A stretch of DNA of 42,823 nt from Accumulibacter sp. (lineage in GTDB: Bacteria; Pseudomonadota; Gammaproteobacteria; Burkholderiales; Rhodocyclaceae), in assembly GCA_020049495.1 (NCBI GenBank), contig JAIFKU010000029.1:1-42823 (forward strand), written 5' to 3'. Within the stretch, counting starts at the first letter, position 1. Each line of letters opens with the position of its first letter. Positions 1 through 42,823 of the stretch are shown in pieces. The notes beneath the pieces were generated by a model. It did not search any database. It saw only the letters and a list, made by a program, of their open reading frames with translations, and was not told where the DNA came from. A program made the position numbers and the translations under genes.

Positions 1-207
1 CTCTGGGAGCACAGGAATAATGTCGTGGAAGGCTTTACTCAACGCTACGACGTGCATCGGCTGGTTTATTTTGAGCAGCATGAAGGAATGGCGGCGGCCA
101 TTACACGGGAAAAGCAACTCAAGAAATGGAATCGCGCCTGGAAATTACGGCTGATTGAGGAACACAACCCAGAATGGCTTGATCTGTGGCCTGAGATTGT
201 TGGCTGA
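1..207 (+). CDS. GIY-YIG family endonuclease, 5' end outside window (partial)
   Basis: The frame is open from the first base and ends at TGA 205-207, leaving 68 residues; the N-terminus with the GIY-YIG motif lies upstream of the window. The visible part (EGFTQRYDVHRLVYFE, then ITREKQLKKWNRAWKLRLIE, ending NPEWLDLWPEI) is the C-terminal two thirds of the small stand-alone GIY-YIG proteins of roughly 95 residues (YhbQ/UvrC-like). It closely matches the second copy at 4817-5103, which shows what is missing. The GTG at 25 is an internal valine, not the start. Such proteins are presumed single-domain nucleases; their cellular role is not established. A palindromic repeat follows 13 bases after the stop, as it does after the second copy. 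Confidence 0.85.
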   Translation, partial: LWEHRNNVVEGFTQRYDVHRLVYFEQHEGMAAAITREKQLKKWNRAWKLRLIEEHNPEWLDLWPEIVG

Positions 208-220
208 CGACCTGGATTTC

Positions 221-296
221 CTGGATTCCCGCACCCCAGGAGTACTTCTTCAGGACGGTTTCACCTTACCTTCAGGGCGCCTGCGCGGGAATGACG
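221..296. repeat. Palindromic intergenic repeat, copy 1
   Basis: The ends are inverted: ATTCCCGC (225-232) pairs with GCGGGAAT (285-292). The interior carries CACCCCAGG and a CTTCAGGGCGC block, and the right end reads GGGAATGACG. The same order of blocks occurs in copy 2 at 5123-5217, although copy 1 has about 20 extra bases in the middle and lacks the left-hand GAAA-loop hairpin. It starts 13 bases after a GIY-YIG stop codon and ends just before the convergent LapA-domain gene. It is probably a REP/MITE-like dispersed repeat; a transcription terminator is a weaker alternative because there is no T tract. Confidence 0.7.
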
Positions 297-305
297 ATGA
301 GAGAT

Positions 306-707
306 TCAATCTGCCGATGGCTTCACACTTCCTTCGACAGCCAGCAGTTCCCGCAAACCCACATAGGGTTTTTCCTTTTCAGGTTCCGCCAGCACGGTGG
401 CAGGGGCCAGTCGCGCCAGTTCGGCAATCAACTCGTGATTGCGTTTCTGCTGTTCAGCCACTTCCTGCTCCAGATCGACGACCTGACGGCGCAGACGGGC
501 AACGGTCCACTGTCCGCGGATCACGGCGGGCGAGGACAGCAAGCCCACGATCAGCACCCCAAGACCGAGCGCCAGTAACAGCACCAGAGCCAACGACCCC
601 TCAAATTGCCAGACAGCAAGCGTTACGGCAACGGTCACATTGTTTTGCAAGGCGAAGAGGACAGCGCCGATGGCAAAAACGATACCAACAATTAGCATGA
701 GTTGCAT
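306..707 (-). CDS. LapA-domain (DUF1049) inner-membrane protein
   Basis: A 133-residue protein with two hydrophobic segments (about residues 2-20 and 38-60), followed by a charged, probably coiled-coil stretch (about 66-98; RLRRQVVDLEQEVAEQQKRN) and a hydrophilic tail. Two N-terminal transmembrane helices with a QNN turn (FALQNNVTVAV) followed by a cytoplasmic coiled coil is the LapA/DUF1049 architecture. In E. coli LapA works with LapB in controlling lipopolysaccharide synthesis; assigning that role here is inference. AGGAG stands 7 bases before the ATG. The gene is alone on its strand here, with no lapB next to it. Confidence 0.8.
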   Translation of the reverse strand: MQLMLIVGIVFAIGAVLFALQNNVTVAVTLAVWQFEGSLALVLLLALGLGVLIVGLLSSPAVIRGQWTVARLRRQVVDLEQEVAEQQKRNHELIAELARLAPATVLAEPEKEKPYVGLRELLAVEGSVKPSAD

Positions 708-830
708 TATTTACTCCTGGTCAAGCAGGGTTGCCCCGGTGAAGTGATTCTGCCCCCCTGAAATCAGATTGTATGTTCGATGCCGTACATACTTACATTT
801 GCACGCTGCTCCGGAATGACAAAGCGCAAT

Positions 831-1379
831 TCAGTCGCCCTGCCGGTAAACCACAAGCGGCTCGACGCGCACCGGTTCGCCCTCACCAGTGATCAGCACT
901 TCGCCTTCCTGAATCGTGCATTGCAGATTCATCGAGCGGGTGGCCAGACCGGCCAGCGCCTGCATGTCGTCGGACGAGAGCCGGTAGACGGAGAGGTTGG
1001 ACAGTTTTTCCAGCGTGCTGCGGTTCTGCTCCCACCAGATATCCGCCACCCGGTCGCCGTAGGAAAACACCACGACCCGGGCGGAACGCCCCGAAGCCTT
1101 GCGCAGCCAGCGTTCGTCGGGCTGTCCGACGACAATCCAGAGATCGATGACGCCGGTCAGATCCTTGCGCCACAGATCAGGCTCGTCGTCTGTCGACAGT
1201 CCCTTGCCGAATTCCAGGCGCTCATCGGCATGCAGCATGAATGCCAGCAGGCGAACCATCATCCGCGCGTCGTTTTCAGACGGATGACGCGCCAGCGTCA
1301 GCGTAAAATCCGCGTAAAGGTTGCGGTCCATGTCCGCGACCGCGAGATCGACCCTGAAAATCGTTGCCTTGAGCGCCAT
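831..1379 (-). CDS. yaeQ: YaeQ family protein
   Basis: The 182-residue product starts MALKATIFRVDLAVADMDR and carries the YaeQ signatures LTLARHPSE, RLLAFMLHADERL, TDDEPDLW, IDLWIVVGQPDE, a WW pair near residue 112 and SMNLQCTIQEGEVLI near the end. Its length equals E. coli YaeQ (about 181). The frame is open 34 codons further upstream, but family homology begins at the ATG at 1379, so that start is chosen. YaeQ has a PD-(D/E)XK nuclease-like fold; its biochemical role is unclear. It is transcribed divergently from the efflux operon. Confidence 0.9.
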   Translation of the reverse strand: MALKATIFRVDLAVADMDRNLYADFTLTLARHPSENDARMMVRLLAFMLHADERLEFGKGLSTDDEPDLWRKDLTGVIDLWIVVGQPDERWLRKASGRSARVVVFSYGDRVADIWWEQNRSTLEKLSNLSVYRLSSDDMQALAGLATRSMNLQCTIQEGEVLITGEGEPVRVEPLVVYRQGD

Positions 1380-1465
1380 CGGAAACCCGTAAGTTATGAG
1401 TTGAATGCTTATGCCGCAAACGAAGGCCGCTATACTAGCGGAAAAATGGCCCGCGTTCCGATCCG

Positions 1466-2887
1466 ATGCATCCACGTTCACTGATCCTGATTTTTGCCCC
1501 CTTCATCAGCGCACTGGCGCCGGAAGCGATCGCCTTTGGTTCGATCGACCCTTTCCGCGCGGAGGCGATCACGCCACCGCGCGCCCAACTCGCGACTATG
1601 CCGGAGAGTGGTTTTATTCCCTGCCGGTCGCTTCCCTCCGGGGCCGTCTTCGACGTCCTCGACGTGGTCGATCTGGCGCTGTGCCAGAACCCGGGTACTC
1701 ATGAGGCCTGGGCCAACGCCCGCGTGCAGGCGGCCCAGGTTGGCGTGGCCCAGTCGGCCTTCCTGCCCGGACTTGACGGCAAGGCGAGCGTCAGCCGGCT
1801 GCGCAGCGAAGGAGACACGGCCACTCAGCACAACGCCTCGCTCACCCTCTCCTGGCTGCTCTACGACTTTGGCGCGCGTTCGGCCAACCTTGAAAACGCC
1901 CGGCAACTGCTCAGCGCCGCAGCCTCGACGCTCGACGCCACGGTGCAAACCGTCTTTCTCAACGCGCTGCAGTCCTACTACAACACGCAGGCCGCCCGTG
2001 CCGCAGTGACCGCCGCACTCGAATCGGAAAAGGCCAGCCGCGAAAGCCTGTCTGCCGCCGAAGTGCGCTACCGGGTCGGCACCGGCACCCCGGCCGACCG
2101 TCTCCAGGCGCAAACGGCCTGGTCGCAGGCTGCGCTCAACCGCATCAAGGCCGAGGGTGTGCTCAAGACGGCATTCGGTACCCTGGCCAACGTCATGGGG
2201 CTCGATGCCAGCCTGCCGCTCCGGCTCGCCGACATTCCCGACACGCTGCCCGGAGCAGCCTTCGAACGCGACAAGCGCGATATCGACGCCCTGATTGCCG
2301 AGGCGCGCGAGCGCCGCCCCGATCTGCGGGCCGCCGAGGCCCAGCTCAAGGCTGCGCAGTCGACGGTCGATTTCACGCGCTCGTCCGGCTTGCCGACGCT
2401 ATCGCTCGGAACCGGACCGGCCTGGCAGGGAACGAGCGGCAACGGTGGGAATTTCAGCAGCCACAGCAGTTCGATCGGCCTGACGCTGACGCTGCCGATC
2501 TTTTCCGGCTTCAATACCACCTACAAAGTACGTTCGGCGCAGGCCAGGGCCGAAGTGGCCGGTGCGCAGCGCGACAGCCTGCATCTGCAGGTGGCGCTCG
2601 ACGTGTGGACGGCGTATCAGAGCCTGACCACCGCCAGTCAGACGATCAGCACCAGCGCCGACCTGCTGGCCAGCGCCGAACAATCCGAACGCGTCGCCCT
2701 CGGCCGTTACAAGGCCGGTGTCGGCAGCATCCTTGATGTACTCAACGCCCAGAGCGCGCTGGCTGCGGCCCGCCTGCAGCGCATCCAGGCAATGCTTGAC
2801 TGGCGCGTCGCGCGCGCCGCGCTGGCCAAGGCCGTTGGCGCGCTCGACAGCAGCCTGTTGAACCCTGCCGGAAGCACAAAACCATGA
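1466..2887 (+). CDS. tolC: TolC-family outer-membrane efflux channel
   Basis: The 473-residue protein begins with a Sec signal peptide (hydrophobic residues 5-22, likely cleavage after AIA at 23). Two outer-membrane-efflux-protein repeats follow (about 55-250 and 275-460), with the alternating Ala/Gln/Leu helices of the TolC tunnel and the usual C-terminal motif LGRYKAGVGSILDVLNAQSA. It should form the trimeric outer-membrane duct for the adaptor and ABC pump encoded just downstream. Its stop overlaps the adaptor start by 4 bases (ATGA at 2884-2887), so the genes are translationally coupled. There is no strong Shine-Dalgarno before the ATG at 1466; a TATACT at 1431-1436 could be its -10 box. 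Confidence 0.9.
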   Translation: MHPRSLILIFAPFISALAPEAIAFGSIDPFRAEAITPPRAQLATMPESGFIPCRSLPSGAVFDVLDVVDLALCQNPGTHEAWANARVQAAQVGVAQSAFLPGLDGKASVSRLRSEGDTATQHNASLTLSWLLYDFGARSANLENARQLLSAAASTLDATVQTVFLNALQSYYNTQAARAAVTAALESEKASRESLSAAEVRYRVGTGTPADRLQAQTAWSQAALNRIKAEGVLKTAFGTLANVMGLDASLPLRLADIPDTLPGAAFERDKRDIDALIAEARERRPDLRAAEAQLKAAQSTVDFTRSSGLPTLSLGTGPAWQGTSGNGGNFSSHSSSIGLTLTLPIFSGFNTTYKVRSAQARAEVAGAQRDSLHLQVALDVWTAYQSLTTASQTISTSADLLASAEQSERVALGRYKAGVGSILDVLNAQSALAAARLQRIQAMLDWRVARAALAKAVGALDSSLLNPAGSTKP

Positions 2888-4079
2888 AACCGATCGTCAA
2901 GAAAACCCTTTTCGCTAGCCTTGCGCTGGCCATCCTTGCTGGCGGTTTCTTCGGGTATCGCAGCAGCACCGCCCTGCTCCCCGAGCAACGCTACCGGATA
3001 CAGACCGTCGAAAAGGGCGATCTGGTGCAAACCGTTTCGGCCAACGGCACACTCAACCCGGTGGTCCTGGTCAACGTGGGCACGCAGGTGTCCGGCACGG
3101 TCACCCGGCTCTTCGTCGATTTCAACGACAAGGTTGTAAAAAACCAGCCCCTGCTCGAACTTGACCGTTCGCTGCTGGCTGCGCAGGCCCGGCAATCCGC
3201 GGCCAGCGTCAACAACATCCTGGCGTCGCTGGATCTGGCGCGGGCCAGCGAAGCCCGGATGAAGTCGCTGTTCGAGCAGGAATACGTTTCGCGCCAGGAA
3301 CTCGATCAGGCCGTGCAGGCGCGCAAATCGGCCGAAGCCCAGTTGGCGCAGTCCAGGGCCGCTGCCGACAAGGATCAGGTGAACCTCAATTACACGATCA
3401 TCCGCTCACCCGTTTCCGGCATCGTCGTCGATCGTGTGGTCGATCTCGGACAGACCGTCGCCGCCAGCCTGCAAACCCCGACGCTGATCAAGATCGCCCA
3501 GGATCTCTCCGAAATGCGCATCGATTCGAGCTTCGCCGAGGCCGACATCGGCAAGATCAAGGAAGGCCAGAAGGTGCGGTTTACGGTCGATGCATTCCCC
3601 GACCGCTCCTTCACCGGCCAGGTACAACAAATCCGGATGAACGCCACGGTGACTCAGAACGTGGTTACCTACAACGTCCGCGTTTCGCTGGAAAACCCGG
3701 ATCAGATCCTGCTGCCGGGCATGACGGCCTACGTCAATATCGCCGTCGCGCGGCGTGACGACGTGTTGATGGTGCCGAACTCGGCCCTGCGCTTCAAGCC
3801 GGCCGATGCCGATGAAAAATCGGCTGACAAGGCCGAAGCGAACGGCTCGCGCGCCTCCGGAGAGAGCCGTGGCAAGGGGCGCAAGCGCGACAACAACAGC
3901 GGCACCGTCTACGTAATCGACGGCAAGGAACTGAAAGCGGTCAACGTGCAGATCGGCATTACCGACAACCGTAACACGGAAATTACCGGCGGCGATCTGA
4001 AGCCGGGGGTCCGCGTGGTGGTCGGCGACAATCCGGCTAGCGTCAACAAACCCAGCAGCGTCGGCATGAGGCTGTTCTG

Positions 4080-4080
<1 letters not shown>
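2884..4080 (+). CDS. macA: MacA-type periplasmic adaptor of an ABC efflux pump
   Basis: The 398-residue membrane fusion protein has an N-terminal anchor or signal (about 7-24), a split biotinyl-lipoyl domain (VSANGTLNPVVLVNVGTQVSG and NYTIIRSPVSGIVVDR), a coiled-coil hairpin (about 95-165) and a beta-barrel region (about 215-300). This is the HlyD/MacA arrangement linking an inner-membrane ABC transporter to TolC. An unusual charged low-complexity insert (about residues 305-338, rich in K, D, S and G) sits before the membrane-proximal domain (TVYVIDGKELKAVNVQIG). The gene overlaps tolC by 4 bases and the ATPase gene by 1 base. The substrate (macrolide, peptide or other) cannot be told from sequence. 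Confidence 0.9.
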
Positions 4081-4808
<728 letters not shown>

Positions 4809-4816
4809 ACCGGCCA

Positions 4817-5103
4817 ATGAAACAGCCATGCATCTATATTCTCGCCAACCGGAAAACGGAACGTTTTACACGGGTGCCACCTCCAATCTCGTGCAGCGTG
4901 TCTGGCAGCACAAGAGCGAACTTGCCGAAGGTTTCACCAAAAAGTACGCGGTGTACACACTTGTCTGGTTCGAAGTTCATGAAACGATGGAATCGGCAAT
5001 TGCGCGCGAGAAAGCCATCAAGGAGTGGAAGCGCGCTTGGAAACTCCAGCTAATCGAGTCGACGAACCCACAATGGCGAGATCTATACGGGGAAATTGTG
5101 TAA
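4817..5103 (+). pseudogene. GIY-YIG family endonuclease, frameshifted
   Basis: The natural start, ATG 4817, reads MKQPCIYILANRK, the first half of the GIY-YIG domain (YIL in place of GIY). The rest, NGTFYTGATSNLVQRVWQHK to NPQWRDLYGEIV, is in another frame ending at TAA 5101-5103. The two halves join in frame if one A is added to the run AAAA at 4853-4856, giving 95 residues, the normal family size. So a single-base loss in a homopolymer breaks the gene, or the sequence has an error there. An internal ATG at 4828 gives a 91-residue frame, but its first residues do not match the family. It lies inside the efflux operon and is followed by a palindromic repeat. Confidence 0.8.
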
Positions 5104-5122
5104 TGCACATGCTTGCCAGACT

Positions 5123-5217
5123 GTCATCCCGGCGAAAGCCGGGATCCAGACCACCAACGTTCATGGATTCTGGCACCCCAAGGGTATTTCCTTCGGGGCG
5201 CTTTCGCCGGAATGACG
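5123..5217. repeat. Palindromic intergenic repeat, copy 2
   Basis: A roughly 95-base element bounded by near-perfect inverted ends: GTCATCCCGGCGAAAG (5123-5138) against CTTTCGCCGGAATGAC (5201-5216), 15 of 16 complementary. The left end also folds locally (ATCCCGGC, GAAA loop, GCCGGGAT at 5126-5145). The interior GGCACCCCAAGGGTA and CTTCGGGGCGC blocks match copy 1. It begins 19 bases after the GIY-YIG pseudogene and ends 25 bases before the permease start, so it lies in the 5' region of that gene and may form a large hairpin in the operon mRNA. REP/MITE-like; no flanking target duplication was identified. Confidence 0.8.
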
Positions 5218-5242
5218 AAGTTGACTGTGGGAAGAATCAACC

Positions 5243-6466
<1,224 letters not shown>

Positions 6467-6505
6467 TCAGACGCCGCTCAACAATCACCCGACAAATCAA
6501 TCACC

Positions 6506-7027
6506 ATGCCTATCTACAGCCTCGGAACCCACACCCCGCAAATCGATCCGCAAAGCTGGATCGCCCCCAACGCCATCGTCATCGGCCAGGTGCAACTGGG
6601 CCGAAACGCCTCGATCTGGTGGAGCTGCACCGTGCGCGGCGACACCGACCGGATCATTATCGGTGAAGACACCAACATCCAGGATGGCTCGGTTCTCCAT
6701 ACCAACCGTGGAATCGGGCTGGTCATCGGCAACAAGGTCACCGTCGCGCACGGGGTCATGCTGCACGGCTGCACCATCGGCGACGGATCGCTGATCGGCA
6801 TCGGCGCCATCGTGCTCAACCGGGCGGTGATCGGCAGGAACTCGCTGGTCGCCGCCAACACCCTGATCCCGGAGGGCAAGATTTTCCCGGAACACTCGCT
6901 GATCATGGGCTCGCCGGGCAAGGTCGTGCGCCAGTTGAGCGACGAGGAACTCGCCCGACTGCCCGGCAGCGCCGAGCGTTATGTGCTGAACTGGCAGCGC
7001 TATCAGCGCGAGCTTGTCGAACTCTGA
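6506..7027 (+). CDS. Gamma-carbonic anhydrase family (left-handed beta-helix) protein
   Basis: A 173-residue protein built of hexapeptide repeats, with the three zinc-ligand histidines of the gamma-class carbonic anhydrase fold (SVLHTNRG, VAHG, MLHG, about residues 70-97) and the family ending SLIMGSPGKVVRQLSDEE. It resembles YrdA/PaaY/CaiE-type proteins, some of which hydrate CO2 while others act as thioesterases or have no known activity. It begins 39 bases after the permease stop and may be read from the same transcript. No clear ribosome-binding site precedes the ATG. It converges on the TRAP operon with only 7 bases between stop codons. Confidence 0.9.
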   Translation: MPIYSLGTHTPQIDPQSWIAPNAIVIGQVQLGRNASIWWSCTVRGDTDRIIIGEDTNIQDGSVLHTNRGIGLVIGNKVTVAHGVMLHGCTIGDGSLIGIGAIVLNRAVIGRNSLVAANTLIPEGKIFPEHSLIMGSPGKVVRQLSDEELARLPGSAERYVLNWQRYQRELVEL

Positions 7028-7034
7028 TCCGGTG

Positions 7035-7574
7035 TCAGTGGTTCAGATCTTCCTTGCCTTGGCCGATGGCAATCGCCGGATTCACGATCGCGGATAGCTC
7101 GAGATACATGTTCTTGAGCGTGTACAGGACCATAATCGTGCCGGTAATCGGCATGCAGGCATAGAGCCACTTCTTCGACATGGCAAAGGCCGTGGTCTGC
7201 TCTTCGGTCTGAATAAAGAGATCGAACGCGTACTTGAGGAAGACCACAATGAAGATCAGGGACATCGACTCGACGATCAGACGATAGGCGAAGCGGCCAC
7301 GGACGCTCGGAATGTACTTTGAAATCCAGTCACCGACGGAGAAATGGCTGTGTGTCACCCACACCGCCGCCGCACCGTAGAAGATCAATGCCCCGTAGAG
7401 CAGTTCCAGGATCTCGTCGAACCAGTGCATCGACATGAACGGGATGAAACGGACGACGATGCTCAGCGTCAGGATGAAGGTAATGGCGACAAAGAGAGCG
7501 ATGCAGACCCATTCCAGGACCAGGATCAGCCCCTTGTCGAGGCGGTTCAGTGTGCTCAGGACGTTTTGTTTCAT
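7035..7574 (-). CDS. dctQ: TRAP transporter small membrane subunit (DctQ)
   Basis: A 179-residue protein with four transmembrane helices (about 17-40, 50-70, 90-112, 130-155) and the DctQ motifs MHWFDEILELLYGALIFYGA and HFSVGDW. DctQ subunits join the large permease DctM in sodium-driven TRAP uptake of C4-dicarboxylates and other organic acids. Two ATGs are in frame; the second (7574) is chosen because AGGA lies 8 bases before it, against only 2 bases before the first (7580). It is last in the operon, after dctM; the more usual order is dctP-dctQ-dctM. Confidence 0.9.
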   Translation of the reverse strand: MKQNVLSTLNRLDKGLILVLEWVCIALFVAITFILTLSIVVRFIPFMSMHWFDEILELLYGALIFYGAAAVWVTHSHFSVGDWISKYIPSVRGRFAYRLIVESMSLIFIVVFLKYAFDLFIQTEEQTTAFAMSKKWLYACMPITGTIMVLYTLKNMYLELSAIVNPAIAIGQGKEDLNH

Positions 7575-7608
7575 GATCATATTCCTTGGTTTGTCGGTAA
7601 CGCGGAGT

Positions 7609-8898
7609 TCAACTGATCGGGCCCATGACGTAGTTGGGTAGCCAGAGGGCGATTTCCGGCACGAAGGCGCACAGGATGGTCACCAGCAGGATGGCGATCA
7701 GATACGGCATGCACTCATAGGCCAGTTTCCACAGGCCGATCTTGGCGAAGCTCTCGACGGCGAAGAGGCACATGCCGACCGGTGGTGTCAGATTTCCGAC
7801 CATGATCAGCAGCGTCATGACGACACCGAAGTTCACCATGTCGATGCCGAACAGCGGGCACAGTTTCATGAAAATCGGCAAGGTGATGAGGAAGATCGCA
7901 TTGCCGTCGAGGAAACAACCAAGCATCAGGATGATGGCGATGACGATCCAGAGGAAGGCCGTCGCCGAGGCACCCATCGCCGTCAATTGCATGATCAACG
8001 CATCCGGGATGCGCTCGAAAATCGTGAACCAGCCGAAAAAATTGGCGGTGGCAATGATGAACATCAGGCCGCAGGTTTGCTTGAGCGAGGCAAAGAGGAT
8101 CGCCGGCAGCGCCTTGAACGTGAGATCCCTGTACAGGAAGCCCAGCGCGGCAGCATACAGCGTGGCGACCACGGCCGCTTCAGTCGGCGTGAAATAGCCG
8201 GTCATGATGCCGCCGATGATGATCACCGGCGTCATCAGCGGCAGGAAAGCCGCATACGTGCTGTCGATGATTTCACGCAGGTTGGCGCGCGGATCTTTTG
8301 GCAGGCCGCGCGGTCCGGCCATTATCCAGATGGCGATCATCATGGCGAGACCCATGATGACGCCCGGAACGGCGCCGGCGAGAAAGAGGCGGCTGACCGA
8401 TACCGAGGTGATCGCGCCATAGAGTACGAAGGGAATCGACGGCGGGATGACCGGGCCGATGGTCGAGGCGCCGGCGACGATGGCCGCCGAGATCTTCGGC
8501 GGATAGCCCGCGTCCACCATGGCGCGATGCTGGATCTGCCCCAGGCCTGCGGCGTCGGCAACGGCCGAGCCGGACATGCCGGAAAAAATCATCGACGAGA
8601 CAACGCTGACCTGGCCGACGCCACCGGGCACATGGCCGACCAGCGCACGGGCGAAACGGAAAAGGCGCTCGGTGGTCCCGCCCGTATTCATCAGGTTGCC
8701 GGCAAGGATGAAGAAGGGGATGGCCAGCAGGGTAAACCCGGTGGTCCCGGAATACATGCGCTGCGGCAGCATGGCCAGGAAACTGACTTGTCCTTGCGCA
8801 ACAAAGAAAACAACGGCGGTCAGGCCGATGGCGACGGCGATGGGCACGTCAATCATCAGCATCACGAGCAACACCGTGAAGATTGAAAGGGTCAGCAT
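7609..8898 (-). CDS. dctM: TRAP transporter large permease (DctM)
   Basis: The 429-residue membrane protein has about 12 hydrophobic segments and DctM-family motifs: AIPFFILAGNLMNTGG, FSGMSGSAVADAAGLG, GASTIGPVIPPSIPFVLYGA, GYFTPTEAAVVA and LTPPVGMCLF. It is the ion- and substrate-translocating subunit of a TRAP transporter. GAGG precedes the ATG by 7 bases. It lies between dctP (upstream, separated by a terminator-like hairpin) and dctQ (34 bases downstream), so the three genes form one transport operon. The substrate is not predictable in detail; a carboxylic acid is likely. Confidence 0.95.
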   Translation of the reverse strand: MLTLSIFTVLLVMLMIDVPIAVAIGLTAVVFFVAQGQVSFLAMLPQRMYSGTTGFTLLAIPFFILAGNLMNTGGTTERLFRFARALVGHVPGGVGQVSVVSSMIFSGMSGSAVADAAGLGQIQHRAMVDAGYPPKISAAIVAGASTIGPVIPPSIPFVLYGAITSVSVSRLFLAGAVPGVIMGLAMMIAIWIMAGPRGLPKDPRANLREIIDSTYAAFLPLMTPVIIIGGIMTGYFTPTEAAVVATLYAAALGFLYRDLTFKALPAILFASLKQTCGLMFIIATANFFGWFTIFERIPDALIMQLTAMGASATAFLWIVIAIILMLGCFLDGNAIFLITLPIFMKLCPLFGIDMVNFGVVMTLLIMVGNLTPPVGMCLFAVESFAKIGLWKLAYECMPYLIAILLVTILCAFVPEIALWLPNYVMGPIS

Positions 8899-8957
8899 GA
8901 AAATACCTCTAAGACGTCTGAATCCGTACCAGGAGTTGAAAGCGAGGGTGCGCAGAT

Positions 8958-8992
8958 ATAAAAAAGGCGGGGCATCGTCTGGACGTCCCGCC
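8958..8992 (-). terminator. Intercistronic terminator/attenuator between dctP and dctM
   Basis: On the minus strand GGCGGG (8992-8987) pairs with CCCGCC (8971-8966) across a 15-base loop and is followed by six T residues. It starts 18 bases after the dctP stop and lies before dctM. Partial termination here would leave more mRNA for the periplasmic binding protein than for the membrane subunits, a common arrangement for binding-protein-dependent transporters. Confidence 0.7.
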
Positions 8993-9010
8993 GTTCCTGC
9001 ACAGCCGTGT

Positions 9011-9991
9011 TTATTTCTTATCGGCCTTCGCTACCATGTCCATAAAGCGCTTGAAGTTGTCGGCGCCAACACGGGCCTTGACCTTGTCCCAGGCCGGACC
9101 CATTGCAGCTTTCCACGGAGCCAGATCAGGACGGGCAACCTTGATGCCCTTGGTCGTCTCAAGATCCTTGAGCTGGGTCGCTTCGTTGTCACGCAGCATC
9201 TTGCGTGCCCCCTTGGCGGCGGCCATCGACTCTTCAGTCACGATCTTCTGTTGCGCCGGAGTCAGCTTGTCCCAACTCTTCTTGTTAACCACGTGCACCA
9301 TCGAGCTGTAGGTGTAGTTGAGAATCGTCATGTACGGCTGTGTTTCGTAGATCTTCAGGTCGTAGATGGTACCGATCGGGTTTTCCTGACCATCAACGAC
9401 GCCGGTCTTCATGGCCATCACGAGTTCGGAAAAGGCAATGGTCACGGCATTGCCACCCGCGGCTTCAACGAAGGCCTGATAGGCAAAAGACGGCGGGGTG
9501 CGAATCTTCATACCCTTGAGTTCGGCCGGAACCAGCACCGGCTTCTTGGAGTTGGTCAACTGACGGAAGCCCCATTCCCAATCGGAAATATGAACCAGAT
9601 TCTTCTTCAGCAGTTCAGGTGCAGCCCAGGCCTTGAAGTCGCCATCTATGATCTTGTCAGCCATGGCGTAATTCTTGAAGGCAAACGGCGTGCTGATCAC
9701 ATCGTAGAACGGTAGGTGCTTGGCCAGTTGATCCTGACCCGGCAGAGCCATATCAACGGCACCGATCAGGACCTGTTCGAGCACTTCAGGCGGCGAGCCC
9801 AGCGCGTTGTTGCCAAACAGCGATATTTTGACTTCGCCATTCGTGCGCTTTTCAACGTTGGCCTTGAAGGCCATGGCGGCGATGCCACACGGATGCGTAT
9901 CCGACGCAAAGTGGCCCAGCTTGAGTTCAACAGCCGAAAATGCACAGGTCGAAGCAAAAGCCAGCAACATTGCCAATGATAATTTCCTCAT
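9011..9991 (-). CDS. dctP: TRAP transporter periplasmic solute-binding protein (DctP)
   Basis: A 326-residue DctP-type binding protein. The Sec signal peptide is MRKLSLAMLLAFASTCAFS, with likely cleavage near AFSA. The mature part begins VELKLGHFASDTHP and includes the family's ligand-binding segment MKIRTPPSFAYQAFVEAAGG followed by VVDGQENP. The frame stays open 21 codons upstream, but a strong AGGGGAG precedes the ATG at 9991 and the signal peptide fits only there. It is first in the operon, behind a good sigma-70 promoter (10123-10150), and is separated from dctM by a hairpin with a T tract. Confidence 0.93.
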   Translation of the reverse strand: MRKLSLAMLLAFASTCAFSAVELKLGHFASDTHPCGIAAMAFKANVEKRTNGEVKISLFGNNALGSPPEVLEQVLIGAVDMALPGQDQLAKHLPFYDVISTPFAFKNYAMADKIIDGDFKAWAAPELLKKNLVHISDWEWGFRQLTNSKKPVLVPAELKGMKIRTPPSFAYQAFVEAAGGNAVTIAFSELVMAMKTGVVDGQENPIGTIYDLKIYETQPYMTILNYTYSSMVHVVNKKSWDKLTPAQQKIVTEESMAAAKGARKMLRDNEATQLKDLETTKGIKVARPDLAPWKAAMGPAWDKVKARVGADNFKRFMDMVAKADKK

Positions 9992-10122
9992 CGTTTCTCT
10001 CCCCTTGTTTACACCAATCGGAGCACGGCGTGCAATGCAACACATGAACCGCACGTGCAGTTAATAACAACACCCGGCAATTCGCCAACAGCCGATATGC
10101 CGGACAGGCAAATCAAAATCGG

Positions 10123-10150
10123 AGTATATGGCTTACGCCAAGCATGTCAA
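10123..10150 (-). promoter_or_regulatory. Sigma-70 promoter for the TRAP operon
   Basis: Read on the minus strand: -35 TTGACA (10150-10145), a 16-base spacer, then -10 TATACT (10128-10123). Transcription would begin near 10116, giving a leader of about 125 bases before dctP. The match to consensus is strong, although the spacer is one base shorter than the ideal 17. Confidence 0.65.
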
Positions 10151-10200
10151 GTGGCCTGACCGAAAAAAAGGCCCTTTTCAGTTCTCTCCGGTGTCCCGAC

Positions 10201-11499
10201 TCAGCTTCTGTCGAACAGCGCGATGGACTCCACGTGAGAGGTATTGGGGAACATATTGACCACACCGGCGCCGCGCAGGCGATAACCCTTCTGCGTCACC
10301 AGAATCGCCGCGTCACGCGCCAGCGTCGCCGGATTGCACGAGACATAGACGATACGGCGCGGCGCGTCCTCAGCGAAGGCGTTCACCAGTTCCACCGCGC
10401 CCTCGCGCGGCGGGTCGATCAGCATCCTGTCGAAATGACCTAGCGCCGCCAGCGATTCCGGCGTGGTCTCGAACAGATTGGCGACGGCGTATTCGACCTG
10501 CCCGTCCAGCCCATTGGCGGCGGCATTCGCGGCGGCCCGCAGCAGTAGATCGGCACTTCCCTCGATGCCCAGCACGCGCGCCCCGGAGCGGGCAATCGGC
10601 AGGCTAAAGTTGCCCAGGCCGCAGAACATGTCGGCAATCCGCTCGCCCGGTTGCGGCTCCAGAAGGGCCAGCGCACGGCGAACCAGAACGCGGTTGACGG
10701 CATTGTTGACCTGGGTAAATTCGGTCGGCGAGAAGAAATGTTCGATGTCGAAATCCGGCAACAGGTAGGACAGTTTCGCCCCGTCCGGCGGATAGAAACG
10801 ATAGGCGGTTGCCGGCCCCTTGGGTTGCAGGTAGAACACCACGCCGTGCTGATCGGCAAAGGCCCTGAGCAGATTTTCATCGGTCGCACTGGGCGGCTCC
10901 AGGATGCGCAGGACCAGCGCCGTTACGTTCTCGCCGACGGCCAACTCGATCTGCGGCAGGGCGCTGCTGATCGACAGGGCGGAAACCAGATCGCGCAAAG
11001 GCAGCAGCAGCCTTGATACATGCGGCGGCAGATTCTCGCACTGACGCATGTCGGCGACGTAGCTGCTCTTGCGTTCGTGAAACCCGACCAGGGCACCGCC
11101 CTTCTTCGGTACCATGCGTACCGACAGACGCGCGCGCTGGCGATAGCCCCATGCCGGCCCGTAAATCGGCGCATACAGTTGCTCGGCCCTGAGCCGGCCC
11201 AGATGCCAGAGATTCGCTTCGAGTACCCGCTGCTTGGCGGCGACCTGTGCAGCCGGGTCGAGATGCTGCATGCTGCAGCCGCCGCACACCCCGAAATGCG
11301 GACACTTAGGGATCACCCGATCCGGCGAAGCCTTAAGAATGCGTTCCGTGCGCGCCACCTCGAAGCTCGGCTTCTTGCGAAAGCAGACGTACTCGATGCG
11401 CTCGCCGGGCAAGGCGCCCTCGACAAAAATCGTTTTGCCCTCAAGCCGGGTGACTCCGCGCGCTTCGTGATCCAGCGATTCAATGATTCCGGTCGGCAT
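10201..11499 (-). CDS. rlmD: 23S rRNA (uracil-1939-C5)-methyltransferase RlmD
   Basis: The 432-residue RumA/RlmD-type enzyme makes m5U in 23S rRNA using S-adenosylmethionine. An N-terminal TRAM domain (about 1-55) is followed by iron-sulfur ligands [10 protein letters not shown] (about 68-77) with a further Cys in MRQCENLP. The Rossmann methyltransferase domain includes [15 protein letters not shown] and DPPREGA, and the catalytic cysteine lies in [13 protein letters not shown]. The long upstream extension is dropped because AGGGAAG precedes the ATG at 11499 and homology starts there ([18 protein letters not shown]). It follows mnmD by 37 bases on the same strand. Confidence 0.95.
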
Positions 11500-11536
11500 G
11501 CCACTTCCCTGAGAAATAACGCGCCATTTTAGCCGT

Positions 11537-12280
11537 CTACGCCTGATCGGTGAAATGAAGCTTTGAATTCGGCGATTGCGTACCATAGCGTCCGACAAGC
11601 ATTTGCCGTTTGCTGGCGAACCCAGGACATTTCTCTACAGCGAAATGTGCCGCGCTCAAGGCCTGGCGCACACTGCCGGCAACCGACCAGGTGGCGAGCG
11701 TGGCCCCGGGCACGGCGTGGCTGGCCAGAGCGCGGCACAGAGCCGGTGACCACAATTCGGGGTTCCTGGCCGGTGAAAAACCGTCCAGATAGAAGGCATC
11801 GACCGCCGCATCGAACCTTGACAAGGCGTCAAGGGCGTCGCCAAAAACAAGCCGTAGCACGACCCGCCCTTGCGCCAGTTCAATCCGGTGTTCACCGGCA
11901 AGCAATGGCGGCCAGTGCCGGCGTAGCTCTTGCGCCAGCGGCGCCAGCTCGGGCCAGGCCGCATGCAGCTGCGCCAGATCGTCGGCGGTGAAGGGATGCT
12001 TTTCGAGCGAAACAAAATGCAGTACCTGGCAACGATCCGGATCATTCTGCCAGGCCAGCCAGGTGGCCAGAAAGTTCAGTCCGAGACCGAATCCCGTTTC
12101 CAGGATGACGAAGAGCTTCCTGCCCTGCCAGCGCCCCGGAAGGCCATTGCCGGCGAGAAAGACATGTTGCGCCTGAGCATGCCCGCCGGATGCCGAGTGG
12201 TAGATGTCGCCGTAAAGTTGCGAAATGGGCGTGCCGTCGGTATCACGGGTCAGATGCGCGGGTAAGAGTCGCGGCAGCAT
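11537..12280 (-). CDS. mnmD: tRNA mnm5s2U methyltransferase, stand-alone MnmD (MnmC N-terminal half)
   Basis: A 247-residue protein equal to the methyltransferase half of E. coli MnmC: it starts [27 protein letters not shown] and has the SAM-binding [18 protein letters not shown] and the catalytic-region [19 protein letters not shown]. It performs the last step of mnm5s2U synthesis at the wobble position of tRNA. The FAD-dependent oxidase half of bifunctional MnmC is absent, and the protein stops soon after the methyltransferase fold. The pathway must then either start from aminomethyluridine made directly by MnmEG or use an oxidase encoded elsewhere. AGGAA precedes the ATG by 7 bases. Confidence 0.9.
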
Positions 12281-12400
12281 GGGACATTCCTGATCGCTGA
12301 AACAGCGTACGACTGAAGCGCGTACTATACACAGGGCACACCGGCAGCGGAGGTTTTCCGCACCCGGACACCGGCCCGCAAGGCCCGTCAGACGGTCAGT

Positions 12401-14290
12401 TCAGCCCGCTCCCATGGCCAGGGCAAGGCGATAGGTGACAAACGAAGTGGCATAGGCCAGGGCAAACAGATAACCGGCCATGATCAGCGGCATCGTCCAG
12501 CCGCCGGTCTCGCGCTTGACGGTAGCCAGCGTCGCCAGGCACTGCGGTGCAAAAACGAACCAGGCCAGCAGCGACAGCGCGGTAGCCAGGCTCCAGCTCT
12601 GCGCGATCAGCGGTGCCAACGCCTGCGCCGCATCACCACCGGTGGCTGCCAGGGCATAGACGGTACCCAGTGCGCTGACCGCGACTTCGCGTGCTGCCAT
12701 TCCGGGAATCAGCGCGATGCTGATCTGCCAGTTGAAGCCGATCGGTGCAAAAACCACCGCCAGTGCCTTGCCGATCATGCCGGCCAGGCTGTACTCGATG
12801 GCCGCGCCGATAGCGCCGTCGGGTGCTGACGGATAGCTCGCCAGGAACCAGAGCAAGACGGTCAGAAAGAGGATGATGCCCCCGACCCGCTTGATAAAGA
12901 CTTCAATACGCTGCCACAGGCCGATCGCGATATTGCGTACCGTCGGCAGGTGGTAACTGGGCAACTCCATCATCAGCGGCCGCACCTGGCGTCCAGCTGC
13001 GGTGAATTGCTTGAGCGCCCAGGCTACGGCCAGCGCGCCGACGATACCTGCGAGGTAAAGCGCCAACAATACCAGCCCCTGCAGCTCGAATACGCCCCAC
13101 ACTTCGCGCTGCGGTATGAAGGCGCCGATCAGCAGAGCATAGACCGGCAGCCGCGCCGAGCAGGTCATCAGCGGCGCGAGCATGATCGTCACCAGACGGT
13201 CACGCGAGTTGGCGATGGTGCGCGTGGCCATGATGCCGGGGATGGCGCAGGCAAAACTCGACAGCATCGGGATGAACGAACGGCCGCTCAGGCCGACGCC
13301 GCCCATCAGCCGGTCGAGCAAAAACGCGGCGCGCGGCAGGTAGCCCGATTCTTCGAGCACCAGGATGAAAAAGTAGAGAATCACGATCTGCGGCAAGAAG
13401 ACCAGCACGCCACCAGCACCGGCGATCACGCCATCGACCAGCAAGCTCTTGAACCAGCCATCGGGCAGCAAGGCGCCGATGATTCCGCTGACGCTGGCGG
13501 TCGCCGATTCGATCAGCGCCATCGGCCCATCGGCCCAGGAGAATACCGCCTGAAAAATCAGGAATAGCACCAGCGCCAGCAGCAGCGGTCCGACAAGCGG
13601 ATGCAGCACGACGCGGTCGATGCGGTCGCTCGCCGTATGCGGCACCACTTCGTCCAGCCCAAGGCGTTGCAGAATGTGGCGCACCGCCATGTGGTCCGAC
13701 TCGTGACCCGAATCGGTCACGACGTCTGGCGCAGGGGTACTCAGTGAACGCCAGATCGTCTGATCGTCAAACAGCGCCAGCAGGGACTCAGCGCCCGTAC
13801 TCTGAATACCGACGGTACTCACCACCGGCATTCCCAGTTCGGCGGCGAGCGTCTCGGCCACTACCTTGATGCCGCGCTGTTCGGCCAGATCGGCCATGTT
13901 CAGCGCCACCACGCAGGGCAGGCCAAGGCGCCTGATGGCCAGTGCCAGTCGCAGGTTGCGCCGCAGGTTGGTGGCGTCAACCACGCAGACCACCAGATCC
14001 GGCCGCTTCTCGCCGGCCGCACGGCCAAAGAGCACGTCGCAGGTCACGCGTTCGTCCGGTGAGCGCGGATACAAGCTGTAAGCGCCCGGCAGGTCGAGAA
14101 CGCGCAGCGTTTTTCCGGCCGGCGTGGTCAGCCGCCCTTCCTTGCGCTCGACGGTGACGCCAGCGTAGTTGGCGACCTTCTGCCGGCCGCCGGTGAGCAG
14201 ATTGAACAGCGCGGTCTTGCCGCAGTTCGGGTTGCCGACCAGTGCCAGCAGCGGTCCGCTCGGATGGATGTGGATGACTGCCTGATTCAT
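12401..14290 (-). CDS. feoB: Ferrous iron transporter FeoB
   Basis: The 629-residue protein has an N-terminal G-protein domain (G1 GNPNCGKTALFN at about 18-29, G3 DLPGAYSL, G4-type NMAD) followed by a polytopic membrane domain with Gate motifs (LPQIVILYFFILVLEESGYL; SFACAIPGIMATRTI) and a C-terminal core ending FVTYRLALAMGAG. It imports Fe2+ across the inner membrane. It is shorter than E. coli FeoB (773) but within the range of the family. The ATG at 14290 is chosen (GGGAG upstream); the 70-codon extension is the feoA region in another frame. It overlaps feoA by 4 bases (ATGA), and no feoC follows. Confidence 0.95.
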   Translation of the reverse strand: MNQAVIHIHPSGPLLALVGNPNCGKTALFNLLTGGRQKVANYAGVTVERKEGRLTTPAGKTLRVLDLPGAYSLYPRSPDERVTCDVLFGRAAGEKRPDLVVCVVDATNLRRNLRLALAIRRLGLPCVVALNMADLAEQRGIKVVAETLAAELGMPVVSTVGIQSTGAESLLALFDDQTIWRSLSTPAPDVVTDSGHESDHMAVRHILQRLGLDEVVPHTASDRIDRVVLHPLVGPLLLALVLFLIFQAVFSWADGPMALIESATASVSGIIGALLPDGWFKSLLVDGVIAGAGGVLVFLPQIVILYFFILVLEESGYLPRAAFLLDRLMGGVGLSGRSFIPMLSSFACAIPGIMATRTIANSRDRLVTIMLAPLMTCSARLPVYALLIGAFIPQREVWGVFELQGLVLLALYLAGIVGALAVAWALKQFTAAGRQVRPLMMELPSYHLPTVRNIAIGLWQRIEVFIKRVGGIILFLTVLLWFLASYPSAPDGAIGAAIEYSLAGMIGKALAVVFAPIGFNWQISIALIPGMAAREVAVSALGTVYALAATGGDAAQALAPLIAQSWSLATALSLLAWFVFAPQCLATLATVKRETGGWTMPLIMAGYLFALAYATSFVTYRLALAMGAG

Positions 14291-14613
14291 GCCCTGCTCC
14301 CTTCGAGAACAGCCGGATCGACCACGGCCTGCGCCGACGCTACGGCGCTCACCCGCACGCAGGCGGCTTCGGCGCAGCGCAGAGCGAAGGTCGATTGGCC
14401 GATGCGGACGACCATCGGGTCGCCGCCAGGCAGGGCGCGCGCCATCAGCATGACCTGTTCGCCGACGATAAAGCCGATTTCCTCTAGCCAGCGCGCCCAC
14501 TCAGGGGCGCTCTGGGGCGCTTGGACCTGTTGCACGGTCAGCGCGTCGCCGATCGATGCCTGATCAAGGGTTACGCAAGATTTCCCGCTATTCGAACGCT
14601 CTGAGATATTCAC
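14287..14613 (-). CDS. feoA: FeoA family ferrous iron transport accessory protein
   Basis: A 108-residue protein with an SH3-like FeoA domain (about 18-90): TLDQASIGDALTVQQV, then WLEEIGFIVGEQVMLMARAL, DPMVVRIGQSTFALR and an ending in AACVRV. It carries a short C-terminal tail, so it is longer than typical FeoA (75-85). The start is GTG at 14613, with AGGAG 6 bases upstream. It lies 13 bases after the outer-membrane protein gene and overlaps feoB, so all three are probably co-transcribed from the Fur-type promoter at 15472-15516. Confidence 0.85.
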   Translation of the reverse strand: MNISERSNSGKSCVTLDQASIGDALTVQQVQAPQSAPEWARWLEEIGFIVGEQVMLMARALPGGDPMVVRIGQSTFALRCAEAACVRVSAVASAQAVVDPAVLEGSRA

Positions 14614-14626
14614 ACGTTTCTCCTGA

Positions 14627-15439
14627 TTACTGGAATCGCCAGGTCAATCCTGCGCTGGCACTGTGGGTTGTTGTCCGTGGGTCATCGTAGCCGGAGGAGC
14701 GGACAACTCCGAGGGCGAAGTCAAGATCCTTGCCCGGCGAATAAATGGCGCCGAGTTCCGCAAAGTTGGTGCGTGTCCGGATTCCACCCGCACTAACGGA
14801 TTCGGTTCCCAGATCCAGCGCCAACTTCCATTGATCGGCAACATCCCACACCGGCGCGATTGATGCTCTCGTCGTTGTCGCGTCTGGATTGTTCAGGACA
14901 TCGCGGTAGCGGTTACGCCCGGCGCCCAGATTAAGGTGGATGGCGCCGAAAGCGAGCTCCTGTGTGACGATCAGGCTCAGGTTGCCCGAGGTTTTACCTC
15001 GACCCAGACCGGCACTTTCCCGTCCGGCGCTGACCGGATAGATGATTTCCGGTTTGAGCGCGAAACTGGTTTTGCTCTCTTCATTTTCGTAGAAGCGCCA
15101 TTTGGCGCCGAACGAAGGATTGCCGCTACCACCGGCTTCACTTCCCGTGGCCCCCGGACGGATTTTGGCGTAACTAAATCCGGCAAAAACATCGAGCGTT
15201 TCGCTGAGACCACGCGTATAGACCGCAGGCCAACTTTGGGTACGCACGGTCTCACCGGCGTGGTTTGCGCGATCCTGGCTGAAAGAAATTTCCAGTTGGT
15301 TACCGCCAAGGCCCTGAGTACCGGTATCGTCGGTAATCAGTGGCTGAAGAGCCAGGGCCGGAAGCGCCAAGCCAAGAAATGGCTGCAGGGTTATGCGTGC
15401 CGAATGATATTTTATAGAGCTAATGAAAGTGGTTTTCAT
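14627..15439 (-). CDS. Outer-membrane beta-barrel protein (MetA-pathway/transporter-like family), linked to feoAB
   Basis: A 270-residue protein with an N-terminal signal sequence (about 1-30, ending ALPALA) and a mature start PLITDDTGTQGLGGNQLEIS typical of the 'putative MetA-pathway of phenol degradation' outer-membrane family. Alternating short amphipathic strands follow, ending in aromatic WRFQ, an outer-membrane insertion signal. No substrate can be assigned. It is first in the operon, 13 bases before feoA, behind overlapping Fur-like sites, so it may be an iron-stress-induced porin supplying Fe2+ to FeoB; this is inference. No good ribosome-binding site precedes the ATG. Confidence 0.75.
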   Translation of the reverse strand: MKTTFISSIKYHSARITLQPFLGLALPALALQPLITDDTGTQGLGGNQLEISFSQDRANHAGETVRTQSWPAVYTRGLSETLDVFAGFSYAKIRPGATGSEAGGSGNPSFGAKWRFYENEESKTSFALKPEIIYPVSAGRESAGLGRGKTSGNLSLIVTQELAFGAIHLNLGAGRNRYRDVLNNPDATTTRASIAPVWDVADQWKLALDLGTESVSAGGIRTRTNFAELGAIYSPGKDLDFALGVVRSSGYDDPRTTTHSASAGLTWRFQ

Positions 15440-15471
15440 AGGAACAACGCCCGAATCGGAAAACCTTTGTA

Positions 15472-15516
15472 TTGATAACTGTTCTCATCATATATGGGAA
15501 TCGTTATCAATTGCAA
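15472..15516 (-). promoter_or_regulatory. Fur-like operator overlapping the promoter of the OMP-feoA-feoB operon
   Basis: Perfect inverted arms TTGATAAC (15472-15479) and GTTATCAA (15503-15510) flank a minus-strand promoter: -35 TTGCAA (15516-15511), 18-base spacer, -10 TATGAT (15492-15487). Compared with the 19-base Fur consensus, the windows 15474-15492 and 15490-15508 each match at 12 of 19 positions, the second including AATCGTTATC. Fur bound here would block the promoter when iron is plentiful, as expected upstream of feoAB. Confidence 0.65.
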
Positions 15517-15656
15517 GATATTTTTCAAGTTGAAAGAAGCGCAGTTTCAACGTGAAAATCAAAGCGGCGAAAGCGGTTTTCAGAAAATAAATCCGGGCTG
15601 ATTCACTCGGCGGCAGCGATAATACGCTTATCCCTGCCCTGGCAAGAAGTCCTCCG

Positions 15657-16406
15657 ATGCTCACTGATCCCGCTTTTCTCGGCATTGCCATCCTTGCCGT
15701 GCTCCTCGTGGGCATTTCAAAATCCGGGTTCGGCGGAGCCATGGGCAGTCTTGCCGTACCACTGATGTCCCTGTTCATCGCCACACCGATGGCCGCCGCC
15801 ATCCTGCTGCCGATCATGCTGGTGATTGATATGCTCGGCCTGCTGGTCTTTCGCGGCAAGGGCGACAAAGCTAATCTTCTCATCATCATTCCCGGCGCGA
15901 TGATCGGCATCCTTTTCGGCACACTCACCTTCCGCCTGGTCGATGCCCACCTGATCAAAGGGGTAATCGGCCTCGAAGCCCTGCTCTTCGGACTTGATCG
16001 CCTGCGCCAGGCCAAGGTGTCTGGCGAGCCGTGCCCGCCATCGCTCGTCAGAGGGTTGTTCTGGAGCAGCATCTCCGGTTTCACCAGCTTCATCTCCCAC
16101 GCCGGTGGACCGCCTATCCTCCAGTACCTGCTGCCTCAGGGAATGGACCGGGTGCGCATGGTGGGCACCACAGTCATCTATTTCTCCGCCGTAAACTTTA
16201 CCAAGCTCATCCCCTTCGCTTTCCTGGGACTGCTGGACATGTCCAACCTTACCACCTCGGCGCTGCTGCTCCCCGCAGTACCCGTGGGTTACTGGATCGG
16301 ATTCATGTTACTCAAGGACCTGCCGCGCGCCCCATTCAACATCGCCATCGCCATCGCCATGCTCCTCACCGGCCTCAAACTGCTGGCTGATGCTCTTCTG
16401 TTTTAA
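15657..16406 (+). CDS. TauE/SafE family membrane permease
   Basis: A 249-residue protein with about eight transmembrane helices arranged as two similar halves. Family motifs are GISKSGFGGAMGSLAVPL near the N-terminus and SGFTSFISHAGGPPILQYLL at the start of the second half. TauE/SafE proteins are proposed exporters or importers of sulfite, sulfoacetate and related anions; which one applies here is unknown. It is a single gene, divergent from the feo operon and convergent with lpd (35 bases between stop codons). Confidence 0.88.
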   Translation: MLTDPAFLGIAILAVLLVGISKSGFGGAMGSLAVPLMSLFIATPMAAAILLPIMLVIDMLGLLVFRGKGDKANLLIIIPGAMIGILFGTLTFRLVDAHLIKGVIGLEALLFGLDRLRQAKVSGEPCPPSLVRGLFWSSISGFTSFISHAGGPPILQYLLPQGMDRVRMVGTTVIYFSAVNFTKLIPFAFLGLLDMSNLTTSALLLPAVPVGYWIGFMLLKDLPRAPFNIAIAIAMLLTGLKLLADALLF

Positions 16407-16441
16407 GCAAGGCTACAGTCCCTGGCACGATGCCGCTGGCT

Positions 16442-17866
16442 TCAGAAATGCAGCGGGCGTTTGTCGCAGGCCAGCGCGGCTTCGTGCATCACTTCCGACA
16501 AGGTCGGGTGGGCGTGGCAAATGCGCGCGAGGTCTTCGCTTGCGGCGCCGAATTCCATCGCCACCACGGCCTCGGAAATCAGCTCCGAGGCGTTGGCGCC
16601 GATGATGTGCACACCCAGGATGCGGTCGCTCGTGGCGTCGGCCAGCATCTTGACAAAGCCCGTCGTCTCGCCCATGCCCAGAGCACGGCCATTGGCGGCG
16701 AAGGGAATTCTGCCCAGTTTGTAGGCGACGCCATCGGCTTTGAGTTGTTGCTCGGTCTTGCCGACCCAGGCGATTTCCGGGCTGGTATAGAGCACCCAGG
16801 GAATGGTGTCGAAATTGCAGTGCCCGGACTGACCGGCCATCAACTCGGCGACCATGACCGCCTCTTCCATCGCCTTGTGCGCCAGCATCGGGCCGGAAAC
16901 GACATCACCGACGGCCCACACGCCGGGCAGGTTGGTCCTGCAATGAGCATCAACGTCAATGCGGCCGCGCTCGTCGAGGCGGAGACCGACGACTTCGGCA
17001 TTCAGGCCGTCGGTGTTGGGGATGCGCCCGACCGAGACGATCAGGCGATCGGCTTCGAGTTTTTGCGCCTGGCCATGCTTGTCGTCATAGGTAATCGATA
17101 CGCCTTTCCTCGAAGCCTTGGCCTCGCCGATGGTCACCCCAAGCTGAATGTTCAGCCCCTGCCTGGCGAACACCCTGGCCGCCTCTTTGGCGACATCAAT
17201 GTCGGCGACCGAGAGAAATTCCGGCAGGGCTTCGAGGAGGGTCACTTCGGAACCGAGGCGACGCCAGACACTGCCCATCTCCAGACCGATCACGCCCGCG
17301 CCGATGATGGCCAGCTTCTTCGGCACGGCATCGATATCGAGGGCACCTTCATTGTCACAGACCAGTTTGTTGTCGACAGGCACACCCGGGAGGTGGCGCG
17401 CTTTCGAGCCGGTGGCAATGATGACCTGTTTGGCCTCGACGACCTCGTCACCCACCTTGACCTGCCAGCCGCCTTCACTGTGTGCGACAAATGAACCACG
17501 CCCATTGAGCAGCGTCACCTTGTTCTTCTTGAACAGTCCCTTGATGCCACCGGTCAGTTGATCGACGATGGTGTTCTTGCGGGCTATCATCGTCGGCACA
17601 TCGATCTTCGGAGTACTGACGCTAATGCCTTGCAGAGCGAAACTGTGTCCGGCTTCGGCAAAGAGATGCGAGGTGTGCAGCAGCGCTTTGGACGGAATGC
17701 AACCAACGTTCAGACAAGTACCGCCAAGACGCGGCTCATCCTTCGGATCGGCGTAAGGATTCGATTCGCAGCAGGCCACCGAAAAACCGAGCTGGGCGGC
17801 GCGGATAGCTGCCACGTAGCCGCCGGGGCCACCGCCGATAACGAGAACGTCAAATTGTTTGGACAT
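16442..17866 (-). CDS. lpd: Dihydrolipoyl dehydrogenase (E3)
   Basis: The 474-residue flavoprotein starts with the FAD-binding [21 protein letters not shown]. It has the redox-active disulfide [16 protein letters not shown] (about 45-60), the NAD-binding [16 protein letters not shown] (about 180-195) and the C-terminal catalytic [13 protein letters not shown]. It reoxidises dihydrolipoyl groups of the 2-oxoglutarate dehydrogenase complex. It is last in the block gltA-odhA-odhB-lpd, separated from odhB by 148 bases that contain a repeat. GAGG precedes the ATG by 8 bases. Confidence 0.97.
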
Positions 17867-17884
17867 TTTATGAACCTCTTTTGA

Positions 17885-17993
17885 CGCAGAGATCGCAGAG
17901 GCGCAGAGATCGCAGAGAGAAATTAATACTTACCGACGAAGCAAAAGATTTCGTACGACTCTCTCATTCTCGTTCTTCTCTGCGTTCTCTGCG
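17885..17993. repeat. CGCAGAG-type intergenic repeat between odhB and lpd
   Basis: Two direct copies of CGCAGAGATCGCAGAG (17885-17900 and 17902-17917) face an inverted copy CTCTGCGTTCTCTGCG (17978-17993), which matches their complement at 15 of 16 positions. The arms could form a stem with a loop of about 60 bases. It fills most of the 148-base gap between odhB and lpd. Short repeats of this kind are dispersed in many bacterial genomes; no coding capacity is seen. With only two direct copies and no spacers it is not a CRISPR array. Confidence 0.7.
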
Positions 17994-18014
17994 TTGAATG
18001 CGGTTAATCGTTAA

Positions 18015-19298
18015 CTAAACCCCGAGCAGCAGGCGCGCCGGGTCTTCCAGCGCTTCCTTCATCATCACCAGGCCGAGCACGGCTTCGCGGCCGTCGATGA
18101 TGCGGTGATCGTAGGACATGGCCAGATAGTTGATCGGACGAACCACCACCTGTCCGTCTTCAACAACGGCACGATCCTTGGTGGCATGTATGCCGAGGAT
18201 CGCCGACTGCGGCGGATTGATGATCGGCGTCGACAGCATCGAACCGAACACGCCTCCGTTGGAAATGGAGAAGGTGCCACCGGTCAGGTCTTCCATCGAC
18301 AGCTTGCCGTCCTTGGCCTTCTGGCCGAATTCACCGATCTTTTTCTCGATGTCAGCAATGCTCATCTGGTCCGCATCGCGCAGGATCGGCACGACTAGGC
18401 CGCGCGGGCTGCCCACGGCGACCCCGATGTCGATGTAGCCATGATAGACAATGTCGTTGCCGTCGACCGAGGCATTGATGATCGGGAACTTCTGCAGGGC
18501 AGCAACGGCGGCCTTGACGAAGAAGCCCATGAAACCGAGACGCACCCCGTGGGTCTTTTCGAATTTCTCGCCATACTGCTTGCGCATGGCCATCACCGGC
18601 GCCATGTTAACTTCATTGAAGGTGGTCAGGATGGCGTTGGTCGATTGCGACTGAACCAGCCGCTCGGCCACGCGGGCACGCAGTCGCGACATCGGCACGC
18701 GCTGTTCCGGACGCTCGCCGAGCGAAAGTGAAACGGTCGGCGCCGGTGCCAGCGCAATCGACGGCCTTGATGCTGAAGCGGGCGTTGCAGGTGCAGGTGA
18801 GGGAGTGGGTGCAGCAGCCACTACTTTATGCGCTACCGCCAAAGCATCTTCCTTGGTGATGCGGCCGCCACGACCGGTACCGGCCACCTCGGCGGCAGGA
18901 ACGCCTTTTTCATCGAGGATCTTGCGCGCCGCAGGCAGGGCGATGCCGGCTGCCGATGCGGCTAGCGCTGCGCTTCTGGCTTGCGGGCCGGAAGCGGGAG
19001 GTGGCGGAAGAGAGGGTTTCTCCCTGGCTGCCGGAACACTGGGTGCTACCGTGGCCTCGGCTTCGCTATCGATGCGGGCAATCAGTTCGCCAGCGGTTAC
19101 CGTGTCGCCGTTATTCTTGAGAATTTCAATCAGTACGCCGTGACCGGGTGCGGGCAACTCAAGAACGACCTTGTCGGTTTCGATATCGATCAGGTTCTCG
19201 TCTCGCGTAACGGACTCGCCGGCCTTTTTGTGCCAGGTCACCAGGGTCGCCTCGGCGACGGATTCAGACAGTTGCGGAACTTTGACATCGATGATCAT
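18015..19298 (-). CDS. odhB: 2-oxoglutarate dehydrogenase E2, dihydrolipoyl succinyltransferase
   Basis: The 427-residue E2 subunit has one N-terminal lipoyl domain (about 1-78, lipoyl lysine in ETDKVVLE), an Ala/Pro-rich linker, a peripheral subunit-binding domain (about 115-150; ALPAARKILDEKGV and GTGRGGRITKED), a second Ala/Pro linker, and the acyltransferase domain (about 200-427) with YDHRIIDGREAV. It transfers succinyl groups to CoA. The ATG at 19298 is preferred over the GTG at 19304 because GGAG lies 5 bases before it. It follows odhA after a 130-base spacer holding a GC-rich hairpin. Confidence 0.97.
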   Translation of the reverse strand: MIIDVKVPQLSESVAEATLVTWHKKAGESVTRDENLIDIETDKVVLELPAPGHGVLIEILKNNGDTVTAGELIARIDSEAEATVAPSVPAAREKPSLPPPPASGPQARSAALAASAAGIALPAARKILDEKGVPAAEVAGTGRGGRITKEDALAVAHKVVAAAPTPSPAPATPASASRPSIALAPAPTVSLSLGERPEQRVPMSRLRARVAERLVQSQSTNAILTTFNEVNMAPVMAMRKQYGEKFEKTHGVRLGFMGFFVKAAVAALQKFPIINASVDGNDIVYHGYIDIGVAVGSPRGLVVPILRDADQMSIADIEKKIGEFGQKAKDGKLSMEDLTGGTFSISNGGVFGSMLSTPIINPPQSAILGIHATKDRAVVEDGQVVVRPINYLAMSYDHRIIDGREAVLGLVMMKEALEDPARLLLGV

Positions 19299-19340
19299 GT
19301 TCACTCCGGATTAACATAAGGTCGCGCAAGCGACTCTCGA

Positions 19341-19380
19341 ACCACCCCTCGCCCTCGGGGAGAGGGGTCGGGGGTGAGGG
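19341..19380. repeat. GC-rich palindromic spacer between odhA and odhB
   Basis: CCCCTC (19345-19350) pairs with GAGGGG (19362-19367) around an 11-base loop that itself contains CCTCGGGG, and GGGGGTGAGGG follows. The composition is that of dispersed intergenic palindromes. There is no T tract, so it is not an obvious terminator; it may stabilise mRNA ends or lower expression of odhB and lpd relative to odhA. Confidence 0.5.
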
Positions 19381-19428
19381 AAACGGACAGGCCAATAAAT
19401 TTCATAGTCAGTGAGGGCGCGAAGTCCG

Positions 19429-22269
19429 TTAAGCCAGTTTGTACTGTCCGATTTCGCCCAGTGCGGACTCTATCAGTGCTTTATGTTGTGCATTGTGCTT
19501 GCTGTAATAGCCAACCGCCGGTGACGCGGATGCCGGGCGTGACACTAGCAGCAGACGCTGTTTGTTGTTGAACGAGCGATCCAGATGCTGACGTGAGGCG
19601 ATCCAGTACCAGGCACCCTGGTTACGCGGCTCTTCCTGACACCAGACAATCTCGGTGGCCTTCGGATACTTCGCCATCTCGCCCTGGAAAGAGTCCTGCG
19701 GGAAAGGATAGAACTGCTCGAGTCGGGCAATGGCGATGTGGGTGATATTTTTCGCGCGACGCGCGGCAATGAGATCGTAATAAACCTTGCCGGAGCAGAA
19801 GATGACGCGCGTCACTTTCTTGCCGTCGATCGGATCGACTTCGCCGATCACCGGCTGGAAATGACCCTTGGAGATCTCATCCATGGTCGAGACGGCATCC
19901 TTGTGACGCAGCAGCGACTTCGGCGTGAAAACGATCAGCGGCTTGCGCTGTTTGCGTATGGCCTGACGACGCAACATGTGGAAAACCTGCGCCGGCGTCG
20001 AGGGCTGACAGACTTCCATGTTCCTCTCGGCGCACAACTGCATGAAGCGCTCGATACGCGCCGAGGAATGCTCAGGTCCCTGACCTTCGTATCCATGCGG
20101 TAACAGCAGGACGAGGCCACAGGCACGTCCCCACTTGGTTTCACCAGAAGCAATGAACTGATCGATGACCACTTGCGCACAATTGACGAAGTCGCCGAAC
20201 TGGGCTTCCCAGACCACGAGTTCGTACGGATTCGAGGTGGCGTAGCCGTATTCGAAGGCCAGCACCGCCTCTTCGGAAAGAACGGAGTCAAAGCACTGGA
20301 AGCTGGCCTGTTTTTCCTGCAGATTGGCTAGCGGATAATAGGTGCCTTCGTCCCAGTGCTCGCGCTTCTGATCGTGCAGCGCGGCGTGACGGTGAAAAAA
20401 GGTACTGCGTCCCACATCCTCGCCTGAAATGCGTACGCCATAACTGGAGACGAGCAGCGAGGCGTAGGCGAGGTTCTCGGCCATCCCCCAGTCGAAGGGA
20501 ACGCTACCCTGCCCCATCAGACGACGGTCATCGATGATTTTCTTGACCCGGTTGTGCAGGGTAAAGGTTTCGGGAATCGCCGTCAGCCGTTCGGAGAGCC
20601 GTTTGATCTCCTTGACCGGAACAGTCGTGTCGCAGTTCTCGACGTAGGCCTTGTTCAGGTAAGGCGTCCAGTCGATCATCAACGGATTGGTGTACCCCGC
20701 AATCACCGGGTTGTACAGCAACTCGCCGCGATCAAGATGGTCCCGGTAACTCTGGATCATGTCCTCCGGCCCGTCACCCGGCAATACACCTTCGGCCACC
20801 AGCTTGTCGGCGTAGATCTTGCGCGTTCCCGGATGCGCGGCAATCCGCTTGTACATCAGCGGCTGCGTGACCATCGGCTCATCCTGCTCGTTGTGACCGA
20901 GTTTGCGGAAACAGACAATGTCGATGACGACGTCCTTCCTGAACTCCTGCCGGTACTCGATGGCCAGGCGGGTCACCAGAGCCACCGCTTCAGGGTCATC
21001 GCCATTGACGTGGAAGATCGGTGCATTGGACATCTTGAAGATGTCGGTGCAGTAGATCGTCGAGCGCGAATCACGCGGATCGGAGGTGGTAAAACCGATC
21101 TGGTTGTTAACCACGATATGCACCGTACCGCCGGTACCATACCCACGGGTCTGGGCAAAGTTGAGCATTTCCTGATTCACACCCTGGCCGGCCACCGCGG
21201 CATCGCCATGAACCAGAACCGGCAGAACCTTCTCCTGCGAACCTGCACCGCGACGATGTTGACGTGAATAGACCGAGCCGGCGACCACCGGATTGACGAT
21301 CTCAAGGTGCGATGGATTGAAGGCCAGCGAAAGCTGGCACGGGCCGCCAGGCGTCGACACCGAAGACGAGTAACCGAGGTGGTACTTGACATCGCCCGAG
21401 GACAGATCCTGCGACTTCTTGCCTTCAAACTCGTCGAACAGCATCGCCGGTTCTTTGCCCAGCGTGTTGACCAAGACATTGAGGCGGCCTCGATGCGCCA
21501 TGCCGACAACGATGTCATCTACACCGGAACCTCCCGCAACCCGGAGCAGTTCGTCGAACGAGACGATCAGCGATTCACCGCCCTCGAGCGAAAAACGTTT
21601 CTGGCCGACGTAGCGGGTATGCAAATAACGCTCAAGGGTTTCAGCCGCTGTCAGGCGCTCAAGGAAACGCAGCTTCTGTGCGGCGGTATAGGTCCCCTTG
21701 GCACGAATCGGTTCGAGACGCGCCTGCAGCCAGCGCCGTTCGGCGGTGCTGTTGATATACATGTACTCCATGCCGATCGAGCCGCAATAAGTTTCCTTGA
21801 GGGCATCGAAAATCTGCCCGAAGGTAGCGCGTTCGGAGACCGCCTTGAACGAGCCCGCATTGAACGGGGTGTTGATATCGGCATCGGTCAGGCCGTAGTA
21901 AGTTGGCTCCAGTTCGGGGATTTCCGGACGCGTCTGTCGCTTGAGCGGGTCGAGATTGGCCCAGCGTGCGCCCTGTGTACGGTAGGCGCCGATCAGTTGC
22001 AGAACGCTGACCTGCTTCTTGTCATCAACCGGCACCGACGCCGTTGCCCGATAGCCGCCCCTCTTGGCCTGTTCGGCAAAGGCATTGACAATCTGCAAAT
22101 GCGGCACATCGCGAGCAACGGCACCGGGCAGTTGCGCCAGCCGGTCGAAATAATCCCGCCATTCACTAGGAACCGAAGCCGGATTATCAAGATAATTTTC
22201 GTAGAGATCCTCTACGAACGGGGCGTTGCCACCGAAGAGGTGAGATGTTCCGAACAACTGATTCATCAT
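19429..22269 (-). CDS. odhA: 2-oxoglutarate dehydrogenase E1 component
   Basis: The 946-residue thiamin-diphosphate enzyme has the short N-terminal segment (LFGGNAPFVEDLYENYLDNP) that anchors E1 to E2, then VGMAHRGRLNVLVN, the TPP/Mg region HGDAAVAGQGV with NNQIGFTT, and the C-terminal transketolase-like LLLPHGYEGQGPEHSSARIERF. The size fits E. coli SucA (933). The start is ATG 22269, with AGGT 6 bases upstream; a second ATG follows directly. It lies 110 bases after gltA, with a hairpin in the gap. It indicates an oxidative 2-oxoglutarate to succinyl-CoA step. Confidence 0.97.
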   Translation of the reverse strand: MMNQLFGTSHLFGGNAPFVEDLYENYLDNPASVPSEWRDYFDRLAQLPGAVARDVPHLQIVNAFAEQAKRGGYRATASVPVDDKKQVSVLQLIGAYRTQGARWANLDPLKRQTRPEIPELEPTYYGLTDADINTPFNAGSFKAVSERATFGQIFDALKETYCGSIGMEYMYINSTAERRWLQARLEPIRAKGTYTAAQKLRFLERLTAAETLERYLHTRYVGQKRFSLEGGESLIVSFDELLRVAGGSGVDDIVVGMAHRGRLNVLVNTLGKEPAMLFDEFEGKKSQDLSSGDVKYHLGYSSSVSTPGGPCQLSLAFNPSHLEIVNPVVAGSVYSRQHRRGAGSQEKVLPVLVHGDAAVAGQGVNQEMLNFAQTRGYGTGGTVHIVVNNQIGFTTSDPRDSRSTIYCTDIFKMSNAPIFHVNGDDPEAVALVTRLAIEYRQEFRKDVVIDIVCFRKLGHNEQDEPMVTQPLMYKRIAAHPGTRKIYADKLVAEGVLPGDGPEDMIQSYRDHLDRGELLYNPVIAGYTNPLMIDWTPYLNKAYVENCDTTVPVKEIKRLSERLTAIPETFTLHNRVKKIIDDRRLMGQGSVPFDWGMAENLAYASLLVSSYGVRISGEDVGRSTFFHRHAALHDQKREHWDEGTYYPLANLQEKQASFQCFDSVLSEEAVLAFEYGYATSNPYELVVWEAQFGDFVNCAQVVIDQFIASGETKWGRACGLVLLLPHGYEGQGPEHSSARIERFMQLCAERNMEVCQPSTPAQVFHMLRRQAIRKQRKPLIVFTPKSLLRHKDAVSTMDEISKGHFQPVIGEVDPIDGKKVTRVIFCSGKVYYDLIAARRAKNITHIAIARLEQFYPFPQDSFQGEMAKYPKATEIVWCQEEPRNQGAWYWIASRQHLDRSFNNKQRLLLVSRPASASPAVGYYSKHNAQHKALIESALGEIGQYKLA

Positions 22270-22343
22270 GGTATTACCTGTGGTCAGGGTTTCAGATGCA
22301 TGTAGCGAATAATCTGCTCGCAATTGTGGATCAGACCTGAAGG

Positions 22344-22374
22344 AAAAGGTGGCGGCTGTCGGCTACCACCTTTT
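22344..22374. repeat. Hairpin between gltA and odhA
   Basis: AAAAGGTGG (22344-22352) pairs perfectly with CCACCTTTT (22366-22374) around a 13-base loop, 5 bases after the gltA stop on the minus strand. On that strand only four T residues end the stem and no longer T run follows, so it could be a leaky terminator or an mRNA-stabilising stem at the end of gltA. Confidence 0.5.
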
Positions 22375-22379
22375 GCCGG

Positions 22380-23681
22380 TCAGTCCTCGCGATGGTGTTC
22401 CGGCGGGACATCGCGCATCGGGGCACCGGTATAGAGTTGACGCGGGCGGCCGATCTTGTATTCCGGATCAGAAATCATTTCTTCCCACTGCACCATCCAG
22501 CCAACCGTGCGCGCCAGAGCGAAGATGCAGGTGAACATGGAGGTCGGAATGCCAATGGCTTTCTGCACGATACCGGAGTAGAAGTCGACGTTCGGGTAGA
22601 GCTTTTTCTCGATAAAGTAATCGTCTTCCAGTGCGATCTTTTCCAGTTCCATGGCCAGCATGAACAGACGGTCATTCTCCAGCCCCTGTTCCTTCAAGAC
22701 GTCAGCACAGATCTTGCGCATGATCTTGGCACGCGGATCGAAGTTCTTGTAGACACGGTGACCGAAACCCATCAGTTTGAAGCTGTCGTTCTTGTCCTTG
22801 GCCCGCTTGATATACTCGGGGACACGCGACACGTCACCGATTTCCTCAAGCATCTTGAGGCAGGCCTCATTGGCCCCGCCATGCGCCGGACCCCATAGGC
22901 AACCCATACCCGCAGAGATGCAGGCGTAGGGATTGGCACCGGATGAACCGGCCAGGCGGACGGTCGAGGTCGACGCATTCTGCTCGTGATCGGCATGCAG
23001 GGTAAAGATGGTATCCAGCGCATGCACCAGAACCGGGTTCGGCTCGTATCTCTCGCAGGGATTGCCGAACATCATGTGCATGAAGTTGGCGGTATAGCCA
23101 AGGTCATTGCGCGGATACATGAAGGGCTCACCCATCGAATACTTGTAGGCCAGCGCGACGATGGTCGGCAGTTTGGCCACGATGCGGTTGAAACTGATGT
23201 TGCGGTGCTTGGCGTCGGAAAAGTCTTCAGCTTCATGATAGAACGCTGACAAAGCTCCGACCACACCGACCATCACCGCCATCGGATGGGCGTCACGACG
23301 GAAGCCCTGATAGAACTTGGCCATCTGCTCGTGCACCATCGTGTGCTTCTTGATGATATTCACGAACTCGACTTTTTCCTCACCGTTTGGCAGTTCACCG
23401 TGCTTCAGCAGATAGGCCACATCAAGAAAGTTGCAATGCTCCGCCAATTGCTCGATCGGATAACCGCGGTACAGAAGCTCACCCTTGTCACCGTCGATGA
23501 ATGTAATCTTCGATTGGCATGCAGCAGTGGATAAAAATCCGGAATCGTAAGTAAACAAGCCGGTCTTGGCCGCCAGGGTTCGAACATCTATGCAGTCGTT
23601 GCCATGAATCGGCGTCATGATCGAAAACTCGACCGGGGCTTTTCCCTCGATAGTCAGTATTGCCTTGCGTTCAGTCGTCAT
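22380..23681 (-). CDS. gltA: Citrate synthase (type II)
   Basis: The 433-residue protein carries GltA signatures: an N-terminal domain ([47 protein letters not shown]), [19 protein letters not shown] with the catalytic histidine, [15 protein letters not shown] and [16 protein letters not shown], with the second catalytic residues in the C-terminal part. It condenses oxaloacetate with acetyl-CoA. GGAG precedes the ATG by 6 bases. It lies directly downstream of sdhE (69 bases), the normal betaproteobacterial order. Confidence 0.97.
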
Positions 23682-23750
23682 AAAAATCTCCAGTCCAGGT
23701 TTTTTAAAATCACACGATCAACCAGAAGTTCCAATGCTCGGACACTTCCC

Positions 23751-24005
23751 TTACTTTATTCTTACATTGCGCAGCATGGCCACGACTTCGGCCTGCAACG
23801 AATCCGCACACTCGCGCTTGCCGGTGATCAGAGGCCACAGTTCAAGATCTTCCATCTCCGCCAGTATTACGAATGCCGCTGCCTGCTCCGGCGTCAGGCT
23901 TGAGAAATGCTTCTCAAGAAAGCCTCCGAGCAGCAAATCCATCTCCAGTAGAGCGCGGTGCGTACAGCGCCAGCGCAAACGGTTCATTTCTGCGCTTGCT
24001 TCCAT
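23751..24005 (-). CDS. sdhE: SdhE-type flavinylation factor with altered RGxxE motif
   Basis: An 84-residue protein of the SdhE (YgfY/Sdh5) family: RLRWRC near the N-terminus, then EMDLLLGGFLEKHFSSLTPEQ and a C-terminal DLELWPLITGKRE. SdhE promotes covalent FAD attachment to SdhA and, in some bacteria, FrdA. The hallmark RGxxE reads RALLE here, so the conserved glycine is alanine, and one extra residue separates it from RWRC. Position before gltA is normal, but the gene just upstream is only an sdhC fragment, whose TGA overlaps this ATG (TGATG). A start at the second Met (residue 7, MNRLRWRC) is possible. Confidence 0.85.
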   Translation of the reverse strand: MEASAEMNRLRWRCTHRALLEMDLLLGGFLEKHFSSLTPEQAAAFVILAEMEDLELWPLITGKRECADSLQAEVVAMLRNVRIK

Positions 24006-24112
24006 CAGATTGCCGCGCCGCTGATGCGCTGAATGATCGACAGTATCCCCGGCAGAGGTAATCCGATCGTTATCAGTTCCGGATTATTAGGGCGTATTTT
24101 CTTGTAAGTCAT
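24005..24112 (-). pseudogene. sdhC: sdhC remnant: N-terminal 35 codons of the succinate dehydrogenase cytochrome b subunit
   Basis: The frame reads MTYKKIRPNNPELITIG then LPLPGILSIIQRISGAAI and stops. This matches the conserved SdhC start in betaproteobacteria (KKRP near the N-terminus, then LPLPGIVSILHRVSG), covering the quinone-site Ser and Arg but with the usual His replaced by Gln. Normal SdhC continues for about 90 more residues with three membrane helices; here it ends at TGA 24007-24005, which overlaps the sdhE ATG. The rest of sdhC and all of sdhD, sdhA and sdhB, normally found here, are absent. The simplest reading is an internal deletion joining early sdhC to the end of sdhB. The open frame extends further upstream (to 24220) without homology. 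Confidence 0.75.
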
Positions 24113-24135
24113 TTCTGGCACGAACACTATCCCTG

Positions 24136-24153
24136 TTGTTATTCGAATAACAA
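24136..24153. promoter_or_regulatory. 18-base perfect palindrome upstream of the sdhC remnant
   Basis: TTGTTATTCGAATAACAA is fully self-complementary and lies 23 bases before the remnant sdhC ATG. Its position is that of an operator or promoter element of the former sdh operon that now drives sdhE, gltA and odhA. Which regulator binds is unknown; it does not resemble the CTTATATAAG palindrome next to the GntR gene. Confidence 0.4.
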
Positions 24154-24241
24154 AACATGGCCGCTTCGACCGGCTTAACACTGTATAGTTCAAGCGACCG
24201 GAAGGCGAACCATTTATCAATGAAACAGGCCTCCCAGCGTA

Positions 24242-24982
24242 CTACCCCAGTTCATTGTGGTAGTGGAAATTCTGAGTCGAATAATAGCCTCGACGCCATT
24301 CCACCGGCTTGTCAGCATAGGTAAAGGTGACCCGCTCGACCAGCAGCAAGGGGCTTCCTTCGGCCACCTGCAGCAATTCCGAACTCACCCTGTCGGCAGA
24401 CACAGCGCGCAGACGCTCATCGGCACGAATCATGCGAACCCCGTAACGACTCTCGAACAGGCTGTAAAGAGAGCTTGTGCCTGACTTGAGAATATCCAGT
24501 GTCAGATCGGGAAACAATTCTCCCGGCAGATAGATCTCATCGAAAACAACCGGCTCATTAGCAAAGCACAACAGTCGGCGAACGATGATGATCGGCGCTC
24601 CCGGTTCGAGAGCGAGAGTACGGGCAACATCAGGTCCAGCCTTTGCCCGCCAGCATTCCAGAGGCACACTTTTCGAGGGCTGAAGTTCGCCTTCGTTGGC
24701 CGCAAGACGAAGGAAACGGAAAAAAGAACGCGGATCATTGTGCGTGGCGACGAAGGTGCCCTTGCCCTGACGGCGCACTAGGAGATTTTCGGCAGCCATC
24801 TCGTCGATCGCCTTGCGCACGGTGCCCTGACTCACGCCAAAGCGAATCGCCAGTTCCGACTCACTGGGTATAATATCACCCGGACCCCACTCGCCGGATT
24901 CAAGGCTGCGCGTGATCAGCGCTCTGATCTGCCGATAAAGCGGACTGAAAGTCGGTGAATGGAACGTTGATGGTTTGTTCAT
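24242..24982 (-). CDS. GntR-family (HutC/UTRA) transcriptional regulator
   Basis: A 246-residue regulator with an N-terminal winged helix-turn-helix (about 12-80; SESELAIRFGVSQGTVRKAIDEMA, QGKGTFVA) and a C-terminal UTRA ligand-binding domain (about 95-240; PIIIVRRLLCFANEPVVFDEIYLP, LLLVERVTFTYADKPVEW). It sits between the mdh gene, which diverges from it, and the sdh/gltA/odh block, which follows on the same strand. That is the position of the GntR regulator linked to TCA genes in other betaproteobacteria, so it probably controls them and itself. The ligand is unknown. No strong ribosome-binding site precedes the ATG. Confidence 0.9.
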   Translation of the reverse strand: MNKPSTFHSPTFSPLYRQIRALITRSLESGEWGPGDIIPSESELAIRFGVSQGTVRKAIDEMAAENLLVRRQGKGTFVATHNDPRSFFRFLRLAANEGELQPSKSVPLECWRAKAGPDVARTLALEPGAPIIIVRRLLCFANEPVVFDEIYLPGELFPDLTLDILKSGTSSLYSLFESRYGVRMIRADERLRAVSADRVSSELLQVAEGSPLLLVERVTFTYADKPVEWRRGYYSTQNFHYHNELG

Positions 24983-25033
24983 CGGATGGATTTCAGCACA
25001 TTTTTACCAGTTCGTCTATCCTGTTATTAATAT

Positions 25034-25043
25034 CTTATATAAG
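25034..25043. promoter_or_regulatory. CTTATATAAG palindrome, candidate GntR operator
   Basis: CTTATATAAG is a perfect 10-base palindrome, followed after TC by a further ATAAG, so the region holds one and a half sites. It lies between the divergent GntR and mdh genes, 52 bases from the regulator start and 24 bases upstream of the mdh -35 box. A/T-rich palindromes of this type are typical GntR-family operators; binding by the adjacent regulator is inference. Confidence 0.45.
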
Positions 25044-25067
25044 TCATAAGACTGTTGAAATCGGTAA

Positions 25068-25097
25068 TTGACACTACCGGATATTCGCTCTTATGAT
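25068..25097 (+). promoter_or_regulatory. Sigma-70 promoter of mdh
   Basis: -35 TTGACA (25068-25073), an 18-base spacer and -10 TATGAT (25092-25097). Transcription should start near 25104, giving a leader of about 88 bases. The match to consensus is close. Confidence 0.65.
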
Positions 25098-25191
25098 TCC
25101 ACGTTGTCATTACTCGCCTCAAGCAATCCCGATTTCGAAGATTCAAGAGACGTTTACAGATTTTTTTATCGTTATCCACAGGAGCCACACC

Positions 25192-26178
25192 ATGTCCAAA
25201 GCCCCAGTTCGCGTCGCCGTTACCGGCGCCGCCGGCCAAATCGGTTACAGTCTGCTTTTCCGCATTGCCTCCGGCGAAATGCTCGGCAAAGAGCAGCCGG
25301 TCATTCTTCAACTGCTTGACCTGCCGCAAGCCCAGAAGGCCTGCCAGGGGGTCATGATGGAACTCGACGACTGCGCCTTCCCGCTGCTCGCCGGCATGCT
25401 CACCACGGATGATCCCAACGTTGCGTTCAAGGATGCCGATATCTGTCTGCTGGTTGGTGCCCGTCCCCGCGGCCCCGGCATGGAGCGTGCCGACCTGCTG
25501 ACCGCCAACGGTGCCATCTTCACCGTTCAGGGCAAAGCCATCGCCGAGAACGCCAAGGAACAAGTCAAGGTTCTGGTTGTCGGCAACCCGGCCAACACCA
25601 ATGCCTACATCGCCCGTTCCGCCGCGATCAAGGTTGGACGCACCAATCCGGCCAACTATCATGGCATGATCCGCCTCGATCATAACCGCGCGCTGTCGAT
25701 GGCCGCCGCCAAAGCCGGTCGCCCGGTATCCAGCCTGAAGAAAATGACCGTCTGGGGTAACCATAGCCCGTCGATGTACGCCGACTACCGCAATTGCACA
25801 TCCAACGGCGACAGTGTCAAGGCACTGATCAACGATCCGGTGTGGAATAACGATGTCTTCCTGCCGACTGTAGGCAAGCGCGGCGCGGCCATTATCGAAG
25901 CACGCGGTCTCTCATCTGCGGCGTCTGCGGCCAATGCCGCCATCGGTCACATTCGTGACTGGGTCAACGGTTCCGACGACTGGGTCACCATGGGCGTGCC
26001 GAGCGACGGTTCCTACGGCATCCCGGCCGGAATCGTGTTCGGGTTCCCCTGCGAATGCAAGGGCGGTTCCTACAAGATCATCCAGGGCATCGAAATCGAC
26101 GCCTACTCGCAAGAGAAAATCAGCAAGACGCTCAAGGAACTGACCGACGAGGCCGATGCGGTCAAGAGCATGCTCTAG
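25192..26178 (+). CDS. mdh: Malate dehydrogenase (NAD-dependent)
   Basis: A 328-residue malate dehydrogenase of the long type (about 325-330 residues): the NAD-binding start [37 protein letters not shown] with the substrate-binding arginines, [13 protein letters not shown], the Asp of RLDHNRA, and the catalytic histidine in [14 protein letters not shown]. It interconverts malate and oxaloacetate for the TCA cycle. The ATG at 25192 is chosen (CAGGAG upstream); the 33-codon upstream extension is leader and promoter. It is divergent from GntR and followed by a strong terminator. Confidence 0.97.
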
Positions 26179-26201
26179 GCACAGATCCATTTCGCCACAA
26201 A

Positions 26202-26226
26202 GCCGCAGCACGTCTGCGGCTTTTTT
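26202..26226 (+). terminator. Rho-independent terminator of mdh
   Basis: GCCGCAG (26202-26208) and CTGCGGC (26214-26220) form a perfect 7-bp stem with a 5-base loop, followed by six T residues (26221-26226), 24 bases after the mdh stop. Confidence 0.9.
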
Positions 26227-26297
26227 CGACAGTTGATTCCCTGATCGGGTCAGTGTGTACGAGGTATGTTTTTCGCTACTAAAAAGGGAAGCCACTG

Positions 26298-27359
26298 CTA
26301 CACAGGGGGCGCGCTCGATTCGCGCACGATCAGTTCGGGCGCATAGATGGATTCGCGACTTGGCAGGCCGGGATCGGCCAGACGCGATTGCAGGCAATCG
26401 ATGGCATTATTGGCCATCCTGACGTAGTCCGGTCTCAGGGTGGTCAGCGTGGGCACCATCAGGCCGGCAAGCTGGATATCGTCAATGCCGATCAGGGACA
26501 TGTCGCCGGGCACACTCAGGCCCAACTTGTGCAAGCCTGCAACCAGACCAACGGCGAGAATGTCATTCATGGCGATAACTGCCGTAGGTCGCGGATGAAA
26601 CTTCAGCAATTGCGCCGCCACACGCTGGCCGAAATAGGCCAGTCTTGTGTCTCCCTCCCGGTCAGCTGCCGGATCGCTATCTTTGCTGATCAGCAGTGGC
26701 TCGCCCAGTCCATGCCGTTTCATGGCCTTCGCATAGCCGCCCATCCGGGCAATGCGACTGGCTGACAGCAAGGGCGGAGTCACATAGGCAATGGAACGAT
26801 GCCCGAGTGAAACCAGATGGTCGACGGCCATGGAGGTCGCCAGTGCATTGTCAATGGTCGCCACATCGACGCCCTGCATTTTCAGCTCGGAAGAACGCAA
26901 ATCGAACAGGACAAAAGCAATACCACGCCGCACATATTCAAGCATGACCAGAGGATTTCTGAGTTCTGTCGTCACAATGATGCCGCGCACTCCATAACTC
27001 ACCAGTTCGTCGATAAAGGCCTTTTCGCGCTCTGCATCCCGGTGTCCGTTGCCCAACACGGGTCTGAAGCCGCAGCGTTGTGCCGCATCTTCAAGAGCCA
27101 GCGCCAACTCTCCGTGATAGGGACTGACGATACTCGGCATCAGCAGGCCCAGCATGGGCGTGTGCCCCGTTTTCAGTTGCCTGGCGACCGTACTTGGCGA
27201 ATAGTTCAGCGTCTCGATGCTTTTGCGGATGCGTTCCAGTGTATCGAAGCGCAAGTGCTTGTGCCGATCATTCAGGTAGTTCGAAACACTCGACGTAGAA
27301 ACACCCGCTGCCTTGGCAACATCCTGAATGGTGACTCTCTGTTTCCTGAATCCAGGCAT
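26298..27359 (-). CDS. LacI-family transcriptional regulator
   Basis: A 353-residue regulator with an N-terminal LacI helix-turn-helix (VTIQDVAKAAGVSTSSVSNYLN, about 8-29), a hinge (YSPSTVARQLKTGHT) and a periplasmic-binding-protein-like effector domain (LGLLMPSIVSPYHGELALAL to GDMSLIGIDDIQLAGLMVPT). The ATG at 27359 is preferred to the upstream ATG at 27398 because homology begins there and a GGGGA lies about 6 bases upstream. It is divergent from the CitE-like lyase gene, which is the most likely target. The effector is unknown. Confidence 0.9.
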   Translation of the reverse strand: MPGFRKQRVTIQDVAKAAGVSTSSVSNYLNDRHKHLRFDTLERIRKSIETLNYSPSTVARQLKTGHTPMLGLLMPSIVSPYHGELALALEDAAQRCGFRPVLGNGHRDAEREKAFIDELVSYGVRGIIVTTELRNPLVMLEYVRRGIAFVLFDLRSSELKMQGVDVATIDNALATSMAVDHLVSLGHRSIAYVTPPLLSASRIARMGGYAKAMKRHGLGEPLLISKDSDPAADREGDTRLAYFGQRVAAQLLKFHPRPTAVIAMNDILAVGLVAGLHKLGLSVPGDMSLIGIDDIQLAGLMVPTLTTLRPDYVRMANNAIDCLQSRLADPGLPSRESIYAPELIVRESSAPPV

Positions 27360-27410
27360 CCTGATTCCCCAAAGAAGTGGCTTTGAGCGGTAATGCATGT
27401 CAAGCCCGTC

Positions 27411-27423
27411 ATCATTTCATGAT
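27411..27423. promoter_or_regulatory. Small inverted repeat between lacI-type gene and lyase gene
   Basis: ATCAT-TTC-ATGAT is an inverted repeat with 5-base arms in the 163-base divergent promoter region. LacI-family operators are usually longer palindromes with a central CG, which this lacks, so assignment as an operator is weak. Confidence 0.2.
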
Positions 27424-27522
27424 TCGGTCCCTGACGCCAGAATCCTGAAGAAATGAACAGATCAGACCACCCGGCACAGTCGCGGTAAAATGCAGGCATT
27501 GAAATCAACACGGACATGCCCC

Positions 27523-28506
27523 ATGCGACACCCCAGCAAGGTTCTTTTTCCTGGTGAGAAGCCCTTTCCCATTCTACCCGCCGTAGACCACTACGCTGGC
27601 TCGGAAAAACTGATGAAGAAGGCCCTGCAACTGCAGAACGAAATGGGGCCGGTTTTTGACCTCACCTGCGATTGCGAGGACGGTGCACATGCCGGCGCCG
27701 AACGCGAACACGCCGAGATGGTCTGCGCCGTCATCATGAGCGAGGACAACCGTCACGGCCGCGTTGCTGCACGCATCCACGACATCACCCACGCCAACTG
27801 GCAGCAGGATCTCGACATACTCGTAAGTCTTGCCGGCAGCCGCCTGCCTTTCATCACCCTGCCCAAACCGCGCGGTGCCGATGACGTGCGCATCCAGATT
27901 ACTGCACTGCGCAAGGCCGAAGCGGCGGCCAATCTGAATCGGCAGATCCCGGTGCACGTTCTGGTCGAGACGCATGGAGCACTGCGTGAAGCATGGCAGA
28001 TCGCCACCTTGCCGAGTGTCGAATCGCTCGACTTCGGACTGATGGATTTCGTCTCCGGCCATCATGGCGCGATTCCCGGTTCGGCCATGAAAAGTCCCGG
28101 GCAGTTCGAACATCCGCTGGTTGCCCGTGCCAAGTGCGAAATCACGGCAGCTGCACTGGCCAACGGCGTCGTCCCGACACACAACGTCACCACGGAACTC
28201 AAGAATCTCGACGTGATCCGCGACGACGCCCGACGTGCGCGCAAGGAATTCGGCTATCTGCGCATGTGGAGCATCCACCCGAACCAGATCATGCCGATCA
28301 TCGAAGCCATGCGTCCCGATTTCTCCGAAGTCGAGACCGCAGCCGCCATCCTGGTCGCGGCACAGGACAAGGACTGGGCGCCCATAGCGCACGAAGGACG
28401 CCTGCACGACCGCGCTTCGTACCGCTACTTCTGGGAACTGCTGGCGCGCGCGCAGGCCACGGGCATGCAGCTTCCGACCGCTGCCCGGCAGCGCTTCTTT
28501 GCCTGA
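27523..28506 (+). CDS. HpcH/HpaI aldolase/citrate lyase (CitE-like) family protein
   Basis: A 327-residue TIM-barrel lyase of the CitE/malyl-CoA lyase superfamily. It begins HPSKVLFPGEKPFPILPAVDH and shows the acidic motif DLTCDCEDGAHAGAEREHAE, the metal-ligand region LVETHGALREAW, SLDFGLMDFVSGHHGAIPG and a conserved GYLRMWSIHPNQI. Family members cleave malyl-CoA, citramalyl-CoA or citryl-CoA; the exact substrate cannot be assigned. The ATG at 27523 is chosen over an earlier in-frame one (27490) because homology starts after it. It is divergent from a LacI-type regulator and 4 bases before a MazG-like gene. Confidence 0.85.
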   Translation: MRHPSKVLFPGEKPFPILPAVDHYAGSEKLMKKALQLQNEMGPVFDLTCDCEDGAHAGAEREHAEMVCAVIMSEDNRHGRVAARIHDITHANWQQDLDILVSLAGSRLPFITLPKPRGADDVRIQITALRKAEAAANLNRQIPVHVLVETHGALREAWQIATLPSVESLDFGLMDFVSGHHGAIPGSAMKSPGQFEHPLVARAKCEITAAALANGVVPTHNVTTELKNLDVIRDDARRARKEFGYLRMWSIHPNQIMPIIEAMRPDFSEVETAAAILVAAQDKDWAPIAHEGRLHDRASYRYFWELLARAQATGMQLPTAARQRFFA

Positions 28507-28510
28507 GCCT

Positions 28511-28879
28511 ATGATTCTTCCGGCGTTAACGCAGGCTCTGCTGAAGTTCCGCGACGAGAGGGACTGGGCGCAGTTTCATACCCTGCGCAACCTGATCGTC
28601 TCACTCAATCTGGAGGCGGCAGAACTACTTGAAATCACGCAATGGAAAAGTGACGAGGAGATGGCCGCTCTGCTCGATGAGGCGAATATGCATGAATCCC
28701 TGCGTGACGAATGCGCCGACGTGCTGCTCTATCTGCTGCTCATCGCCGACAAGGCGGGCATCGATCTGGAAGAGGCCGCCCGCAGCAAGCTCGAAAAGAA
28801 CGCCGCAAAGTACCCGGTAGAGAAAAGCTATGGTTCGAGTCGCAAGTACACGCAACTCGACAGGAATGCAGAAGACTGA
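28511..28879 (+). CDS. MazG-like nucleotide pyrophosphohydrolase family protein
   Basis: A 122-residue all-helical protein with the MazG/dCTPase metal-binding pattern: LNLEAAELLEITQW (ExxE) and DECADVLLYLLLIAD (ExxD), with a C-terminal KLEKNAAKYPVEKSYGSSRKY. Such proteins hydrolyse non-canonical or excess nucleoside triphosphates to monophosphates. The ATG at 28511 is chosen; an upstream TTG overlaps the lyase gene. It probably shares the lyase transcript (4-base gap) and converges with rlmJ. Confidence 0.85.
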   Translation: MILPALTQALLKFRDERDWAQFHTLRNLIVSLNLEAAELLEITQWKSDEEMAALLDEANMHESLRDECADVLLYLLLIADKAGIDLEEAARSKLEKNAAKYPVEKSYGSSRKYTQLDRNAED

Positions 28880-28883
28880 GCTA

Positions 28884-29729
28884 TCAGGCTGCCTGCTGCT
28901 CCAATGTGTAACCCGCACCGGCATCAAGCGCAAGCACATTCGCCAGATAGGGCATCACCTCGACAAGCGTGTCGTGCAGGGTCCAGGGCGGGTTGAGAAT
29001 GAACATGCCGCTGCCATGCATGCCAAAGCCGTCCTTGGCCGGCTCTTTGACGCGTAGCGCCACATGCAGCCAGCTTTTGGCCGCAAGACGCTTGAGGCGT
29101 GACGGTAATTCATGGGCGTCGAGGCGGGTCAATTGCGGATACCACAAGGCATAGGTTCCGCCGGGAAAACGCGTCAATGACTCCTTTAACGCATGAAACA
29201 CTCGCTCGTAGTCCTGTTTTTCTTCGTAGGACGGATCAATAAGGACGAGGGCCCTGCGCGGTGGTGGCGGCAGCAGGGCCTTGAGTCCGGCAAAGCCGTC
29301 CGTTGACTCGACAATGACTTGTTTCCCGGCATCCTGAAAATTTTCATGCAACAGACGTGCATCCTTGCTGTGCAGTTCAAAGAGGCGCAGACGATCCTGC
29401 TCGCGCAGCGTCCACAGCGCAAAATACGGCGAGCCGGGATAGTTCTGCAGGCGACGATCCGGATTCATCCTGCGCACCAGCGCCACATAGTCGGCCAGCG
29501 CTGCCGGCAAGTCATTGCGTACCCACAAACGACCAATACCGTCCTTGTACTCCGCCAGCTTAACTGCATAGCCTGAGTCCAGTGAATAGGCCCCGGCGCC
29601 GGCGTGGGTATCGATGACCCAGAACGGATTGTCCTTCTGACCGAGATAACGGATCAGTTGGACAAGAACGAGATGCTTGAGAACGTCGGCGTGGTTGCCG
29701 GCGTGAAAAGCGTGGCGATAGCTGAGCAT
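28884..29729 (-). CDS. rlmJ: 23S rRNA (adenine-2030-N6)-methyltransferase RlmJ
   Basis: A 281-residue protein (E. coli RlmJ has 280) that starts MLSYRHAFHAGNHADVLKHLVL and has the SAM-binding VIDTHAGAGAYSL, an N6-methyltransferase motif IV as IDPSYE (many relatives have DPPY), and GTYALWYPQLTR. It methylates A2030 of 23S rRNA. The 44-codon upstream extension lacks homology, so the ATG at 29729 is used, though its ribosome-binding site is weak. It ends 4 bases after the convergent MazG-like gene. Confidence 0.93.
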   Translation of the reverse strand: MLSYRHAFHAGNHADVLKHLVLVQLIRYLGQKDNPFWVIDTHAGAGAYSLDSGYAVKLAEYKDGIGRLWVRNDLPAALADYVALVRRMNPDRRLQNYPGSPYFALWTLREQDRLRLFELHSKDARLLHENFQDAGKQVIVESTDGFAGLKALLPPPPRRALVLIDPSYEEKQDYERVFHALKESLTRFPGGTYALWYPQLTRLDAHELPSRLKRLAAKSWLHVALRVKEPAKDGFGMHGSGMFILNPPWTLHDTLVEVMPYLANVLALDAGAGYTLEQQAA

Positions 29730-29876
29730 GGGTGAAGACTGACTGCAGTTTTCCTGCACGTACGGTGAATGTGGCGAAGCATGGATTGAATGGCGGGCAA
29801 CAAGCCCATCAAACAAGCAGACCAGCCCCGTTCTTTTAGCAACAACAATAACCGGAAGCAATCCGGTACGTTTCGA

Positions 29877-30056
29877 TCAGTTGCCGGCGTTCACCGGATC
29901 AGCATCAGCCGAAGCCGCCGTATCAGGTGAAGCCTGAGCATCATCGCCATCTGCCGGTTTCTTCTCGGCGAGTTTACGCAGGCGCTTTTCTTCCTGCTTT
30001 CTCTTTTTTTCCAGATCTCTCTGACGCTTTTCAAACGAGTAATTTGGTTTTGCCAA
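29877..30056 (-). CDS. Small highly charged protein of unknown function
   Basis: A 59-residue protein: a basic N-terminal half (AKPNYSFEKRQRDLEKKRKQ, continuing to about residue 32) that probably forms one charged helix, then an acidic Ala/Asp/Pro-rich tail. Similar small KPNYSFEKRQ proteins are common in betaproteobacteria; their function is unknown. The start is taken as TTG 30056 because AGGG lies 8 bases before it and family proteins begin at this point. A GTG 21 bases further upstream (30077) has no such signal. Confidence 0.7.
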   Translation of the reverse strand: MAKPNYSFEKRQRDLEKKRKQEEKRLRKLAEKKPADGDDAQASPDTAASADADPVNAGN

Positions 30057-30182
30057 AACAGTATCCCTGCTCGGCACAGGTGCCGAATGAAGCCCTACAG
30101 ATGATTAAAATTCCCCAAGGAGCGTCAAGTCCCGCAGCGCAAACTTAGCGTCACCGACCGACCCGACGCTCGCATAACTCAA

Positions 30183-30566
30183 TCAGTAGCGATTGCCACC
30201 CGTACCGCTGCGGCCGCCACCGCCACCGCCACCGCCACCGCCACCAGGGCCACGGCCACCACCACCGCCAGGGCCACGACGCGGCCCGCCAAAACCACCG
30301 CCACCGCCACTACGCGGTTCCTGGGGACGGGCTTCGTTGACCGTCAAGGCCCGGCCATCAATGCTCTTGCCGTTCAGTGCGGCAATTGCCGCCTGCGCCT
30401 CTTGATCGGAACCCATTTCGACAAAGCCGAAGCCCTTCGAACGTTGCGTTTCACGGTCGGTGATAACCTGAGCCGAAGTCACCGTACCGTGCGCGGCAAA
30501 CATCTGCTCCAGATCGTTCTTGTTGATGTCGTAGCTTAGATTGCCGACGTATAGCTTCGTGCCCAA
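30183..30566 (-). CDS. RNA recognition motif (RRM) protein with glycine-rich tail
   Basis: A 127-residue RNA-binding protein: one RRM (about 3-80) with RNP2 LYVGNL and RNP1 KGFGFVEM, followed by a Gly/Arg-rich tail of about 45 residues (for example RRGPGGGGGRGPGGGGG). It resembles bacterial and cyanobacterial Rbp proteins, often cold-induced RNA chaperones. The start is TTG 30566: GGAGG is 5 bases upstream and the family sequence begins GTKLYVGNLSY; the in-frame ATG 96 bases upstream adds residues without homology. The tail is encoded by repeated CCACCG units, visible on the plus strand at about 30216-30246. Confidence 0.9.
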   Translation of the reverse strand: MGTKLYVGNLSYDINKNDLEQMFAAHGTVTSAQVITDRETQRSKGFGFVEMGSDQEAQAAIAALNGKSIDGRALTVNEARPQEPRSGGGGGFGGPRRGPGGGGGRGPGGGGGGGGGGGRSGTGGNRY

Positions 30567-30665
30567 TTGAGCCTCCAAGGTGAAAACGTTGAGAAAACTG
30601 CTTTGCAACAATAGCAAGGCCGGGCGCCGGAGTCTAATAAATAAATTTCCGGTCAAAAACACTCA

Positions 30666-31907
30666 CTAAGCCGGCAAGGCGATTTTATTGTCGGAGCTGT
30701 ACTGATAATCGTGGAAAATGTGCTCGGCACTGAGCAACTGGTAGCTGCCGTCTTCGAGTTTGCGTGTTGTGTCCTTGAGCCGGTAAGTATAGTGGCCGCA
30801 GGTCCACAAATTGAAGTTGCGCATCTGGGTGCACAGACAGGTCTTGTCCTTCACCGAGAGTCGTTTCACCCCAGGATTAGCCTCCAGTTCCCGATTGTAG
30901 GATGTGATGTAGGAACAACTGCCGTGTGAATCGAGCAAATAGCCATACGCTTCGCAATTGGGGCGAATGCCATCGCCGATCGCCGGGCTCTTGCTCAGCA
31001 TGCGCATCGGGTAACCGGTCGGCGAAATCTGGTTGACCTCGATCTGGTCTTCACTGGCCTTGAAATATTCCTGCTGCACGTCTTCCGGCAACCCGCATTC
31101 CCTGGCCACGGTAAAACGCGTCGCCACCTGCACCGCCGCTGCACCGTTCTCAAGATAGGAAACGGCATCGCTGCCGGTAAAGATCCCGCCCGCTGGAATC
31201 AGGGGAATATTAAGCTTTTCGGCATGCAGCCAGGCCTTGATCTCGGCAACAATGGTCGCCAGATCATATTTTGCCCAATCCATGCCAAAACCCAGATGAC
31301 CGCCGGCCAACGGGCCTTCAACCACGACGTAGTCCGGCAAACGATTGCTGCGCACCGTCTTGCGGATGAAGAGTTGCAAGGCGCGCAAAGAAGAAACGAT
31401 GACGCCCAGAAAAGCATCGCGGAAACGGGGATGATCCTCGATCAGCGAAAATGAGCCCAGATGCAAACCGGCGGCCAGCGTAATGCCGTCGATACCGGAA
31501 TCGAGCGCCGCTTTCAGTCGGACAGCCAAGGTTTCCCTGGGCGCGTTCATGGTCAACTTTTCCATGCAGTTGACGAAAATGAGGCCGGGGCCGCGCTTGG
31601 CCTCCATCGTCTTGCCGATGTGAAGCTTGGTTGCTTCTGCCAGTTGGCCGAGATCGAACTTCACGATCGACTTGTCGATATTGGCCACGTTGAACTTGAA
31701 CTGCTTGAGCTTATCCTTGACAAACTTGGTGTTGAATCGACGATCGGCCACCGTATTGACCATGGCATCGGAAATATGCCCGATCCCGCCCAGACGAGCC
31801 GCTTCAAGCGCCAATCCGGCCGTCGAGATATCGACCCCCATGCCGCCGATGACAATGGGTACAAATTCCCTGTTGCCGAACATCAAACGGAAATCATCAA
31901 CACGCAT
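30666..31907 (-). CDS. Nitronate monooxygenase-like FMN enzyme with cysteine-bearing C-terminal extension
   Basis: A 413-residue TIM-barrel flavoprotein of the NMO/2-nitropropane dioxygenase superfamily: N-terminal PIVIGGMGVDISTAGLALEA, the flavin-contact GPLAGGHLGFG, then IPAGGIFTGSDAVSYLENGA and VQVATRF. After ISPTGYPMRML a tail of about 90 residues contains six cysteines (NCEAYG, GSCSY, KTCLCTQ, LWTCGHY) that could bind a metal or iron-sulfur cluster. Many NMO enzymes are only about 320-350 residues. The ATG at 31907 has AAGGA 8 bases upstream. It could act on nitroalkanes or as an enoyl reductase; sequence alone does not decide. It is divergent from the FolE paralogue. Confidence 0.82.
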   Translation of the reverse strand: MRVDDFRLMFGNREFVPIVIGGMGVDISTAGLALEAARLGGIGHISDAMVNTVADRRFNTKFVKDKLKQFKFNVANIDKSIVKFDLGQLAEATKLHIGKTMEAKRGPGLIFVNCMEKLTMNAPRETLAVRLKAALDSGIDGITLAAGLHLGSFSLIEDHPRFRDAFLGVIVSSLRALQLFIRKTVRSNRLPDYVVVEGPLAGGHLGFGMDWAKYDLATIVAEIKAWLHAEKLNIPLIPAGGIFTGSDAVSYLENGAAAVQVATRFTVARECGLPEDVQQEYFKASEDQIEVNQISPTGYPMRMLSKSPAIGDGIRPNCEAYGYLLDSHGSCSYITSYNRELEANPGVKRLSVKDKTCLCTQMRNFNLWTCGHYTYRLKDTTRKLEDGSYQLLSAEHIFHDYQYSSDNKIALPA

Positions 31908-32129
31908 AATCTTTGTCCTTCCAGAAACCGAACTGTCCCTATCCCCGCAAAGACAGAGCCAAAAAAACGGCGCAAGTCTGACATTATCACCTATCCGGAC
32001 CGCAAATGGCTCGTCAAATCTGTCAAAAAGAGTCCTGCGCACGACAATTTCAAGCACAAGCTGGCAAGACCGTTTTCATTCAGGACGTGTATTATCTTCA
32101 GCATCACTGTTACGAACCTGGAGAATGCC

Positions 32130-32774
32130 ATGTCCGACTCTACTGAGCACGACCACCCTCCACCGGTCTCGACAGAGATTGGCATTCCGCGCCGGAACAG
32201 TTTTGACGCGCCGGCTTTCGAACGGGCAGTCAGCGATCTGCTCAGTGCCTGTGGCATTGCCCCGGACGTCACACACATGGGGAGAACGCCCCAGCGCGTA
32301 CGCGAACTCTGGCAGAAACGTCTGCTCGGCGGATACGACCTCGACCCCGGCAGCGCATTGGGCGATGGGTTTTCCGACCACCGCAGCGACATGGTTATCG
32401 TGCGTGGCATTGCTATCCACGGTATCTGCCCGCATCATCTGGTCCCGTTTCGGGGTGTAGCCCATGTCGCCTATCTGCCCGGTGGCCGTCTGCACGGTTT
32501 CGGCCGCATCGCACGATTGGTCGACGCCATCGGCCACCGTTTCACTTACCAGGAGTGGATAACCCGGGATATAGCCGAAGCGCTGATGCATCACGGCAAG
32601 GCACGCGGTGCCGCCTGTGTGATTGAGGCCGAACAGCTCTGCCTCCTGCTCGGCGAAGACCGGCGCGGTGATGAACGCGTCATCACCCAGTCCTTCACGG
32701 GCGAGTTCGAAACGTCAGATCAACTGCGAAGCGAATTCCTGCGTGTCATCGGCAGCCCTCGCCGGAACTACTGA
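32130..32774 (+). CDS. folE: Divergent GTP cyclohydrolase I (FolE) family protein
   Basis: A 214-residue protein of the GTP cyclohydrolase I fold: helical N-terminus (FERAVSDLLSACGI, RTPQRVRELW), then GICPHHLVPFRGVAHVAYLP (about 98-117), GFGRIARLVDAIGHRFTYQE and CVIEAEQLCLLLG (about 164-176). The zinc ligands Cys and His (CPHH) and the distal Cys (QLC) are kept. However, the usual CEHH is CPHH, the catalytic His in the HMC motif is Gln, and the following MRG is replaced. It may be a FolE paralogue with changed activity. The ATG at 32130 has GGAG 6 bases upstream; the longer open frame is antisense to the NMO gene. Confidence 0.82.
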   Translation: MSDSTEHDHPPPVSTEIGIPRRNSFDAPAFERAVSDLLSACGIAPDVTHMGRTPQRVRELWQKRLLGGYDLDPGSALGDGFSDHRSDMVIVRGIAIHGICPHHLVPFRGVAHVAYLPGGRLHGFGRIARLVDAIGHRFTYQEWITRDIAEALMHHGKARGAACVIEAEQLCLLLGEDRRGDERVITQSFTGEFETSDQLRSEFLRVIGSPRRNY

Positions 32775-33246
32775 GCACTATGGAAAAAGACGTCTGGCAT
32801 CCAAAAGAACAAGCGCCCCTCATGAGCAGCCCTGAATTCTGAGAACGCTTACTTTTACAACTCCAGATTTGATTCCATCCACGTTCTTGCAACAAACACA
32901 CATAGAGGCAGTGCCTGCACCATAGTTAACGCCGCCAGTCCGGTCGATAAAACAAATGCCGGCAATTGGCCCAAGGTTCCTTCAAGCGCTTCGACATCAA
33001 ATTCACCGCTGCTCCGATGGCAATCGTCACCTGCTTTGCCACAACACGCGACCCATTAGTCCAAGAGTTCGAACAACTGGGTGCAACACGCCTAGCGTCT
33101 ATGCTGAAACAATATATCCAACTGATTATAATCAGTAATTTTGTAGGCACAAAAAAATAACAAAATAGTTGCGTATTCCAATGACTCCTAATAAACTACC
33201 GTTGCTCTAACTGTTATAACAGTGATAACTTCAAGGAGGGATAATT
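32775..33246. other. 472-base region with no recognisable gene
   Basis: The sequence between the FolE paralogue and the Tct operon is more A/T-rich than its surroundings. Small open frames exist (plus 32966-33160; minus 32926-33150), but neither resembles a known family nor has a convincing ribosome-binding site. The last 80 bases hold the probable promoter, a palindrome and a strong AAGGAGGG ribosome-binding site for the Tct operon. The composition change suggests this may be the left junction of an acquired segment. Confidence 0.6.
33169..33222 (+). promoter_or_regulatory. Probable promoter and operator of the Tct operon
   Basis: A possible sigma-70 promoter, TTGCGT (33169-33174), 17 bases, TAAACT (33192-33197), is followed just after the predicted start point by the perfect 12-base palindrome CTGTTATAACAG (33211-33222). 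An operator placed there would block transcription when a repressor is bound. The FCD-type GntR protein encoded within this operon (38888-39583) is the obvious candidate. A strong AAGGAGGG (33233-33240) serves the first gene. Confidence 0.4.
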
Positions 33247-34215
33247 ATGTTCAAGCGCTCTGGATTACCCGTTGTTGTTGCGTGTTTTGCTCTGTTTTGT
33301 GGATTCCCCGCAAACGCACAGGAGTTCCCAAGCAAACCCATCGAAATCATTGTCGGATTTGCCCCCGGCGGCGGGACTGACATGGCTGCCCGCTCGATTG
33401 CCGACGTGGCGTCCAAATATCTGGGGCAGCCGGTCGTTGTGACGAACAAACCAGGCGCAACCGGTATCATCGGTGCGCAGTACGTCTATAACGCCAAGCC
33501 CGACGGCTATACCCTCCTCGTCGCCGGCGGAAGTGAAACAGTCGCCGTTCCCCACTACAAGAAACTGGCGTTCGACCCGATCAACGACTTCGATCCCTTG
33601 ATGCGCATCATGGTCGAGCGCGTCGGCTTTTATGTGCTGGCCGACAGCCCGTGGAAATCGATGAATGACCTCATCGCTGAAGGCAAGAAGAATCCGGGCA
33701 AACTGACTTCCGGCATATCCGGCATAGGCGGATTGCACCACGCGACGGTCCAGGTCACCGAGAAAAAAACCGGCATGGCCGTGACGCTTATCCCCTACAA
33801 GGGCGGCGCTGAAACCCTCGCCGCACTCGCCGGCGGACACGTAAACTTCGCCATCGCGTCGCCCAACGAGGCCTATGCACTGGTTCAAGCCGGTCGCGTT
33901 CGCTGCCTGGCGCTATCGGCACTTGAACGATCACCGACCGAGCCCAACGCACCGACGCTCAAGGAACTCGGCTACGATGTATACATCGACAACCAGAAAG
34001 GACTGGTACTGCCCAAGGGCGTCCCGCCAGCGATCAAGCAAAAACTCGCTGACGCGTTCAAGAAAGCCTACGACGACCCACAGTTCAAGGCCACCGCCGA
34101 GAAGCTCAAGCTTGAAATCTCCTATCTGAATTCCGAGGATTTCCACAAGGCGCTCAAGGCCATGTACGAGCAGATCGGCGAATCGGTCAAGCCTGACGCG
34201 CCCAAAGCGCCCTAG
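33247..34215 (+). CDS. tctC: Tripartite tricarboxylate transporter (Bug/TctC) solute-binding protein
   Basis: A 322-residue periplasmic protein of the Bug (Bordetella uptake gene) family. It has a signal peptide (about 1-24, ending ANA), the hallmark start FPSKPIEIIVGFAPGGGTDM, then VTNKPGATGIIGAQYVYNAKPDGYTLL, GIGGLHHATVQ and PYKGGAETLAALAGGHVNFA. Bug proteins capture carboxylates such as citrate, dicarboxylates and amides and deliver them to TctA/TctB. It is first in the operon with a strong ribosome-binding site. The ligand is not predictable; the downstream enzymes suggest a hydroxylated or oxo-dicarboxylic acid. Confidence 0.95.
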   Translation: MFKRSGLPVVVACFALFCGFPANAQEFPSKPIEIIVGFAPGGGTDMAARSIADVASKYLGQPVVVTNKPGATGIIGAQYVYNAKPDGYTLLVAGGSETVAVPHYKKLAFDPINDFDPLMRIMVERVGFYVLADSPWKSMNDLIAEGKKNPGKLTSGISGIGGLHHATVQVTEKKTGMAVTLIPYKGGAETLAALAGGHVNFAIASPNEAYALVQAGRVRCLALSALERSPTEPNAPTLKELGYDVYIDNQKGLVLPKGVPPAIKQKLADAFKKAYDDPQFKATAEKLKLEISYLNSEDFHKALKAMYEQIGESVKPDAPKAP

Positions 34216-34238
34216 GACTCCGGCGTCAGGAACAGGGC

Positions 34239-34691
34239 ATGAAGGTTGAACGCTGCCTCGGGATCATTGCCGTCGTCGTCGCGACGCCGGTCGCGCTAGC
34301 GGCCTGGCGCTTCGGCGTCGGCACGCCGCGCTCACCCGGTGCCGGCTTCTGGCCCCTGACGATCGCCTGCGTCATGCTCGTCCTCGGGTCTATCCTCGTC
34401 CTCAGACCGAATCCGGATGAACGGCCCGAGGGCGACAGCGACTCGCGCTGGGCAAAATTCGGCATTTCGCTGGCGAGCCTGGTCTTCTACATCGCACTTC
34501 TCGAAGCGCTCGGCTATCTGCTCACCACCGGCCTGATGCTGCTGGTGCAGCTGCGCCTGGTCGAAAACCGGTCGTGGCGATCGAGTATCCTGATCGCGGC
34601 GCTGGCGTCGGTCATCTCGCTAGTCGTTTTCAAGGTCTTGCTCAAGGTTTCCCTACCCCTCGGCTTGATCCCGCTTCCCCCTGGCTGGTGA
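34239..34691 (+). CDS. tctB: TctB-family small membrane subunit
   Basis: A 150-residue protein with about four transmembrane helices (about 5-22, 36-55, 75-100, 110-140) and the TctB pattern GVGTPRSPGAGFWPLTIA near the N-terminus. TctB is the small, poorly conserved subunit of tripartite tricarboxylate transporters. It lies 23 bases after the binding-protein gene and 25 bases before tctA, as is standard for this transporter. AGGAA precedes the ATG by about 8 bases. Confidence 0.88.
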   Translation: MKVERCLGIIAVVVATPVALAAWRFGVGTPRSPGAGFWPLTIACVMLVLGSILVLRPNPDERPEGDSDSRWAKFGISLASLVFYIALLEALGYLLTTGLMLLVQLRLVENRSWRSSILIAALASVISLVVFKVLLKVSLPLGLIPLPPGW

Positions 34692-34716
34692 GGGGACGTC
34701 ATGCGTAGGAGTACAC

Positions 34717-36234
34717 GTGGAAACACTTAACCTCTTGTTGCAGGGCTTTGCGCTTGCCCTGACCCCGGCCAATCTGATAGCCGTGTTCATCGGCGCATTC
34801 ATCGGCACGGTAATCGGCGTGTTGCCCGGCCTCGGTCCGACCGCCACCATCGCCCTTCTGCTGCCGATCACGATCGGCATGGAGATGGTCACGGCACTGA
34901 TCGTGATGGCCGGAATCTATTACGGCGCGATGTACGGCGGCTCGATCACGTCGATTCTTGTGAACATTCCGGGCGAAGCGGCGTCGGTGGTCACCTGTAT
35001 CGACGGTTACAAGATGGCGCGCAAAGGCCGTGCTGGACCGGCACTCGGCATGTCGGCGATCGGCTCCTTCATCGGCGGCACGGTCAGCGTCGTTGCGGTG
35101 ATGCTGATTTCTCCCTTCCTGGCTGAAACCGCCCTGAAATTCGGCGCCCCCGAGATGTTTGCGCTACTTTTCTTCGCTTTTGTCTGCATCGGCGGGCTGA
35201 CCGGAAAATCGCGCGTGCAGGGGCTGCTCATGGCCTGTTTCGGCTTACTACTGGGGACGGTCGGCACTGACGAAATCCAGGGCGTAGACCGCTTTATTTT
35301 CGGGACGCTCTACCTGCAGGACGGCGTCGGGCTGATCCCGCTGGCGATGGGGCTCTTCGGCCTCGGCGAAGTGTTGTACAACATCGAGAAGCGGCAATCC
35401 GTCGGCGAGGTTCTCAGCACGCCGAAAGGCCTGATGCCGACGCTCAAGGACTGGAAGGACTCGGCCTGGCCGATCATCCGCGGCAGTTTTCTCGGCTTTG
35501 GCATCGGCATCATCCCCGGCGGCATGCCGGCGATCGCTTCGCTGATGAGTTATGCGGTCGAGAAAAAAGTTTCCAAGCATCCCGAGGAATTCGGCGAAGG
35601 CACCATCGAAGGCGTTGCCGGCCCGGAAACGGCGAATAACGCGGCAACGGCCGGAGGCTTCGTGCCGTTGCTCACGCTCGGCATACCGACCAACAGCGTG
35701 CTCGCCCTGATCCTGGCGTCGATGATGATGCACGGTGTGACTCCGGGGCCGCTCATGCTGATCAAGTGGGCGGACGTTTTCTGGGGCGTCATAGCCAGCA
35801 TGTATATCGGCAACATCGTCTGCCTCATCCTCAACCTGCCGCTGATCGGGCTGTTTGTACGCATGCTCAAGGTGCCCTACAGCATTTTGTCGCCGCTGAT
35901 CATCATGTTCATTCTGCTCGGCTCCTATGCCGTCGCCGGAAACGTCAGCGATCTCGTCGCGACGCTCGTTTTCGGGCTGATCGGCTACCTGATGAAGCGC
36001 TTCGATATCGAATCGGCGCCACTGATTCTGGCCTTTGTTCTCGGACCAATGCTGGAAAACAATTTGAGCAAGGCCTTGCTGATGTCGCGTACGGGCGATC
36101 CTCTCTTCTTCTTTTCACGACCCATTTCGGCGACCTTGATCAGCCTGGCTTTCGTCGTACTCGCTTTCCCCTTGTTGCAATGGGCATGGCGCGCACTCGT
36201 GCGACCTGGCGTCGCAGCAATAAAGCCTAGATGA
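34717..36234 (+). CDS. tctA: TctA-family large permease of the tripartite tricarboxylate transporter
   Basis: A 505-residue protein with about 11-12 hydrophobic segments and TctA motifs: IGTVIGVLPGLGPTATIALL, YYGAMYGGSITSILVNIPGE, GIIPGGMPAIASLMSYAVEK, GVAGPETANNAATAGGF and PLLTLGIPTNSVLALIL. It forms the translocation pathway of the secondary, ion-coupled carboxylate importer. The start is GTG at 34717, with AGGAG 4 bases upstream. It is followed after 48 bases by the catabolic genes, so uptake and degradation share one transcript. Confidence 0.95.
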   Translation: METLNLLLQGFALALTPANLIAVFIGAFIGTVIGVLPGLGPTATIALLLPITIGMEMVTALIVMAGIYYGAMYGGSITSILVNIPGEAASVVTCIDGYKMARKGRAGPALGMSAIGSFIGGTVSVVAVMLISPFLAETALKFGAPEMFALLFFAFVCIGGLTGKSRVQGLLMACFGLLLGTVGTDEIQGVDRFIFGTLYLQDGVGLIPLAMGLFGLGEVLYNIEKRQSVGEVLSTPKGLMPTLKDWKDSAWPIIRGSFLGFGIGIIPGGMPAIASLMSYAVEKKVSKHPEEFGEGTIEGVAGPETANNAATAGGFVPLLTLGIPTNSVLALILASMMMHGVTPGPLMLIKWADVFWGVIASMYIGNIVCLILNLPLIGLFVRMLKVPYSILSPLIIMFILLGSYAVAGNVSDLVATLVFGLIGYLMKRFDIESAPLILAFVLGPMLENNLSKALLMSRTGDPLFFFSRPISATLISLAFVVLAFPLLQWAWRALVRPGVAAIKPR

Positions 36235-36282
36235 CGGTGAGAACAACTGTTTCCGATCATTTCAGACAAGCAAAGGAAAACC

Positions 36283-37161
36283 ATGACGACGGTAAAAAGG
36301 ATTGCGTTTGTCGGACTCGGCGCGATGGGCCTGCCGATGGCCAAACGCCTCGCACAGGCTGGTTTCGAAGTGTGCAGTGTCATGCACAAGACACAAGAGA
36401 ATCAATTGGCGGGCCAGGAACTTGAAGCCGCAGGAGGAAAGATAGTCCCATCGTACGTCGAAGCCGTACGGGGAGTAGATCTCATCCTTTCAATTCTTCC
36501 CGATGACGCGGCACTGGAAAATGTCTATCTCGATCCGGAAATTTTTGCTGCTGCACCACAGGGTGTCCGAATTCTCGACATGACCTCATGCACGGCCACC
36601 GCCTTGAAAAAGGTCGCTGCATACTGGGCTGCCAAAAAGGCGATTGTCGTCGATGCCCCGGTCAGCGGCGGAATTGGTGGCGCCGCATCGGGCGGACTGA
36701 CGATCTTTGCTGCCGGCGACGACGACGCTGTCAGCGCACTGGCACCCGTCTTCGCGGTCCTTGGCAAGAACATGTTTCGTCTTCCGTCCATCGGTGACGG
36801 AAAATCGATCAAGGCGGTCAACCAGATGCTCGCGGCGGTCAACGCGGTCGCTCTGGCGGAGGCCTTCACGCTGACTAAAAAGCTCGGTCTCGATCTTGAA
36901 AAAACCTACGAAATCATCCGCGTCAGTTCGGGTACCTCGTACGTATTCGATCACAAGTTCATGAAGATCGCGACCAATGATTATTCCAGTGGCTTCAAAT
37001 TCAAGCTGATGAAGAAAGACCTTGGTATCGCCATCAATGAGGCTAAGGGCCTGAATATTCCTCTAACCACCCTGGCCTCGTCGATTTACGACAAATGTGT
37101 TGGCAACGACGACAAAGATTACTCCGTCCTGGCGACGGTCTATCTCAACCCTAAGGAGTAA
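36283..37161 (+). CDS. NAD(P)-dependent 3-hydroxyisobutyrate dehydrogenase-type reductase
   Basis: A 292-residue beta-hydroxyacid dehydrogenase: Rossmann start IAFVGLGAMGLPMAKRLAQAG, substrate motif VDAPVSGGIGGAASGGLTI (about 123-141) and the catalytic lysine region GKSIKAVNQMLAAVN (about 169-183). The family includes 3-hydroxyisobutyrate dehydrogenase and tartronate-semialdehyde reductase (GarR/GlxR). Next to an HpaI-type aldolase in the same operon, a GarR-like role reducing an aldehyde made by the aldolase is plausible but not proven. AAGGAAA precedes the ATG by about 3 bases, and the gene ends 4 bases before the RraA-family gene. Confidence 0.9.
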   Translation: MTTVKRIAFVGLGAMGLPMAKRLAQAGFEVCSVMHKTQENQLAGQELEAAGGKIVPSYVEAVRGVDLILSILPDDAALENVYLDPEIFAAAPQGVRILDMTSCTATALKKVAAYWAAKKAIVVDAPVSGGIGGAASGGLTIFAAGDDDAVSALAPVFAVLGKNMFRLPSIGDGKSIKAVNQMLAAVNAVALAEAFTLTKKLGLDLEKTYEIIRVSSGTSYVFDHKFMKIATNDYSSGFKFKLMKKDLGIAINEAKGLNIPLTTLASSIYDKCVGNDDKDYSVLATVYLNPKE

Positions 37162-37165
37162 CACC

Positions 37166-37840
37166 ATGCCTAACCCCGGTTTTCGTGTCATCACCTCCAT
37201 CACCCGGCCGGAGCGTGCACTGGTCGACGCATTTGCCGACATCCCGGTCGCCAACATCGGCGACAACATGGGGCGCCTGTCCTGCGTGTCGGCGGCCATT
37301 CGCCCCTATGGAAAGCTCAGAATGCTCGGCACGGCACTCACGGTGCGCGGACCGGTCGGCGATAACCTGATGTTTCACAAGGCCCTGGACATTGCCCAGC
37401 CTGGCGATGTCATCGTTGTTGACGGACAGGGCGACATGAACCATGCATTGTGCGGGGAAATCATGATGCGCTACGCGATCACGCGCGGAGTGGCCGGCTT
37501 CCTTATCGACGGCTGCGTGCGCGACGTAGAGGGTCTGGCGCAGCTCGATTTCCCAGTCTATGCCCGGGGTGTAACGCCGAAAGGGCCGTACAAGAGCGGA
37601 CCGGGCGAAGTCAATGTCCCGGTAGTCTGCGGCGGACAAGCCATCCTCCCCGGCGACATCATTGTCGCCGATGCCGATGGTATCGTCGTCATTCGCCCGG
37701 AAGACGCGAAGTGGGTTCTGGACAAGGCAATAGCCCACAATGCGATGGAAGTTCAGACCTTCAAGGACATCGCAGCACGTACGTTCAACCGGGCCTGGGT
37801 GCAGAAAACACTCGATGAAAAAGGCTGCGAAATCAAATGA
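37166..37840 (+). CDS. RraA-family aldolase/decarboxylase
   Basis: A 224-residue protein of the RraA/HMG-CHA aldolase family: NIGDNMGRLSCVSAAIRP, then GTALTVRGPVGDNLMFHKAL, DVIVVDGQGDMNHALCGEIM and the catalytic FLIDGCVRDVEGL with the conserved RD. Related enzymes cleave 4-hydroxy-4-methyl-2-oxoglutarate or 4-carboxy-4-hydroxy-2-oxoadipate to pyruvate and a second oxo acid and also decarboxylate oxaloacetate. In this operon an enzyme role is more likely than RNase E inhibition. The ATG at 37166 has AAGGAG 7 bases upstream. It overlaps the dehydrogenase gene by 4 bases (ATGA). Confidence 0.9.
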   Translation: MPNPGFRVITSITRPERALVDAFADIPVANIGDNMGRLSCVSAAIRPYGKLRMLGTALTVRGPVGDNLMFHKALDIAQPGDVIVVDGQGDMNHALCGEIMMRYAITRGVAGFLIDGCVRDVEGLAQLDFPVYARGVTPKGPYKSGPGEVNVPVVCGGQAILPGDIIVADADGIVVIRPEDAKWVLDKAIAHNAMEVQTFKDIAARTFNRAWVQKTLDEKGCEIK

Positions 37841-38883
37841 GCGAAACGATCATTGAAAGAAGCCGCTTATCGAGCTTTGTCGCGGCGGTGTTTGTCAAGG
37901 CCGGCGTTCCGGAGGATGAAGCCGCGCTCATCGCCGAAAGCCTCACCGAGGCCGATCTGACGGGAGTCGAGTCGCATGGCGTGAGCCGTGTGCCGATCTA
38001 CCTGAAACGTATCGAGCTTGGGATCGTCAATGCCGTTGCCAAACTGGATATCGTTGCTGACCTCCCCGGCGCACTGGTGCTCGACGGCTGTAACAGCATG
38101 GGTATCGTCACCGGGGTCCGGGCCATGGACATGGCGATCGACAAGGCTGAAACCAGCGGATCGGTTTTCGTGACGGTGAGAAACTCCAACCACTTCGGCA
38201 CGGCGGCCTTCTTTACCCAGCGTGCTCTGGCGAGAGGCATGATCGGCTATGCCGGATCGAATGCCCCCTCGACCATGGCGCCCTGGGGGGGCATCAAGCC
38301 CTACATGGGAACCAATCCCTTTTCGATTGCCTTTCCGGCGGGAAAGGAACAGCCCATAGTCATGGACATGGCAACCAGTGTCGTTGCCCAAGGTAAAATC
38401 ATCCTCGCCGGAAAAGAAGGAAAACCCATCCCCTTCGGCTGGGCAATTTCCAAGGAAGGCGATCCAACCGATGATCCAAAAACTGCGCTTGAAGGGACCG
38501 TTCTACCCTTCGGCGGCCCCAAGGGATATGCCGTATCGCTGATGCTCGACGTGCTTTCCGGTGTCCTTTCCGGAGCGGCGTTCGGACCTTATCTGTGCAA
38601 CATGTGGAACGACTTCAAGAATCCGCAGAATGTCGGCCACTACTTTACCGTTCTGGACGTCAAGAAATTCCTGCCGCTTGACGAATTCAAGCAAAAAATG
38701 GACACCATGATCCGGGACATCAAGACAAGTCCGCGCGCGAAAGGCGTCGAAGAGATTTTCCTCCCCGGCGAACTGGAGTACCGCAAGAGAGAAAAACGTC
38801 TTGCCGAAGGCATCCCCCTCGGACAGAAGACATTCTCGGACCTGGCCGAGATCGGTGCCCGGATGAACATTCATTTCAGCTAG
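37837..38883 (+). CDS. Ldh2-family (malate/L-lactate-type) NAD(P) dehydrogenase
   Basis: A 348-residue member of the Ldh2/malate-L-sulfolactate dehydrogenase family, which has its own fold rather than a Rossmann domain. Signatures are DLTGVESHGVSRVPIYLKRI (about 43-62), TVRNSNHFGTAAFFTQRAL with the catalytic His, GTNPFSIAFPAG, VMDMATSVVAQGKI and PFGGPKGYAVSLMLDVLSG. Members oxidise 2-hydroxy acids (malate, sulfolactate, ureidoglycolate, diketogulonate-type compounds). It overlaps the RraA gene by ATGA. It probably converts a hydroxy acid to the oxo acid attacked by one of the aldolases; the substrate is unknown. Confidence 0.92.
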   Translation: MSETIIERSRLSSFVAAVFVKAGVPEDEAALIAESLTEADLTGVESHGVSRVPIYLKRIELGIVNAVAKLDIVADLPGALVLDGCNSMGIVTGVRAMDMAIDKAETSGSVFVTVRNSNHFGTAAFFTQRALARGMIGYAGSNAPSTMAPWGGIKPYMGTNPFSIAFPAGKEQPIVMDMATSVVAQGKIILAGKEGKPIPFGWAISKEGDPTDDPKTALEGTVLPFGGPKGYAVSLMLDVLSGVLSGAAFGPYLCNMWNDFKNPQNVGHYFTVLDVKKFLPLDEFKQKMDTMIRDIKTSPRAKGVEEIFLPGELEYRKREKRLAEGIPLGQKTFSDLAEIGARMNIHFS

Positions 38884-38887
38884 TAAA

Positions 38888-39583
38888 ATGGACCTGAACT
38901 CGCTCGCCAAAGGCAGCATAGACAGAAAAGACATGCTCTCGTCAGGCGAGACGGCCTATGACATCATCGCCGCAAAAATACTGAGCGGCGAGTTGCCACA
39001 CGGGGAGAAATTATCCATCCGGGCCATGGCAGCACTGGCCAACGTGTCAACGATCCCGGTCATCGAAGCCCTGCGCCGGCTTGAGCACGAGGGACTGGTG
39101 GAATCTTTCCCGCACTGGGGATCACGAGTGGTCGCACTGAGCCCCGAGACCATTCACGACCGTAACTCCCTGCGCGAAGCAATCGAATGCCAGGTGGTTC
39201 GTATGCTTGCTGAATCCGGGTTAAGTGAAGAACAGTGCAGCAAACTTCACAGCCTGGCGGAAGAACTTGATTCCATTCCACGTTCGACAGAACCCGGCAA
39301 TTCCTTCTGGAACAAACACTACGAGTTTCACACGCATCTCGTCAATCTCACCGGCTGCCTGTCTCTCAAGAAGGCACTGTACAACGTGAATTTGTTCCAT
39401 TTTCTGCAACGAATAACCATCACTAATCTGGAATATTTTCCTCAAGTTCCCCGTGACCCGCATCATGGAATAGTTCAAGCCATTCAGGAACAGAATCCCG
39501 AGGCCGCTGAAAAAGAGATGCGTCGACATATCCGCTCGTCACGCAATTACATGCAAAACATAATGACCAAGAAGGAACCCTGA
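38888..39583 (+). CDS. GntR-family regulator with FCD domain
   Basis: A 231-residue FadR-class GntR regulator: winged helix (about 20-85; LSIRAMAALANVSTIPVIEALRRLEHEGLVES) followed by an all-helical FCD ligand domain (about 95-220), with His residues in HYEFHTHLV and in the DPHHGIVQAI segment. FCD regulators commonly bind carboxylates, in many cases through a metal ion. Being encoded inside the Tct operon, 4 bases after the dehydrogenase and 2 bases before the aldolase, it most likely regulates this operon, perhaps through the palindrome at 33211-33222. The ATG lacks a ribosome-binding site and may rely on coupling; an alternative start is 38933. Confidence 0.9.
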   Translation: MDLNSLAKGSIDRKDMLSSGETAYDIIAAKILSGELPHGEKLSIRAMAALANVSTIPVIEALRRLEHEGLVESFPHWGSRVVALSPETIHDRNSLREAIECQVVRMLAESGLSEEQCSKLHSLAEELDSIPRSTEPGNSFWNKHYEFHTHLVNLTGCLSLKKALYNVNLFHFLQRITITNLEYFPQVPRDPHHGIVQAIQEQNPEAAEKEMRRHIRSSRNYMQNIMTKKEP

Positions 39584-39585
39584 AC

Positions 39586-40353
39586 ATGATTCGAACCAAT
39601 CCGATAAAAACCGGTTTAAAAGCCGGAAAAAGTTACATCGGCACCTTTGCCAAAATGACCGACGCATCGGTGGTAGAACTGTTCGCCTTCTGCGGCTTCG
39701 ACTATTTTATAGTTGATAATGAACACAGCCAGATGAACAAGGAAAGCATGGTCAATCTGCTCCGGACAGCGGATATTTCAGGCATCATTCCCATCGTCAG
39801 GGTCCGCGAGAATTCGCGCTCGCAAATACTTCAGGCTTTGGACGCGGGGGCGCTTGGCATCATGGTTCCCGAAACGTCAACAGCCGCGCAAGTAAAACAT
39901 GTCATCGACAGCGCCCTTTACGCCCCTGAAGGCTGCCGAGGTTATACCGCGTCCAACCGTGCTGCCGGCTACGGCAACATGGACGCCGCCGAATACGCGA
40001 AGCTGGCCAACAAGAACGTCATGACTATCGTCTACTGCGAGACGGTGGAAGCAATCGAGAATCTCGACGCGATGCTGGCCGTTCCCAATCTTGATGTCCT
40101 CTGGATAGGGCCCATGGACCTGTCCCAGGCCCTTGGCGTAACCGGCCAACCCAAACATCCAAAGGTTGTTGCGGCCATGGACGACATCATCGCGCGCTGC
40201 AAGATAGCCGGAATCGCTGTGGGAACCATATCCGCTGACGCGGAGGTGACCCAGGACCTGTTGCGACGCGGCGTTCAACTCATTGGACTCAGCTCCGATC
40301 AGGCCATGATCGTCAACGCCGGCAAGCGTTTTCTCAAGGAGATTCGCGGCTAG
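39586..40353 (+). CDS. HpcH/HpaI class II aldolase
   Basis: A 255-residue TIM-barrel aldolase: YFIVDNEHSQMNKESM, PIVRVRENSRSQILQALDAG, then GIMVPETSTAAQ and APEGCRGYTASNRAAGYG, followed by LWIGPMDLSQALGV. This is the HpaI/GarL/YfaU group, in which a divalent metal and a pyruvate enolate are used to cleave 2-oxo-4-hydroxy acids to pyruvate plus an aldehyde (for example tartronate semialdehyde from ketodeoxyglucarate). It is last in the Tct operon. Together with the reductase at 36283 it could make a GarL/GarR-like pair. AAGGAA lies 9 bases before the ATG. Confidence 0.9.
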   Translation: MIRTNPIKTGLKAGKSYIGTFAKMTDASVVELFAFCGFDYFIVDNEHSQMNKESMVNLLRTADISGIIPIVRVRENSRSQILQALDAGALGIMVPETSTAAQVKHVIDSALYAPEGCRGYTASNRAAGYGNMDAAEYAKLANKNVMTIVYCETVEAIENLDAMLAVPNLDVLWIGPMDLSQALGVTGQPKHPKVVAAMDDIIARCKIAGIAVGTISADAEVTQDLLRRGVQLIGLSSDQAMIVNAGKRFLKEIRG

Positions 40354-40550
40354 CGCGATCGAATCCCGCAATCCAACACAGTCAGTTCAATGAAACGCGC
40401 GCTGATGCCTGATGGGTTGCGGCGAGCTTTCGGTTTAGGGACAAGTCACTCAGATGAATTGTTCGGGAGCGCTGGCGTCTTTGGTACGGTTTGAAACCCG
40501 CACGATCTGAGTATTCAATCGGCAACACCAACATGCAACAGGATTGGTAA

Positions 40551-42821
40551 ATGGCAACGCAGTCAATCGCACAAAAGCACGTGGAGTTATCTACCCATTT
40601 CACCCACTGGGAGAAGCTCAAGGATCTGGTTGATCAGAACATCGACCTGATGGTCAATTTCAGCCAGAGCGGGCACCCCGGAGGTGCGCGCTCCAAAGTT
40701 CAGGCCTTCATAGCGCTACTCCTGTGCGGCGAATTCCGCTGGGACATCCGCCACCCCGAGAAAGCCTTTGGTGACCTCGATGAAGCCTTGCGCATCAAGT
40801 ACGAACAGACCCGGGACGCCCGGTACAAGCTCGACCCCCATTTTGCCGTCTTCCAGGAAGACCTCGCGCGTTTCCGTCGTCACGGCGGCCTCTCCGGGCA
40901 CGCCGAAATGGAAGGCAAGACCCTGTTCCTGAAGTGGAACACCGGACCCTCCGGCCACGGCCTGCCGGCCGCGGCCGGGCAGGCGCTGGCCCTCAAGCGC
41001 GCCGGCGCCGCCGAAGTCAAGGTCGTCGCCCTCGAAGGCGAAGGCGGCCTGACCCCCGGCGCCAGCCACGAAGCCAAGAACTCCGCCTGGGGCCTGGGCC
41101 TCAACAACCTCTTCTTCCTCGTTGACTGGAACGACTTCGGCATCGACGACCGGCCCACCAGTTCCGTCGTCCATGGCACCCCGGAAGACTGGTTCAAGCC
41201 CTACGGCTGGAATGTCTTCAAGGCCGATGATGGCGCCAACTGGGGTGATCTGGCCAAGGCCTACCTCGAGATGTTCGCGTGCCAGAAAACCTCCACGGCA
41301 CCGGGCATGCTCTACTTCAGAACGCGCAAGGGACGCGGCTACGGCGTATTCGACAACAAATCGCACGGCGCCCCGCACAAGATGAACAGCGACCTGTTCT
41401 GGGCGACCAAGGCTGACTTCGCCAAGAAGTACAAGGTCGAATTCGCCAACTTCGGCCAGCCGGCACCGGCCGATGTCGCCGGCCAGGACGCCCAGTGCGC
41501 CCAGAACCTGAAGGTCGTGACCGACGTGCTGCGGCAGGATCAGGCCCTCGTCGACTACCTCGCCGACACCCTGCTGGCCCTTGCCGGCGACGTCCCTTCG
41601 GCTCCGGCCAAGCCGCTCTTTGACTTGTCAAAGAACCCGCTCAACGACGCCGAGCTGTTCGACCCGTCGACCTATCCGGCCGGCCTGTTCGCCGCCCCCG
41701 GCACCGTTCAGTCCAACCGCGCCGCGTTCGGCAAGTGGGGCAGCTACATCAACGCGGTGTGCAAGGCGAAATACGGCCGGCCGATGTTCCTGGCCTGTGC
41801 GGCCGATCTGGCCGAGTCGACCAACGTCGCCGACTTCGGCAAGGACTTCGGTGACCAGAAGAACTTCGGCTGGTATGAACGCGAGAAGAACATCGAAGGT
41901 GCGATCATTCCGCAGGAAATCACCGAATTCGCCAATTCGGCCATGATGGCGGCGCTGACGACGACCAACCTGGCCAGCGATCCGTTCGCCGAGTTCAACG
42001 GCTTCTGCGGCGTCTGCTCGACCTATGCCTCGTTCAGCTACCTCAAGTATGGCGAAATGCGCATCCTCAGCCAGATGGCACAAAACTGCGAGATCAAGTT
42101 CGGCAAGGTCATCTGGGTCGCCGGACACTCCGGCATTGAAACCGCCGAGGATGCACGCACGCACTACGGTGTGTTTGCCCCGGTGGTGACCCAGCTCTTC
42201 CCGGACGGCAAGGTGATCAACCTCTACCCGTCCGACTTCAACGAAGTGCCGTTCATGCTCGCTGCGGCAATGAAGACGGAACAACCGATCATCGCGCTGC
42301 ACCTGACGCGTCCATCGATCACTCTTCCGGATCGCCAGGCGCTGGGCATCGAGAGTTACTCCCAGGCGGCCAGGGGGGCCTACCTGATTCGTGACTTCAC
42401 CCCTGGCCAGCCGAAGATGGGCACGCTCATCGTGCAGGGGACGATTTCGACGTCCAACCTGATCAAGCTGCTGCCCGAACTGAACACGCGCGGGCTTAAC
42501 GTGAAGATCGTTGCCGGCGTCAGCCCGGAGTTGTTCAGACTGCAGGATCAGGCCTATCGTGATCGTATTCTGCCGATGAACGACTGGATGGATTCGACCA
42601 TCATCACCAACATGTCGCGCCGAAGCATGACCGACTGGATCAGCTCGCTGGTCTCCGCAGAATACGCCATGAGCAGTGACTTCGATGACCAGTGGCGCAC
42701 CGGCGGCCGCCTCGACGAAATCACCGAAGAAGCGCACCTGTCGACCGAATGGCTGCTCTTGGGCATCGAACGCTTCGTCAACGACCGGGAGGTGCGGCGG
42801 AAACGGCTTGCCATGAGCTAG
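40551..42821 (+). CDS. Divergent, long transketolase-family thiamin-diphosphate enzyme
   Basis: A 756-residue protein with transketolase architecture: SGHPGGARSKVQAFIALLL near the N-terminus, NTGPSGHGLPAAAGQAL, the TPP/Mg region LEGEGGLTPGASHEA with FLVDWNDFGID (about 160-195; GEG replaces the usual GDG), a pyrimidine domain with the probable catalytic Glu in PQEITEF (residue 456), VAGHSGIETAEDARTHYGVF, and a C-terminal domain. Standard transketolase has about 660 residues; the extra length includes an N-terminal insert around residues 70-125 and a long C-terminus. The acceptor and donor sugars, or even transketolase activity itself, are uncertain. AGGA lies 7 bases before the ATG; the 197 bases upstream contain no gene. 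Confidence 0.85.
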   Translation: MATQSIAQKHVELSTHFTHWEKLKDLVDQNIDLMVNFSQSGHPGGARSKVQAFIALLLCGEFRWDIRHPEKAFGDLDEALRIKYEQTRDARYKLDPHFAVFQEDLARFRRHGGLSGHAEMEGKTLFLKWNTGPSGHGLPAAAGQALALKRAGAAEVKVVALEGEGGLTPGASHEAKNSAWGLGLNNLFFLVDWNDFGIDDRPTSSVVHGTPEDWFKPYGWNVFKADDGANWGDLAKAYLEMFACQKTSTAPGMLYFRTRKGRGYGVFDNKSHGAPHKMNSDLFWATKADFAKKYKVEFANFGQPAPADVAGQDAQCAQNLKVVTDVLRQDQALVDYLADTLLALAGDVPSAPAKPLFDLSKNPLNDAELFDPSTYPAGLFAAPGTVQSNRAAFGKWGSYINAVCKAKYGRPMFLACAADLAESTNVADFGKDFGDQKNFGWYEREKNIEGAIIPQEITEFANSAMMAALTTTNLASDPFAEFNGFCGVCSTYASFSYLKYGEMRILSQMAQNCEIKFGKVIWVAGHSGIETAEDARTHYGVFAPVVTQLFPDGKVINLYPSDFNEVPFMLAAAMKTEQPIIALHLTRPSITLPDRQALGIESYSQAARGAYLIRDFTPGQPKMGTLIVQGTISTSNLIKLLPELNTRGLNVKIVAGVSPELFRLQDQAYRDRILPMNDWMDSTIITNMSRRSMTDWISSLVSAEYAMSSDFDDQWRTGGRLDEITEEAHLSTEWLLLGIERFVNDREVRRKRLAMS

Positions 42822-42823
42822 AA

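Follow-up and report, generated by a model that had tools for sequence, protein, structure and literature searches.

How succinate is oxidized in an organism that encodes 2-oxoglutarate dehydrogenase and lacks the sdh genes at their expected place is the question raised by the locus described here. The window, that is, the whole stretch of DNA analyzed (42,823 nucleotides), is contig C113 of genome G000, an assembly of 3.46 Mb in 178 contigs that is 85.38% complete. A sequence-only reading of the window had proposed that only the start of sdhC remains between a GntR regulator gene and sdhE, where sdhCDAB normally lies, that its stop codon overlaps the start of sdhE, and that the genes downstream (sdhE, gltA, odhA, odhB, and lpd) and mdh are intact. 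The features of the locus are summarized in Table 1.

Table 1. Features of the former sdh locus and its surroundings in the window.
Feature	Position	Strand	Evidence
mdh, malate dehydrogenase	25192..26178	+	NF003916 529 bits, over cut-off
GntR/UTRA regulator	24242..24982	-	PF00392 E 1.7e-20, PF07702 E 5e-34
Old GntR-sdhC intergenic leader	24122..24241	-	aligned with six sdh-plus relatives
sdhC stub, stop TGA 24007-24005	24005..24121	-	PF01127 E 2.9e-4, under family cut-off
Deletion junction	24008..24020	-	alignments of stub with sdhC and sdhB of relatives
sdhE, FAD assembly factor	23751..24005	-	PF03937 (Sdh5) E 7.2e-22, over cut-off
gltA, citrate synthase	22380..23681	-	TIGR01798 747 bits, over cut-off
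odhA, 2-oxoglutarate dehydrogenase E1	19429..22323	-	TIGR00239 1179 bits, stop-free
odhB, E2 succinyltransferase	18015..19304	-	TIGR01347 533 bits, over cut-off
lpd, dihydrolipoyl dehydrogenase	16442..17866	-	TIGR01350 534 bits, over cut-off

The sdhC remnant and its junction

The family scores confirmed that the genes surrounding the gap are intact, the products of gltA, odhB, lpd, and mdh all passing their NCBIfam equivalog cut-offs, and the TGA of the stub does overlap the ATG of sdhE (24005-24003) in the sequence TGATG. The GntR gene forms the border of the sdh operon in relatives, while mdh, judged from its place in the same relatives, marks that locus on its other side in the ancestral arrangement.

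The stub matched 32 of the 122 positions of the PF01127 (Sdh_cyt) model with 21.3 bits, a score kept below the 25.8-bit cut-off by the shortness of the piece. When its DNA was aligned with intact sdhC, a score of 132 was obtained (shuffle mean 22.2, with none of 200 shuffles as high), and the likeness to SdhC is not due to chance, in agreement with the original assignment. The alignment with sdhC from six sdh-plus genomes of the same genus runs from the start codon to approximately codon 33, and the N-terminal segment RPKNLDL..TIRLPLPGILSIxHRxSG of these relatives is recognizable in the stub, with R-to-G and H-to-Q among the changes. This alignment places the old sdhC start at the GTG at 24121, preceded by AGGGA in the old leader, where the six relatives have an ATG. 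The identification of an sdhC start was thereby upheld, and the length of the stub was refined to 38 codons from the 35 (24112-24005) counted from the ATG at 24112. A full-length SdhC membrane anchor over the family cut-off is absent from the locus, and the stub is a remnant, not an SdhC.

The last codons of the stub, Ala-Ile-stop, together with the TGATG overlap, match the sdhB of relatives, and the stub is probably an in-frame sdhC'-'sdhB fusion, as judged by comparison, with the sdhB end represented by only about ten bases whose score does not rise above shuffles (19, with 174 of 200 as high). An exact breakpoint cannot be set within the junction because the sdhC and sdhB sequences are alike there. 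Relative to G026, the missing DNA amounts to ~3.15 kb (L031 5789 to 8938). One internal deletion, as suggested earlier, is the simplest cause, since the operon of the relatives sits exactly in the gap and the stub aligns with sdhC as far as approximately codon 33.

When codons 2-33 of the stub were compared with the six intact sdhC copies, dN was 0.17-0.22 (mean 0.20); among the intact copies themselves it is 0-0.095 (mean 0.06, 15 pairs). The corresponding dN/dS values are 0.17-0.32 and 0-0.18 (one pair not computable); covering 32 codons, the comparison is rough, and the dN/dS ranges touch. The raised dN fits a gene end under relaxed constraint and does not fit an assembly error that skipped an intact operon.

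Ancestral gene order

An alignment of 10 rows, consisting of the GntR of the window and 9 of the 14 GntR sequences from relatives, was used to scan named genomes, and the best 80 of 567 loci were taken. In 73 of these 80, sdhC follows GntR, and six of the other seven loci end soon after GntR. The order mdh, GntR, sdhC, sdhA, sdhB, sdhE, gltA was found in Accumulibacter, Dechloromonas, Thauera, Aromatoleum, and Zoogloea, the search in named loci covering sdhC, sdhA, and sdhB among the sdhCDAB genes; sdhE was without a match in the Paraburkholderia and Burkholderia loci at the cut-off used. The GntR-sdhC order in the outgroups makes the missing operon the derived state. The named loci, together with the operon found in part of the genus (see below), thus bear out the order assumed as normal in the sequence-only reading. 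The seventh locus belongs to the soil MAG Proteobacteria CTSoil_125 (L184 4598-5370), where GntR is directly followed by gltA and no match to sdhC, sdhA, or sdhB was found; this is possibly a separate loss outside the genus.

Distribution of SDH in the genus and the family

The genus sample comprised 28 genomes, including G000. Sdh_cyt proteins over the cut-off were identified in seven of these (G001, G006, G007, G010, G012, G025, and G026), six of them with paired neighboring matches corresponding to sdhC and sdhD, and the sdh operon occupies the gap between GntR and sdhE in seven of the 28. The remaining 21 genomes, that is, G000 and 20 of the 27 others, gave no Sdh_cyt match over the cut-off (hereafter sdh-minus). 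Absence of SDH thus appears to be shared with G000 by many of its close relatives. The sdhE gene was found in 26 of the 28 genomes, the exceptions being G008 and G018, and no sdhB match was present in the stretch fetched around sdhE in the 19 sdh-minus genomes that have this gene. Matches to Sdh_cyt below the cut-off occur in eight sdh-minus genomes. Those in G003, G004, G008, G009, G015, and G021 adjoin FrdB and were taken as FrdC, and that of G000 is the stub itself; the match in G023 (C250) scores 19.1 bits. In seven sdh-minus genomes (G004, G015, G013, G027, G019, G002, and G021; L040-L042, L044, L045, L028, and L029), GntR was not matched next to sdhE, and the gene matched next is mdh.

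In the family sample, Sdh_cyt was detected at E 1e-6 in 184 of 199 genomes. Outside the genus, 11 of 193 family genomes were without Sdh_cyt, and FrdC was found in four of the 11. Some of the absences will be due to incomplete assembly. Absence of SDH is rare outside the genus and usual inside it.

Number of losses

A four-protein tree was built from 32 of 36 rows (G020, G023, G024, and G025 were too short), with 10 outgroups from the best 80 of the 567 named loci, one of them of unknown sdh state; L122 was left out. The genus is sister to Accumulibacter in this tree, and all outgroups with a known state are sdh-plus. By tree position only, the genus is probably Propionivibrio, which has been described as a sister genus of Accumulibacter in passages of PMC13310139 and as a separate but related genus in passages of PMC9238405. 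G000 and G011 are sisters (97/96). The best tree needs two changes of state; the starred branches force only one, and one is sufficient in 40% of 200 bootstrap trees. A tree of the SDH proteins (16 rows) is broadly similar to the four-protein tree, with G026 placed together with G012 and G010 (92/91).

The case for repeated loss rests on the scars, since the starred branches and 40% of the bootstrap trees need only one change. Scars were searched for in 19 sdh-minus genomes, including G000. The end of sdhB survives in G009 over a length of approximately 35 to 58 bases; its score of 49 was reached by none of 200 shuffles. An sdhC start scoring above shuffles was not found there. The two scars thus differ, G000 having kept the start of sdhC and G009 the end of sdhB, and, as they stand, neither can be derived from the other. 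Both might still go back to one smaller deletion that widened in different ways in G000 and G009; more than one deletion history is likely, while the tree taken alone allows one. Near L037 2838-2900, the sdhB end of G009 reads AGGAGG just before the sdhE start.

In G011, a candidate worn sdhC start was identified. Its score of 26 to the stub was reached by 1 of 500 shuffles and its score of 31 to G007 by none of 300. Against G026, G012, G010, G006, and G001, however, it did not rise above shuffles (242, 208, 89, 78, and 40 of 300 as high, respectively), and in the wider scar test 4 of 200 shuffles scored as high. A stretch of the old leader is common to G000 and G011 (none of 500 shuffles as high). 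The sdhC start in G011 is doubtful, and the two genomes may share a deletion. Candidate sdhB ends in G004 (5 of 200 shuffles) and G003 (14 of 200) were discounted in view of the many tests made.

Fumarate reductase

The suggestion that the organism may use a fumarate reductase was borne out by an frdABCD operon on contig C8 of G000 (L003 5250-8563). FrdA exceeds two equivalog cut-offs (NF006686, 1030.9 against 854; TIGR01176, 941.6 against 932.7), and FrdB also passes its own. FrdC is under the NCBIfam equivalog cut-off (100.6 of 143 bits) and over that of Pfam (142.4 vs. 24.2), while FrdD scores 140.7 over a cut-off of 60; both anchors follow FrdB in order. Against PDB sequences, FrdA gave 836 bits, over 594 residues, with FrdA of the E. 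coli FrdABCD quinol:fumarate reductase (1kf6), in which FrdB, FrdC, and FrdD have the same order, and 401 bits with E. coli SdhA. The motif RSHTVAAEGG, whose SHT histidine we take to be the site of covalent FAD attachment, is present in FrdA of G000; comparison of the motif across the genus was uninformative, the other Frd loci holding only the later part of frdA. A single Fer2_3 protein over the cut-off, the FrdB on C8, was found in G000, the one other match reaching only 12.8 bits. The genome-wide search thus yielded one complex II, and an E. coli-type FrdABCD is the only one found in this 85%-complete genome. With G000 at 85.4% completeness, the remainder of the genome might hold a second SDH.

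Frd-type FrdB was identified in 26 of the 28 genus genomes, a count made up of 25 checked loci and the G010 match on C65. FrdC and FrdD accompany it in 24 of the 25 checked loci; in G011, the contig ends there. Frd was not found in G018 (59% complete), and in G025 (78% complete) the sole match was sdhB. The 12 sdh-minus genomes that are at least 90% complete have one Fer2_3 match each, of the Frd type in all 12. Like G000, many of its close relatives thus appear to depend on one fumarate reductase in place of SDH.

Respiration, the TCA cycle, and quinones

Besides 2-oxoglutarate dehydrogenase, G000 has kept the ccoN of a cbb3 oxidase. At least three PF00115 matches were found in six of the seven sdh-plus genomes (none in G025), and among the 21 sdh-minus genomes five have at least three, five have one or two, and 11 have none; PF00115 also includes NO reductases, and these counts are not counts of oxygen-using oxidases. 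Ten of the 45 PF00115 matches were fetched and scanned, giving five CtaD/CoxA, three ccoN, and two proteins without an NCBIfam name. The CtaD/CoxA matches reach 649-658 bits on the matched stretch alone, the whole-protein cut-off being 670.75. In the five sdh-minus genomes with at least three matches (G004, G005, G008, G013, and G014), the strongest one represents a cytochrome c oxidase subunit of the CtaD/CoxA kind, and ccoN was confirmed in G000, G004, G005, and G009. The PF00115 proteins at L215 (G009) and L217 (G010), without an NCBIfam name at E 1e-20, are perhaps NO reductases.

The odhA gene is present in all seven sdh-plus genomes and in 13 of the 21 sdh-minus genomes (that of G016 is split over two contigs), and it occurs together with at least one PF00115 match in eight of the 21, including G000. 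G004, G005, G008, G013, and G014, which combine odhA with a CtaD-type oxidase, are candidates for growing aerobically with Frd as their sole complex II. Loss of SDH goes together with an anaerobic trend in one part of the genus and not in the other. In the sdh-minus species outside this trend, Frd should carry the oxidation of succinate, probably with ubiquinone. In G000, no match to MqnA or MqnD and no menD over the cut-off (best 78.5 of 244.2 bits) was detected. As for rhodoquinone, rquA is described as sparse in Rhodocyclales (passages of PMC5953543), and the passages of PMC13310139 that mention this quinone concern ciliates and a reference title.

Retention of sdhE

The SdhE protein of the window scores 77.5 bits against the Sdh5 domain (Pfam cut-off of 27) and only 26 of 120 against NCBIfam NF008130. 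At what we take to be the position of the RGxxE motif it reads RALLE. The aligned SdhE rows have Ala, Ser, or Pro instead of Gly, and the replacement is not tied to SDH loss, since Ala is found in sdh-plus rows as well. In E. coli, SdhE flavinylates FrdA as well as SdhA.

The sdhE start lies inside the sdhB stop (TGATG) in six of the seven sdh-plus relatives. Ribosome-binding strength before sdhE ranges from -2.9 to -9.2 kcal/mol in these seven, averaging -5.0, and 13 other sdh-minus loci average -7.8 (Mann-Whitney p 0.03, uncorrected); the rows are related, two start codons are uncertain, and G000 was left out of this test. The comparison was made without G002, G020, G021, G023, and G024. In G009, the value is -10.3 kcal/mol, and its sdhE looks as if it had gained a ribosome-binding site of its own. 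The value for G000, -2.7 kcal/mol, is the weakest of the 21 loci. As sdhE in G000 is without a good ribosome-binding site of its own, the stub may serve as a coupled translated leader for sdhE, which we offer only as a weak lead resting on one genome and a slight trend.

Discussion

Taken together, the comparisons with relatives show that sdhCDAB was deleted from its ancestral place in this lineage, the first ~33 codons of sdhC being fused, as far as a few bases can tell, to the last bases of sdhB. The loss would have been tolerated because FrdABCD is encoded elsewhere in the genome, as it is in nearly all of the genus. This enzyme most likely oxidizes succinate in the presence of oxygen or another acceptor and, where none is available, reduces fumarate in the reductive branch, and SdhE would have been kept to serve FrdA, whose FAD must likewise be covalently bound. 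The stub might survive as a short leader whose translation is coupled to that of sdhE. The reading that combines loss of SDH, a FrdABCD working in both directions, and an SdhE kept for FrdA appears likely to us. Of the branched TCA cycle with 2-oxoglutarate dehydrogenase retained, as proposed in the sequence-only reading, the retention was confirmed, and a full cycle running through Frd fits the presence of this enzyme and of a cbb3 oxidase at least as well.

That the organism has sdhCDAB and the contig merely skipped over the operon is most improbable. G000 is fragmented into 178 contigs, which leaves room for such a collapse, but a collapsed intact gene would resemble the others, whereas the stub has GTG for ATG and a dN of 0.17-0.22. 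Moreover, neither an Sdh_cyt protein nor a second Fer2_3 protein over the cut-off occurs elsewhere in G000, and the sister G011, a separate assembly (70% complete), is also without both. It is very improbable, too, that the ancestor of the genus was without SDH, that some species gained it later, and that the stub represents a partial acquisition. The best tree needs only two changes, and change counts cannot tell gain from loss; later gain is nevertheless difficult to reconcile with outgroups that have the same gene order and border genes, with an SDH tree broadly like the species tree, and with the survival of one end of the operon in G000 and of the opposite end in G009.

An anaerobic life with an incomplete, two-branched TCA pathway, in which Frd would only reduce fumarate, has more in its favor and is still unlikely as an account of these genomes. 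No PF00115 match was found in 11 of the 21 sdh-minus genomes and no 2-oxoglutarate dehydrogenase E1 in eight of the 21, some of these genomes being incomplete, and the authors of PMC13310139, in the passages concerned, tie the reliance of a symbiont on Frd to hypoxic or anoxic conditions. On the other hand, E1 and at least one PF00115 match are found together in eight of the 21, G000 included, and the CtaD-type cytochrome c oxidase subunit in five of those eight makes a purely anaerobic life less likely.

Reliance on Frd after loss of SDH is already known as a kind. According to passages of PMC13310139, Ca. Accumulibacter symbioticus, a member of the sister genus, no longer has SDH after its loss and depends on fumarate reductase alone, an enzyme that the authors of that paper consider able to work in aerobic respiration. 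There, the loss is presented as belonging to the genome reduction of a symbiont that lives inside ciliate cells, whereas here it extends to most of a genus, in which sdh-minus genomes reach 4.8 Mb (G004), and the scar left by the deletion can be seen. Passages of PMC12604563 report transcription of frdABCD in Accumulibacter and frd in Propionivibrio. Ca. Propionivibrio aalborgensis has FRD in a pathway figure legend of PMC4930944, but, unlike the sdh-minus genomes, it is listed there with SDH as well (PROAA_v1_1090002-5). E. coli, with the same type of Frd, differs from G000 in having kept its Sdh_cyt proteins, as found in a control of the profile search. It also makes menaquinone. In the open-access literature searched, supplementary files aside, we met no description of a loss of SDH that runs through this genus, and the breadth of the loss and the scars are the new part.

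A wider statement can be made only tentatively, as a possibility that we would not yet expect to hold in all its parts: that SDH was lost more than once in the genus next to Accumulibacter, also in species with 2-oxoglutarate dehydrogenase and cytochrome c oxidases; that an E. coli-type Frd is the natural and only succinate dehydrogenase of respiring cells which, judged from G000, have no known route to menaquinone; and that one species keeps the start of sdhC as a leader for sdhE.

SDH is usually taken to be an invariable component of the TCA cycle, and the same holds for models of the phosphorus- and glycogen-accumulating bacteria that these genera contribute to wastewater communities. If most species of the genus studied here use only Frd, both the direction and the quinone coupling of the succinate step would differ. 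Reductive versus oxidative TCA flux would then, if this is true, be a property of each species for which this locus serves as an indicator, and the scars make the loss of SDH testable in any new genome.
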